A stretch of DNA of 64,000 nucleotides, from positions 59,520,212 to 59,584,211 of the forward strand of contig CM069870.1 of the NCBI GenBank assembly GCA_036172665.1, written 5' to 3'. This document shows, one piece after another, positions 1 to 64,000 of the stretch. Source of the stretch: Prosopocoilus inquinatus (Eukaryota > Arthropoda > Insecta > Coleoptera > Lucanidae). Position 1 is the stretch's first letter. Every line of letters starts with the position of its first letter. Both the position numbers and the translations under genes were made by a program. The notes under the pieces are model-generated. The model was not told the origin of the DNA. It searched no databases and worked only from the letters and a program-made list of their open reading frames with translations.

Positions 1-431
1 GGTTATCATCACGTCTACATTCGGAATTAAGTCCTATTTTGGTAAAACACTGGCCACCAATAAAACCTTAAAATGGAACTGTCCTGTATATACTGAACAC
101 CTAATTATTCGTGATGCTCCGCCGCACAGTGGGGCCAAATGCCCGATTTCTGGAAAAAACCTCTCATTTCCAGAATTTTTGTCTGATCGAAGTGAAACTC
201 AGGAAATTTCAAGAAGGTACTAAATAACAATTTTTGACTTTCTCAAAGTTTCAAAAAAGAATTCTTTTTATAAGGTATAATCATTTTAATTTTACTCCAA
301 GTGCAGAAAATTTTTATGTACTTATTACAAACTAACAGTGAGGAGCTCTGTTAGCTTCTTTGAATCAACAAATCATGTTTGTACAGACCGCTGGTGCTGT
401 TTTTCGCATCTCTATTCAACTTCGTATTCAA
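1..431. other. Unannotated AT-rich sequence
   Basis: I recognise no gene, RNA or mobile element here. Reading frames are short and without family motifs. Confidence 0.5.
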
Positions 432-433
432 TA

Positions 434-1073
434 TACAGGCTGTTTCAAATTCGACCCACTGGGGATCTCGCTTATTTGAAGAGATAGACGGTAGGTTCAG
501 GTTTGGAAAAGTTGCTAAATTTGATGAACATTAATAATCCGCAGAGAAAAAGTTTCTATATTAACTCTTATTCGAAATAATTGTATTAAAAAGAAAAATT
601 GTCATTTTCTTGTTTTATCTCTATCTTCTTTATTTAAAGAGATATCAAAAAAATAAAAATATTTCGTTAAGAAACTTCTCAATTCTCTTCACAGTGGTAA
701 GCACTATTTTTCTATAACACGTGTCGTCAAATTGATACCATCATCAAGTTCATTTTTCTTATGGCGCCTATATTGAAATTTAGAGGCAAAAGAACCTACT
801 CATTATACCGATTTCGGCAACATAGCACGTGTTATAAAAATTCTTTAAAACAAGCCTAGAATGAAAATGTTTAATGTGAGAAGATAGAGGCAAAATAAGA
901 AAATGATAATTTTTCTCTTGTTTTTAGAATTACTTCGAATAAGAATTAACATTTTTTCTCTCCGGATATTAAAGCTCATGAAATTTAACAACTTTTCCAA
1001 ATTTGAACCTACCAACTATCTCTTCAAATAAGCGAGATCCCCATGGTGAGAGATGAATTTGAAACAGCCTGTA
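434..1073. mobile_element. Foldback MITE with long inverted repeats
   Basis: The two ends are inverted copies of each other. The left end begins TACAGGCTGTTTCAAATTC and the right end closes with its reverse complement, and similarity continues inward for about 170 bp (GGGATCTCGCTTATTTGAAG is shared). Weaker palindromy reaches the centre, where CACGTGTTATA and its complement face each other. TA dinucleotides at 432-433 and 1074-1075 would be the target duplication, as for Tc1/mariner or similar elements. No transposase is encoded, so it must be non-autonomous. The superfamily is an inference from the TA only. Confidence 0.75.
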
Positions 1074-1075
1074 TA

Positions 1076-2648
1076 TCGCATCCGGTTGATTGCGGCCGTG
1101 AAACTTTTAGGGTAGTTAGATAAATATTATAGCTTTTAGAAAAATAATATTACTGACCGTAGGAAAGTGAAGCTTTTTTGTATGCTTACTAAAAATTCGC
1201 ATTACGCCCAGAAATCTAATTTCGGCTTAATTATCGTATAAGTTTCTTTAAAGAGTAACTTATTTTTTTACAAAAAGCTGTTAGTATGTACTAACCAAAT
1301 ATAAAATGGAGTAACTTTTAAAAATAATCCACGAAGCTGACGGAATTATACAAAATTACTCTTTTTAGGGCTTTTTGTCTTACTGAATGAGATTTAAGCC
1401 CTTATATTAGATGAAAGCTAATTTTTACCGCAAAACCATTGTCACAGCCAGATTCTACGACTAAAGTAATGTAAGAAAAGTCAGTTCGATCAACGAATTA
1501 ATCCCCTTGTGAAATCATTTTGTTTTCACCTCAGCCCTACTGTGCGCCGTTGCCTTCGGTCAGCTCAGTGGAGAAGGTCGGGTTTCTAGCCAGGGCGAAC
1601 GTATACTCTGTTGAGAGGACAATATGAATTGTCGATCAATAGTTATAAAACAATGGATTCAGGAAGGAGTAAATAAGAACTCCTACAGGTTCAAAAACAT
1701 TCGTTACGCTAACAGTAATGCAGGTTTTACAGTTGCGTAAAAGTAACAGAGTATACGTACAGTGTAGTTCAAATTCGATTACGAATTTGCATTGTTAATC
1801 GATAAAGCCAAGGTTGAGAGAGCTGGACTTTTGAGTATATTAATTAGGTTTTTAGAAGATAGATTAAAATTATTTTATTTACTTCACTGTGGGGGGAAAA
1901 GTTTCAAACTACATTTATTTAAATGGTAACGAGACAATCTGTTAAATGTAATATCACTTTAACCAGCCTTAGAGAAGGCGAAATGTTTCTCCCTACATTC
2001 GTGTTGATAATAAGTACACATACAGTAAACCAAGAGAAAAAAAGTCTGATTTGGCTTTCGTAAAACAAAACGTCATGTTAAATATTTAGGCAAAGCCACA
2101 CTAACATTCTTCTTTACTTTAATTACACGGCAAGTTTGAAGTAAAACAATCGTAAAACTTGCGTTTAATTTCGGCTGCTATTAACCCGAACAATCTCAAC
2201 TACGACACGTTAATATCAGCTGGTTGTTTCGTTTGTAATATCTTAGCACAGTGTTGCCAAACGTTTTCGTCTTAGTTGTTCTTGTCGTATGGTCGCTAAA
2301 GACGATTCCAATGACGTTAGTAATGCAGCGAAAAAACAGGAAACGTAACGAAGAGCAAACCACAGAGAGAACGGCCTGCAGAAACGGGAAACAGCGCTCA
2401 AAAATCTGACGCAAGAACAAACGTAAACCAGGTTGTAATAACTCAGTTCATTGGAAAAGAGAACGGAAAAATAAGAAATAGAATGAAGTAAAAGGAGAGA
2501 GACGATGAAACAACTATCAGTATTCATGTTTGAACTTCGGAAAAAGAGGATCTTTATTTTGGACGTCGTGTTAACTGAATACCGTATTGAGCAACTGTGG
2601 TTTACGGATTGAGGATCCAGTGATCATGCTAAGCTCTGAAAGCAAATC
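1076..2648. other. Unannotated sequence
   Basis: No gene or element recognised. Short minus-strand open frames around 2.2-2.5 kb show no family motif and read as chance. A patch near 1555-1600 has a weak tRNA-like A-box look but no matching B-box or fold. Confidence 0.4.
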
Positions 2649-3235
2649 ATGGAGGAATAAATAGAATTCAGCAGAGGGCTAGGCAATAAATTGAAGGATC
2701 TGAATATAGAGAATGGTGTTCTTGATTCTCGTATTATCGGTATTTTGGGCAGCAACGATACAATGGAAGACAAAAGCGAAGCCTTATAGGGAATACTTTT
2801 ACAAATCGTTTGCAAATACTATACAATCAGGTCATAGAAATGTAGCTGCAGCTCAAACCTAAGGGGTTCCCACCTGATAGTTCTGCCATTGAAGACATTG
2901 ATATAAAATTGGCCGAAATATTGGAGTCAGCGTTTGACTACCACAAAACACAAAAAAAGTATACTAAAGAAGAGAGAAAAAGATAAAAGGAGCGATCCTG
3001 GCTCAGTACAGTCAAATTGCCGATGAAGAAGGAGAAAAATCTGAAGTGCACGCGACTATGGGTAATCAGGAAATCGCAAAGAAAATGTTTGAAAAAGATA
3101 TTAAAGCACAGGCTGTACACAAGCAAAGATAGAGAAGAGAGAGTAAAAACTGAAAGCTGAAGAAAAAAGAGAAAGACAAAGAAGATAGGTAAGAATTGAT
3201 GCAAGGAAATTACCAAATAAATGATATTTTGCATT
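2649..3235 (+). pseudogene. CCDC43-like processed pseudogene
   Basis: Translated fragments in shifting plus frames resemble coiled-coil domain-containing protein 43. Starting from an ATG at 2649, the stretch LGNKLKDLNIENGVLDSR is followed by IIGILGSNDTMEDKSEAL, which corresponds to the family's conserved N-terminal motif (a glycine-isoleucine-leucine segment, then an acidic segment and DKxEAL). A second frame at about 2858-2984 reads AIEDIDIKLAEILESAFDYH then KKYTKEERKR. A third from about 2993 reads AILAQYSQIADEEGEKSEV, followed by a lysine/glutamate-rich coiled-coil tail. At least two in-frame stops (TAA just after the first ATG; TAG near 2788) and two frameshifts break it. The domains are contiguous without intron-like gaps, so a retrocopy is the simplest explanation. 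Nearby ATGs do not give an open product. The identification rests on memory of the family's motif order. Confidence 0.7.
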
Positions 3236-3624
3236 TCAGAAAAATAAATAAAAATAACTTCCTGAATTTATGTAACGTTATCGAATTATATAACTAAGCA
3301 GATTTCGCAGAAGACGAACGGCAATGTCAGTGTTAATTATCAAACCAGAGTATTTGCCGCTTATATCACAGTTACAGGATTGATTTGGCTGTGTTTAATT
3401 AACACATTACTAACAATTAAAGTGGGAATATTGTAGTTGCAGCTTTTCAGCAGTAATCTTGACTAACAGAAAATAATCCGTTATAACCAGCCAAATTAAA
3501 TTTAGCTGAGTTTTAATCGAATTCTGAGTGGTCCTCTATTACATCGATGCGGCGTAATCTCCTTCGAAGTGAGCCAGACCAAGACTTCTTAGTTGTAACT
3601 ATTGACAATCACGATAAGCAATTG
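3236..3624. other. Unannotated sequence
   Basis: Nothing recognised. The first part could be the 3' UTR of the CCDC43-like retrocopy, as AATAAA-like motifs occur near 3240, but no clear poly(A) tract is left. Confidence 0.3.
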
Positions 3625-3685
3625 GACTGGGCGTGGGTTCGAATACCAACAGGGCCATGGATGTTTGTTTCTGTCCGTTGCAGAC
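3625..3685 (+). repeat. tRNA-derived SINE fragment
   Basis: A Pol III B-box-like string GGGTTCGAATAC at 3635-3646 is followed by GCCATGGATGTTTGTTTCTG and TCC. The same order (B-box, CCATGG, TGT-rich stretch, TGTCC) appears in the SINE-like sequence at 7938-8045. The A-box half is not evident, so this is a partial copy. Confidence 0.4.
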
Positions 3686-4846
3686 AACGAAAGCAGACAA
3701 TATATATAAATAAAAGTTATCTAAATAGACGAAAACATTTCTTACAGTACAGCAAGGATTCATCCTGGGATCTCAGTTATATTTCTTTTCACAAGCAGCA
3801 GATTGTCTAGCCATCTTTTTATACTGTTACCTTTACAATTAACATAATACAAAAGCAACTTAGAAGTTTCATACAAGTCTTTGTTATTTTGAAACGTGAG
3901 TTGTCTGCAGATCGGTCGCAACTTGATGAAATCTCCAGAAAACTAAACTACTGGCTTTCGGGAGAATACATCTTGTTAGGAGAAGACGAGAAAAATTCTG
4001 AACTATTTTGGGTTAAAGTCTTCTTATTTATTATTCGAGTTCACTTTTTTTGTATGGCAGATAATATTCGAACACGCTAGACAGGTAAGTTCAACTCAAG
4101 TCCTTAGACCCAAATTTAAGTATTTATATTTATTCACATCTTTTCAAAATTCTAGAGAGTTATTTTCAAATTTGAAACACACGGAGGGTTCTAGAAAATT
4201 TTTTTAAAACTCCAGTGTTGTCTTTGTATGAAGAATAATTAAATGTACTGTATTCTTCGACCATTACGAATTACGACCCGTGTACAACACTAAAGCTGTA
4301 TCACAATCGTATTTATTGGTACAAAAACACATCTGAGCAAAATAGAGAGAACGTTTAGACATTCAACGCAACAATTAAAAAAACTATTGATGTAAACATA
4401 TATCCTTTCATCCTGATATACAGGCAACCCACATAACAGAGATTCTAGAAAGGTCCACCCAGATCTGTCCAGAAGTTTCACGGACACTGCATTCGGCATT
4501 CTGTGATCCTAACGTATCCATTCGATATTAAAAATTAAAAACAAGATTTCTAATTTTCACTCAAAGATGTCTGAACTGTGAATGGTTTAATGTATTGAAA
4601 ATATGATCTAAAAAGTGTCCTTGAGTAAAATAAGTGGACTGAGATGAGCTTACATACACGAGATCTTTCGCTTTAAAATAAAAGAATCATTGAACTTTAT
4701 CGGTATCATTCTATATCACATCTGTTCTGTATCATATTGTATCACTTTTGTATCACAGATGTGATACAGATGTGGGGTATTCAGCTCTCAAGAAACAACA
4801 AAAACGTTTTGCAAAAATGATTTCATATTTTACTAATATTATAAAA
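3686..4846. other. Unannotated sequence with one short hairpin
   Basis: No gene recognised. A small inverted repeat (TATCACATCTG near 4713 against CAGATGTGATA near 4753) sits in a TATCA-rich patch and could form a hairpin. Confidence 0.4.
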
Positions 4847-5005
4847 ACGTGCGGATGGGGGTTGGAAACTCACTTTTCATCCCCTTTTCTCCCCATTTCT
4901 TTTAAATAATCCGTACAAAGTTGGATCCTCAGTTTCTTTGATCTTCGATAAAAAGCCAGAAATCGATTTTCCAATTTGTTTCCCACGTTCATCAATGAAC
5001 GTCAG
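4847..5005 (+). repeat. Dispersed repeat, copy 1
   Basis: This segment begins ACGTGCGGATGGGGGTTGGA and matches 15493-15655 closely for about 90 bp (shared CCCCTTTT, CCCCA, TTCTTTTAAA, AATCCGTACAAA, TTGGATC), then more loosely to a TTTTCCACG-like end. It has no coding signature. Class unknown. Confidence 0.65.
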
Positions 5006-6255
5006 CAATGAAAGCTAATGACAAGCGTTAGCGATAAAATTATTGGTTAAAAGCCTGAAACAAATGCACTAAGAGTCGCCATGATAACACGTGAAGATAA
5101 CTTACCGTATAGATGTCTTGTCGGAGACACTCGCCCAAGAAAATGAACGGAAAACGATTCCCAACGCAGAGTCGGTTAGCCTAAAATTGGAACAATAAGA
5201 CTCCTAAACCAACGTACACCATTTAAGATGACAATGTATACGCAACTGCATCGGACGAGGAAAGAGAAAGAAAATGCGAACGAAACCAACCTTAGTGCAG
5301 CGTACGCGTTGACGTTAAAATCAACTTAAACTTATTGATGCCAACTTACATAAATTTAACAAAAATTTACAATGAAAACCTTACGGAAAACGGCCGTAAT
5401 ACAATTTACATATTAGAAAAATTTTAATATAGAGAAACGTAAAATTTAGTTTCAACACAATTACAAAAAAAAATTATTTCAATATGAGCAAGTGTCTTTT
5501 TAATTCAGACTGTATGAAATTTTGAAATATGTACAAAAATGTTTACAATCAAACAAAAATAATTCAAGGTAACAAAATAAATAAGTGCCAATGAGATTAA
5601 GGTAATAAATAGCAAGAAATTGTAGAGAAAGACGAATGTTCTGTACGTAACAGAAAAAAACCTGTGTTAAAAAATAGCTTTTCTTTACACGCAAAATAGA
5701 TTTCTGTTTCAACTCACCAACGCTGACTTTCTTGAAACAGAATTTAAATTAAATTAAATCGGTTATGACAAAGAAAAAAGAAACAAACCCATTGTGAAGT
5801 ATTGTAACTTCATTCGCAACATTAATTATAACAATAAAAATAATATTTATTTCCCCACAATACGAGTATAATAAAAATACAATATAGTTATAAGAAACAT
5901 TAAACATTAAATATTTTTTAAAGTTCAATCACCACAAGAGTACATAAAAGCGGTAGCAATTTAGTTAAACCAAAAAGGTAAACTTGTGTTTAAAATTTCA
6001 GATTACAAAGGGTAATAAATATAAATAATCCACAAAAGTAAAAACTTGTGTGTAGATGAAAGGTAAGGACAAAAAAATGGGAGCGTAAAAGTAACCAGTA
6101 AGTGAAAACACATGAAAGTACCAGACAATCGGGCACCCAGCGCTCAGAGGCTACGTAAGAAAAAAAAGACACAAATTATGAACTACAGAAACAAACAATG
6201 TGAGCCCCCAGAGGGCAAAAGTAACCGATCGCAAGGCAAAATAGACACAATTAAA
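5006..6255. other. Unannotated AT-rich sequence
   Basis: No gene, terminal repeat or RNA signature recognised. Confidence 0.45.
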
Positions 6256-7645
6256 AATAATAATAATAATAATCACAGATTCACAATCACAGTCACAAAT
6301 CGGTGCAAGACCATACTATTCGTAACGATATTAAAGCTTTTTCCTATCAATCACTTCGTGTACTTTCAATCGAGGTAAAGTTAATAACCATTCCTTCAGA
6401 TGTTTTTTTAATAATCCAATCGAGTTAATCATTTTCATATCTCTGGGAACTTCATACTAGATTATGGTAGACAGGTATGTGAAACAAGGTTGCCCGGTGG
6501 TTTTAAAAACTTTAGGGATCTGTGCAATTCTTTCTTTTTGTCGTGTGTTATAAGAATGAGCAAATTTTGTTATTTTATTTTTGTGTTTAAAATTGTTTCT
6601 AAGAAAAATAATTGCCTGATATCTAAAATTGCAGAATCCTGAAAAAGTAGATACGAATATTCTTTTTTATATATAATTTTTAACAACCATTTTTGATTAA
6701 CTTCAACTCTTTTTGAATATTATTTGGCAACTCCTCACCAAACCAGAATATTGTAATTAAGATGCGATTGAATAAGAGAAAAATAAAGTATTCTCATTTG
6801 TTTTAAATCAAAAATTTTTCTATATAATTTAAAGCGAGGCAAAAGACTTCTTAGTTTTTTAACTACATAATCAGTGTGGAAGTTCCACCTTAAGTGTCTG
6901 TCGATAAAGATACCTAAGTATTTTATTCTATCTGAGGTTATTTGCATTGTTGTCTTATCTGATAATTAAATATCTAAAGAACTAAAGACATGCAAAGTAT
7001 CACTGTAACAGCAAATAGGTAAAAAAACTGTTTTTTTGTAATTTATTGTAAGTAATTTACTATTGAAAGAATTGATGAGATTAATGAAGTCCAGTTCAGC
7101 TTTTAATTTCAGATCTGCCCAGTTATTGCTTGTATAGACTATCGCGGTGTAGTCGGCATAACCAATAATTTTACCAACTGATGTTGAATTGAACAAATCG
7201 TTAATGTAGATGTTAAATAATGTGGGACCTAGTATTGTGCCTTGTGGTACTCCAAAACGGACAGGCCTTTCCGTCCTTAGATGATTATTGATAATAACTC
7301 GTTGTGTTATATGATTTAAATAGCTCTCCATTAGTTTTAGAGTAACACCGCGGAAAAAATACGGTCTTCTACAAATACGGTGATTCTAGTAGTTTTGAAT
7401 GGCTGACAGTGTCGAAAGCTTTTGCGAGATCTATAAAAATACAAATTGCTTTATTACCCTCGTCCATGGCTCTATAAATGTCTGCTACCAGGTCTGCAGA
7501 GGCGTCACTGGTTGAGATACCTTCCTTAAAACCATAATGCCATTCAGACAAGATGTTAAATTTATTAACAAAATCGACGATACGAAGTTTTAATATCTTT
7601 TCAAAAATTTTTGATACATTACTAAGAAGGGGGATCGGATTAATT
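6256..7645 (-). pseudogene. 5'-truncated non-LTR retrotransposon (RT to 3' tail)
   Basis: On the minus strand this reads as the reverse-transcriptase half and C-terminus of a CR1/Jockey-like ORF2. In order: SEWHYGFKEGISTSDA (finger), IFIDLAKAFDTVSH (first catalytic Asp), FGVPQGTILGPTLFNIYIND, GYADYTAIV, IKYLGIFIDRHLRW (thumb) and SHLNYNILVW. The C-terminus continues in other frames to about 6360 with an NTRQK-like and ending VFKTTGQPCFTYL. The active-site box reads YADY where YADD is expected, so the second catalytic aspartate is lost, and there are several frameshifts. The 3' end is an (ATT)n tail (plus-strand AAT repeat at 6256-6274), typical of this group. The 5' break near 7645 is abrupt, as after incomplete target-primed reverse transcription. 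Confidence 0.85.
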
Positions 7646-7937
7646 AATTATTATAAAAAAAATTATAACGAAAAAATAAATAGTCTTTCAACGAGGAACA
7701 CGACACGTAATTAGGTCTAGAGGCATCAGTCGATCCCTTTCTTGTACGGTCCCGCTCTGATTAAGCACTTTTCACCTCCCTGACTTGAAAAAAGAGGAGG
7801 ACTTCATCCGATGTATCGATGACATTTTCCTATGTGTGGGAAATCCTTAATTGAGTGCATAATTTGGTGCAACATTGCGACTTCTGCCCGCTCGGTCTTA
7901 TAATTTCATGCGTTATTATTCATTCAAATATTATTTT

Positions 7938-8045
7938 GGGCTGTCGAGTAGCTCTGCGGTTAACTGGCTGAGTCAGAAACCGCGGGCACTCACAGTGCAG
8001 GTTCGAGTCGTGCTCAATCCATGGTTGTCTGTGTTTGTCCAAAAT
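7938..8045 (+). repeat. tRNA-derived SINE head
   Basis: An A-box-like TAGCTCTGCGG at about 7949 and a B-box GGTTCGAGTCG at 8000-8010 are spaced as in Pol III type 2 promoters, followed by CCATGGTTGTCTGTGTTTGT and CC. The order matches the fragment at 3625-3685. It does not fold as a full tRNA (no paired acceptor ends), so a SINE head is preferred to a tRNA gene. It abuts the palindromic PLE copy. Confidence 0.5.
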
Positions 8046-8264
8046 ATTTGACTCAGCTTTAATTATTAAAATGCATTGGAGATTTGTAGTATAAAGAAAT
8101 TGGATTTAATCTCCTAACCACAAAAAGTTTGTTTAAAAAAACTAGATACGTATATAACAGAAAGTGATTGTGTCATGTATATCGCTGCCTTATATACCAA
8201 TTCGTTCCGCTCCAATGAAGCGTGCTCTCTAAAGCGAACGTCTCACTGGATTGCGTCAACCAAG

Positions 8265-8585
8265 TCAAGCAACACGGAACATGCCAAAGGCCCACGATCG
8301 GTGTTCATTAAATCTCTTATTTTTGTATATAAAAATGGTTTCAAACCCGTCTAATTCCCTGTTGCTTGACGTTGCTTTTACTAACCTAAGATTGTTTAAA
8401 TCTATTTTATGACTGGTGTCAAAAATATGTTGGGCAACACTAGATTTTTCAATTCTATTGTACTTTAAATGAACTAAGTGTTCTTTAAAACGTATCAGTA
8501 TATTTTTTCTTGTTTGCCCAATACATTTTTTAGTACACCCTTGACAAGATATTTCATAGATTCCAGAAATCAGGAATCTATTCAA
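8265..8585 (-). pseudogene. PLE GIY-YIG endonuclease domain, left arm
   Basis: An open minus-strand frame of 106 residues contains SGIYEISCQGC, then KKCIGQTRKNILIRFKEHL, the GIY and IG parts of the GIY-YIG nuclease fold with the following Arg, and AQHIFDTSHKIDLNNLRL further on. A late ETIFIYK holds the conserved catalytic-type Glu of the family. A CxxC pair inside the first segment is usual in PLEs. It is only the C-terminal endonuclease part; the RT is missing. The hammerhead seen behind the right arm is deleted here: only TATACGTATCTAG-like remains near 8140-8156 (read on the minus strand). Confidence 0.8.
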
Positions 8586-8730
8586 TATACTTTTTAGTAC
8601 ACCCTTGACAAGATATTTTATAGATTCCTGATTTCTGGAATCTACTGTTCTTTAAAACGTATCAGTATATTTCTTTTTGTTTGCCCAATATATTTTTTAG
8701 TACACCCTTGACAAGATATTTCATAAATTC

Positions 8731-9245
8731 CAGAAATCAGGAATCTATAAAATATCTTGTCAAGGGTGTACTAAAAAATATATTAGGCAAACAAAAAGAA
8801 ATATACTGATACGTTTTAAAGAACAGTAGATTTCAGAAATCAGGAATCTATAAAATATCTTTTCAAGGGTGTACTAAAAAATATATTGGGCAAACAAAAA
8901 AAAATATACCGACATGTTTTAAAGAACACTAGATTCCAGAAATCAGGAATTTATGAAATATCTTGTCAAGGGTGTACTAAAAAATATATTAGGCAAACAA
9001 AAAGAAATATACTGATACGTTTTAAAGAACAGTAGATTTCAGAAATCAGGAATCTATAAAATATCTTTTCAAGGGTGTACTAAAAAATATATTGGGCAAA
9101 CAAAAAGAAATATACCGACATGTTTTAAAGAACACTAGATTCCAGAAATCAGGAATTTATGAAATATCTTGTCAAGGGTGTACTAAAAAATGTATTGGGC
9201 AAACAAAAAGAAATATACTGACACGTTTTAAAGAACACTTAGCTC
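8731..9245 (+). repeat. 103-bp tandem array with 206-bp higher-order period
   Basis: CAGAAATCAGGAAT recurs at 8731, 8834, 8937, 9040 and 9143, giving five units of exactly 103 bp. Units alternate in type: 8834 and 9040 share CTATAAAATATCTTTTC, ATACCGACATG and CACTAGATTC, while 8937 and 9143 share TTATGAAATATCTTGTC and ATACTGA. The true repeat is thus a 206-bp dimer. Each unit encodes the GIYEISCQGC-to-IGQT part of the GIY-YIG domain, but 103 and 206 are not multiples of three, so the array cannot be read as one frame. Further inverted copies lie at 8585-8725. Confidence 0.9.
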
Positions 9246-9373
9246 ATTTAAAGTACAATAGAATTAAAAAATCCAGTTTTGCCCATCATATTTTTGACAC
9301 TAGTCATAAAATAGCTAATAGCGAATTAGTATATAAGGTAGCGATAGGCATGACACAGTCACTTCTCTTGTGA
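9143..9373 (+). pseudogene. PLE GIY-YIG endonuclease domain, right arm
   Basis: The last tandem unit runs into a longer domain copy: SGIYEISCQGC, KKCIGQTKRNILTRFKEHL and AHHIFDTSHKI. After this it leaves the alignment with the left arm, because the segment carrying the family's ETIFIYK part is lost and the frame ends in unrelated residues at 9373. It lies directly upstream of the hammerhead-like motif at 9389-9429 on the same strand. Confidence 0.75.
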
Positions 9374-9388
9374 TCAAGAAGAAGGCAT

Positions 9389-9429
9389 CTACCGAAGATG
9401 GCAGCATAGCTGCCGAAATACGTATTTAG
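9389..9429 (+). ncRNA. Type I hammerhead ribozyme motif, PLE-associated, core U4C
   Basis: Core CCGAAGA (9392-9398), where the consensus is CUGANGA, is followed by a 6-bp stem II GGCAGC/GCTGCC with an ATA loop, GAAA at 9415-9418, a self-complementary stem III TACGTA, and an ATT cleavage triplet ending at 9426. Stem I closes with CTA (9389-9391) against TAG (9427-9429). A minimal self-complementary stem III is typical of PLE hammerheads. The conserved U4 is C here, so activity is doubtful. It sits 15 bp behind the GIY-YIG fragment, as in the PLE terminal repeat. Confidence 0.7.
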
Positions 9430-9490
9430 TTTTTTTTAAACAAACTTTTTGTGGTTAGGAGGTTAAATCCAATTTCCAGCTTTAATTAAT

Positions 9491-10810
9491 TAACTATAGT
9501 AACTGGCAAAAATGAGCCTTAAATAAGGCACGGCCAACAAAAAAAAAATACATTAATTAATCGCAACCTAACTTTTATAAAAAAATTGCATCTCTGCGTA
9601 CTGAGTATCCGAACCTTTACAATATTAACTGCAATGGTGTACGTTCGGCAAATATAAACAAGGATGATGCAACGGATAGCAAACTTTAATATCAAATTCT
9701 TTGAGGTTCCCATTCAACTGTTATTGCAACTAAGCTCCGTGCAGTGCGAGAATGCGGTATGGATTTAAAAGGTTTACAAAATATAAATATGCAGCTTAAC
9801 TTTTGCGATACGTTCGCCTGCATTTTTACGTTTACGACAACAACAGCAACACCTGCGCCAATCAATATTTTTCCATTGCCCTCTTAGTTTTTCCTGTTTA
9901 TTATTATTATTTTTTTTTTGTAACATTCTGTATTGCATTTAAATACATATTTTGACTGCTGCGAGTTTTGTTGTTTGCTTATGTAATTCGCTGCAGTATT
10001 ATTTTCGTATGTGTTGGACAGAATCCAATACATCGTCGTCCGCTTTATTTATGCGCCACTAACAGCAAAAAGACAGGGAGGACAAAACAGAGTAAGCTCT
10101 GTTGTAAAAGTAGACTGGGAAGATACGCATAAAAAATATTTAAGTCGGTGTAATAAATAAAAGCAAGCAACACAAAGGCTAAAAATAACGAGAATAATTT
10201 TCTATTGTTTCATCATCTTGGAAATTATTCGCTTGATATTTCGATTCGGTCGATTACGATTTTTCCGAAAGAAGAAAAAGAATGCCTCTCTCGGCTAATA
10301 CCGAGATGGGATGAAATGAAAAAAAAAGTGGCGTAAATTTTCGAGCGTAATGAATACGGTAGGAGACTTTTCCTCTCCGATATTAAAGCTTTCCGGCGCG
10401 GTTGCGAACTTTCGCACTTTCAAACTTTCCTCCGACCTCCGAATATTTCAACGGGCCCAGGTTTAATTCCAGGTGGAAAAGTTTATTATTTGCGGTTAGT
10501 GGTCTGGTTATGTTCAGTGATATTTGGGATTTAGGAATATTTTCGCCACCGCTAAACGGCGGCGGCAGAAATTTGCTTCCTCTGTTTTAACTAAAAAAAA
10601 AAAAAACAAAAAACAATAATTTATTAAAATGCATTGGGTAAAATAGTAACTCCTTCAAACTAGATAATACTCTTGAAGCCGAACTTACTATTTTTTTTTG
10701 TGAGAGGATATAAATAGGGGTTGCACGATTTCTAGGACAGTTCCTGTAAAATCACGAGCAGTTTCACGTTACCAGTCAACAATCGCATAATTAAGAACAA
10801 ATAATAATAG
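9491..10810. other. Unannotated sequence
   Basis: No element recognised. A patch at about 10,200-10,590 is less AT-rich than its surroundings and may be ancestral unique host sequence, but no open frame there shows a known motif. Confidence 0.4.
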
Positions 10811-10938
10811 TCTAATGGCCGGTTTCTAGAAACTTTTATCGTTAGACAAACTAAATATTGTTATGGTTACCCATGTTAGAATTATAGGAATTTATAACTT
10901 ATCTAATGTTAAAAGTTTCTAGAAACCGGGCATTATAG
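10811..10938. repeat. Short foldback element
   Basis: Inverted arms of about 32 bp: the left contains CCGGTTTCTAGAAACTTTTA and the right its complement, with CTAAT/ATTAG-like tips, separated by about 50 bp. It has the form of a very short MITE. No clear target duplication. Confidence 0.6.
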
Positions 10939-11307
10939 TGATTACTAATAAATTAAAATGCACGTAAGTGATTTTGAAACTTTTTACATTGCTTAATTAC
11001 CCTTTGCAATTTTTAAAAGAATCTAATCAACTTTTGCATTTTCAAAATAATTTGACGCGTCATTCACTTATAACCACTTTCTAAGATGGGAGCAATATCA
11101 TTCATATCAAATACATTTTCGTTGCCAAATCTTGATCAATAAATAGTTTCATTTTTATTATCGCATTTAATTGTCATAAATAAATGAACTTAGTAATATA
11201 CTGTCACGCTGGGGGAGGGGGGGGGGTCGATTCCGGTATCTAGGCGCTTGTGATGGTTTCGACGGAGTAGATGCTAAATCTAGGGGCAGCAGAGACGACC
11301 ATTGTAG

Positions 11308-12602
11308 TGTTACCACCAAAAGATTTAAAAGCTAATACTCCTGGATTCCAACATCGTAATACTGGTAACAGATAGCGTTGTCTTTGGACAACTGGTTGCC
11401 ACGGCTGAACTTGGTGGAGAATGGGCGGGGTAACTAAATATAAACAAATAGGGCGCCAGGGAATTACCTTCCCAATTGTCAAACACACTTTGATGCTTTC
11501 CCAAGGCCTCAATGTGCGCGCTTGAAGTATTCTCAATTTTCTCCAGGAGATTTTTCCTCTCTTGATGCGTTCAAAGTAGGAGATTAACATAAGCAAAACA
11601 CGTTCAGTGATACGGTGTTTATTAACACACACATACACTAGTTGAACAAAATTTAACAATGTTTAAATTGTAACCTATCAAAACTTTAAATGATAACCAT
11701 AATACGCGGGATGGACAGATCTGACCTCACAATCGGTGCTCCAAAGACACCACGAAATTTACGTAGACGTTACTTAAATATTAAACTAAGTTACGAACTA
11801 TTAAATACGTAAGTTGCTTTCGTGTCCGGTAAAATAGTCGGCATGCAATTCGAATCAAAATAATAATGGTATACGTCACTCTTTGTCGCTCAGCTGAGCT
11901 CCAGTTCCTGCGAGAAGCGTAAGATGTCACTAGTTGGTAGGCGCCGCTTCGTTCCAAGACGATTTTCAATCAGCAATGCTGCCAACGGCGGTCCAACTCC
12001 AGATGTCTGTCTCGCTCTAATGTCGCAACGGAGTCCAGCGATTCAAACACAGGTGCGTTTCGTATTCGAAATGTTCACATACCCATTCGGGAACTGATAC
12101 CAACCCTCAGTACTAATACTAATGCAATCAGTAACAATAACCAACAACAAACAAACGACTCTGCTACTTAGCAAACTCGTTGGACGTGAACGTATAAACG
12201 TTCCACAAGACTCGGGAGAGATATTTGCTTCCGGAAAATCCGTAGAAAAGTGGTTTTGTTTAAACAAACACAAACCGTCGATAGCACTGAATATGCGTCT
12301 GCTCTCGCACGAGTCAGAAGAATGAATGAATGCCCGTAATACACAATGGCCGCTGAAGAAGATGATTTCCGTTTTATAGACTACACAAAATGGCCAATCC
12401 AATGGGAAAATTATGACGTCAGAAGACGGAGATTAAACACCAATAAGAAATTATTAATTTGAAAGAATCGCTTCCTGCCGCGAATGTTACAGCGTTGCCA
12501 GATGACACAACGCCGAGCGTTGCCGGTAGGCGTCCAGTAGCAACGTTGCCAGTTCTTAGCCGAATCGGAAATAAATGCGTAATAACAAAATCGACTGTAA
12601 CA
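11308..12602. mobile_element. Solo LTR nested in LTR of A1
   Basis: A 1295-bp segment begins TGTTAC and ends GTAACA, and is flanked by GTAG on both sides (11304-11307 and 12603-12606). Removing it and one GTAG joins GACGACCATT to GGGCCGGATGAGGTGG, the order found in the intact LTR at 14,440-14,475. That makes it a clean secondary insertion. I found no internal direct repeat that would split it into two LTRs with an interior, and no gag or pol motif, so a solo LTR is most likely. Open frames inside (for instance at 12,043-12,402) have no family signature. Confidence 0.75.
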
Positions 12603-12639
12603 GTAGGGCCGGATGAGGTGGCGATGGCAAAGGCAGTAG

Positions 12640-14286
12640 ACTGACTAATAAAAATAATGCTCCATTCTTAGCGTAACTCGCATATTTAAATTCTTCATCT
12701 GCTGATTTACTCGTTGTGATGATCCTAAGGCTCCAATTTGAATTGATACATTTGGACAGGTTGGTTGAAGTCGGCTTTATCACTAAACTAAGGAGTCGGC
12801 TTCATGCCAAAAGATTATAACGTTGTCTAAACGGCCGGGAAGGTATGTGCACTTTCTATTCCTCGAGACCGGGACAAGGGAATCTTGTTGAAATGACGTT
12901 ATTCATCTGTGGACAGGATATCCGAATGCTTCATCGAGTTACCTAAAATATGAATGTTTGTTTGCGCGCGTGATGTGTGGTGTTAGATAGCTTAATGCTG
13001 AATTTTCCATGTTCCTATATGTGTCTTCAACGAGCTTAATTCTTGCGAACGTGTTCTTGAATTAGTTCCAAATTCCTGTAATTCTGCCTGTAGTTTGAAC
13101 GTCAATTTCTTGTTAGTCCTTTAGATGTCATCATCTTCTGCCATTTATTCGTCCAACTGTTGCTGTGTGGCATTACCACAATAAAAAAATCGAACGTCTC
13201 TAAACTTCTCCGTCATTTCTTCAAATTTTCCTTCTTAATTCGAACTCTCTTTGCTCCATTCTTCTATCCTTGTGTATTTTCTTTCCTGTATGCTGAAATC
13301 TGGCTTCGAAGGTTTCCATTCTCCCTTAGTTGATGGTTATTTCCTTAACTTAAAATACCTAATAATAACTTAGTATTACATATAAGATATGTCATTTGGC
13401 GTACGTTTTCTAACGTTACTTTTAATTTTGTTTTATCCTTAATCATTTATTGTTAATTGTTTAAAAAACATCCCATATTGATGAACTTTGCTTTAAACAC
13501 GTTTTCATGGAACCCGGCTTTTAATGCGTAAATTTCACCCCAAATCGTACGATCGTTTGTAGTTTATCGTTTTGTGTTAATCAGAGGCTCTGAGGAAGGT
13601 TTTAAAATAAACTGAAACTGGTCAGCTGAATGATTTAGAACCTTTTTTTTTGTCCTAAAAACCCGATCAACTACCACGTTTTTCAAAATATAAAATTATG
13701 TTACATAGGATCCTTATTTAGTTTCTTCTTCTTCTAATGTTGCTAGTTACTTCTATTTACGTAATTATACTGTCTATCTCTAATTTTGCTGTGTTGAAGT
13801 CGCCCATTTCGTCATTTCCCTGGACTCTCGTTATTTCACCGCTGATAATTCTTATTTCCTCGATTATTATAAATATTGTTTTCACACCTAGGCTGTTCGT
13901 TTTCTTTCTTGTACACGTTTCGTCTCTCCATGCAACTTCTTGCAAAATGTTCGTTGAACGCTTCCGAATTTGTTCTGTTGGCCATTTTCTCGCTCGATGG
14001 TTTCGTTTCTGATTTATTCTGACCCTTATTATCTCCTGTTGTTTCCAAGATAGCTTCCGTGTGCCTACTATGCGTTGCAGTAAGAGTTCCTAAAATTTGC
14101 CTGTTACCTCGTAAATTATTCCGTATTTTTGTTGCTTCCTTTTTCTGTGTTTGGGAGTGATCTTGATAACGCTGTTCTTGAACTAAAAACAGTTCCTTCT
14201 TCGACTCCAACTTCTGTGCTGCGATGCGGTGGGTGAAACGGTGATTCCTTCGCTGAGTTTGATCTCGTTTGGTATGGACCTGGCAT
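12640..14286 (-). pseudogene. Internal region of A1 with gag-like leader ORF remnant
   Basis: From an ATG at 14286 the minus strand reads MPGPYQTRSNSAKESPFHP and continues with a proline/serine-rich stretch, the same start as the ORF at 58,078 in element B. It then drifts out of frame and meets stops. Further along, ATGGCAGAAGATGATGA (near 13,145) and the block around 12,640-12,780 (CAGCAGATGAAGAA, GCTAAGAAT) match 58,946-59,414 of element B. No protease, RT or integrase motif is visible, so the family appears non-autonomous. About 300 bp around 13,390-13,690 has no counterpart in element B and contains a hammerhead motif. Confidence 0.65.
13579..13635 (+). ncRNA. Type I hammerhead ribozyme motif with complete core
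   Basis: Core CTGAGGA (13590-13596) fits CUGANGA. Stem II is AG.TTT against AAACT with one bulged G. GAAA lies at 13614-13617, stem III is a minimal CTGG, and the cleavage triplet GTC is 13621-13623. Stem I pairs GCT (13587-13589) with AGC (13624-13626) and, beyond an internal loop, AATCA (13579-13583) with TGATT (13631-13635). All conserved core positions are present. It lies antisense to LTR element A1 in a segment lacking a counterpart in the related element, so it probably marks a separate small insertion. Confidence 0.65.
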
Positions 14287-14356
14287 CCCCTTCTTATAAC
14301 CACAATTTATCTTCTTAGCTTGGGACTTTAGCTTGGAACTTTAGGCGCCTTCACCA

Positions 14357-15044
14357 TGTCACGCTAAGGGGGTCGATTCCGGTATCCAGGCGCTTCCGAT
14401 GGTTTCGACGGAATATATGCTAAATCTAGGGGCAGCAGCGACGACCATTTTGGGGCCGGATGAGGTGGTGACGGCAAGCAGGAGTGCGGCGACGGCATCA
14501 GCTGGTAGGCTGGTACGGATCCCCGGAACTGGAGCTGACCGGGATGAGATCGGCAGCTTCCGACTGGGCATAGGCGGTGGTGGCAGAGAGGCTTCCTCCG
14601 ATCGGCGTCAGGATGCTGAAGATATTGGAATCAGCGTTCCAGGTGGCTCCCCTTCTTCGAGATGGCAGGAGGATGCCAATTCGGAATCGTTCCTAGGTCG
14701 ACTGCGAGGGCGGCTGCCCTTCTTACAGTAGGCACTAAGCCTACCGGAGTCGGGTTCGACTGGCGTCCAAATTTTAATTCGCACATTTTATTCGCAATTT
14801 TTGTTCATTCGCGCACTGCGTTATTCGTAACATACCCGGTGTTCAATTGTATTGCTTACTTGATGAAATCGTTTGCCCTAGTTCTCGCGATTCTGCCGAT
14901 GTTTTGTTTTGAAACAAGAACCGTGTTATATCGGGTTACCACACGCATTGTTATGACACTGTTGCCCTCGATTTCACAAGCCCGTGCTTTAATAATTTCA
15001 TTATATTATTTTTTATGAAAACTCGAAAAACTCCCATCGTGATA
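14357..15044 (-). repeat. 5' LTR of element A1
   Basis: Matches the LTR at 20,883-21,559 along its length in opposite orientation and ends AGCGTGACA. It shares the GGGCAGCCGCCCT module with the LTRs at 57,191 and 60,149. The open frames at 14,399-14,731 and 14,662-15,018 fall inside the LTR and are not genes. Confidence 0.9.
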
Positions 15045-15281
15045 ATACAAATAAAGATTCATCTATTATTCGAACTAGTTAACGTTTACTTACAGCAGTT
15101 GTACAGTATCTCCAAAATTATTTCAAACAAACAAGAGGTTTTAGATCCTCAACCGGCACAAGCAATTTCATGTTAAAAAATATGCGTTACTGAAGAGGAG
15201 AATATCGTAGGAAACTTAGTGAAGCATGTCTTCATAACCATAACATACTTTGGTGTTTTCCTTTAGCGTTATTTTTTTCGG

Positions 15282-15402
15282 ATTTATGCTGCAATTCTAA
15301 ACGCGATTGTAAGCATCGTAAGGTATTATCGGGGCATTTAAAGTCACAGGCCGTAAATACCTCACAATGCTTACGATTTAACTTAGAATTGCGGCATAAA
15401 TT
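15282..15402. repeat. Foldback element, about 46-bp arms
   Basis: The left arm holds TTATGCTGCAATTCTAA and GATTGTAAGCATCGTAAGG. The right arm (15354-15402) is their near-complement, ending GCGGCATAAAT. Only about 26 bp separate the arms. Hairpin-forming MITE; no clear target duplication. Confidence 0.65.
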
Positions 15403-15492
15403 TCATTAATACTTCATGAACTTAAAGTATTCACGTTTAGAATTTTACGAGCATTTTTTTTAAATTCGGATCTTGCTTCTACACAATGTAGA

Positions 15493-15655
15493 ACGTGCGG
15501 ACGGGGGTTGGAACCCACCTTTCAACCCCTTTTGTCCCCAATTCTTTTAAACAATCCGTACAAATTTGGATCTCAATCTTTGTTCATAGCGCATCTGGTT
15601 CCGTAAAACAAACCTGAAAAACGGATTTCCGAATCGTTTTCCACGAATTGCTCGA
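15493..15655 (+). repeat. Dispersed repeat, copy 2
   Basis: Begins ACGTGCGGACGGGGGTTGGA and aligns with 4847-5005 in the same orientation. No coding signature. Confidence 0.65.
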
Positions 15656-18600
15656 ATGTATTTTGGGATTGTCGAAAAGGTTCAATCCTTATCTCTTTCT
15701 CAGCTTAATTAATATTCCTTCCTTACAGTAATTCAAATAAAAATCTGAGTCTTTAATTAAGAAAATATATTCAACTATAAGAGAAATTTTCTTACCATAA
15801 CAAAGAGAATAACAACAAATGATATGCGAATTTAATTTAATTAATTAAATAAGTTTTAACAATTAGAAAGAGAGAAGGGAGGGACTACCTGAATCAGTTT
15901 ACTTCTAGAAACGTTTGTCAACAATGATTCCTTACTCAAACTCAGCCTCGCCGGTCGACCTTACGATTGCACGGCCGGTCCCTTACCCCTGGACCGTTCA
16001 GGCGTCAATGATGGAATAAATTTAGAGTTTTGAAAACCTTACGATGAAGAATTTTCAATTCGCGTATTACAACTCTTGACAAACTTTTTTCTCTGGTCCT
16101 ATTTATTACGAGTTCTACGGTGACGTGCTATTCTGAGGTTTTTTAGAAATCCCTGGCACTGGAAGCTGTATTTCGGTAACGCATGGAGCTTTTCAATGAA
16201 TCACCGTTCTTTTTTAACACGAGACCCTAATATCATCTCATTTCTTAGTTGCAAGCTGAGACTAGTGCTTTCGTTACAATATAAGCTGCATATTTTTAAT
16301 TTTGTATTTTCCAATGAGTCAGATACACTTCTACACGAGTTCTAATTCAAACGAATCATACTTCGATACGAGTTCTAATGTAATAAAGTATCTTAATTAA
16401 ATAAATTGTACTGAATTGCACAAAAAAATAATAAAAATCTGGATTCTTACATGATCAAGTTTTTATAAGCGAAGTTTTTAGAGTTTCAGTTGTTTGGGTT
16501 CAGTAGAATTAAATTTAGTTAGATAGACCTTAAGTTAACTGGGTTGAGTTGAATTCTTAACTTTTTGTTTTGTTTGGATAAAGTTGGATTTTTAATTTTT
16601 TGTTTAGGTTGAGTAGAGTTAGAATGAGTTGAATTGGATCGAGCTGTTTAAGATTCTTAAAGAATGGTAGGGGTAACAAGCGGTGGTTTTCACTCAACCT
16701 GCGTGACCGATCCAAGCAGCGAATGCTGAAAGTTGTTGCAATCATTTCTCGCTGTTGTAGTTACGGTCGAGAAGGCTTCTCTTTGTGCACGTCTGTTTGG
16801 ACGTTGCTGATCACCACAGGGTCACTATCCGTATGGAGCGCTAATTTCTCTTTCTTGCCAGCCAACTGCGAGACGGTGCAAGTGTTTTTCACGTCTATGT
16901 AACGAAGGAAGTTTTGGCCTGTGCGCTTAACAACATAATTCTCTGTTTTGTTGCCTTATATTTGAAGCTGAAATCTATAACCAAATACGAGAGTACTCAC
17001 GTCGGTGCGCATTTGCCCCTCTGGTTTAGGCCTTGTAAATTTAAACAGTTCTGATAATTTTACAAACGATCACACCACTAGGGGATATGTACACTGCTGA
17101 ATTTACATTTGTGTGACTGCTTTTGCGGAGACATATATTTTTGTAAAGAGATTTCCAAGAACGTCATTGGGTTTCCCTTTTCTTTTATATTCCCTAACGC
17201 TCGCCATTTGAGGTTAATCCAAGTTGTATATTTCGGCGACGAGCAGGGATAGATTTTCCCGTCAATGTATCACCGGTACTTGTGGGTAGCGTAACCATAG
17301 GTGGGTGGTGCCCTTAAGTGTAACACCTTTTACATTCCTCCACGCCGTCTCCACTGAATGAGCACCGCAGCGCTTTCTCTACATCTTAATCTCCGAACGA
17401 CCCTGTTTCAGACATACGAAATTGTCCGAAATAGAATAATTATTGTGAGGACAATTTAGATATAAAGGAAACAACACCAATGCCGTTGATTCAGATATAG
17501 ATATTCGGCATTAAATCTGGTGTAGTGGACCGGAATAGATTTTATTGCGGAATATGTTCTTTGGCGAGGACACTGGAATGTGGACCTATTCAATTCTGGT
17601 TCTCCATTAAAAACATCAACAACCAACATCAAATAGTCATAATCAAGTTATGCAGTTTGTTATGAATATCATTATCGATAGACTAGAATTTTACAGTTTC
17701 GAATTGAATCTTTGTTTACTTACCATTTCCCACATACTGACTTGATCACTAAGAAGAATTATTTCTTAGCACGAATGCAACGCTTCTTGATTTGCATTCT
17801 AAAATAATTAATTTCATCTTTTGTTTGCTGATACTAGCGATATCGAATAACCGTAGATGTACATGAACCCCGTGCAGTATCGGTGCGTGGCGAGCTTTGT
17901 CAAATCAAAATCAGTTTACACCATGAGATCAAATTCAGTTTATTTAAAAATTATTATTTTATATGCCTATATTCCTATTGTGATTCTAGAAGCTAAGTGC
18001 GCGAGTGTCAGGTACACCATACGTCTTGAACACAATTCTAATACCTCTGCTGCCAATATTCTACTGCGTAAACAAAATTTTCTCTTTAACGGAGAAGCCA
18101 GCATCTCAAAAGCATTTTCAGAAAGATTAAGATCTCTGGTTAAGTCATTTAGCTCATTTTGCCTAAGTGGTTTAGAAGTTCTAGGGGAACTTTCTAAATG
18201 ACACTATGAAACTAATTCCTTAGTAAAATCCAGAAGATTCTAGTGAACACCACTGCACCTATCCGACTTGCAGAAAGCTCTGAACTTATTCGATGGTACG
18301 CTAATAACATCCGCATTGACCGCTTTGTGTGCGATATCACTCGCTATTCTCCGCACAATTTAATGTCAAAAAGATTCGTTTAAAGATTCACGGCTTTTAA
18401 TTTAATACTCTTCCAGCTCTCATTTTAAGGAGTTTCTAAGTTTTCTTGATTAGCTTATTTACTTTTTTAGCTCATGCAAAACTCGTAAAATTTATCTCAC
18501 TAAAGTTTTCCCCATAAACGTTAGACGTGACTGCATTATGGATTAACGACGACGAGTGGGTTCTTATTGTCAAGATGATTTTAGTACTAACACTTGATTA

Positions 18601-20882
18601 GCGTAGGTTATCGTCTTCATTTAACTGTCGCGAAACTCGTGAAATTTTATCTTAACTATTGTTTAACGATTATTGGGCGTCATTGTTTAACTTTGGCCAC
18701 TTAATTACGACCAAGTAATTTATTGACCACCCAAGAGAAAAAGAAGTTTAATCCAAATAAAATTTATATTCATTCTTTATTTCTTTATTCTTGTTGAATA
18801 AAAGTTACATCTTACCTAAAAATAAAATGTATATAAGTGGGATAGAAACATGAAATATTATAATGTTACTGATGTTTATAAAATTGAAAAATAAGTAGGA
18901 GTAACTAATATATATTTTTTTCATTATATAACTAGTGTCATAATAAGTCTCATTATACAATCCAAATGAGTTACATAATATAGCTATTATGAAACAAGCG
19001 TAGATAAACGTTCTTAAAGTTTCTCCCAATTAGGAGTAGGAAGGATTTTACAGTTTTGTAAGGATCCAGATTTTTTGTGCACTTGTACATTGATTCGAAA
19101 ATAAATAGACCGCGTCAAGCTGAAATATTGAAATATAAAACGGAACGAATACGTGAATCACCGAAGTTACACAATGGAAACATATTCATTCAAAATTCTC
19201 GGAAATTAGATCATACATTCGTGTCGGTTTAAACAACGCAATGCATCTGAAATGAATCTAGTGACTTGGAATGACTCATAAATAAGGGTCGGACATTCCT
19301 AGAATATCTGGTAAAAACCAGTATAAAGATAAACGAAGTAGCGGCGTAGATTTTAACGTCGCCGCTGAACGGCTTTTATGCCCGAGGCACTCTCATCCTC
19401 GCGCTTATTGCATCAGAATCAACCGTTTGATGGAAATTACGTGTGTAACATAATTGCCGTTATAGTTTCTTTCAAATTAATAATTATGAAAACATTATAA
19501 TTCTTTAATGTAACTTTTAAAAAGACTGGCATAATACATTTAATTCATATCAATTATAGCGCCGTCACTGCAAAGAGAATGCGAGCTCATTTGGAAATGA
19601 TCCGGTTATGTAAACAAGTTTTTATATCCAGTCGACCAGAACTGTAGTGGTTACTGCGTGCCGCATAGACTTCTCGGGCTTCGACTGGTTTATTGTTTTG
19701 TTTATAAAGGACAAACGCGCTAAAGATTAGAACTTTTTCCGACTATGATTGCTTCAGCATATTAGTAGTTCCTCGTACATTTAACGAAACCTTCCGCCTA
19801 AAGTGCGCCTAGGCCTGCTCTTAAAAAAGCTCCTCATTCTGTGTTGAGTCAAATTCCTAGAATCTCCGGATACTCCTTCCGCCCCCTTCCCCGTCCCGCA
19901 GAGCATAAGAAGGCGATACTTCAAATACTAGGTCAGATACCAGAAAAGCTAATTCTAGAACGTAACTTTATTACTCGACACCACGATCTAAATTTTCTCG
20001 CTGATAAATATTTCCAAATTCAAAATTTTTCTAGTAGTCAATTTTCTCAGTTTTATTTAAATATGGTATACCTAGCAATGTGTGGACGTGCGTCGGTGAT
20101 ATCAATAAAATAAAATCGTTGCAGCTTCAGAAAATTAGAAGCTTATAAAGGCTTAAAGAAGTGCGCGGATTTCTTTGTCTGTTTCTCTCTTTTTTGCAAT
20201 CCATTTTAATAGTTAAAATGTTAATACTTTTAAGACAGTCACATATTTTTTGTGTGAAAAATTGTCTGTAAAGAAATTAGAAACTTTCCTCTAATATTAA
20301 TACATAATTTATGTTCCAAACCGATCGCATGTTGGATTGGTCGAAACACTCACGTGGTGCGATGGTTTTCGCACTCAAAAGCCAACAAGTTGTCTATGCC
20401 AACTAATTGTCGTATGTTGTATGCGCAAGTCTTGTTTAGTTGAGTTCTTGGAATTACTGTCCAGTCAGCCATCCTGTTAATTGCCGCTGAGAAGCTCAGC
20501 TTAGCGGCGCTGCTTAATTAACGTTATACCTTACTTCACTTTTCTTTTACTGCTTTGGATATTTCACAGCATTATTTTTTGGTTACAACATTTTGTAATT
20601 ATATTTTATTAATTTGTAAATGAAGTTAAGTAAATTAAATTAAATATTAAAAAAAGGGCGTAATTCAATTGAAGGATTAATTCCGGATTCGAGGAAGTTT
20701 ATCTAGCGAAGCTTGCCGTTTATGCACTAATACTTAGAATGAGAACTAGCGAAGTTCACTTAAGTTCATTTGAACATATTTACGCCGACTGGTATCGTAT
20801 GACGTCATTGGCGAACTTGTTCATGACGCACTGGATGGCAAAATTATTAAACGCATTTCCGTACATTTTAATTATATACTAT
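15656..20882. other. Long stretch without recognised features
   Basis: Over 5 kb with no recognised transposon, RNA or gene. A G/T-rich patch with recurrent TTGAGTTGAATT-like words lies at about 16,480-16,640. Less AT-rich patches at 16,750-17,400 and 19,300-19,700 look like older unique host sequence. The open frames at 17,857-18,201 and 19,841-20,113 match nothing I know and are not called. Confidence 0.4.
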
Positions 20883-21559
20883 TGTCACGATGGGAGTTTT
20901 TCGAGTTTTTCATAAAAATTATATAAAGAAATTATTAAAACACGGGCTTGTGAAATCGAGGGCAACAGTGTCATAACAATGCGTGTGGTAACCCGATATA
21001 ACACGGTTCTTGTTTCAAAACAAAACATCGGCAGAATCGCGGCAACTAGGGCAAACGATTTCAGCAAGTAGGCAATACAATTGAACGCCGGGCATGTTAC
21101 GAATAATGCAATGCGCGAATCAACAAAAATTGCGTATAAAATGTGCGAATTAAAATTTGGACGGCAGTCGAACCCGACTCCGATAGGCTTAGTGCCTACT
21201 GTAAGAAGGGCAGCCGCCCTCACAGTCGACCTAGGAACGACTCCGAATTGGCATCCTCCTGCCATCTCGAAGAAGGGGAGCCACCCGGAACGCTGATTCC
21301 AATATCTTCAACATCCTGACGCCGATCGGAGGAAGCCTCTCTGCCACCACCGCCTACGCCTAGCCAGAAGCTGCCGATCTCATCCCGGTCAGCCCCAGTT
21401 CCGAAGAGTCGTACCAGCCTGCCAGCTGAAGCCATCGCCGCAGTCCTGCTTGCCGTCGCCCCACAATGGTCGTCGCTGCTGCCCCTAGATTTAGCATCTA
21501 CTCCGTCGAAGCCGTCGCAAGCGCCTAGATACCCGGAGTCGACCACCCTTAGCGTGACA
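20883..21559 (+). repeat. LTR of family A, plus strand
   Basis: Starts TGTCACGATGGGAG and ends AGCGTGACA; 677 bp, inverted relative to the copy at 14,357-15,044 and highly similar to it. It is followed by TGATGAAGGCGCTTAAA, matching the primer-binding leader after the A1 LTR, so it is a 5' LTR whose internal region breaks off within about 40 bp. I found no target duplication. The open frames at 20,885-21,265 and 21,220-21,729 are LTR sequence, not genes. Confidence 0.85.
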
Positions 21560-21569
21560 TGATGAAGGC

Positions 21570-21834
21570 GCTTAAAATTCAGAGCCAGAAGAAGACCGTG
21601 GTCATCCGTTCCTGAGCCGACCTCGACATCGCTACAACATACCGCCCGTCGAATCCCGTCGCCACCAGACCAAGCCAGCCGCCGCACAGACGATCCGAAT
21701 CGCAGCCACTTGTCTTGAATTACGAACAAACCCCATCATATTAAATTTACATTAATAAAAGGTATCCACTTTTATAAAATAACTGTGTTTCAAGCTCTAC
21801 CTTCTGAAACCCTCCGCTACCTCCTTACCACGAC
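21570..21834 (+). repeat. 3' end of a second, related LTR
   Basis: The end of this stretch (ATAAAAGGTATCC, AACTGTGTTTCAAGCTCTAC, CCGCTACCT, CCACGACA) parallels the end of the LTR at 57,191-58,025 and is followed by GGGTGGAGACGCTCAAAA, parallel to that element's primer-binding region. It seems to be a chimeric junction of two related LTRs. The 5' limit is uncertain. Confidence 0.55.
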
Positions 21835-21839
21835 AGGGT

Positions 21840-23287
21840 GGAGACGCTCAAAATATATATCTTTTTGCCCTTTGTGTTTCTTCTTAGGCATTCCTGGGTA
21901 CGTAGATTTGTGCAATTGTTTCGGCTTACATGGTTGTTGGGGTTGATATTTTGGATCATAAACACCTATGTCTATCCCTTTTGCATTCTTTGCCCCATCC
22001 GTGTACCAGATGGAGATATCTTTTCCTAATTGTGCTATTTGGCTTTTGGCAATATGGCGGTTACTCTGTTCATTTCATAAGGTCTGTCAAAGTCAAACAC
22101 TTTCGGAAACATGACTTAAGCTTTTCCAGAGTTTCTGGTTGCCAGAAATCTACTATTCTAAGATGTCCTGTACGGTCACCTGACTTGAATCTCCTAGTCC
22201 GAGTTAGTTTCAAGGAAGCTTGCATTTCCACCCTTTACATCGGCAAGTGAAGTGGAAGGATGTCTAGCTCTTCTAGAGCTGCTGTAGGGGTAGGTTTCAG
22301 GGCCCCTGTTGAGACACGCTAATTGCTGCAATTTCTGCAGTTTATTTCTTGCAGTTACCTCAATGGTTTTTGTCCACTAAAGAGAAAGAGGCATAAATAA
22401 CTATGCTGCCATATATGACCATTGAATTATTCGCGGCTTAACCCGGCATTGGTCGCTACATATACGAGAGTTTCTCTCACAAACCTTTAGTCATCGCACA
22501 TCAACACCAACACAGGGCATTTAGTCTTGTTTTCAACATAAATAAAGTAGCTGTTCAACAGGGCTGAAACAGCTGTAGAGAGGCTGCTCGAGGTTTTCAC
22601 TGCAATCAAAAACGATTTGCAACAAAATTTTTTTAAAAATGTTTATTTTACGTTACTATTATAACAAAGAAAAGCTAAAGTAATAAATATTATTACGATT
22701 ATCACTTTGTAAGTTCATGTGTAAGAAAATATAAGAAAAAAATGTAAATTTGATGTGTTAGAGAAAATCTGGTTGGTTTAATGGTTAAGACCCCATGTTT
22801 TACCAAGAAGTAAACGACAAACCCAAGAAGTTGTCATTGCCTTTGGAACTGTCTTATCGACATATGCTTTCCAATTGAGCTTCGTATTCCGGCTTATTAC
22901 TAAATATTTTCCCGCTTTGGAGAGCTGTATAGAGATTCCATTTAAACGAGGAGCGATTAAATTCAGCTTCCTACGTTTACTAAATTGCATTATGACGGTT
23001 TTTTAGGGTTTACACTAAGTTCCTCTTTACGACACCATCTACTGATAATGTTTAGAATCATCTGCATTAAGTTGGAGATTACGCCTTAATGTTTTCCTCT
23101 CATCAGTATGACTATGTCATCAGCGTAACCAAGAAGCTGATGACTTTTCTTAGTGTCATTTCTCTCAGTAGGTCGTCGACAAATGTAGTCCATAGCAGCG
23201 GTGATAAAACCCCACCTTGTGGGTAGCCCTTTGCTGTGGTTATTGTTGAACAAACTCCATCTAATGAAGCTGTCACTGTATGTTTAA
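21840..23287 (-). pseudogene. I/R1-like non-LTR retrotransposon pseudogene, interrupted
   Basis: The minus-strand reading from 23,287 gives TVTASLDGVCSTITTAKGYP, QGGVLSPLLW, then (frame shift) GYADDIVILMRGK with the YADD box intact, WCRKEELSVNPKK and the thumb KRRKLNLIAPRLNGI to about 22,778. An insertion (about 22,441-22,774) interrupts. Downstream, YGSIVIY resumes the RT connection, and IWYTDGAKNAKGIDIGVY at about 21,930-22,010 is an RNase H core (the first catalytic Asp in TDG). The GYPQGGVLSPLLW form with a C-terminal RNase H points to the I, LOA or R1 group. Many stops and frameshifts; 5' truncated. Confidence 0.75.
22556..22645 (+). repeat. Fragment of the hammerhead retrozyme repeat
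   Basis: CAGGGCTGAAACAGCTGTAG at about 22,559, then GAGGCTGCTCGAGG and CACTGCAATCAAAAACGATT match 47,586-47,657. It starts inside hammerhead stem II, so the CTGAAGA half is absent and this copy cannot cleave. It lies in the insertion that interrupts the I/R1-like pseudogene. Confidence 0.8.
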
Positions 23288-23880
23288 TTAATAATTAATC
23301 TTAGATGTCACTTTTATTATAAAGCCTTCGACGAAAGCAAATAAAGAAATCCAAATTTTTTTGTTAAATGGAAAAATGCAAAACTTGTTAATTTAACAAA
23401 TCGATATCCCAGTACAATACCGTAACATTTTGAGTTAACTTCAATTTGAAGATTTCATAAACATGAAAATACCGTTAGCCAAACAAATCAAAAAAGGTAA
23501 TTGAGTGCTCTCTATTTGTCATGCCTTGAGGTTTCAGTTGTTTCTCTACGGCATCGGGATTGTAATTTGGTTTTACGTTCCGTCAATCATACACAGTACG
23601 TCCTCGGATTGAGTTTAAAAGAGGGAAAAAGTCATTTTTTAATTCGACAAAAAAAATATCAAAGGGACAATACTTTTTGCTTGATTTATGTCGAACGTAT
23701 CCGCAATTAAAACTTCGATGTTATCACAGGATGTTCTTAAAATAGAAAAAAAAGGAAACAAAATCAACAATTTTAAGTCTTGAATTATGTAGTGGGTTGA
23801 TCGAACGTTAAAAATGTTGATCTGTTTTTTGTTTTCGATTTTAAGAACACCATTTAATTTTTAATTAATTTTAATTTAAT
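23288..23880. other. Unannotated AT-rich sequence
   Basis: No recognised element. The 69-codon open frame at 23,501 has no family motif. Confidence 0.4.
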
Positions 23881-24039
23881 TTACGCCCGCATCAGGTCGA
23901 CATCGTCAATAAACAGAAAAAAGTAAAATTAACAAAGTATTTACGTTGTTAACATAACATACTTCATGTCGTTAATTTTACTTTTTTCTGTTTATCGACC
24001 TGATCAAGGCGTAAATGCCGAAACCGGTTGTCAAATAAA
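23881..24039. mobile_element. Inverted PLE terminal repeat
   Basis: The left arm (23,881-23,933) and right arm (23,970-24,015) are inverted copies sharing GTTAATTTTACTTTTTTCTG and GACCTGAT. Each carries the start of a hammerhead core. The arrangement and the ribozyme type fit the terminal repeat of a Penelope-like element from which the coding part is missing. Confidence 0.6.
23991..24039 (+). ncRNA. Type I hammerhead ribozyme motif, PLE type, G8C
   Basis: Core CTGATCA (24000-24006) against consensus CUGANGA; stem II GGC/GCC; GAAA 24020-24023; stem III CCGG; U-H step TT (24028-24029). Stem I pairs GAC (23997-23999) with GTC (24030-24032) and TTTAT (23991-23995) with ATAAA (24035-24039). G8 is C here; G8 acts as a catalytic residue, so this copy should be inactive. 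The inverted copy near 23,890 keeps G8 but has A9 changed to C. Confidence 0.65.
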
Positions 24040-25439
24040 TATCGAGAGAAAATTGGGAAGTATTATTCTTAACTTCGTTAAATAGAACAGAATTTCTTTA
24101 AAAATAGTATAGAATTTGTTAAGTTGGAGGCTCTCGATTAACTGATCGGAAATGCACAGATTTTTTTTTGCAATATAGTTACGCAAAATAAAATGTCATG
24201 TGTTCGAGTTAAACAAATTGCAATTAACTTAAATATTTGTATTAAAATTCGCGACCCACCAGCTTTTACGGTTTGCCAGAAGCGACGATTGCGCGCTCTA
24301 GGATACTCAAACAAATTATCGTCGAAGTTTGACCCACCTCCATCGTTCTATCTGAGCTGAGGATATTTCTTGCAACTCTCCATTCTCGTGTCGTGTTTTA
24401 CTAGAGGTTAGAGGTAAGTCAAAGAGGGTGTGAAATTAACGATTAACTTCCAAAATAATGACAAATTCAAAAATCTTTGAACGTCTTTTGATTAAGCTAT
24501 TGTAAACATTGTGAGAAGTAAAAAGAAATCATGTGTATCAAATATATGCCGTTTTTATTTCAATTTTAATTTATTTCAAGCCATTTTTGACACTTTGCTC
24601 CATTATTTTCAAAGTAAATAAATTGTAAATAATATAGTGGAAATTGTGAGTAAAAAAGATTTTTTACATCTACGTCTACATTTAAATGGATTTCCACCAT
24701 GTATCGACCAAATCAGTCAAAATAAATACATTGTACGTTTGGTTCTTCTCTTCTCATTCTAATTGTCATTTTCATTGCTTAAATATTAAAAGTACTTTTA
24801 ATGTTGGTTTATACCAAGTGATTTGGTGGAATCTTTATCCTTGCATATCATTTGTTACCGTCATTTCCTGTCGTTGTGGTGTCGGCAGCATCCTTGATGG
24901 TCAGTTTTTTCCCAATATTTAAACCTGCTTCAGTTTAATCTCATCAATCTCTATTTTAATGTTTTGTTACTCTTTTCTCAATACCATCACTTTTATTTTT
25001 TCTTTATTTCTTCTCTTCTTCCTTAAACACCTTATTCCAGGTATTGTTGGTACTTGTTATTTGGATTCGTCAAAGTCACTGTAACATTTGTATTTGTCCT
25101 TCTTATTCTGTATTTTTCTTTCTTTATTTTCTTTGTAATGTTATCCATGAGTTAAACTTTCGTCGCTTCTCGTTTGATTTGATTTCAAGCTTTGGGGACT
25201 TCATGTTTCCCCTATTTTTACTCAGTTTGTGAGCTGTTTGTACAAACTTTCTACTGATTCTCTATCCTTTTATTTTGCTTTATCACATAAAACTTTGCTA
25301 GTAAAAAGTTGGAAAAAGAAAAATAACAATAGCATTGGAACTTATATGATTAAATTTAAAATTAATAAAATGATATCATTTGTGAAAGACTCCTTAATGA
25401 ATTCGAAATGCAATTAGCCAGGAAGTGATCTGAAAGGTC
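24040..25439. other. Unannotated AT-rich, partly T-rich sequence
   Basis: No recognised element. Several plus-strand open frames (24,686-25,417) are products of T-rich composition (Phe/Leu/Ser-rich) and are not called. Confidence 0.4.
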
Positions 25440-25866
25440 AGTTCATTTTATAGCCGTGTGCAGTTTTAGCATCCAGGGGCAGGGCGATAAAACTCCGGTG
25501 GCGGTTCCGGGGCGAGCTTCGCCCGTCTCATATATTTCAGGTTTTACATCGACAGCTTTATCTCATATTCGAACGAACAAATTTCTGTCATTATGTCGGC
25601 GTTATCTGCGATGAGTATTAAACGACGCTGGAAGACAATGGCGGTCAATAAACGTCAAACGTATAGAGAAGTTGCGCAATATATTACCCGAGGGCGAATT
25701 CCGGAACACCGGAGCCGCTTCCCAATCCAAGGTGGAGCTTGACACTTTAACCTCGTCCCGTTCGCACGCGTTACGCATACCCGGAGTCGTAGCTGCTTTT
25801 GAAGAGGGAAAGCCGTTTTTCAAATTGTTACACGACAAATTTGTTTTAATTAAATTGTTTCGGTAG
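25440..25866. other. GC- and CpG-richer island, possibly host sequence
   Basis: This block is clearly less AT-rich than its surroundings and contains a 64-codon plus frame (25,672-25,866) and an overlapping 78-codon minus frame (25,602-25,838). Neither resembles a protein I know. It might be a first exon, UTR or promoter region, or an old unrecognised element. A plus-strand ATGTCGGCGTTATCTGCGAT at about 25,593 would suit an insect start context, but its frame is short. Confidence 0.25.
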
Positions 25867-26654
25867 AGAAGGGAGGCAGAAATTCTTAATAATTCTTGAA
25901 TGTTTCACATAGATTATGATATTTAATAATAGAAAATGTTTCGTCAATACTTTCTGATGATATTCACGAATTATGCATTATTGATTCTTGCGGAAAAAAA
26001 ATAATAAATAAACATTACACACATAATTAGCGAACAGAAATCGTTGGTCATAAAAACCTGATTAACTAACTAAAGTTGTCAGGCTTTGAAAGGCATAAAT
26101 ACATGCAACAAGATGGCCAAGGCTAACAAAACAGTGAACCGCGCTCTATGCGTTTAGCCAAACTACTGACTTATTTCGATAAGGTCCTGGTTGGAGTCCG
26201 GTACGAATGAAAACCACATGACTCAAACTGACCAAACAATAAATCCTTCATGAAAAGTCGGTAAAAATCGAACGACGCCCTGACGTCGCCTAGCTCCGTC
26301 AGCAGCCATTGTACGTCATAACGGAATTTGAAACCGTAACATCTTGCCTTGAACTAAGAATGATTCTTTTCATACTCTTATTTTATTTTATTGAGTTGCA
26401 GTCAAATTAATTTATTTAATTATAAGAGCGAGGAGCTACTGACTGCAACGTCGCCTTTGTACTTCCAATTTACATCCTCTAGTTAGTCACCCGTCTCTTT
26501 GGAAGAGCTCGTTATAAACGTTGCAGGAATTAATATTTGAACATGTGTAGTTAATGGGAGCGTGCGAATGCTGTGTGTGCGTCGCTGTCGGTGGCACTTC
26601 GGTATCAGCACGAAGACACCATCTCTAATTACATTTTCCCGAGCACACATACCC
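25867..26654. other. Unannotated sequence
   Basis: No element recognised. A GGTTGGAGTCCGG at about 26,190 resembles a Pol III B-box, but no A-box or tRNA fold accompanies it. Confidence 0.35.
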
Positions 26655-27084
26655 TGTCACGGCCCACTTTGAGTGTCGGAGAATGTTGAATCCGGGATGT
26701 TCAATTCAACAGGGATGTGTAGCCCATCCTCTTCTGTAATCACTAGATACGGTGTTGCATGAAAAGTCACTGGTTTAATTTATTTACGAGCACCGTTCTT
26801 CTTCGTATACGTGAAGTAACTACAACAGTAAATAGATAAAATAAATCGGCCAAAGAAATACTTTAATTCAGACACAGTTTCTATGACATCCAAATCTAAC
26901 TGATAAAATTGTTAACTAACTATTACTCATGATGAGTACCATACTATCTGATTTACACTGAACTATCTCACTGGCTATTGTGGTTTACGGCCAATAGCGA
27001 CTATATACAAAGACTAGCGGTTAACGACTCGCAACTCTTAACAAACGAGTCTCTGTTTACGTGTGGTCTGTGCCTTATGTCACA
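26655..27084 (-). repeat. Possible solo LTR
   Basis: On the minus strand a 430-bp segment begins TGTGACATAAGGC, contains a TGTATATAGTC TATA-like box about 80 bp in and an AATAAATTAAA stretch later, and ends GGGCCGTGACA. TG...CA ends with a short inverted TGTSAC are LTR-like. No matching duplication was found at the flanks (ATCG against ACCC), so the limits are uncertain. Confidence 0.4.
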
Positions 27085-27193
27085 ATCGAATCTTGCATTC
27101 TAGGTGCTAAAGTCCGCTTAGAAAGGTTAATGTCCAAAGTCCATACTATTATTATGGTAATTTTGGATACGGGGCCATAAGTAAAGGAAAGTA

Positions 27194-29948
27194 CAATAAA
27201 AATCTATTTATTTACAAATAATTAACTTCCATGATTTTGGCACTTACACTAGGGGAGCTTTTAGTTTAACGATTTTATCACTTTTATCACCGACTGCCGT
27301 CCTGCAAGGCGCGCTCAAGTATTTAAAGACATTGTGACGTGTAACTGTTTGGTAGGGAGTATGCACTTCATATGCTTTGATTGGCACGCTCGAGGTTACT
27401 TTTGTACACGTTACTATATCTTCCGCGATGCTGCATTATGGAAGTTTTCGTTTTTCAGAGCCGTATTACATATTTTTTTGTGTCATTTTTTCTCTCTGAA
27501 TATAATTTCTATTTGCTACATTTTCCCCCCTCACAGAAAAGTAGCGTAACATATTTTTATTTGATGATATATACACAAAGATAATATAAACAATAAATAA
27601 TTGTTTTGTTAAAAATAATCTGCAATATAAATAAATGTACAATTCGCGGGGTGAAATGTAAAGTGTCATTTTCTTCAGTGACGTCGTATCTTCTTTTTTC
27701 TTCAATTTGGGGTAGTCGTTCTATTTTTTTCGGTTCTTTGGGTTCTTTGCGGACGTCGTGGAATTGTGAACCTTCAGCGTAGGCTGCTGATGCATTATAT
27801 GCGGAAGTACGATTATCTTGAAAAAATAATTCAGAGTTTTTTATGCTCGACACGACAAGTCATTTTCCTGATTCACTTATTTTTGCTACAGTTGCTTTAA
27901 AATCTATTAAAGTCATGTCAAGATTTGAAAATAACGAAAGCTGCGTCACAGTCCATTTTCAAAATAATCCAAAATTTGGTTGAATGGCATTTTTGGATTT
28001 AAGTCTTTACACATTTCTGAAATATCGTGTATGAAATTAATTTTTGTCCGGTGAGTTTTTCTAATCTTAACCAGACAAAATTATAATTGAAAAAACACTC
28101 AAGGTTTCGTTATAGATTAATAGCTATTAAACGTTGAGTATATCTTCATTCTGTCAGGTTCAAGATTTAAAAAATTTTACTTAAAATATCGTGCATATAT
28201 TTTAAAATATTTTCTTATCTTTATTTTCTTTTAATAATCGAAGTATAAGTTCTCAAATATTAGATGTAATATGAAATTCTTCTATAGAATCACGAATAAT
28301 GCCGTCCTAAGTTCTATTACTATTTTACCTAGCTGAAAAATGATTTTTAATTAATTTCTCAAAATCTTTTATAAATTTAACCACATTTGAAGTTGCTGGT
28401 ACAAAAATTTCAGGACTAACGAATTTAGGAAATCTTGAATCTTTATTTGCCTCTCGCGCTAGAGCAATTGCGATCCGAGTTCTGTTTTTCATTCGTGATT
28501 ACGCGAATCGTCGACAAATTAAATTCTCAATTTATTAAAAAATAATAATTCTAGAACTCGCGAAAATTAAAATAATTTCGGTATAAAAAAATTTATACCG
28601 AAATTGCTGTTTAAAATAAAAGTAATATTAAATTTTTGAACACATTCCCATTTTTACTACGAAAGAATTAAAAAAATAATCATTGTTTAAATAAATATGA
28701 TTTTAACAGAAAAATTAAAAAAGAACTTACTAGTTTAAATATGATAATATAAGTGAGGTAGTTTGTAAAAATAAATTACATAATGCCTGTTTTACTACCA
28801 TGAGAATTCCATTCCCTCCCCCTTCAACTACTTTATTTTTGAATTTACAAAGATATTTTTAGTACAATACTTATAAACTAATAAATTTTATTAATTTTGA
28901 AAAACTGAAATTTCTGACTAAGATATTCGTCGGAATTGATTAAAAATTGTATTATTAAAAAAAACACATTTTAAAATTGTAAAATGCAATATTAAAATTT
29001 TGGAAGCCACTTAACTAATATTTATTAATCCTGTGAAATAAAAGAAAAAATTCGAAATGAAATTTATAAATACCTCAAATTGCCGAATTAAATTTTGTCA
29101 AAATAAAATCTTTCCGATTAAGAACAAAAATTCTAAAAGAAATTGAATTTTATTATTCATTTAATAACATTCGTGTTTAAATTAAAGGCCAAGGATTGCT
29201 ATAATTCATCTGATATAGAAAGTTAAGACTTTCGCCTGCCAAACATAAATTTGACGACCTCGTATTTAATTTAAAAAGAAATGTGCTAAGTGGAACCTAA
29301 AAAATCCAGAGAGTTCCTTAGCAAATTCGAAATGGATTAAAAAAAATAAGCTAAGAAGAGCTAGGAATTTAGGCGTACTTCACAAAAAAATATGCGACAA
29401 AATTCATTATCAAATTCAGAAAAAACTTCAAAAATAAAATAAAAGCAGAATGCAGGACTGTAAGCGCCAATAAAGGTGAAGCAAGATTTCGGCAATCTCT
29501 CAAAAGAATTTTGAGACGAATAAAAAAATTATTTAAAATAAAATGATTTTAAAATAATTAAAATTTATATATAATTCGTGTACAATTTATAAAATGTAGG
29601 AGTTTTAAATGCACTCCACCAAAGAGCGCAATAGAGTAAAGTAGAGTAAAAATACATTTATTTATAAATAATTAACTTATGATTTTGGTACTTACACTAT
29701 GGGAGGCTCTAGTTTAAGGATTTTATCACTACCTACCGCCGCTCTGCAAGGTGCGTTCAAGTATTTAAATACATTGTGACGTATAACTGTTTAGTAGGGA
29801 GTATGCACTTCATATGCTTTGATTGGCACGCTCGAGGTTACTTTTGTACACGTTACTATACCTTCCGCGATGCTGCATTATGCAAGTGTCCGTTTGTTCA
29901 ATATTTTATTTATAATTATTTCTCGGAATATAATTTCTATTTATTGCA
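27194..29948 (-). mobile_element. Degenerate LTR element C
   Basis: Two direct repeats of about 327 bp (27,194-27,520 and 29,622-29,948) share GTATGCACTTCATATGCTTT and GATTGGCACGCTCGAGGTTA. On the minus strand the 3' copy is directly preceded by a purine tract GAGGGGGGAAAA (27,521-27,533), a polypurine-tract candidate, and starts TGTAGCAAATAG. The 5' copy is followed by TGGTGGAGTGC, resembling the TGGTGGAGGTGCC after the LTR at 58,025. The 2.1-kb interior is very AT-rich, with one short open stretch near 28,490 (RTRIAIALAREAN) and no pol. Open frames at 27,334-27,584 and 29,776-29,976 are LTR sequence. Confidence 0.55.
28574..28605. repeat. Perfect hairpin inside element C
   Basis: AATTTCGGTATAAA (28,574-28,587) pairs perfectly with TTTATACCGAAATT (28,592-28,605) around an AAAA loop. 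Function unknown. Confidence 0.8.
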
Positions 29949-30069
29949 TTATTGCAAAATTCACCAAATCTTTTAGGGATGGCCATAAATAAACGACGTG
30001 CGTCGGGTTATAAATGATTCCCAGAGACGGGGTACCTCGTGTGCATAAATGTATTTTTGGAGTGAAATA

Positions 30070-31361
30070 CGTGGGCTGCTAGAAAAGTTTCTGGAAACGC
30101 TATGAAAAAACGCATATGAAATTTGGTAAACGGTATCATTGTTTCTCGAAGTATTCGCCTTTGACGTCAATACACTTTTGCATACGCTCGAACCAATTTC
30201 TAAAGCACGTTTTCCACTCTAAAGATGGTACCTCAGAAACCAGTGTCCGAAATGTTTCAACCGCTGCTTCAGCCGACGAAAATCGCTCACCACGCATTTT
30301 ATTTTTGATATTTGGTTACAAAAAGAAATCATTAGGTGATGATTCAGGTGAATTTGGACAATGAGTTATTAATTTAACATTTTTGTTGGACAAAAAATCA
30401 ACTGTTTGACGGGTTGAGTGAGAGCTGGCGTTGTCATGATGGAGAATAATTCGTCGATTTCGGTTGTTTCTTCTTATTTGCTCGATGACTTCCGGCATAG
30501 AAATCGTAGTATACCAATCAGCATTCACGGTTTTTCGATCCTCTAAAGCCACGGTTGCTACATGTCCAGTTAAACCAACAAAATAAGCAATCATTTGCTT
30601 CGCAGCACTGCGTGAACGGACAACTTTTGTTGGTTTTGGTTCATTTTGAAATACCCAAACGGTAGATTGTCGTTTACTTTCTGGCTCGTACGAATAGATC
30701 CACGTTTCGTCACCAGTAACGATGTTATAAACTAAATTTGAACGACCTCCATTGAATTTCTTGAGCATTTCTTCGCACCATTTGACACGACCCTGCTTTT
30801 GCGCTTCTGTTAAATTGTGTGGGATCCAACGACTGCAAAGCTTTCGTACGTTCAAATGATCACGCAAAATCTGGTGTATTGCTTTCATGTCAATGCGTAA
30901 GGATACTTGAATCTAACGGTGTGTCACATGTCGATCTGGCTCAAGCATTTCACGCACAGCATCTACATTAGTGGCAACAACAGAAGTTGATGGACGACCT
31001 TCACTAAATTCGTCACTGAGAGAGGTAGGTCCACGCTGGAATTCGGCAAACCAATTATAAATACTGCTCGTTGATGGTGCTTCATCTCCAAAAGCCAAAT
31101 GAAGCCGATCAAGGCATTGTTTCGGCGCTAGACCACATTTGAAATCGTAAAAAATCATGGCACGAACATTTTCACGCGAGATTTCCATGTTTACACAAAA
31201 TTATTTTTTCTCAAATACTGTACAAACAAAACTAGTTCACTTGGATAGGAATTGTCAATAAAATTATAGGCGAAAAACGTCAAATTTTTCAAATATGACA
31301 GTTGATAAACGCTAACAATTCTAGATCTACTAGATTTCAGGAAATTTTCCAGCAGCCCACG
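30070..31361 (-). mobile_element. Mariner transposon, near full length
   Basis: 1292 bp, the usual mariner size. Terminal inverted repeats begin CGTGGGCTGCTAGAAAAGTT (left) and CGTGGGCTGCTGGAAAATTT (right, reverse complement). TA duplications at 30,068-30,069 and 31,362-31,363. One transposase reading frame runs minus across most of the element. Confidence 0.93.
30136..31188 (-). pseudogene. Mariner transposase with two nonsense codons
   Basis: A single reading frame of 350 codons plus stop is interrupted by only two in-frame stops: TAG at about 30,911 after RHVTHR and TAA at about 30,313 after NDFFL. The N-terminus (MEISRENVRAMIFYDFKCG) has the helix-turn-helix region with SIYNWFAEFQRG. The catalytic domain shows TGDETWIYSYEPESKRQS, HHDNASSHSTRQTVDFL and SPNDFFL, so all three aspartates of the DD34D triad are visible. 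The usual SPDLAP before the third Asp reads SPESSP. The tail continues in frame (ERFSSAEAAVETFRTL) and ends FEKQ. Without the two stops the length would be normal; no frameshift is needed. It cannot make full transposase as it stands. Confidence 0.92.
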
Positions 31362-31363
31362 TA

Positions 31364-33415
31364 CCGGAGTAATGTCGAATTAAGTCCGGCCAGTGTTCAT
31401 ATCCGCACTCGGTTATGAGTCATCGTCTAATGTTATCAATTGGTTCTTGCGAAATCTAGTTTACGACAGTTACTCGACTTGCTTGAACCTTGAAACGCTA
31501 ATTTCATAACAGGAACAAGTGAACATAACACGCATAACATGGATTATCGACTTGTGTTTGCAATCAAGAAATCCTGACTGTTTGCACATTTTGAATTACG
31601 GTCGTTCTTGATTTCCTAGGAGTGATTAAATTAGACTTAACTAGAAACATTTCTATCGTGTTCGAAAAACTACATTTCATTTCAAAATGATCCAAAGTGA
31701 AAGAGCTTTTTCATTAATGACAATACGTGACTAAAATAGCTGTTGGTTTTTGCATTATATCGAAGATAGAACGAAATTGGAACGCGATGGGGGTGATTTC
31801 ACTCTCGGCGCATTTCCTATAACAACATTAGCAGGGAGATGGTTTACAAGATCGATACGCAGCATCACCACATATTCTAAAGGCCTCGCCGAGTCACGTA
31901 TCAAACATATCTCAGTATGTTTTATATCAAAAAAAAATATGTCATCTAATATATTAATAAGAGATATGGGCGAGCGTTTGTCAAGGAGAGCAAATTTTAT
32001 ATAGGGCGCACGTCGGGAATTCGAAATGAAGTATTCGGCAAAACATCCATCCGGCTCGTTGAAAAATAACTCGGAATTAATCTCCTCGTGAAAGGGGGGG
32101 TGGGGTCCTTAGAAAATGTACCTGCGATAAATCTGAGCGTGCGGGCTTCTAATTCCGTCCGCAATATGTGCGTCAAAAATCGATTGGCGGACTTGGTATG
32201 GAAATCATATATCCGGAAAATCTACACGCCGAAAACCTCTTATCTCAGGTAAGAGCGCAATTTAGAGTAAAATATCGAGCAAGTTCACGCCGAATATTAA
32301 GGCGACACGGAAACACACTCAGAAGGTGATCGCGTTTCGTACGTTTCTTCGGGAGGGGAACACCCCGAACAGCTAAATGATATTTTCTGATAAATGAGCG
32401 AGCGGCAATCTAGCTAAAAGGTTATTTGTTTCGCGTTTAGTACTAATTAGTTTTCGAGAAGAGGAAACCATTTGGTTGTAAACAGTACTACAAAGGGACA
32501 ACAATTAATTGCTGATATAATTAAAACGCCGGTATTTTGAAGTTGAAATAACAAAGCATTTTCTTGAAGTTATACATACCCTACAGATTTGGTTTTACGT
32601 AGGTACAACGTCCAATGTAACTTAGACAAAGCTTTAGTGTTATCACATCCATTCCGGAAACTCAAAAGAATAAGGACAATCTGCTACCACAAAACCTTTT
32701 AATCCTGTTAATACTTGCTTTAAACTAGGTTACTTTAATTAGCTGTTGCCCCGGGTAGCTCAGTGAAGGTGAGTGTGGTCCAAAGGTGCAATTAAAGCAA
32801 GAGATTTGAATTATCAAATACTAACTCGTAACTATCTGAAACGAATCATATGTTGCAACAATTGTAGTATAAATATTTTAGATTCAATCCAGACTTTACC
32901 TTTAGTCATCAAAGTTAAAGTATAAAATGTAACCTCAACCAATCAAAGTGAGGAGTTGGAAAAGTTCTCCTCATACGGTCATGAAACATCCTTCAGCAGT
33001 TGAAAACTAATCAGCAAGCTTAAGAATTGGGCCCACTTAGTACCGACACTTTTCACGCCGAATGTTCTGTTCACTCCTTCCCCACCTTTGCGCGGTTGCG
33101 ATGCTTCTAATTGTCATTGAATGGAGAGGGAAGATATGCGAGTTAGTTCAGGTTTTTTCTTCGACGACTAAACAATTTAAATGTATTTAATCGTCAAAAC
33201 GTTCGCACATTCTAGAGAGATAATAGAAGAAAGTTTCTCTTTGAAAATATAAAAATGCATGTAACAGTCGCTGCAAATCACCACATACTTTAAATATTTA
33301 ATTGCAAACAATAAAAACGCCTACAAGTCGACATTACTGTGCTCGATGCAGCCATATGAGATAACTCCCTTCCAAATGCTGCGGGCGAAGCTAGTACAGT
33401 CCGAGTATTAAGTTT
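31364..33415. other. Unannotated sequence
   Basis: No element recognised. A block at about 31,750-32,380 is richer in G+C and CpG and looks like older unique DNA. A GGGTAGCTCAGTG A-box-like string at 32,753 lacks a matching B-box. Confidence 0.35.
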
Positions 33416-33466
33416 TCGTACTGAGCGCGGAACAAGTGGCCCGATTTCTTTTCCTTGCTAATCAGG
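33416..33466 (-). repeat. Truncated copy of the 40.4-kb hAT-type MITE
   Basis: GTACAGTCCGAGTATTAAG, TTTTCGTACTG and ACAAGTGGCC match the reverse complement of 40,423-40,490, and the end TTCTTTTCCTTG corresponds to the MITE tip. Only one terminus is present. Confidence 0.7.
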
Positions 33467-33639
33467 GAAGCCAACTATATCTCCGAGATTGTTGAACTAA
33501 CACGACGTTGCCAATTTCTCACTTTCGAAGATTTTAAACCGTAACAAACGGAAGTCTTCTCAACAAAAATTATAATTTCTTCTAAACCTAGAATAAATTC
33601 CTACAATTTGTGGACTCGGGACCCTTTAAAAAAATCCGT

Positions 33640-34526
33640 CGATCCCCTTTCATTCTTTACAATTATAAAGAAATTGTTTATTTTTCTTAATTTGACTTGA
33701 CTTTATTTTATATTTGACTTATCAGTTTGACTCTCTTTTGTTTTTTCTTTTGGTCCTTTAAGTTAAAAATTCATCAATGCTGTTGACTCTTTTACAATTA
33801 GTTTTTAGTTAAAATTTTTATTTCCGTCTTCTCTTTATCACCGAACGCCTTTCGTTTTCGTTTTTGCTGTTCCTTATTTGACTTTATTTGATGGTCGACT
33901 TTTCTTCATATTCGATTTCATTTGATTTGTTCCTGTTTTTTAACTATAAGTTACCTGTTGTTTTTGTTTGTATTTGTTTGATGTTATTTAATTTTTAAAT
34001 TATTATTATCGTCTTTTTACTTAAATATTTAAATTTTTCAATTTTTATGTCGATTTGACTTGAATTGTTTTAGACGATTTTTATTTCCGCCCTCAATATC
34101 CTCATCTTCTGTTTTTTTATTCCTCAATTGACTTTATTTAATTTAATTTAATATAATTTTTGGTTTGTTCTTTTATTTTTTTTAAACTACCAATTGATAT
34201 CTTTTGGTCCTTGTTTCTACTTTTGTTTGATTTTATTTGGCAGGATTTTTTGATTATCAGATAATCGTCTTTTGTCTTTTTTTTACTCGATTGGAGATTA
34301 TTTTATATTTTAATAATCCCGTCAATTGACCGTCATTCTTTCTCTTTTCTTCGGTTTGACTTAATTTTATTTTTTAAAGTTAAAGATTTGGTTGTAATAA
34401 AATTCATCAGTTTTTATATCGATTTGACTTCATCGGCGAACGTTTTGTTTTTGTTTTATTCAATTTGACAGTGTTTTACCTCTATTTTGATAATGTAATA
34501 TCTTTTTTTCTTCTTCTTCTAGGCGA
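33640..34526. repeat. T-rich quasi-repetitive region with splice-acceptor-like end
   Basis: Nearly 900 bp with a strong T excess on the plus strand and recurrent TTTGACTTNACTTTATTT-like words (33,703; 33,879; 34,054; 34,128; 34,363; 34,424). Some are about 175 bp apart, suggesting a very decayed tandem array. It ends with TTTTTTTCTTCTTCTTCTAG (about 34,503-34,522), a strong polypyrimidine tract and AG as at a 3' splice site. No exon is recognised behind it. Confidence 0.45.
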
Positions 34527-35578
34527 GTTGACTCCCGTTAATTTAATTATTATGTCATCGATTGCAACTTAAGTGCATCTGTAACTGTTTTCATATTTAT
34601 ATCCATATTAAAGAAAAGTCCTTTGGCAATTTAATTTTTATTTTCACACACAACCGGTTTCACCTTAACATAAAGGTATTTTCAAGTGTTCAAGGTCTCT
34701 TCTTTAATATTAATATAATTAATAAATGGCAAACGGCATGGAAGACTACAATATTAATATCTTCCTATTTACTTCTTATACTTTCATTGAAGTTCTTAGA
34801 TCTATTAAAATATAGGTGGACACAAATGGAGAACAGAAAATAGATATATTAATAAAAGTATCACCGAATAATGAACGAAGCACTTGAAAGTAAAGACGCC
34901 TAGAGCATGGCAGATAGGAATACCATTTCATATACCGTGGAACTCTTTTTTCATCGATTCCATAGCAACAAACAATTTCCATGTAGTCCAGCCTTTTATA
35001 TTCTATTTAAAAAAAAAACCCACCTCGAACTTTTAAACTTGTACTACAAAAACTGATGCCCAATGTATCCCAGCGATTTCCACCTCTTAGGCCTGGATTT
35101 GGCCATCTCTTTGTATGTTGTTTTAACTTTAACGAAGAATTTGTTACAAATCAAGTGAAAATTCTTCTTTGTTTACACTTTACATGGTCTAACAGGAAAT
35201 TTCCAGTAGAACTCACGTGATATATTTGCTTCTACCAAAGACCGGAAATATTTTCCAGGCTTTCTTTCAGAATCATTTTCCTTTCTTGGACTTACGTGGA
35301 TTCCGTGGTCCTTATTCTAGTCCACTTTATGGTTTCTTGCAAATAGTAACATTTCTGAATCGGAACTAATCCGGAAACGTCGAGTACCACGACACACCTG
35401 TTACTGAATTGCTTCAGATTTTACTACCTTGGTATTCCGTAACTTCCGATTAGTTATCGAATTGAAGTCTAAACCAGTGATATTTTAATTCTTTTAAACT
35501 ATTTATTTATAATTTAGCGCGACTGTATCATTAAACATTGTTTCATTTAAAGAACTTTGATAATCGTCCTCACTTATT
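34527..35578. other. Unannotated sequence
   Basis: Nothing recognised; open frames at 34,562-34,982 have no motif. Confidence 0.4.
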
Positions 35579-35579
35579 T

Positions 35580-35608
35580 GAACTCGAACTCGAACTCGAA
35601 CTCGAACT
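35580..35608 (+). repeat. (AACTCG)n microsatellite
   Basis: Nearly five perfect copies of the hexamer AACTCG. Confidence 0.95.
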
Positions 35609-36139
35609 GGTTTCGATATTTACCTCCATAATAACATTTTGACGTCTTTAAGACGAGTCGCTTGCAATTTGTAAGACAACGCGGAAACTGATATTGTGCT
35701 TCTCTTGTTTTAAAAGTTTACTCAATCATTTTCGCTAGGCGGTCAGGCGCAGGAGTGTATTCCTGCTGCACTTTATTATCGACTAAAACATGTAAGTTGT
35801 GGAGCCTCTTTTTATAGCTTTACGGTCCCTAAGTAAATTGAAGTTGTATGAGGCCCCTGGCCACTCATAGTGAAGATATAAATATTAAGCAGAAAGAGGA
35901 GATAAAAACTCAGATCTTCTCCACTGGTATTGTTTTAATAACGCTACATATAAGTAAATTGGTTGGTAGCACAACAAGAAGCGAGTTTACCTGGTTACGA
36001 TGTAAATGCAGAAGCGCACATCTAACATATGACAAATTCACATCTTTGTTGCCTTCAATGAAACCAAAAAAGAGGATATACAGAGAACATTCAGAAACGA
36101 AGAGAAGCATCAAAAATATAATCAAAAGAATACAAAGAC

Positions 36140-36375
36140 TATGAGAAAAAGAGCTGCGATGAAAGGGCACCTGAAAAGAATGACGGAATGAGCACAATTA
36201 TTTAAGGTAACAAAAAAAACAAGAGAAAGTTCGAGAAGATTAAGGCTTGAAGAAATTAAAAATGCAATGGTGACACACGGACAGAATTAAAAAAGAAACC
36301 TGCAGAAAGTGGGATGAAAGGGCAATTAAAATGGTCTGTAGACCAGCATTAAAAGTCAAAACCTAATAGTCACTA
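36140..36375 (+). pseudogene. Possible C-terminal RT fragment of a non-LTR element
   Basis: In shifting plus frames the translation gives MKGHLKRMTE, then TRESSRRLRLEEIKNAMV and later KWDERAIKMVCRPALKVK. The first two resemble the GHxxRM...GRPRxRWxDxIK tail of RTE-like reverse transcriptases. The match is weak and no catalytic RT motif is nearby. Confidence 0.25.
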
Positions 36376-38307
36376 TGACTATGAATAATATGCCCCAAAA
36401 GTAATTCAGTTCGTCACCTAACCGGTGTAGAAATGAGGTTTATGCTGAGGAAAATAACTTGTAGCACAGCCAGCAACTTCAGTCGTGACGAGTGCGGGTG
36501 TTAATTAATCGCGAAAAGAAGTGAGCGCCACCTAATCTTAACAGGAGATGAGGAGAGGATAGAAGGAACGGGAAATGACTCACTTTATGCAACAATCCAG
36601 AAGGTTAACCGTAACCAAAAGCCTGTAGGGGAACGGAAATTTGACAATAATAACTTGCATGAAAGAAAGAGCAACAGTCGCCAACACACTTGTCCTCCAC
36701 TCTCCACACTCCAAGAGCGAAGACGACGGGCTTTCAATCCTCCAAGGCCACATAAATCCCGCGTAATCTGAGGAAACCTCCAACTAGACTTCCTCCTTGT
36801 GAACTAACTTAGGACGACCATGACGCGAAATGCGGGTGCAACGCCCCTACCAACACCAACCAGACCCTTGGGATATCGCTAAATCACTGACGTGCTTCCG
36901 GGACGTTAAACGTTAATAAAACAAAACAAGTCGTGCCCCTTAATTTTCGAAGGAAAGGTTTGCAGAAACTGAAAATATCGTGACCTCAGCAGGAACCAAC
37001 GAACATCAGATGACGTATAGAAAGCCCAATAGCGTTAAAGGTCGAGACTGGACGTAATTGAATCTCTCCATTGAAATAACAGCCCGAAAAAAAATGTAAC
37101 TCTCATGCTCTAGTCAAGCAAAAAAAGTAGACGGCAGCGAACATTTTATGACTGAGGCAAGGACTTTAGGTCGAGAAGTAGGTCCGTCCTTGCGACGGTC
37201 ACATATTCCAGAGACGTGCGCTGTGTTGCAGCGGGCTCGCACATAAGCAACGTGTTTGTCCCGTCTATCTCAATTCGATTAAGCTATTTATAATATCTAA
37301 TTGGAAGCTGATTTATTTTTATAAATATCAAATAAATCTAGGTACTTAAAACTAACATACTAATATGTAAATAATCACGCAAATATTTAGTCACTGATTA
37401 AAGACCCACTCCGACGTACATGTTCGATGCTGCCTTCCAAACTAGTAGAAAAACAAATCAAGGTTATAGTTTGCCAGTTGAATCGTTTAGTGAATTTATG
37501 TGTGTCTAACCAATACGCTGCTGTATAACTGCAATGCTCACCTCACAAATAATTTATTGCAGAACGATCGCGGAAAGCTTCTCGATGATTCACTAAAATT
37601 TAGTATGAACAGCCGTAATATATTCATGGTCCGCTTCCTTTAAATTATTTTGTTAAAATGAATGAATCTTTGCTTTATTTATGACTGTATCGCCGCGTAG
37701 ACTAAAGAATTTAGTCAATTCTCACAGAAAATATGACCTGCACCTGCATACGCTTGCAAAAGCTGATGTAATTATTACTAAAAATTAAACCTCTGGACGA
37801 TAGTATTTATTTAAAGCCATAACAAAGTGCCGATGCATCGAGAATTTTACGATGTATTATGGCCGAGGTATTTTGAAACGGATGAAAAAAATTTGTCTTT
37901 GTGTTTTACGAAACCCAATTATTCAGTGACGGAGATAATGCAGAAAGAATTCTTTTTAAAGCAATAAGAAGCCGACGAGCTAGGCGCGGCATAAAACGTT
38001 TCACACAATTTCTAAATATTGCGCAATCGATGGTAAATGCGATTTAATCTCGATACACTGGTTGTTTTCCGAACCATAACAAGTTAGACTTTCTTTAGCA
38101 AATTGCTGTAAAGTTGTACCTGCGAATGAAACAACATAAAGAGCATTCTTCGACGTTACGTTCAGCTTGTCCTCAATTGCTGGATAAGGTAGTTTTGATA
38201 ATTTATGACATGACATCAGTTGTACAGAATATTTAGAAAAAGTCAAGGCTAAGTGAAATATCTCTTGGAGAAAGGAAAAAAAGTTATTTCTATGTCTGAA
38301 GCAGATG
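36376..38307. other. Unannotated sequence with a GC-richer patch
   Basis: A patch at about 36,460-36,930 is richer in G+C and ends GACGTTAAACGTTAATAAAA. It has the feel of a dispersed repeat, but no second copy lies in the window. The rest is AT-rich with no recognised element. Confidence 0.35.
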
Positions 38308-38315
38308 GTGATGAG

Positions 38316-40414
38316 TAAGCTTAGGATAATTATGCATCAAAAAACTTCAAAATATGCATGCACATATGCAATAAAATCATCAAAAATATGCACTTAAATT
38401 TGCATTAAAAATTAACTTTTATAGAATAAATAATATTTTTTATGTTACCACATTCTTCATTATTTTGCTACAAAAAAACAAAAACTTTTTTTTAATTCTA
38501 AATTATTTATTTAGTCGTTATTATAGAAACAAATTATAAATACATTTAACTACAACATGGTGTAACAAATTCTCAAAAGTAAATTTGCGCCTATTGTCGG
38601 CGAGAATATTTTTGTACTGAGAAAACACTCTCTCGACATCGCAGGACACTATTGGTACAAATTCGTATTTTACAACGTCATTGACACTTAAATGTTCGTT
38701 TTTTTCATTAAGGGTCGATTCATTTTGCAACACTTCACTTATATTCTTCAGTTGCTGATAGCCCGTATTCTTTGACAGCACATCGTTTAATTTATTGATA
38801 AAAACATTTTTCTTGAGTTTTGCTAAACCGTTAACTACATGTTCTACTATTTGAATGCTTTCTTGTAAAGATAGACCCTTAGCTTCTAGCTTGGAGATTG
38901 CACTCGAAATGCATGCCAGATTAGCTCGAATAAAAATTAAATCTTCTCGAATACCTTTTTTTCTCAGAATACTCTGTGCTTCTTCGATGCACTGCGCTTC
39001 CTCAGAGTCGAATTCATCAACAATTTTCTTCGCTATTTCAAAATTTTCAGCGTAATACACAGCAGCGTCGATCCTACTTCCCCATCTTGTAATGATTGGC
39101 GCAGGTGGAAGTGGAATGTCACCCGAAATTTCCCGAAACTTCTGAATACGACTTGGTGCCTTAAGGAAAATCTTTTTCACAGATGATATTAGCACATTAA
39201 CATTTGAATAAAGATTACGAACTAAATCAGCTACTCGATGTAAGCCATGTGCTAAACAGGTCACATGTATCATGTTTGGGTATAAAACCTGCAATCCCGG
39301 CATTGTTTTGCACATATATGGTGCAGCATCACTACAAACCGCTAGCACTTTTTCATATAAAATTCCAGACGGCCACAATAAACTTAAAGAATCGTTGAAA
39401 AAAGCAGCGACTGTTGAATGATTTACTTTGTCCAACTCTTTTAAAGTCAGCAGATATGATTTATTTTTTTCTTCAGGAACCCCTAATATACCAAACACAA
39501 AATTTCCTATGCATCTTTGTTCTTCATCGGTTGTTTCATCCAACGACACCCAAATAGAATGATCCTTTATTTTTGCTCTTAATTTATCCAATGTTAATGT
39601 ATACAATTCAGAAACATAATTATTTCTTAATGTCGATTCATCTGGAATATTTTGCTTTGTATACTTTTCCAAAAAATGGCAAAGAACTTCATTTTTTAAC
39701 TTAGCTAATGGGATGTCTGCGCAACTAAAAGCCTTACAAAGTTCTGCATTGAATTCTGAACGTTTAGGTCCAGGCGTCGGTAAATTAGAAATTAACACTT
39801 GCCGTTCGTTATTTCCCCTTTTGCGATTTTTGTTACTTGCATGCTTTCCGGTTTGAAGATGCTGCGTGACTTGAAACTTTTTGGTTGCCGTAACATGAAC
39901 CTCGCAGTATTTACAAAATAACAGACGCCCATCCGTTATAAAATCATCGTAGTCCTTCACAAACTGGTTTAAAATTGCACACACTTACACACTTTTTTTC
40001 TTTTGGAATCTTGAGAGATGTTAATCCTATTGCAATCAGCATACAACTACTGAAGGATGATGAAATTTTCTGCAGAATTTCCTGGTAAAATTAGAAAGAG
40101 AGCTACCCCATACTTGGAAATTCGTGGGATAATGTGCGGTCGCAGTAAACAATGGCGGTTTTCATACACTGTTAATCCTCTTATTATTTCCAAGTATTCT
40201 GATTTTGAAACACTGGTTGTTCAAATTGTCTGCTATAAAATGTCAGTTAGCACTTGGCAATAAGAAATAATCGCAAATTTGCAATTAAAACAAAAAACTG
40301 CAGGAAATTATGCATTAATGCCCTAAAAAGTTAAAATATGCATTTATGTATACAAATGTTCCAAATATGCATTTGCATATGCAATTATGCAAAGGCATAA
40401 TTATCCTAAGCCTA
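38316..40414 (-). mobile_element. hAT transposon with perfect 8-bp target duplication
   Basis: 2099 bp. The left end TAAGCTTAGGATAATTATGC and the right end (reverse complement) TAGGCTTAGGATAATTATGC form the inverted repeats. Both ends are flanked by GTGATGAG (38,308-38,315 and 40,415-40,422). Subterminal regions on both sides are full of ATATGCA/TGCATAT words, likely transposase-binding repeats. A long uninterrupted transposase frame fills the element. Perfect duplication plus intact ORF suggests a recent insertion. Confidence 0.95.
38521..39984 (-). CDS. hAT transposase, CGGBP1-like family, intact ORF
   Basis: 487 codons without interruption. The N-terminus has a BED-like zinc finger with Cys24, Cys27, His42 and His48. 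The family signature TRWGSRIDAAVYYAENFEI and LKAPSRIQKF are present; I recognise the arrangement from CGG-repeat-binding-protein-like hAT proteins, which derive from such transposases. Candidate RNase H-fold catalytic residues are Asp149 (WVSLDETTD), Asp219 (VCSDAAPYM) and Glu451 (SCDVERVFSQ); the CxxH motif is Cys243-His246 (VTCLAHGLHRV). The C-terminal dimerisation region is short but present. The ATG at 39,984 opens the protein a few residues before the zinc finger; the upstream sequence has no better start. The protein should bind the subterminal repeats and cut and paste this element and related MITEs; activity is inferred, not shown. Shorter than many hAT transposases, so an internal loss between the insertion domain and the C-terminus is possible. 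Confidence 0.92.
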   Translation of the reverse strand: MCAILNQFVKDYDDFITDGRLLFCKYCEVHVTATKKFQVTQHLQTGKHASNKNRKRGNNERQVLISNLPTPGPKRSEFNAELCKAFSCADIPLAKLKNEVLCHFLEKYTKQNIPDESTLRNNYVSELYTLTLDKLRAKIKDHSIWVSLDETTDEEQRCIGNFVFGILGVPEEKNKSYLLTLKELDKVNHSTVAAFFNDSLSLLWPSGILYEKVLAVCSDAAPYMCKTMPGLQVLYPNMIHVTCLAHGLHRVADLVRNLYSNVNVLISSVKKIFLKAPSRIQKFREISGDIPLPPAPIITRWGSRIDAAVYYAENFEIAKKIVDEFDSEEAQCIEEAQSILRKKGIREDLIFIRANLACISSAISKLEAKGLSLQESIQIVEHVVNGLAKLKKNVFINKLNDVLSKNTGYQQLKNISEVLQNESTLNEKNEHLSVNDVVKYEFVPIVSCDVERVFSQYKNILADNRRKFTFENLLHHVVVKCIYNLFL

Positions 40415-40422
40415 GTGATGAG

Positions 40423-40618
40423 CAAGAAAAAGAATTCAGGCCACTTGTACGGCGAACAGTACGAAAATTTAGTACTCGGACTGTACCAACCTCGCCTACA
40501 ACGTGCGAACGCTCGCAATGCACTCCTTCCCCTTCCAGTCAATATCAATTCTATGCATCGCATAGTACATTCGACGTAAAAAGCGTCCAACACTAAGTGG
40601 CCTGAATTCTTTTCCCTG
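40423..40618. mobile_element. hAT-type MITE, 196 bp, sharing target site with the hAT element
   Basis: The left end CAAGAAAAAGAATTCAGGCC and the right end (reverse complement) CAGGGAAAAGAATTCAGGCC are inverted repeats of about 24 bp with a hAT-like CA(G)G tip. GTGATGAG flanks it at 40,415-40,422 and 40,619-40,626. The terminal repeats differ from those of the neighbouring 2.1-kb hAT element, so the two belong to different families. The open frames at 40,346-40,596 are MITE sequence. A partial relative lies at 33,416-33,466. Confidence 0.88.
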
Positions 40619-40688
40619 GTGATGAGCAAATTAATTTTGACCAATTTCAATATTAAGGATGCTAATTGGGTCGCCAGGGTTTTTTTCT

Positions 40689-40890
40689 CGAAGGAAAATA
40701 AATCTGAAAAATCGACGAATTTTATTGCAATTACGGAAAATACCGGAACTGGATGGATATATGAATAGACAGTAATAACTTCCAGACGACAAGATCAAAG
40801 CTACGCAACGATTGCAAATCAAACGACGCCGAAACAATAATCCACAGTACAAGTGAAACAAAAGGACAAAAGCATCTCTTCGGGTTTAAA
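40689..40890 (+). repeat. Direct repeat D, copy 1
   Basis: Shares AGACGACAAGATCAAAG-like, GCCGAAACAATAATCCAC and AACAAAAGGGACAAAAG-like strings with 41,240-41,439 in the same order and orientation. The offset is about 550 bp. Confidence 0.75.
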
Positions 40891-40984
40891 ATCAGTGCAA
40901 ATCAAAACAACAAAGAAAAATAAGTCGACAAAAACACAAACAACTTATTACAACACTATTTATATTAACTTTGGATGAAGTATG

Positions 40985-41239
40985 ACGGCTGCCTGTTTAC
41001 AAATAAGGAAGAGGGCGTAACGACGTCGGTTGGACCTATCTGTATTGCTCGATTTAAAAGAGCAAGGGGGCGACGACAAATGCAGTCAGTGGAGACGGTC
41101 ATGGGGAAAATAATCTCTGCCTAGGAATCAGTTCACACACGTGCATCGGCTTACTTTGGGAGTAAATCCTAAAGATACGTTCTGACCAACACTAATTGAC
41201 TCGTTACTTGTTTCTCGTCTAAAAGGGATAGAAAAGTAC
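40985..41239 (+). repeat. Dispersed repeat E, copy 1
   Basis: Matches 54,812-55,095: ATGACGG, GAAGAGGGCG, GGGGAAAATAATC, then CCAACACTAATTGACTCGTT followed by AC. It lies between the two direct D copies. No coding motif. Confidence 0.7.
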
Positions 41240-41439
41240 TTACAAAAAAAATCTGAGATAATTGACGAATTTAATTCCAATTACGAGCGACTCTGGAACT
41301 AGATTTATGAATCGTCAGTAATAACTTGATACTTCCGCCTGACAAGATCAAAGCAACGCACTGATTGCAAGTCAAACGGAGCCGAAACAATAATCCACGG
41401 CACAAGAGAAACAAAAGGGACAAAAGTATCTCTCCGGGC
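41240..41439 (+). repeat. Direct repeat D, copy 2
   Basis: Second copy of the D sequence (TGACAAGATCAAAGCAACGC, GCCGAAACAATAATCCAC), ending CTCTCCGGG against CTCTTCGGG in copy 1. Confidence 0.75.
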
Positions 41440-41640
41440 GCCCTCCCCATTTACTTTGTACACGGAACCAGTCGCCTGCGACATCATTGTTTGGGTGTCT
41501 CGTCTCGGCCGGCGGATCTGAAATCGCCGCGACGCTCGAAAGAGGAAAGAATCGGGGGGGCCCCGATTTAAATCGGGGCATTGTATCGAAAGAGAACGCG
41601 ACGCCGACGCCGCGTGAAATATCGCCGGATGTGGAAGCGG
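41440..41640. other. CpG-rich island with 18-bp perfect palindrome
   Basis: About 200 bp rich in CpG within AT-rich DNA. CCCCGATTTAAATCGGGG at 41,561-41,578 is a perfect palindrome. A minus-strand open frame (41,305-41,838) crosses it but resembles no family I know and also covers the D repeat. A promoter or an old repeat end are both possible. Confidence 0.35.
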
Positions 41641-42315
41641 GATAATATCAAAGTAATTTTCTCTGAGTGAGGAGGTCCCTCCGACTGTATTGTACTCGAA
41701 TAAAGTCGGAGTTCGCGTGTGTTGTCTTGTTCTCTGATTTAGCACTATCTTAAGACAATATATTTGCGGAGATGTTGATAAATTTGCTTCCTCTGAAGTA
41801 AGTTTATTTACAGTTTCTGAAGGGAAATATAAAACCATGTCTCAATCTACAGCAAATATAATAAAATAATAATAATAGTGTCAGGGTTAGATTGTTTATA
41901 AAATAATTTAAAAATTACGGCGATAATTAACAGACTTAGCCCCGGTCTTTTCATCTCTGACTAACTTTAACCGTTGATTAATTCCTAGTAGAAACAATTG
42001 TTTCTATAATTGTAACTATGGGAATAGATTAACGATTTGAGTTAACTGTAGATGAAAATACACCGGTCCTTAGACTTTATGCATAAACAGTGTAAACGAA
42101 ATGACCTTCCAGTTACAAAACCCAGAACACAGCGAAAAACGACACGCGGGTTATGAAACTGGAACGCGAGAATCGCAAGTATTTCGCGATCTCAGGGTTA
42201 TTTCGCGACCAAGTTAATTAAGCAGATTTTTATGAACAAGCCCGTATAAATAATCCGAGCCGAATTCGCAATTTTAATCGTTAACTAAATCTTTAGTTCG
42301 ATTTATATCGATCAA
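41641..42315. other. Unannotated AT-rich sequence
   Basis: Nothing recognised. Confidence 0.4.
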
Positions 42316-42316
42316 T

Positions 42317-42443
42317 TTTAAGTTGTCCTCAGAAGACCATGAAGATAAGTCATGCCAGAAAATGAGGTTCCAATATTATGATGTGATAGGTATTATGAAT
42401 CTATCACGTTTAAAATTCCATGGTCTTCTGACGATGACTTTAA
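42317..42443. repeat. Short foldback element
   Basis: The left arm contains TCCTCAGAAGACCATG and the right arm CATGGTCTTCTGACGA, its near-complement; arms are about 25 bp and roughly 75 bp apart. A GTGGCGTAGCTAAAATTCAT string behind it (from 42,484) resembles widespread MITE ends but has no partner here. Confidence 0.55.
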
Positions 42444-45400
42444 ACCAGAGTACTTGATACTTATTCTTTGCTTTGTCGCCTTAGTGGCGTAGCTAAAATT
42501 CATGGGGCCTCGGTGCAAAATATTCACTGGGGGGGCTTCACTAAAGCATACAACATGGTTATAGAATATTGATTGTTGATTGAATTGCAAATCAATCGTT
42601 TAAATAACGTGTCTTCAATTAAATTCCTAGTTGAAATTAAAATTGTATTGGCTGATGGTTAATTGCGCTTAATTAGGGGGCTAATTATTTACTTTGGATA
42701 GGACAGCAACCGAATCACTTATTTGAGAAACATCACGTATCCATTTTAGGTTTTCAACGAAAATTGGAAAAGTTCTGTGAAGAAAACCCACGTGCTCGAT
42801 GTATCTTGGGTTAGCTGCATACCTCGATAATAGATTAAGATACGTAACCTCTTTCGATTGAAGTAGTTTTTTATTTTTTTCTCAAAAGTTGCTGCAATGG
42901 ACTTGAGGTGTTTCTCAAATAACCGTTTGAATTGCAGTTTTACTTACAACCTAATTTTAATCGTCAATATCGTCAATTTAATACAGGATCTTCTTCACAA
43001 TTAGTCTATTTGTTATTCTCCACTGGCGTATGCTAGTACACACTTTTTCAAGTAATCTACTTTGGCGCAGCCAGAATTCTTTGAAAAATCTGTCAATAGG
43101 ATTCATACTTATTCAAACTGACATAACACGCAAAGATTTCAGGCTGTGTTGAATCATATTTTGCCAAAACATATCCAACCAACTTAATGCTAAAGAAAAT
43201 TCTTAGGCCACTAGAGAACTTCTCGATTGAACATCATTTTTTTTTATCCTTCTTACCGTTTTTCATTTCTCTGTTGAACGACTTCTTTTCCTTTGATCAT
43301 ACCATACCTTCTTTAATAGAATCTCTTCTGAGTTTATTGACATTGAACGAGTTTTTATATTCTGCTTCAGTCAATTTTTGTATCTAATTATTATTAATGG
43401 GATGGTCTTAAATGATAAAATAGCTTCTCCTCTCTTATCCTAATCGAGATTGCTGCAAGCTAATTCCGCCCTTATTAAGGCTGGAGTAAGGGTTACAAAA
43501 CTATCAGTCATATCAATTAGCTTGTACTAGAAAGGAAAACCTGGAGATATTCTTGGTCTGGCACTCTTGATTTTAGAATTTGGATTCCAGTACTTTATCG
43601 AATTCCCCTAGATTCTTATCCGTCTTCGATCTTCATTAATTATTGATACAAGTGGTACTTATATACCTACATGTAACGTTTTGCGAGTAGCAATCACACT
43701 TTAAACAACGTCTCTTAAGTACTTAATTTAATTTCTTAATTATGTCAGTTTCATTAGCTGTACATACATATTTTTTCATTAAATAAAAACACAAAGAATT
43801 TATAATTTGAGAAATTCTAGTTTCGCCTACAATCCATCGAGTTTATTTAAAGTCAGACAATACTCTTAAGTAACTTAAATAAAAACAACTTGGTCGACAG
43901 AGGCGGGTTCGATTCGGGCAAGAGGCACCGTCGATTTAATATAGTTAAACGATACGCACGCTAAAGAAGTGTTTGCCATATTTATTAATGTTGCGCAAAA
44001 TGTGCGGAATAATTATTAAGATGCGCCCGCATTGTTGACCGACTTGCTTGCGGTTCGCGTTCGTTTTTAAATCGTTTAAAAGCTCTACCTACGCCCCTAC
44101 AACCCGAAAGTCTCTGCGCGACATGGTTAAAGCGCAGAAACCTTCTCGTGTAGTTAGTTAATAACAAGAAAATTAATTCCAGGAGAAATTTAATTTGCTT
44201 TTAGATAAGATACTAACAGAGGAAATTTAATAACTTCACAAAATCTCAATATTTTCAAATGAAAAAAATGAAATTTGGTAATATCCTTCGTCGTAACACG
44301 GAATTATTCATGACCTTAAACGTATGAAAACGTTTCACATTTCACAATATTAAGGAGAACATTCTCAATAGTCTTCAGCCAGTACAACTCTTTCATATGT
44401 AAAATGCTAGTGTGAGCTTGCTGTAGAGTCTATAAATTATAAAAATGTCAGCGTACATTATTATTTGAATGTGGAATTTTCAATTACTGATGTGAAATTT
44501 ATAAGGAAAGCCCAGGTTAGTCCAACTTAATAAGATAAAAATGCGAAAGTAAGCAGTACAGACGACGGCGATGTACCGCAATTTTATTAAAAGCGTTCAT
44601 TTTGCAACGCGCATGAAACATCCAGCATCGGAGGCCTTCTTTTGTACGCGCGAAGATTTATGTGTTTCTCCGGACGAGTTAGCGCAAAATTTATTCTGAC
44701 ATGATGAATTGCGCGGAAAGTTTGTTTAACGTAAAAATCTCAAATCTGCGAATTGCAGTGCTTGTTACGACCAAAATCCATCCGACCGAGTTCATTGAAG
44801 TCGGATTACGGAACAGAAAGCGACAAGCTCCGAGAAAAATGGTGAAATAATGAAAGCATACACTTTGGAAACTCCTGTTGAAATTTGGTGGCAAGTCTGC
44901 GCTGTTTTTCATCAGCCGTTGTTCCGGCAGATCAGTTGACGAAGGGCGAGGTCTACAATGACTTAGTTGAGTATTGAAGGTCGTAGCAGTGTTCCCAATA
45001 TACCTCAAACCTGCTTAGTTCGCTTAGAACGCTCAGGATATATGTTTCATCAATATTTACTATCGTACGTTTGTAACGTTCACGGCTGTGCAAAAGCTTG
45101 ATAAAAGATCCCTCGAAGCGAAGTCGGTTGACACATCTGGGTTCAGACGTTGGTAATGACAATGTATATGTTCCGTAATAGTGCCCGTTCAGAAGAGACG
45201 GCGTGGGAAGAAAAGAATAGTGCGTTGCCCGGTTAGGTGTTACTAAAAAGCGGCTTAGGCAACACGGTATAGTTAGGGTGTATACGTCCGGGAAATTGCA
45301 ACCCCAATGACCTCAGAAAGGCACAATTCCCAAGAACTTGCTCTTATCGTTTGAAAAATCACCCCTTACAGGTGTGATTAATTTTATAACCTGTACGTAA

Positions 45401-45869
45401 TTAAAGATCACAAGCAAGGAAATCAAATAAAGTGGTTCACACCTTTTTGTACCAGTACTGGCTCTGTTCGAACTACGTTTCCTTATTTAACTGAAAGGTA
45501 TTAGTAATAACCACCGGTAATTTTGTTTGATTATTTTTAGCCGACGCGACGGACTATTTTGGGGTTTCGTTAATCTTGTCTCATTTTTTTAGATATACGT
45601 CTATTAAGTACATAGTGATGTTTTGCTGCGTCGATTTACTGCTTTGAATGCCCGAGTATGAAGTTACCCTTGGAAGTTACTCCTGAAAGTTTTCCGAATT
45701 TCGGCGCACGCTGTGAATCTTGGAAGTCGGTTTTACAGTAGCATAGTAATTAGCTCCCTGGCGCCTTTGAATTTGATTTGACTTTCCCCTTTCTCCATCT
45801 GAGTACTAGCTCGGGACAGTTGACAGACTCTTTCGGCGCTAACTTGCCACCGTTTTCGCTAAGTAATCA
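42444..45869. other. Long stretch without recognised features
   Basis: More than 3 kb without recognised element or gene. The part at about 44,550-45,250 is less AT-rich and may be unique host sequence. Open frames at 43,187, 43,985 and 44,691 have no family motif. Confidence 0.4.
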
Positions 45870-46890
45870 GTGGCTGGAGGTAGCCTATTCACCAAAATAG
45901 CCACTTCTGTATACAGGGATTTTGAAATGCGAAGTATGTTCACGACTGATCAATTAAGGAATCAATTCTTTAACTGGGCTTCAGTTAACAGAAGAATTTT
46001 CTTATTGAAATGCAAGAGAAGAGAAATTTTTACAAACCACATCACTAATGGTATCAAGAACATTACTTCATTAATTCAATCGGACAGTAGTTTATCGGGA
46101 CAAAACGACAATTTCAATATCAGGTTAAGGAAGAAAATTCTTAACTTAGAAATTAAAATTACTTGCAATGAAATTTTTAAATTGAATCAAAAGTTGAAAA
46201 TAGTTTTTCTAGAAGTTAAAGATTTAATTACAAATGAAACTTACATGAATTTTCTCAATATCAAAATTCTTTTTATAATAAAAAAAATTCAAAGAAATTA
46301 AGGATAGTAACATTCGAAAATTCAATAAGTTGAAATCTGATCAAATTCTTAAAAGTTGATTCTAATTGGTTTTAAAATATAAGCTCTACTAACATTCAAC
46401 CTGAATTTTCGATTTTTTTTGCACTTGGAAAAAAATTTTGCATTACTCCTTCACTTATTGATGTTCAGATAAAGAAATGAGAATCTATCATTTCCTGTCA
46501 TGAGGAAAAAGGTCGTAGTCATCTTAGGTCACTTTTAACTAACATAATCACTAATTATGTACCTAAGAAGAATCAAAATGATAATTCTAATTTAAGACAA
46601 GTTTACTATGATTGTAAGAAATTTTTAAAAGAAAATATCAATTAACTATTAATAAAATCAGATAAAGGTAATGTGACAGTTGCTTTAAACAAAGATGATT
46701 ACGTTAATAAATCTTTGGATTTGTTAAATAATGTCAACTATTATCAATCAGATTTTAAAAAGAGACCCTACTGGTTCATTTGAAAAGAAAGCCAATCAAA
46801 TTATTTCTGAATTAAAGACTGTTAATATGATAGGCGAAGAGACAGCTAAGTCATTAAAGAATTATTCCTCTTGTTATCCAAGATATTATG
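45870..46890 (+). pseudogene. PLE protein, N-terminal region and RT fingers
   Basis: An open frame of 143 codons from 45,870 (MAGGSLFTKIATSVYRDFEM) gives the lysine-rich N-terminal region. After several stops, LIKSDKGNVTVALNKDDY (near 46,650), FEKKANQIISELKTV and NYSSCYPRYYG (ending at the retrozyme insertion) are the conserved PLE RT fingers leading to the GLPKIHK motif, whose remainder follows the insertion. Confidence 0.85.
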
Positions 46891-47073
46891 AACATATAAA
46901 ATAGCGACATCTTACTATCGCTTTTTGACCTAACATTGCAGTAGGATAGACAATTGAAGCGGGATTTGCTCCTAATGAGTCCCCCATGCAAGGCGGCCAT
47001 GCTTGCTGTCAAAGCATAATGAAAGATTTTAGAAAAATTTTTGTGCAAATCGTTTTTGATTGCAGTGAGAACC

Positions 47074-47138
47074 TCGAGCAGCCTCTGGACAGCTGTTTCA
47101 GCCCTGCTTGGGGCTTCTTCAGCAGAAACGTAGCTCGA
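47074..47138 (-). ncRNA. Type I hammerhead ribozyme, retrozyme unit 1
   Basis: Reverse complement of the plus-strand copy at 47,553-47,617 with the same core (CTGAAGA, GAAA, GTC) and helices. The predicted cut lies between plus positions 47,088 and 47,087. Confidence 0.88.
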
Positions 47139-47385
47139 CATTCCCACTGCAGACCAAAAACGACTTGCCCAATTTATTCGCAAATGCGATGTAAGAATGA
47201 TGAACATATAAAATAGCGACATCTTACTATCACTTTTTGACCTAACATTGCAGTAGAATAGACAAATTGAAGCGGGATTTGCTCCTAATGAGTCCCCCAT
47301 GCAAGGCGGCCATGCTTGCTGTCAAAGCATAATGAAAGATTTTAGAAAAAATTTGTGCAAATCGTTTTTGATTGCAGTGAGAACC

Positions 47386-47450
47386 TCGAGCAGCCTCTGG
47401 ACAGCTGTTTCAGCCCTGCTTGGGGCTTCTTCAGCAGAAACGTAGCTCGA
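47386..47450 (-). ncRNA. Type I hammerhead ribozyme, retrozyme unit 2
   Basis: Second minus-strand copy, 312 bp from the first, with the full core and all helices. The predicted cut lies between 47,400 and 47,399. Confidence 0.88.
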
Positions 47451-47552
47451 CATTCCCACTGCAGACCAAAAACGCTATTTTATATGTTCATCATTCTTAC
47501 ATCGCATTTGCGAATAAATTGGGCAAGTCGTTTTTGGTCTGCAGTGGGAATG

Positions 47553-47617
47553 TCGAGCTACGTTTCTGCTGAAGAAGCCCCAAGCAGGGCTGAAACAGCT
47601 GTCCAGAGGCTGCTCGA
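47553..47617 (+). ncRNA. Type I hammerhead ribozyme, inverted unit
   Basis: CTGAAGA 47,569-47,575; stem II AGCCC/GGGCT with a CAAGCA loop; GAAA 47,592-47,595; self-complementary stem III CAGCTG; cleavage triplet GTC 47,601-47,603. Stem I: TTCTG/CAGAG next to the core (one G-U), then an asymmetric internal loop, then TCGAGC/GCTCGA. Every conserved core position is present. The internal loop of stem I and loop II are placed as in natural hammerheads that use tertiary contacts. Confidence 0.9.
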
Positions 47618-47657
47618 GGTTCTCACTGCAATCAAAAACGATTTGCACAAAAATTTT

Positions 47658-48555
47658 TCCAAGATATTATGGTTTACCTAAAATTCATAAACCAATGTTG
47701 GCTCTACGTCCTGTCATATCTTCTATTAATTCACCAAATAGTAATTTATCAAAATTTATTACTGAAATATTAACCAATGCTTATAATAAAAGTAATAAAT
47801 TTTATGTTCAAGATTCATTTGAATTTTCTGAATTTGCAAACAACAGATTAGTCCCGATTAATTATGTAATTATTAGTCTAGATGTTGTTTTACTTTTTAC
47901 CAACATACCTTTAGATTTATTCTTACAAAGTATTGAAAAAAAACTGGGAACAAATATCTTTGGTAAGCAACTTATCAAAAGAAAAATTAATAATAATAAT
48001 TAAATTTCTTTTTGATTCAACTTATTTCAAATTCAATAATATTTATTTATTATTATTTTATAAACAAATTCTTGGAACAGCTATGGGTGCTAATATATCT
48101 CCAATAATTGCTCAATATGTTATGGATGATCTATTAAATGAATGCATACCAAAGTTATCATTTGAAATTCCTTTTTTTAACAATTATAATCCTAATATTC
48201 AATTTACTATTGAAAAAGAAACAGAAAGGAGTGTTCCTTTCTTGGAAACGAAAGTTATTCGTTCAGAAAGCAATACAATAATTATTGATTGGTACACGAA
48301 ACCTATTAGTTCTGGGCGTTATATTAACTTTCATTCTTGTCATCCATATAAAATGAAAATTAACATGATTTTAGGATTAAAAAATCGTATAGAAAAGATT
48401 TCTCATCCTTCTTTGTTGAATAAAAACTTACACAAATTAAAAAATATTCTCATAAAAAATAGCTATCCTATTGCAATGCTAAATAAATTAATTTTCAATA
48501 CTCAACAAAGAATAGAACCCATTTCTTAAATTAATAATAATTCACAAACAATTAA
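47658..48555 (+). pseudogene. PLE reverse transcriptase core, lacking the YVDD segment
   Basis: In plus frames: GLPKIHKPMLALRPVISSIN, the RT motif NYVIISLDVVLLFTNIPLD (first catalytic Asp), a frameshift near 47,960, then ILGTAMGANISPIIAQYVMD, IPFFNNYNPNIQFTIEKE, SVPFLETKVIRS, DWYTKPISSGRYINFHSCHP and KNSYPIAMLNKLIFNTQQR. PLEs normally carry a [FY]xDD active-site box between the IPFF and the NxYNPxIQF segments. Here IPFF runs directly into NNYNPN, so about 25-30 residues with the active site appear to be missing in frame. Otherwise the order is normal. Confidence 0.9.
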
Positions 48556-48800
48556 TAATAATAATAATAATATGTCTTTATTCTCCAATTTCCATAGCAT
48601 ATTAGAATTACAAGATCATAATATAATAAATATAATAAACTAGGAATTGGAAAAATCTAAAGGCGAAGTTCAGATTGGCAGTAGGAAGCCACTACCGTCT
48701 GCTCTTCCACTCAAGCCTTTTTTTGTAGAATGAAATGTATCTTTTAGAGATAAATTAAACAAAAAAAAAATCAATTGGGGGAAAAAATAAAGAAATAAGT
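48556..48800 (-). mobile_element. 3' end of a 5'-truncated non-LTR element
   Basis: On the minus strand: GAGTGGAAGAGCAGACGGTA, CTTCGCCTTTAGA, then AATAAAGACATATT followed by (ATT)n at 48,556-48,571. This is the 3' UTR and microsatellite tail style of CR1/Jockey-like elements. No coding part remains. It borders the tail of the larger element at 48,801. Confidence 0.6.
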
Positions 48801-49118
48801 AAAAATAATAATAATAATATTACACAAATTACATTCGGTGATGCGCCCACATAATAAAACTAACTAAATTGACTGCAGTTAAGTTTAATGATAATTCTGC
48901 AAGTGGATTAATGTCCGAAGAAGAGTAGATGAGTACAATTCACTCTACCCTCAAACGCTGATCAGTTCACTCTTTCTTCACACGCCGATCAAATGAATCA
49001 AATTAAAAATAAACGTGGCTTCATATAAAGAAAGACCGAACAGTACTCTAGGTAGCTACGTAAATTAAATATTATAAAAAAGTTTTGCCGACACACTGGC
49101 ATGTAAACAAATGCTTTC

Positions 49119-51881
49119 TCAATTTTTTTTTAATGCTTCTCTAGAAAGAAGTTTTAAACAAGGCGGGACAGCATTATAAATTTTAGATACATTGTAAGAA
49201 AAACATCTCTCGTAAAAAACGGTGTGATGTTTAGGTGGTGTTATTAATCCCTTGTTTCTAATGTTTATATTATGAACATCGGTTCTGAATTTTATTTTTT
49301 CGTGCAAATAAGTCGGTATACTACTTGTAATTATATTATGATACAGACATGCCGTCTGAAATAAGTATCTGTTCCTCATGTTCAGCCAGCCTAACTCGAC
49401 AAGCTTATGACATATATGATCAAATTTTCTTAACCCAAATATGTATCTTAAGCAAGAGTTCTTTGAATTCGGTTTTGGTCACGGACATCAATGGCCGGAC
49501 CATAAACAGAAATACAGTAAGTAAAGTGAGATAACACTAACGTATTACACAACAGCGTTTTTATTTTTCTGGACAAGTAATGGCGATGAGGATAAATAAC
49601 TTTCAAGCTGCTATATGCCCGGCTAATATATTTTGACACCTGAGATTTAAATCTGAATTCATTATCCATTACTACTCCTAAGTTCTTCGTGCTTTCAACG
49701 AAAGGTATGGTTTCGGTACCAATACGTAAACTTAAATATCGTTGAACGTTACTACAATAGTTTTTTTCTACCGAAGAGTAAGGCTACGGTTTTAGAAGCG
49801 CTGATATTTAATAAGTGTTTGGAACAAGCAGAAGCAACTCTGTTTAAGTCATTATTAATGTTTACCATGGTCTCGTGAAGTAGTTCTTTATTGAAAGTGT
49901 ACAAGAGCTGCGTGTCATCTGCGTACATAAAGATTTTGCAATGTTCAACAGACGAAAATAAATCCGAGGTATACATTGCAAACAAGAGAGGTCCCAAAAC
50001 TGAACCTTGCGGAACACCTCTTAATAAATTTATGGTTGATGATAATTGATTTTTCAGTCTCACACGCTGAGTTCTAACAGTAAGATAGCTTTTTAATAAG
50101 TTGACTGCATTTCTTGTTAAACCAAAGTAGTGTAAAATGGATAGCATAGTATTATAATCGATCGTATCAAACGCCTTACTAAGATCAAGAAGAATTAATA
50201 AGGATAGCTTCTGTTTATCGGTAGCATTTATTATGTCATCGGTAACGTTCATTAGTGTTGTAGCACAACTATGACCCGGGCGGAATCCAGACTGAAATAC
50301 CGGTAATATGTTATAAGTTTTTATATGTTCTCTAAGCTGCATAGCTATAATTTTTTCTAGAACTTTTGACAAAACTGGAAGTAAGCTTATAGGTCTTAAG
50401 TCGTTGTATAGTGTTGGACTAGTTTTCTTTGGTATAGGAACAATAATTGCTTCTTTCCAAGACGTAGGAAATTTATTATCTAAGATACAGCTATTGATAA
50501 TATTTGTGATAAACGGAAAGATAAACGGACAACATAATTTAATCATGTGCATGCTCAGATTCTCACAACCACATGAAGCAACGTTAATTCTATTAAGAAT
50601 TCTTCCAACCGTGGCTACATCGACTAAATGAAATTCGAAGACAGAGCCAATGTCGTTCTTAGTGTGACTATTGTAAAAATCAAGTAAACTTTCGTCAGGC
50701 GTGTTTACAACCGGGATGTTATTGGTGAAAAAGTCATTAATTTCATTACCATTTTGAAGATGAGCAGGGATTTCAATATTTTGAGGTGGTTTTAATTGGA
50801 GAGACTTTAATTGTTTCCAAATCAATTTAGAGTTGTTAGAAGAAAGCTTATACTCAAAATACGCTTTTTTCTCATTGCGGATACTTGTGGTAGTTAAGTT
50901 TCGCAATGATTTATGGTATTCCCAATCGGTTGTTAATTTTGTTCTTTTAAACTTCGCCTTCGCTTTATCACGCAGGGACATGAGGAGTTTAATGTTGTCG
51001 GTAAGCCATGGACTAAAGGGTTTACTAATTCTTACAGTTTTAGTTGGAGCGTATATGTTAAATAATTCAATTACAAGGCTGGTTAAGAACTGCACTTTAT
51101 CATCCACGCTATCTAATCTATATAAACGATGGAGAGGTAACGATTGAAAGTGATTTAAAAATTTATCATGATCAAAATAACTAAAATCACGGCAGGTTCT
51201 ATAAATTGTATTAGCTTTGTTTTTAGCAATTAACCATTCGAAAAATACTAAATCATGATCAGAGATATGGACATCTCGAGAACCAAAGTTGCGTATTAAG
51301 GATGAATCTGAAATTATAATTAAGTCTAACAGGGTAGAGATATGCTCAGTAATCCTAGTAGGTGTGCCGAGCACCTGCTTAACACCAACAGCATTCATCA
51401 TTTCGGTCAAATACACAGACTGTGGCATTTCAGGTCTCAACAAGTCGATATTAAGATCACCGAGGCACATCAATGAGGCAGACACTATATTGCAGGTAGC
51501 AATAGAAGATTCCAACTCGTCTACAAATACTTTATAATTAAAAGTGGGTGGTCTGTAGACAACTCCAAGAGCATAAGTGTTGGAATGTATGTGAAAATTA
51601 AGCCAAAGTTGTTCGATTACATCACCTGTTTCAATTATTTCGTACCGAAGAGAATCGGAGATGTAGAAACAAAGTCCACCACCACGTACGCTATCACCTT
51701 GAGCGCAACGATCTCTTCTCTCGAAAACATAGCCTTCAATTTTAAGAACAGCATTGTCAATGGCAGGTGTCAGCCAGGTCTCAGAAACTGCTGTAACATC
51801 ATACTTAAATTCCAAAATGTGGGTTTTTAATAAGTCAAAATGACCTAAAATTGACCGAACATTTATGTGTGCGACTTTCAT
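49119..51881 (-). pseudogene. Non-LTR ORF2: AP endonuclease and reverse transcriptase, two frameshifts
   Basis: The main frame gives 709 residues. The AP-like endonuclease covers about 1-215: HINVRS, SETWL (33-37), GGGLCFYIS (68-75), GDLNID (141-146), SDHD (207-210), the metal- and DNA-binding motifs expected for target nicking. RT motifs follow: PTLYNDLRPISLLPVLSKVL, FQSGFRPGHSCATTL, LLDLSKAFDTID, RGVPQGSVLGPLLF and MYADDTQLL (active-site YADD at 653-656). The frame shifts at about 49,750 into SLRIGTETIPFVESTKNLGV and MDNEFRFKSQVSKYISRAY, then shifts back at about 49,450 into LRYIFGLRKFDHICHKLVEL and MRNRYLFQTACLYHNIITSS, ending at 49,119. Catalytic residues are intact; two small indels alone prevent a full product of about 920 residues. 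Confidence 0.92.
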
Positions 51882-52129
51882 CGTAAATACATTTAGAACT
51901 AGAGTAACAGAATGTTATTTTAAAATTATCGGAGAATTGTTCTATAAACTGCAATCAATTTAACCTACGTTAAAAAATAGATAATATTTTGGACACATTA
52001 AATAAAAGTAAACTCCGAAAAAACAAATTCTAATACAAAAACAGGTTCAAATAGAGTACAATCGGTATAAAAAAAAAGAAAAACACCGAAAGTTTGCGAC
52101 TATGCGGTCTGCTTTTGCGCGCACAAAAT

Positions 52130-52789
52130 TTAGGCGTCCGCTTTTATTTTGTTAAGATCATCAATATGGATTAACTTATGCAATTTATTTTCATCTTTAG
52201 CGAAAACAGTACCTTCACGTGTCCATATATATCCGAAACATTTTGCGGCTTCTTTTGCAAGTAACACCCGTTTTAGCGTCAAATCTTCTCTAATGACTAT
52301 TTTTGAGCCCTTTAGTTTGCTCTTGTTTTTATAAATTAGGTGTTTGGTTCTGCGACTGGCGAATTTAATGATAATGGGTCGAGTTCCAGGGATTTTTCCA
52401 GGTAGTCGGTGTGCAATATCGATATCAGCTTCCGATAAATCAATACCCAGCTTCTCAGAGAATAGTTTTCGCGCTACTTCATCTGTATTTTCATTTTTTC
52501 TTTCGGGCACCCCAAAAATTCTTACGTTGTTTTTGCGGGAATATTGCTCGTGGCAATCTAACACTCGTTCTAATTCCGTTTTGGATTCTTGAAGTTCCCT
52601 TTCTAGTGCAGTTACCTTATCAGAATATGGCTTAGTTATGCTTTTGATTTCAGAATGCAACATTTCCTTGAAAACGTTTGTAATTTTGTTTACAAAATTC
52701 TCTGAAGCGAGAATGCGATCAACCACTTTTTGCACCACTTCTTCCAGGTCTTGCTCCTTGGAACTTCGCAAAATACGATCGGTATTCAT
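52130..52789 (-). CDS. Non-LTR ORF1 protein, coiled coil and RRM-like, intact
   Basis: 219 residues, uninterrupted. Residues about 40-85 are a heptad-rich charged coiled coil (KVTALERELQESKTELERVL). From 86, RKNNVRIFGVPE starts an RRM-like domain of the type in L1/CR1 ORF1 proteins, followed by AHRLPGKIPGTRPIIIKF and a basic C-terminal domain (RREDLTLKR-like segment). Such proteins trimerise, bind the element RNA and act as chaperones in the retrotransposition particle. The ATG at 52,789 is the first in frame; it lies about 100 bp inside the element. It is the only unbroken ORF of this copy. Confidence 0.85.
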   Translation of the reverse strand: MNTDRILRSSKEQDLEEVVQKVVDRILASENFVNKITNVFKEMLHSEIKSITKPYSDKVTALERELQESKTELERVLDCHEQYSRKNNVRIFGVPERKNENTDEVARKLFSEKLGIDLSEADIDIAHRLPGKIPGTRPIIIKFASRRTKHLIYKNKSKLKGSKIVIREDLTLKRVLLAKEAAKCFGYIWTREGTVFAKDENKLHKLIHIDDLNKIKADA

Positions 52790-52892
52790 TTTTTACACGT
52801 GTACAGATATACTTGACACTAGTTTTATGAAATTGAATTAACCTGCGGCAAATGCTGACCGTACACGTCTATACACTACAATGGCCCATCAC

Positions 52893-53400
52893 CGAATCGT
52901 TAGTTAATTAATGTTGGTAAAGTTTTTAGATCTTTAATATTCATACCAAATCTTACATCTCGACTAATAAAAGTTTTAAAAAATAAAAACATTCAGATTG
53001 CAATTAAAAATTTATTAACAATTAAGTCTCTTTTTACAAAAGTTCCACTTAACAAATTCAAACAAATTAATTCTATTTATGAAATTCCTTGTCATGATTG
53101 TGATTCTGTTTATATTGGCCAAACATCAAGAACTCTTCATTTGAGAATTATTTCTCATAAAAGTGATATTAGACTTGGACCTAATGCTTGTGCTTTATCT
53201 GAACATGCCAATAATGAAGACCATAAGATTAATTTTGAAGATGCAAAAATTTTAGATATTGAACCAATTTTGAATCAAAGACTTTTTATTGAAATGTGCC
53301 ATATTTTTTATAATAAAAAAGCATTAATAAAAGAACTGATATTGAGAAGCTTAATTGTATTTATACTTATCTATTAAATTTTAAAACTAAAAAGAAAGAC
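52893..53400 (+). pseudogene. PLE GIY-YIG endonuclease domain
   Basis: Plus-strand translation from about 52,960: RLIKVLKNKNIQIAIKNLL, SLFTKVPLNKFKQINSIYEI, PCHDCDSVYIGQTSRTLHLR, then the open stretch from 53,141 with ALSEHANNEDHKINFEDAKI and LFIEMCHI (catalytic Glu position). The CxxC between IYEI and YIGQT is typical of PLEs. It differs from the GIY-YIG copy at 8-9 kb (SGIYEISCQGC), so two PLE families are present. Confidence 0.88.
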
Positions 53401-53770
53401 AATCAAGATGTTGGAAATCAAAATGTACATCATATTACCTAATAATGATTAAACAATTTTTCTATCGTGATTCAATTTTCTAAATTTCGCAAATAATTTA
53501 GCTGTCAAAAAAATGTAAATTCAAAATTAATTCTTATAAGTTATTTTTAATGAAATTTGTTATTATAACTAGTGGTTTAACTTTGTGTACTCACTAAGGA
53601 GTAAGTAATCATGTGAAATTGTTCTTATTATTAATTATTAATTTTAAAATTTGCTTTGTAGAGACCTTGATGATAAAGGAAATAAATTTTCCGAAAGCTC
53701 AGTTGAACTTTAAAAGAGTATTACTATCAACCTTTTTTTACTGCAGCCCAGTTAAAGAATTTTGAAATGT

Positions 53771-54464
53771 AGTGCTGGTGAAAGAAGAGGAAAAATAAGA
53801 AAGATTTAGAAATTTGTTCGAACCCCACGGTCGTGGGTGCTATTCCCATATTTCGCAAAATGACGTTTAAGTGCATCTATTTGTTAATAATTTCGTTCAT
53901 ATTTTAAAGCTATGCCTTTAAAAGATAACGATACATAGTATGGGTAGAAGCGATTAAAGCAACCCAAGAAATAAAAATGTAAGAACCGTAATCGATTGCA
54001 CCTACATCAATTACACGTACTGCTGTTTACTTCTCCCGGCACTCTGGCTGAAGAAACGTAATTTCGCGACGAGTAATTTAACACAGCAACACCGGAAGAG
54101 AAATAGTGTTCACATTTCAGCGTCGAAACTGACGGTGACAGTTTATTACGTTTCGTACGATAATTTACCCCCCGAACAACAAAAGAACGAGCGACGAGGA
54201 ACGCCAAATATTTAATTTACGGCCGCACTGTTTAATACGTCTTCTCGACGGCGATCTATAATTGAGCGGCCGCGAAATAAGAAAACGAAGCCGTGCCGCT
54301 GAATAAAACACCAGTAACTATCTTCAATATTAATCATAATCACCGCCGAACTTCCGAGCCAAACCTCGTCCTAACTTTACGAATTTATAACGCATTTCCG
54401 GAATTTGTGGAATGGAATCTCCAAGGCGGTCGAGAAGGAACTAATGACTTTTAGCTTACATTGT
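53771..54464. other. Unannotated, partly GC-richer sequence
   Basis: No element recognised. The part at about 53,990-54,450 is CpG-richer and might be conserved non-coding host DNA. A GGGGTTCGAAC B-box-like string (minus strand, about 53,820-53,832) has no full tRNA fold. Confidence 0.35.
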
Positions 54465-54542
54465 GCAGAGAACTCAGAGTACTTATTGATTCTATTTTAG
54501 ATTGAGCAGGAGAACTCAGAGTACTTATTGATTCTATTTTAG
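54465..54542 (+). repeat. Two-copy tandem duplication, about 42-bp period
   Basis: GAGAACTCAGAGTACTTATT and GATTCTATTTTAG are repeated in direct order about 42 bp apart without visible differences in the shared part, so the duplication is recent. Confidence 0.9.
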
Positions 54543-54811
54543 TTCTTTTAACGTTAATGAATCTTTATACATAAACATTATTCAACTGAATACACGTTAA
54601 GAAGAGCATAAATATTCATTTATTCATACACACCGATGTTTTAAAAACAACACAGAAACAAGCACTCAGACACTAAAATGAGTGCAATTATTTAAGTTGT
54701 TAAATTTGTAGTCGAGCATCATAAACAGCCAGCAAACATAAATTCTTTTTGAGCAGAAACTTTTTATACCGAAGTAAACTGTTATCGTGTCCTATCATGA
54801 TATTCTTTGTT

Positions 54812-55095
54812 ATGACGGTCACCTGGTTGCAAATAAGCTTTTGGGAAGAGGGCGGTCGAACCGACTTTATTGTTCGCTCTAAAAGAACAGAGATGCGCCA
54901 CCAAATGACTCAAGTCAATAGAGACGGACGTGGGGAAAATAATCCGTGCACAGGAACCAGCTGAAAAAAAAACAGGGCGCCACCTGCTGATAGTCGTAGC
55001 ACAGTCGTCGTGCTTTGAGAATTCACCGCCAAACGAATCCCACTTTCAGTCCAACACTAATTGACTCGTTACATGCAGAGGAGGTAGAAAAGTTG
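54812..55095 (+). repeat. Dispersed repeat E, copy 2
   Basis: Aligns with 40,985-41,239, with an extra 60 bp or so in the middle. Starts ATGACGGTCACC and ends with ACTAATTGACTCGTTAC. Confidence 0.65.
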
Positions 55096-57009
55096 TTACG
55101 GTGTTAGAACCGCTTTTAGAGAAAAACTTGTACCTACATTAAGTTTAAATCGATTGTGTGTTTAAAACGGTTCATGCCGCACCTAGTTCGTCGAAGTTTT
55201 ATTGGGATAAAATACACTTTTTATGTTTTAAGTCAAATGCTTTCTCTGCATTCGGTTTAAAATACTCCGGCCACGAATAAACAATATCTTTCGGAGATTC
55301 TATATATAGAAAGGATTGTTTCATCTTTTGAAGCGTTTGCAAGCACACTTTATCTGGTTTGCGAGAATTGGGAGAAATTGTTATTCCACGCGCTCAGACC
55401 GTCATAAAATTTCCGTCACCGTATATATTTTTATACAGGATGTCCTTTTACTGTGTGAAATATTTAAACCACCGATATATCACCATAAATGGCAATGATT
55501 GAACTCATAGGTTCTTAATATAAATGTAATAGTTTTTGAAAAAATTGCGGTGGCAGATTTTCACTAAACCGTTTGAGAATTGCTGGCATAGCTAAAAGTG
55601 GAACGCGGCCGCCTCTTCAATTACGACCCGCAGCCGAAGTAGGCCAGGGTCAGTGCCTTACTGGATCTTGAGCAGAAACGACATAAATCAGCACCGCTCC
55701 GATCAGCTGGTCGGTCAAAACGTTTACAATTTAAATTAACTTCACTGCAAGTAATTACAAATTTAAGTATTTTAAATTGGAATCTAATGCAATTCAAGAA
55801 GCTGCGGTTCATCATTAAAAGACTTATAAAAATTTTACATTTACTTTGTTTCCAATGACCGTAAATAGTAATACTTTCATTGTTAGCAGCGAAATTGCAG
55901 CAAAAGTTTATATACGTAAAAGGGTGAAGGAAGAACATTTTTAAAGCGCTTGCCTAATTGGTACGTAAATTTTCGACTTTATTCGTCGATAGTTGATATC
56001 GTAAAACATATTACTTCGCTCAGTGAATTAAAATTTTAAATAAAATAATTGATAAACGATATCAGTGATTATTATTACGAAACTCTGTGTTGAACATCGA
56101 TGCGGTATCCGTGGGCGTGTTCATACTGAGAGGAAGGCGAAGTTGACCTTCCCATCTTTCTCGCACATTTCAACAGTTCCAAACAAGTGGTCTATCCGAA
56201 ATTTTTCGGCTATGATACAGTGGCCACCAAAAAATATCCGCACCGCAGAAGGTAGCATTTCGTGTACTTACACTGAGGTTTTTTTTATTTGCATACAGTA
56301 AAAGAACACCATGTATATTACTCCAGTCCTTGAAATTCACAGTTTTTGCGAGTTAATATTTCGACAGGTGGCTTAAATTGGTCTTACCTTCGCCCTTCAA
56401 CGCCAATGGGGTTGTCTTACTCAGGTTGGTTCCTGCTGATATCACAAAGGTTTCGATTCGTGCAAGCCCTTCCTTTGTACATTTGTGGCATGGCTGTTTT
56501 CCCTTTATTTATTCTCTAAAAACGATCGTGGTCCAGTTTTCATTGAAGACGAGTTTACAGCACCAATTTATAGCTTAATACAGACAGAATGAGAATGTGA
56601 TTATATTTGGCTAAAAATAGATTGTTTTCTAATAAGTAAAAAGAAAAGAAACGAGTTAACGACTATGATCCATACGTTGTCGAAACTCAAAATTTAAATA
56701 CTGACAAATTAGCAAAACGTAACTGTCACCATTTTTAGCCGTTATCCTTTAGTTTGCAACGTAAGTACTTCAGATCATCAGTCATTTATCGATATCCTCA
56801 GCACCTGGGTGGTGTTTGTAGAGGTTTCTGGCCTCTTTCGCGAGTGCCGTTCATAGGACGACAAAATTTTAGATTTAGTTCGGGGAGGTTTCCTTTGTGT
56901 AGGACGTTTCGTCGGTTATTAACATGATGTTGGGTGGTTGAAACTTCTCAGTGTTGCCTCAGCCTCGTTCATGACGTGCAGGACAGGTACGTTGGTGACT
57001 GTTGTTCTT
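55096..57009. other. Unannotated sequence
   Basis: No recognised gene or element. Small GC-richer patches (about 55,580-55,690; 56,090-56,240) have short frames without motifs. Confidence 0.4.
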
Positions 57010-57102
57010 TAATAATAATAATAATAATAATTTATTAATGTGCCCAACAGTATGACCAAAAGAGACACAACAAAACCAACTACGTGTACATTAACTATAC
57101 TA
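57010..57102 (-). mobile_element. 3' tail of the non-LTR element continued at 62,562
   Basis: An AAT repeat at 57,009-57,030 is, on the minus strand, an (ATT)n tail preceded by TGTTGGGCACATTAATAAAT. It lines up with the 3' UTR that breaks at 62,562, where the Tc1 element was inserted at a TA. Confidence 0.6.
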
Positions 57103-57190
57103 CGAGCCCAGAATCATATCATTTGGCCCAGTTAACGTTTTACAAATAATTTTTTGAATAACATTGTTTTATAAACACAAAAAGAAATAA

Positions 57191-58025
57191 TGTCACGATA
57201 AGGATTTAATTTTTAGCCTAAAATTAATAATTATAAAATGTAAAGGAGTCGCGACGAAATATTTCCGCGAGGAATAAAGTAGAACAATTAAGACAGCAAT
57301 CTTGCGAAATCTAAGCTACAAGCGGTTCACGTTTCATAACAAAACACCAATGGCACGCGCTATATGTGGGACAAATTAATACAACAGGTGACGAAAGGAG
57401 AACACAGAAACATGTCATAACAGTCGAATAGACAGATTTTCGCCTATATAACGTGCGGAAGAAGATGGGAAGGCAGTCGAACCCGACTCCGGTAGGCTTA
57501 GTGCCTACTGTAAGAAGGGCAGCCGCCCTCGCAGTAGAACCAGCCGTCGACTCAAGTAGGCCTAGTGCCAACTTCCCCAGGAGGACCTTCCTCACCGACG
57601 CCGTGCAACCGCCATCCGCGTCGGGACGCTGCCCGTTCCACGGAGGCATCCTCACCGACGCCTTGCCGCCGCCACCCTCATCAGGACGCTGCCGTTTCCA
57701 AGAAGGATCATCATCACCGACGCCTCGCTGCCGCCACCCTCATCAGGACATCTCATCGCAATTGCTGCAGCCCTCGAGATGGCCCTGGATCCGGTTAGCC
57801 GAATCGTCGGGTCTCTTCAACCCCAGCACAGAGGGATTCCTCATCCTCGCTGTCGCAGCCGACTCGTCGTGATTACGAGAATCACGAAAACGCACCCCCG
57901 CACATTTAAAGATCGTCCGCCGATAGATAATAATATTCATTAAATAAAGGTATACATTATTTTAGTAAACTGTGTTTTCAAGCTCTACCACTGAGAACCC
58001 GCTACCTACCCCTAACCACGTGACA
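57191..58025 (+). repeat. 5' LTR of element B
   Basis: Includes a three-copy minisatellite (TCACCGACGCC at 57,592, 57,652 and 57,714; period about 60 bp) that gives a proline/arginine-rich chance reading frame, and the GGGCAGCCGCCCT module shared with family A. Its end (CAAGCTCTACC, CCGCTACCTACC, CACGTGACA) resembles the LTR piece at 21,570-21,834. Confidence 0.93.
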
Positions 58026-58077
58026 TGGTGGAGGTGCCTAAAGTCCCAAAATAATACGTCGTGACGATAAGAAGGGG

Positions 58078-58377
58078 ATGCCAGGTCCATACCAAACAAG
58101 ATCAAACGCAGCAAAGGAATCACCGTTTCATCCACCTCATCGCAGTACAGAAGTCGGATACGAAGAAAAGGAAGTTTTTAGTCCCAAAATAGCACTCTCA
58201 AGGTCACCTCCCCGCACACCAAGAAAGACTACAAAAGAAGACAGCGACGTGTCAACAGAAATAGAACAAACAAGTACAGAAAAATTACGAGGTAATGAAC
58301 AGATTCTAGAAATTTTTACAGCAACTGATAACAGGCACACGAAATCTGTAAAAGGAAATAAGGACCCGAATAAATAG
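58078..58377 (+). CDS. Gag-like leader ORF of element B, hypothetical
   Basis: 99 codons, starting MPGPYQTRSNAAKESPFHP; rich in proline, serine, lysine and threonine; no zinc knuckle and no structural motif I can name. The same N-terminus opens the internal region of A1 (minus from 14,286), so it is conserved between two insertions. It starts 53 bp behind the LTR, where gag normally starts. I infer a remnant or a minimal gag; function unknown. Confidence 0.4.
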   Translation: MPGPYQTRSNAAKESPFHPPHRSTEVGYEEKEVFSPKIALSRSPPRTPRKTTKEDSDVSTEIEQTSTEKLRGNEQILEIFTATDNRHTKSVKGNKDPNK

Positions 58378-58945
58378 GAAACGGAGCAGATAAGGAAGAA
58401 AATGTCCAACACAACAATTCCACAGGCGCTCTCGTTAGATAGGAAACAGAAAAAACCCAAATTAGTACCCCAAGACCCAGGAGCCACGAACCAGCGGCCT
58501 TACTGTTTGACCGAAATGGTAATTTTTCCTCCAGAGTACCACCGCGTGCAACGATGCACAGTACATCCAGCGGATCCAAGACTTCGGTACGACGTGCATA
58601 TGCCAGACTCGGCGAGGAAGCCAGTCTCCGATACGTAGAGCTATAATCACAAAATTAAGAAATGTAATACTAAGAATTAGTTATTTAGAAGAATAATTAG
58701 GAAAATTAGGGATGAAGTGGATATGGAGACCAATAAAAAAGAAAAAACACAGTTCACGAAATAACCATCAACCAAGGGAGAATGGAAACCTTCGAAGCCA
58801 GATTTCAGCATGCAGGAAAGAAAATACAATGGATAGAAGAATGGAGCAAAGAGAGAAGGAAAATTTGAAGTAATGACGGAGAAGATTAGAGACGTTTGAT
58901 TTTTTTTATTGTGGTAATGCCACACAGCAACAGTTGGACGATTAA

Positions 58946-59414
58946 ATGGCAGAAGATGATGATATCCGAAGGACTGTCAAGAAATTGACTTTCGGACTAC
59001 AGGCAGAATTACAGGAATTTGGAACCAATTCAAAAATAAGTTTGCAAGAAGTAAGGCAGTTGAAGACACAGATAGGAACATGGAAAATTCCAGCATTAAG
59101 CTATCTAACACCACACATCACAAACAAACATTCATATCTTAGGTAGCTCGATGAAGCACTCGGATATCCTGTCCACAGAAGAAGAAGATTTCGACAAGAC
59201 TCCCTTGTCCCGGCCTAAAGGAATAGAAAGTGCACTCATCCTCCTGGCCATTTGGACAACGTTGAAATTTTTTGTGATGAAGCCGACTTCTTGGATACAA
59301 CCTGTATACACAAACTTGTCCGGATGTATCAATTCAAACTGGGGCCTCAGGATTATCAAAATGAGTAAATCAGCAGATGAAGAAATTAAATATGTGAGTT
59401 ATGCTAAGAATTGA
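58946..59414 (+). pseudogene. Conserved internal ORFs of element B, function unknown
   Basis: Two short frames, 58,946-59,146 (MAEDDDIRRTVKKLTFGLQA; probably helical, charged) and 59,151-59,414 (MKHSDILSTEEEDFDKTPLS), have counterparts in A1 at about 13,145-12,640, where the first is broken by a stop. Conservation shows a shared element sequence, not a proven protein. Confidence 0.35.
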
Positions 59415-59478
59415 GCATTATGTTATTTAAAGAACTGCTACAGCATTTACGGCAACGCCAGTCCACTGTTTTTAAGAG

Positions 59479-59727
59479 ATGCACGAAGTAGTAGTATATG
59501 TCGCTACAATTGCATTTGTTATTATTATGATTGCTTTAAATATAATGTTGTTAAAGAGATTACTAGGCAGAAAAAGAAGAGAAGAAACTCGAAGAAACAG
59601 GACCGGGCCATCCTGTGAAAGAAAAGGAGACGCATTAAATGGACCAAACCATAAGCTGCATCAAGGAAAAGACCCTCTGGATCGTGCCAAGTCCTCCTTG
59701 AGCCACAAGGTTGGGAAACTCCATTAG
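59479..59727 (+). CDS. Small ORF with one membrane segment in element B, hypothetical
   Basis: 82 codons. MHEVVVYVATIAFVIIMIAL gives a hydrophobic segment at about residues 4-27, followed by a strongly basic stretch (RLLGRKRREETRRNRTG). The layout is that of a single-pass membrane peptide with a basic cytoplasmic flank. It could be chance, or a remnant of an env-like or other membrane protein. A1 is deleted in this part, so no comparison is possible in the window. Confidence 0.3.
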   Translation: MHEVVVYVATIAFVIIMIALNIMLLKRLLGRKRREETRRNRTGPSCERKGDALNGPNHKLHQGKDPLDRAKSSLSHKVGKLH

Positions 59728-60148
59728 ACGCTCCGAAGAAAGAAGCAATCAACATTAGAATGAGTATACGAAGATATAGAAGATATAGATATAGAAGAAA
59801 ATGTGCCGTCAGAAAACCAAAACGAACATGCTCCCTGCCAAGCCAATCGTCATCCCAAATCCTGGCTGAAATACGAAACGGAGGTGAAGAAATTACCAAG
59901 GTATCATTAAATGACTTATGCTTACGTTTTATTTCAACAGAACATTGAAAAAATTAAATGTCAAGGTGGTAAATACTATGTAATATAAGAAGTACGCGCC
60001 GCGAACTATAAAACTTTAGCAAACTCAACGGTTTTCTTTTTCAAGTGCAACGCGCGGGAATTGTTTCGTGACCTTACGCAACAGACAGTTTTCCGCGTGA
60101 CGCGAGTTATTCTTGTGCGGGGACGCACAAGCTTAAAGGGGAGGGAAA

Positions 60149-60983
60149 TGTCACGATAAGGATTTAATTTTTAGCCTAAAATTAATAATTATAAAATGTA
60201 AAGGAGTCGCGACGAAATATTTCCGCGAGGAATAAAGTAGAACAATTAAGACAGCAATCTTGCGAAATCTAAGCTACAAGCGGTTCACGTTTCATAACAA
60301 AACACCAATGGCACGCGCTATATGTGGGACAAATTAATACAACAGGTGATGAAAGGAGAACACAGAAACGTGTCATAACAGTCGAATAGACAGATTTTCG
60401 CCTATATAACGTGCGGAAGAAGATGGGAAGGCAGTCGAACCCGACTCCGGTAGGCTTAGTGCCTACTGTAAGAAGGGCAGCCGCCCTCGCAGTAGAACCA
60501 GCCGTCGACTCAAGTAGGCCTAGTGCCAACTTCCCCAGGAGGACCTTCCTCACCGACGCCGTGCAACCGCCATCCGCGTCGGGACGCTGCCCGTTCCACG
60601 GAGGCATCCTCACCGACGCCTTGCCGCCGCCACCCTCATCAGGACGCTGCCGTTTCCAAGAAGGATCATCATCACCGACGCCTCGCTGCCGCCACCCTCA
60701 TCAGGACATCTCATCGCAATTGCTGCAGCCCTCGAGATGGCCCTGGATCCGGTTAGCCGAATCGTCGGGTCTCTTCAACCCCAGCACAGAGGGATTCCTC
60801 ATCCTCGCTGTCGCAGCCGACACGTCGCGATTACGAGAATCACGAAAACGCACCCCCGCACATTTAAAGATCGTCCACCGATAGATAATAATATTCATTA
60901 AATAAAGGTATACATTATTTTAGTAAACTGTGTTTTCAAGCTCTACCACTGAGAACCCGCTACCTACCCCTAACCACGTGACA
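60149..60983 (+). repeat. 3' LTR of element B
   Basis: Same length as the 5' LTR and nearly identical; differences noted include TGATGAAAGG against TGACGAAAGG, AACGTGTC against AACATGTC, and two changes around GCCGACACGTCGC. Confidence 0.95.
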
Positions 60984-61151
60984 ATAATTTTGGTTATTAT
61001 CCATTTATGACAATTTTCAATTTTTCCAACAGTATTATAAAGAGTTTAAATACAAGTAAACATAAACAATAATTAAGTAACGCTAACTGAAAAATTAATA
61101 TAATGATTAATTTCATTTGGCCCAATCGCAAAGGTTACCATTACCACTGCG

Positions 61152-62215
61152 TTACATGCCTTTACTTCGTAAAACTGCTTGTATTCGCTTAGTCATTGTA
61201 TTTGTTAAATTTTGGCACTGCTCGGGTGTGAATGAATTCCAGATTTGAGTTAATCTTTCTTTTAATTCAAGAATGGTTCTAGCTGGATTACTCGCAACTT
61301 CCTTTTCAACATATGCCAAAGGGTTTCAATACGGGAGAGGTCCGGACTGTTAGATGTCCAATTTAGCAATGGAATATTATGTTGTGACAACCATTCTTGG
61401 ACTATTCTCGCTGTATGACGCAGCACCATCCTGCTGAAAAATATATTCATTTTCGTCTGTCTTCAAATCTTTAATAGATGGGATTAAACTGTCTCTAAGA
61501 ATTTTTATGTACTTATCAGCATTGACAGTGCCTTCTATAAAGTGCAGTTTTCCAGTTCCTTGAGCTGACATGCAACCCCATATCATTAAAGAAGCAGGAA
61601 ATTTTACCTTTCAGCGTAAACAGTCAGTATGATATGTTTCATCTTTAGTTCTCAAAACCCTACTTCGGCTATCGCCCACACAAACCTCACATCGTGACTC
61701 GTCACTCCATATTACACTATTCCATTGTGTCTGAGTCCAATTTGCATGTGTTTTCGCCCAAATCAATCTGCTTTCTTTTTGTTTTAGTGTTAATAGTGGT
61801 TTTTCTTTTGCCTAATAGTTCAGTACTATTATAAAAGGTTCATTAGCTGAGCTAAAACACTTACCTTATAGAAGTTAAAGCCTAACTTTTTGATAGCTCT
61901 AAGACATGTTGATCTTGAAAAATTTTTACCCGTTGCTTTATTCTAATCAACACCTAACTCACCACAGTTTTTACGACGATTTTGTTTTAAGATACGTCGT
62001 AAAGCCATTAAATTTTTTGGTGTTATATTGGAAGTTCGCCCTAAATTCGGCTTCTCTTCTATCGATCCTGTTGTTTTAAACAATTTTACAATATTTCGTA
62101 CGGTGTAACGTGATAATTGCATTTGTTCAGCAATTGTCCCACAAGAATATCCAGAATTTGATAAATTTATAATAACTTTACGTAAATCATTAGATAAACT
62201 TCTACCACGTACCAT
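61152..62215 (-). pseudogene. Tc1-like transposase pseudogene
   Basis: The minus frame from the ATG at 62,215 gives MVRGRSLSNDLRKVIINLSN and the paired-like helix-turn-helix (TIAEQMQLSRYTVRNIVKLF), then GRTSNITP. After frameshifts: KEKPLLTLKQKESRLIWAKT, VIWSDESRCEV (first Asp), MIWGCMSAQGTGKLHFIEGT, FQQDGA (second Asp), HNIPLLNWTSNSPDLSRIET (third acidic residue, Glu) and WNSFTPEQCQNLTNTMTKRI, ending SKGM at 61,152. The DDE residues are all visible, but several frameshifts and stops make it non-functional. Length between first and last codon (about 354) is normal. Confidence 0.9.
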
Positions 62216-62561
62216 TTTGGAACTTTAAATTCTCATATAAAATGATGCGTATGTTGTCAAAATTATATCATGAAAAGCAATTGTTTTATTTCAATCAAAG
62301 GCTATTAAGATCAAGAAGATAAAATTTTACTCATTTGGGCCAAATGAAATGAATCGTTCTTTTAATTTTTCAGTTAGAATTGTCCAACAATTTATTAACA
62401 TTTATTATTGCTGAAAGTGTTTGAAATATATTTAAAAACCTTGAAAATCATGATTAAGGAGTATTAATGAGAAATATTTACTTTAGGGTTTTTAAATTAA
62501 AGTTATATGAAACCTTACTGGTGAAAACGTAACTGGGCCAAATGATATGATTCTGGGCTAG

Positions 62562-64000
62562 TAAATACTAAATAAGGACTTAAATATATAAATATAAATG
62601 TAAAATATGTATAAATGTAAATTACGTGTTATTGAGGATTACTGGAAAACAATTCTAAGCAAGTGTATAAGTAATGTGAAAAGAAAGAAGTACAAAAAGA
62701 CAAGTAAAAATAACTGACTGATTAAGTAGAAATTACAGTAATACTTTAAAAGATAGTGCACAACAACGAGCAATAAACAGTATATAGCAATCATGTTGTA
62801 TGCCTGAGACCAATACATAGATCATCAAAATACTTATCTGCGTTTCTGAACATCTGCACAACTGGACTTCTAATCGTAATGTTAGTTCTAGACCTACAGG
62901 AGTAAAAACTATTGTTGCTTATAGAAGAAATACGTGGTACAACAAGGTAGATATAGCCAAGTAAGTAGGGACAGTCAATTTTATAATTCAGCAGTCTGTA
63001 TAAAAATTCCGCACTACATACTTCCCTACGTGCCAGCAACGATTGGTAACCTTGGAGTAATAATAAGGCAGAATGATCAAAGTTACGTTCCGGATATCTA
63101 TTAAACTTTTTGAAGTGCAAGAACTTTGCATCCCTGAATAATTTCTAGCTGTATTTGATGACAGACATACATATATAGGCTACCAGCTTGTAGAAGCACA
63201 CTTCAACTGACTACGTACTAAAGAGTAATATAGAGAATTTAGAGCTCTGATATCATAAAATGCCTCGAATTACGCATTATGAAACCTAACATTTTAGAAG
63301 CGGATTAACTGATGGAAGAAATATGGCTTCTAAAATTTAACTGTTCGTCAAAAATGACACCAAGATCCTTGACAGAATTTAAGGGGGTAAGCATGTTATT
63401 GTCAACACAGTAAGGAAACTGAATTTTAGTTTTCTTTCTAGTGTAACATATCACAAAGCATTTCTCAACATTTAAGAACAAGTTGTTTTGATTAGGCCAA
63501 GTGTTAAGCAAGTTAATATTATTTTGAAGGCATTCAGCGTCTCGCAAGTCATTTATGCGTTGATAGAGTTTGACATCGTCAGCATGGGCAAAGACAGGAC
63601 AGGTAAGAATATTGAACAAATCATTTACAAATTAATTGAACAATAAGGGTCCTAAGTTAGACCCTTGGAGTACACCAGAGGTAGCAATAAATTCGGCAGA
63701 ACGAAATCCATTGTATGAAATATAATTAACCCTACCGTTCAAATAAGATCTCATAAATTTCAAAAGATTATGACTTAGCCCATAAAATTTAAGTTTCCCA
63801 AGTAAAATGTTGTGGTCAATACGGTCGAAAGCCTTTGAAAAATTGGTATATATAACATCCATTTGCGTTAAGCAGCTTAAAGCAGGACAGATGTTAGTAC
63901 GTTAGTAATAGTAGACCTCCGCTGGATGAAACCAAGTGATATTAGAGTACATAGCGGCTTACGATTTGGCGTAAATAACTTGTTAGAAGATTTTAGAAAA
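62562..64000 (-). pseudogene. Non-LTR retrotransposon RT and C-terminus, runs off window
   Basis: On the minus strand from the window end: SLGFIQRRSTITNVLTSVL (finger), a stop/frameshift, DVIYTNFSKAFDRIDHNILL (first catalytic Asp), SGVLQGSNLGPLLFN, a frameshift, FAHADDVKLYQRINDLRD (the active-site box reads HADD), KDLGVIFDEQLNFRSHISS (thumb). The C-terminus at 63,120-62,791 (ALLLLQGYQSLLARREVCSA, FLYRLLNYKIDCPYLL) fits Jockey/CR1-like ORF2 ends. The 3' UTR breaks at the Tc1 insertion and continues at 57,102-57,010. Confidence 0.85.

Follow-up and report, generated by a model that had tools for sequence, protein, structure and literature searches.

An insertion of 767 bp that carries hammerhead ribozyme motifs and lies within a Penelope-like element (PLE) raises the question of what it is and which machinery placed it there. 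We consider it probable that the element in the window (the whole 64,000-nucleotide stretch analysed here) is a single non-coding retrozyme insertion made by PLE machinery, with both ends of the target priming on one circular RNA.

The insertion spans 46,891-47,657 and is flanked by a target duplication, a feature to which no strand applies, with its left copy (TCCAAGATATTATG) at 46,877-46,890 and its right copy at 47,658-47,671. An earlier note on this DNA had reported a 14-bp duplication here; it is exact, its coordinates were right, and it exceeds all 30 displaced-end controls at the locus, where the longest duplication was 9 bp versus the real 14. Unit positions are numbered q1-q312 from the left end of the insertion. 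Arm A (46,891-47,474, 584 nt, ribozyme sense on the minus strand, cDNA start at q1) consists of a full unit of 312 nt (46,891-47,202, minus) and a partial unit of 272 nt (47,203-47,474, minus). Arm B (47,473-47,657, 185 nt, cDNA start at q144) is inverted, with its ribozyme sense on the plus strand. The two arms meet at 47,473-47,474, where q272 passes to q16 through a 2-nt overlap, CG. Two tandem units with a period of exactly 312 bp and a third, inverted unit had been described. The direct repeats are present, with a spacing of 312 in two blocks and 313 in one, as is the inversion, but the second unit has only 272 nt and the inverted third only 185 nt.

Three hammerhead cores lie in the insertion, at 47,122-47,088 (minus), 47,434-47,400 (minus) and 47,569-47,603 (plus), and the motif predicts cleavage between 47,088 and 47,087, between 47,400 and 47,399, and after 47,603, respectively. 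The core, CTGAAGA-AGCCC-(6)-GGGCT-GAAA-CAGCTG-TC, is identical and intact in all three places, which agrees with the three complete type I hammerheads that had been claimed. A pattern allowing three mismatches to this core matched exactly 3 times over 64 kb, against 0.02 matches expected from shuffles; an insertion with such cores exceeds chance. The Rfam model RF00163 (Hammerhead_1) matched a 201-nt scan with 23.8 bits (E 8e-4), below its gathering score of 34, and was absent from the listing of an 8-kb scan at E<=1. Folding predicts a long rod, an extended stem I around core 3, at 47,529-47,647 (plus), and this 119-nt domain has a folding energy of -61.7 kcal/mol (z -8.0). The closing pair of stem II in the window cores is A-U; in hammerheads this pair is usually G-C. 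Ribozyme activity is not assured, because an unconstrained fold in which the core GCUG pairs with the CAGC of stem III beats the active hammerhead fold by 6 kcal/mol, and cleavage may need dimers or folding during transcription. The predicted cleavage sites of cores 1 and 2 have a spacing of 312 nt. Cutting at both would free a 312-nt monomer from a transcript that reads the left arm in minus-strand sense. The core is intact in 51 of 67 domain rows from other loci, some of the 67 being antisense artefacts, and covariation gave the ribozyme domain no greater support than in shuffles. The conserved hammerhead GAAA shows one and the same A>G substitution in the two arms of another locus (L011:1667-1813 and 2069-2215), so the template probably had a damaged ribozyme.

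A 148-aa frame runs across the insertion without a Pfam match, and the RT plus GIY-YIG frame of an autonomous PLE is absent from it. Within the window unit at 46,891-47,202 (minus), one ribozyme-sense frame is open around the full circle (312 nt, or 104 codons). This coding frame is not conserved: the 14 other units tested (of 15) are not open all round.

The same unit recurs in the genome. In the 650-Mb assembly (173 contigs), the window unit as query gave 93 listed matches from the best 40 of 128 candidates, and a unit of a second subfamily gave 101 listed matches from 40 of 1,711 first-look candidates. The first list supplied 38 of the loci analysed and the second 16, with one window stretch in addition; the set of 16 was chosen from the match list before any was read. 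The earlier note had proposed an insect retrozyme family and a genome check for further tandem copies and their duplications. These 93 and 101 listed places, with exact duplications at many, bear the proposal out: there are many further dispersed copies with duplications of their own, and tandem 312-nt units reach about four per arm. Four loci on different contigs (L014-L017) hold one shared retrozyme insertion with the same joins, which was therefore copied inside a larger repeat, and L046 is a copy of L045. The label "insect" is consistent with the homologues of a PLE frame of this genome, since the 11 species-named rows among the 120 listed come from genera that we take to be beetles. The window element is a metazoan-type retrozyme of a large family.

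The outer ends of these copies follow a rule. Two-armed copies run from plus units to minus units, head-to-head, with the ribozyme sense pointing outward on both arms, and we classed each end as A (near q1) or B (near q140). Among the 39 parsed insertions of the first set, 30 have one A and one B end, one is A/A, and eight have an untyped end. Where the first set shows an exact duplication of at least 8 bp, 28 of 29 insertions scored A/B; the 29th, L032, has a B end at one side and a doubtful 8-bp duplication that is perhaps its own A/T run. Duplication scores were above 30 displaced controls in 23 of the 39, and the duplications of at least 8 bp that did not beat controls include those of L018a, L020, L021, L027, L032, L037 and L044, which are short or of low complexity. 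L059 adds two A/B insertions, each with a 12-bp duplication. The ends of the second set were classed by eye, using the ranges of the first. Of its 16 loci, 11 have duplications of at least 12 bp, all above controls and all 11 A/B. L073 and L076 each hold one A/B element, judged from the ends alone, and L063, L065 and L070 are composite loci. Leaving out L045, which scored A/B but is single-armed, the total for two-armed copies with an exact duplication of at least 8 bp is 40 A/B of 41 (27 + 2 + 11, plus L032; binomial against one half, 2e-11). The A/A exceptions are L042b and one copy in L065, with no clear duplication in either. At L060:822-1205, a retrozyme beside a PLE breaks the A/B rule: its outer ends are q150 and q136, and it has no clear duplication. 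Duplications are 11-15 bp long in the 30 used, mostly 12-14 bp. The targets are AT-rich and roughly symmetric, and the cut often falls just before GT.

To describe arms and joins we used the 29 two-armed A/B copies of the first set with a duplication of at least 7 bp, one of them with a mismatch. Arm A measures 43-1,277 nt and arm B 53-770 nt; nine A and 11 B arms are longer than one lap of the unit, the longest being about four laps, and 21 A and 27 B arms cross the cleavage site. Joins are simple in 18 of the 29; their overlaps average 2.39 nt where 0.71 would be expected, and the microhomology is often 1-5 nt. The other 11 contain gaps or extra sequence. At L025, the six units across both arms include five that agree at all of their 188-311 shared positions, and a differing, possibly older, sixth. 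Variants private to one insertion are common to its opposite arms in 7 of 34 cases (16 sites, nine of them in L018a). The mean difference within insertions is 0.045 for the same arm and 0.046 across arms, versus 0.073 between insertions, and the nearest relative lies inside the same insertion for only 24 of 102 pieces. These data fit, but do not prove, a single template for both arms, and gene conversion between arms could mimic the pattern. Folded as a circle, the unit is predicted to form two rods. The start sites rank among the less paired stretches across 13 units (percentiles 0.73-0.96 for A and 0.70-0.95 for B), and both starts are predicted to be weakly paired linkers of a circular RNA.

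The position inside a PLE, true as described in the earlier note, tells less about the machinery. The host is a decayed PLE (family X) with a tailed 3' end at 45,928-45,978 (minus, inverted relative to its coding strand) and an RT-coding part at 46,757-48,556 (plus) that the insertion splits; almost the entire RT piece can be matched to other PLE copies, at 93% and 83%. Searches of 39 retrozyme stretches with four PLE protein queries found PLE coding sequence in only two, strongly in the window and weakly at L025 (E about 1e-9), which makes the position a weak link to the machinery. It had been offered as a sign that PLE machinery moved the element, and in that role it is mostly incidental; what supports the machinery link is the insertion anatomy common to both and, apparently, the target context of one PLE family. 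Retrozymes and PLEs also meet elsewhere. At L059:2051-2308 and 6501-6758, a retrozyme insertion is mirrored in both arms of a 6.1-kb PLE palindrome, beside the open-frame end, and the flanks of the PLE array at C9:18125370 (L093, L094) are retrozyme, with a family Z PLE sitting in a retrozyme unit near the A start with a 12-bp duplication (GCTATTTTTTAT). Other mobile remnants in the window are a 709-aa LINE frame (49,752-51,881, minus) with an RT and a sub-threshold endonuclease match, and two minus-strand frames that are likely DNA-transposon remnants: 487 aa with DUF659 (38,521-39,984) and 190 aa with a partial Transposase_1 (30,316-30,888), both below the Pfam cut-off.

The PLEs of the same genome show the anatomy that supports this link. 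A search for PLE RT gave 254 listed matches from 150 of 2,959 candidates, and three families were studied: X at L051, L052-L056 (counted once for their shared flanks), L058 and L061; Y at L059 and L060; and Z in six arrays. The outer ends of PLE arms differ by a tail of 33 nt in X, 30 nt in Y and 29 nt in Z, and in all 12 events with both ends seen, a tailed end is paired with an untailed one. Single 3' ends of family Y are untailed in four cases and tailed in four. Target duplications were found for X (e.g., GATACAGACACA) and in five of the six Z arrays (e.g., TTTAAAAATGTAAC and GATAATTTGTTG); none was found for the C6 array of Z, and Y inserts in (TA)n, which masks its duplications. Family Z is young, with 838-aa open frames and a GIY-YIG domain. 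One of its arrays (C3:41905103-41934579) has five minus then five plus copies, pointing outward and about 2.8 kb apart, and another (C9:18125370-18138934) has two minus then two plus copies, also pointing outward. Among the 62 listed Z matches, neighbours within 12 kb are divergent in seven cases, on the same strand in 11 and convergent in none. The 3' region of Z has a minimal hammerhead-like motif, recognized by eye, and Rfam lists none there. The |GT cut context appears to be common to the retrozyme and one young PLE family; in PLE X it occurs in only 1 of 6. A comparison of retrozyme ends with PLE Z ends found no sequence similarity, and recognition of the RNA by a PLE protein may be structural. 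The two starts are about 140 nt apart in the retrozyme and 29-33 nt apart in the PLEs here.

The observed ends, orientation, duplications and joins, with their parallel in the PLEs, suggest a mechanism for which we infer cleavage, circles, the enzyme and the use of one RNA molecule per insertion. The unit would be transcribed in the ribozyme sense, cleaved by its hammerhead into 312-nt monomers and ligated into circles, as reported for other animal retrozymes. In the predicted fold of the circle, two AU-rich linkers with weak pairing connect two rods. A PLE reverse transcriptase-endonuclease would cut the two strands 12-14 bp apart in most cases, often before GT, at AT-rich and roughly symmetric sites, a spacing and sequence taken from the duplications. 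Priming would begin at linker A (q about 1) for one target 3' end and at linker B (q about 140) for the other; the fixed starts are observed, and they would presumably lie on the same molecule. Each cDNA would then follow the circle, copying anything from part of a lap to four laps, as the observed arm lengths suggest, and the cDNA ends would be joined, often at 1-5 nt of microhomology, with fill-in of the overhangs giving the duplication. The product would be a head-to-head element with the ribozyme sense outward in both arms.

Much of this scheme would hold if a PLE primed from both target ends on linear multimeric transcripts of genomic arrays and not on circles, a reading we regard as unlikely. 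Genomic copies hold tandem units, so that read-through multimers are possible; PLE Z arrays too have multi-unit arms, and the anole PLE used unprocessed RNA in vitro (PMC11167929). Yet a multimer would offer several A and B linkers and should be cut by its own hammerhead, and one circle accounts more simply for the one-A-one-B rule and for the single sequence repeated in L025, although none of these points is decisive.

Three further explanations fare worse than priming on one circular RNA. In L1 twin priming, both target strands prime on one RNA and inverted arms result; the event is occasional, and its second site, and hence the second end expected, is variable. The genome is rich in LINEs (65 listed matches from 63 of 11,374 candidates), and a LINE helper with unusually frequent twin priming could produce inverted arms. 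But inverted arms are the rule in the retrozyme and both of its ends are fixed, unlike the variable second end expected; among the 65 listed LINE matches, neighbours within 12 kb include none on opposite strands and two on the same strand, a weak control because only the orientations of listed matches were compared. We therefore find a LINE helper quite improbable. Snap-back self-priming of one cDNA, which the available portion of PMC3846280 proposes for Penelope on an antisense template, could likewise give the inverted head-to-head structures that exist here, and we rate it as very improbable. On the unit, the stopping points of the two arms are separated by at least 55 nt in the 18 simple first-set joins and by 27-139 nt in 10 second-set joins and do not fall at a palindrome, which argues against snap-back, and the arms differ in their outer start. 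Inverted arms and target duplications also occur in a DNA transposon or foldback element of MITE type, a reading to which we give almost no credence: arm lengths, inner joins and duplication length (11-15 in 30) all vary, and there are no terminal inverted repeats, because the outer ends are different unit positions.

Returning to PLE-driven priming on a circular RNA, we tentatively extend it, as a possibility that the present data leave in some doubt, to a replication mode shared by retrozymes and hammerhead-bearing PLEs, in which hammerheads make circles and rolling-circle reverse transcription proceeds from both ends of a symmetric double cut. If this is true, the tandem "pLTR" and head-to-head structure of PLEs, of which the C3 array of family Z is an example here, would be the trace left by a circular template, and retrozymes would be minimal parasites of it. 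The defined start sites make the circular-template idea directly testable.

Retrozyme circles have been proposed to be copied by an unidentified helper, according to the sections available of PMC7229834 and PMC7761336; the former names LINEs or PLEs as candidates for animal retrozymes, and the latter, a review, states in its accessible part that their repeats have no conserved motif from which to deduce the helper. The insertion scar can serve as such a marker, since each of its two arms has its own fixed start, as the arms of PLEs do. In the literature on retrozymes and PLEs as far as its text was available, we found no description of head-to-head retrozyme insertions. The plant LTR retrozymes, as portrayed in the available parts of PMC4918200 and PMC7229834, resemble the present element in being non-autonomous and hammerhead-bearing, with a circRNA model; they differ in their type III hammerheads located in LTRs, PBS and PPT, 4-bp duplications and Gypsy as likely helper. 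The closer likeness is to metazoan non-LTR retrozymes, for which the accessible text of Cervera and de la Pena 2020 (PMC7229834) gives non-coding tandem units of 170-400 nt with a type I hammerhead, GC under 50% (0.433 in the window unit), target duplications of more than 4 bp and PLEs in the same genome. Unlike the direct tandem repeats described in that text, the copies here are head-to-head with two fixed starts.

The scar left by the retrozyme is a new variant and matches PLEs, whose head-to-head arms, single tailed end, target duplications and AT-rich targets (PMC3846280, in its available portion) it shares, although PLEs encode RT and GIY-YIG and the retrozyme is non-coding. The anole PLE cleaves and extends both strands in vitro and uses two start sites within its RNA, the start being the same on both strands and without homology to the cut DNA (PMC11167929). 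Reverse transcription that starts inside the RNA is common to both systems, and the scar is a genomic footprint fitting the two-strand, internal-start chemistry seen in vitro for that one PLE.
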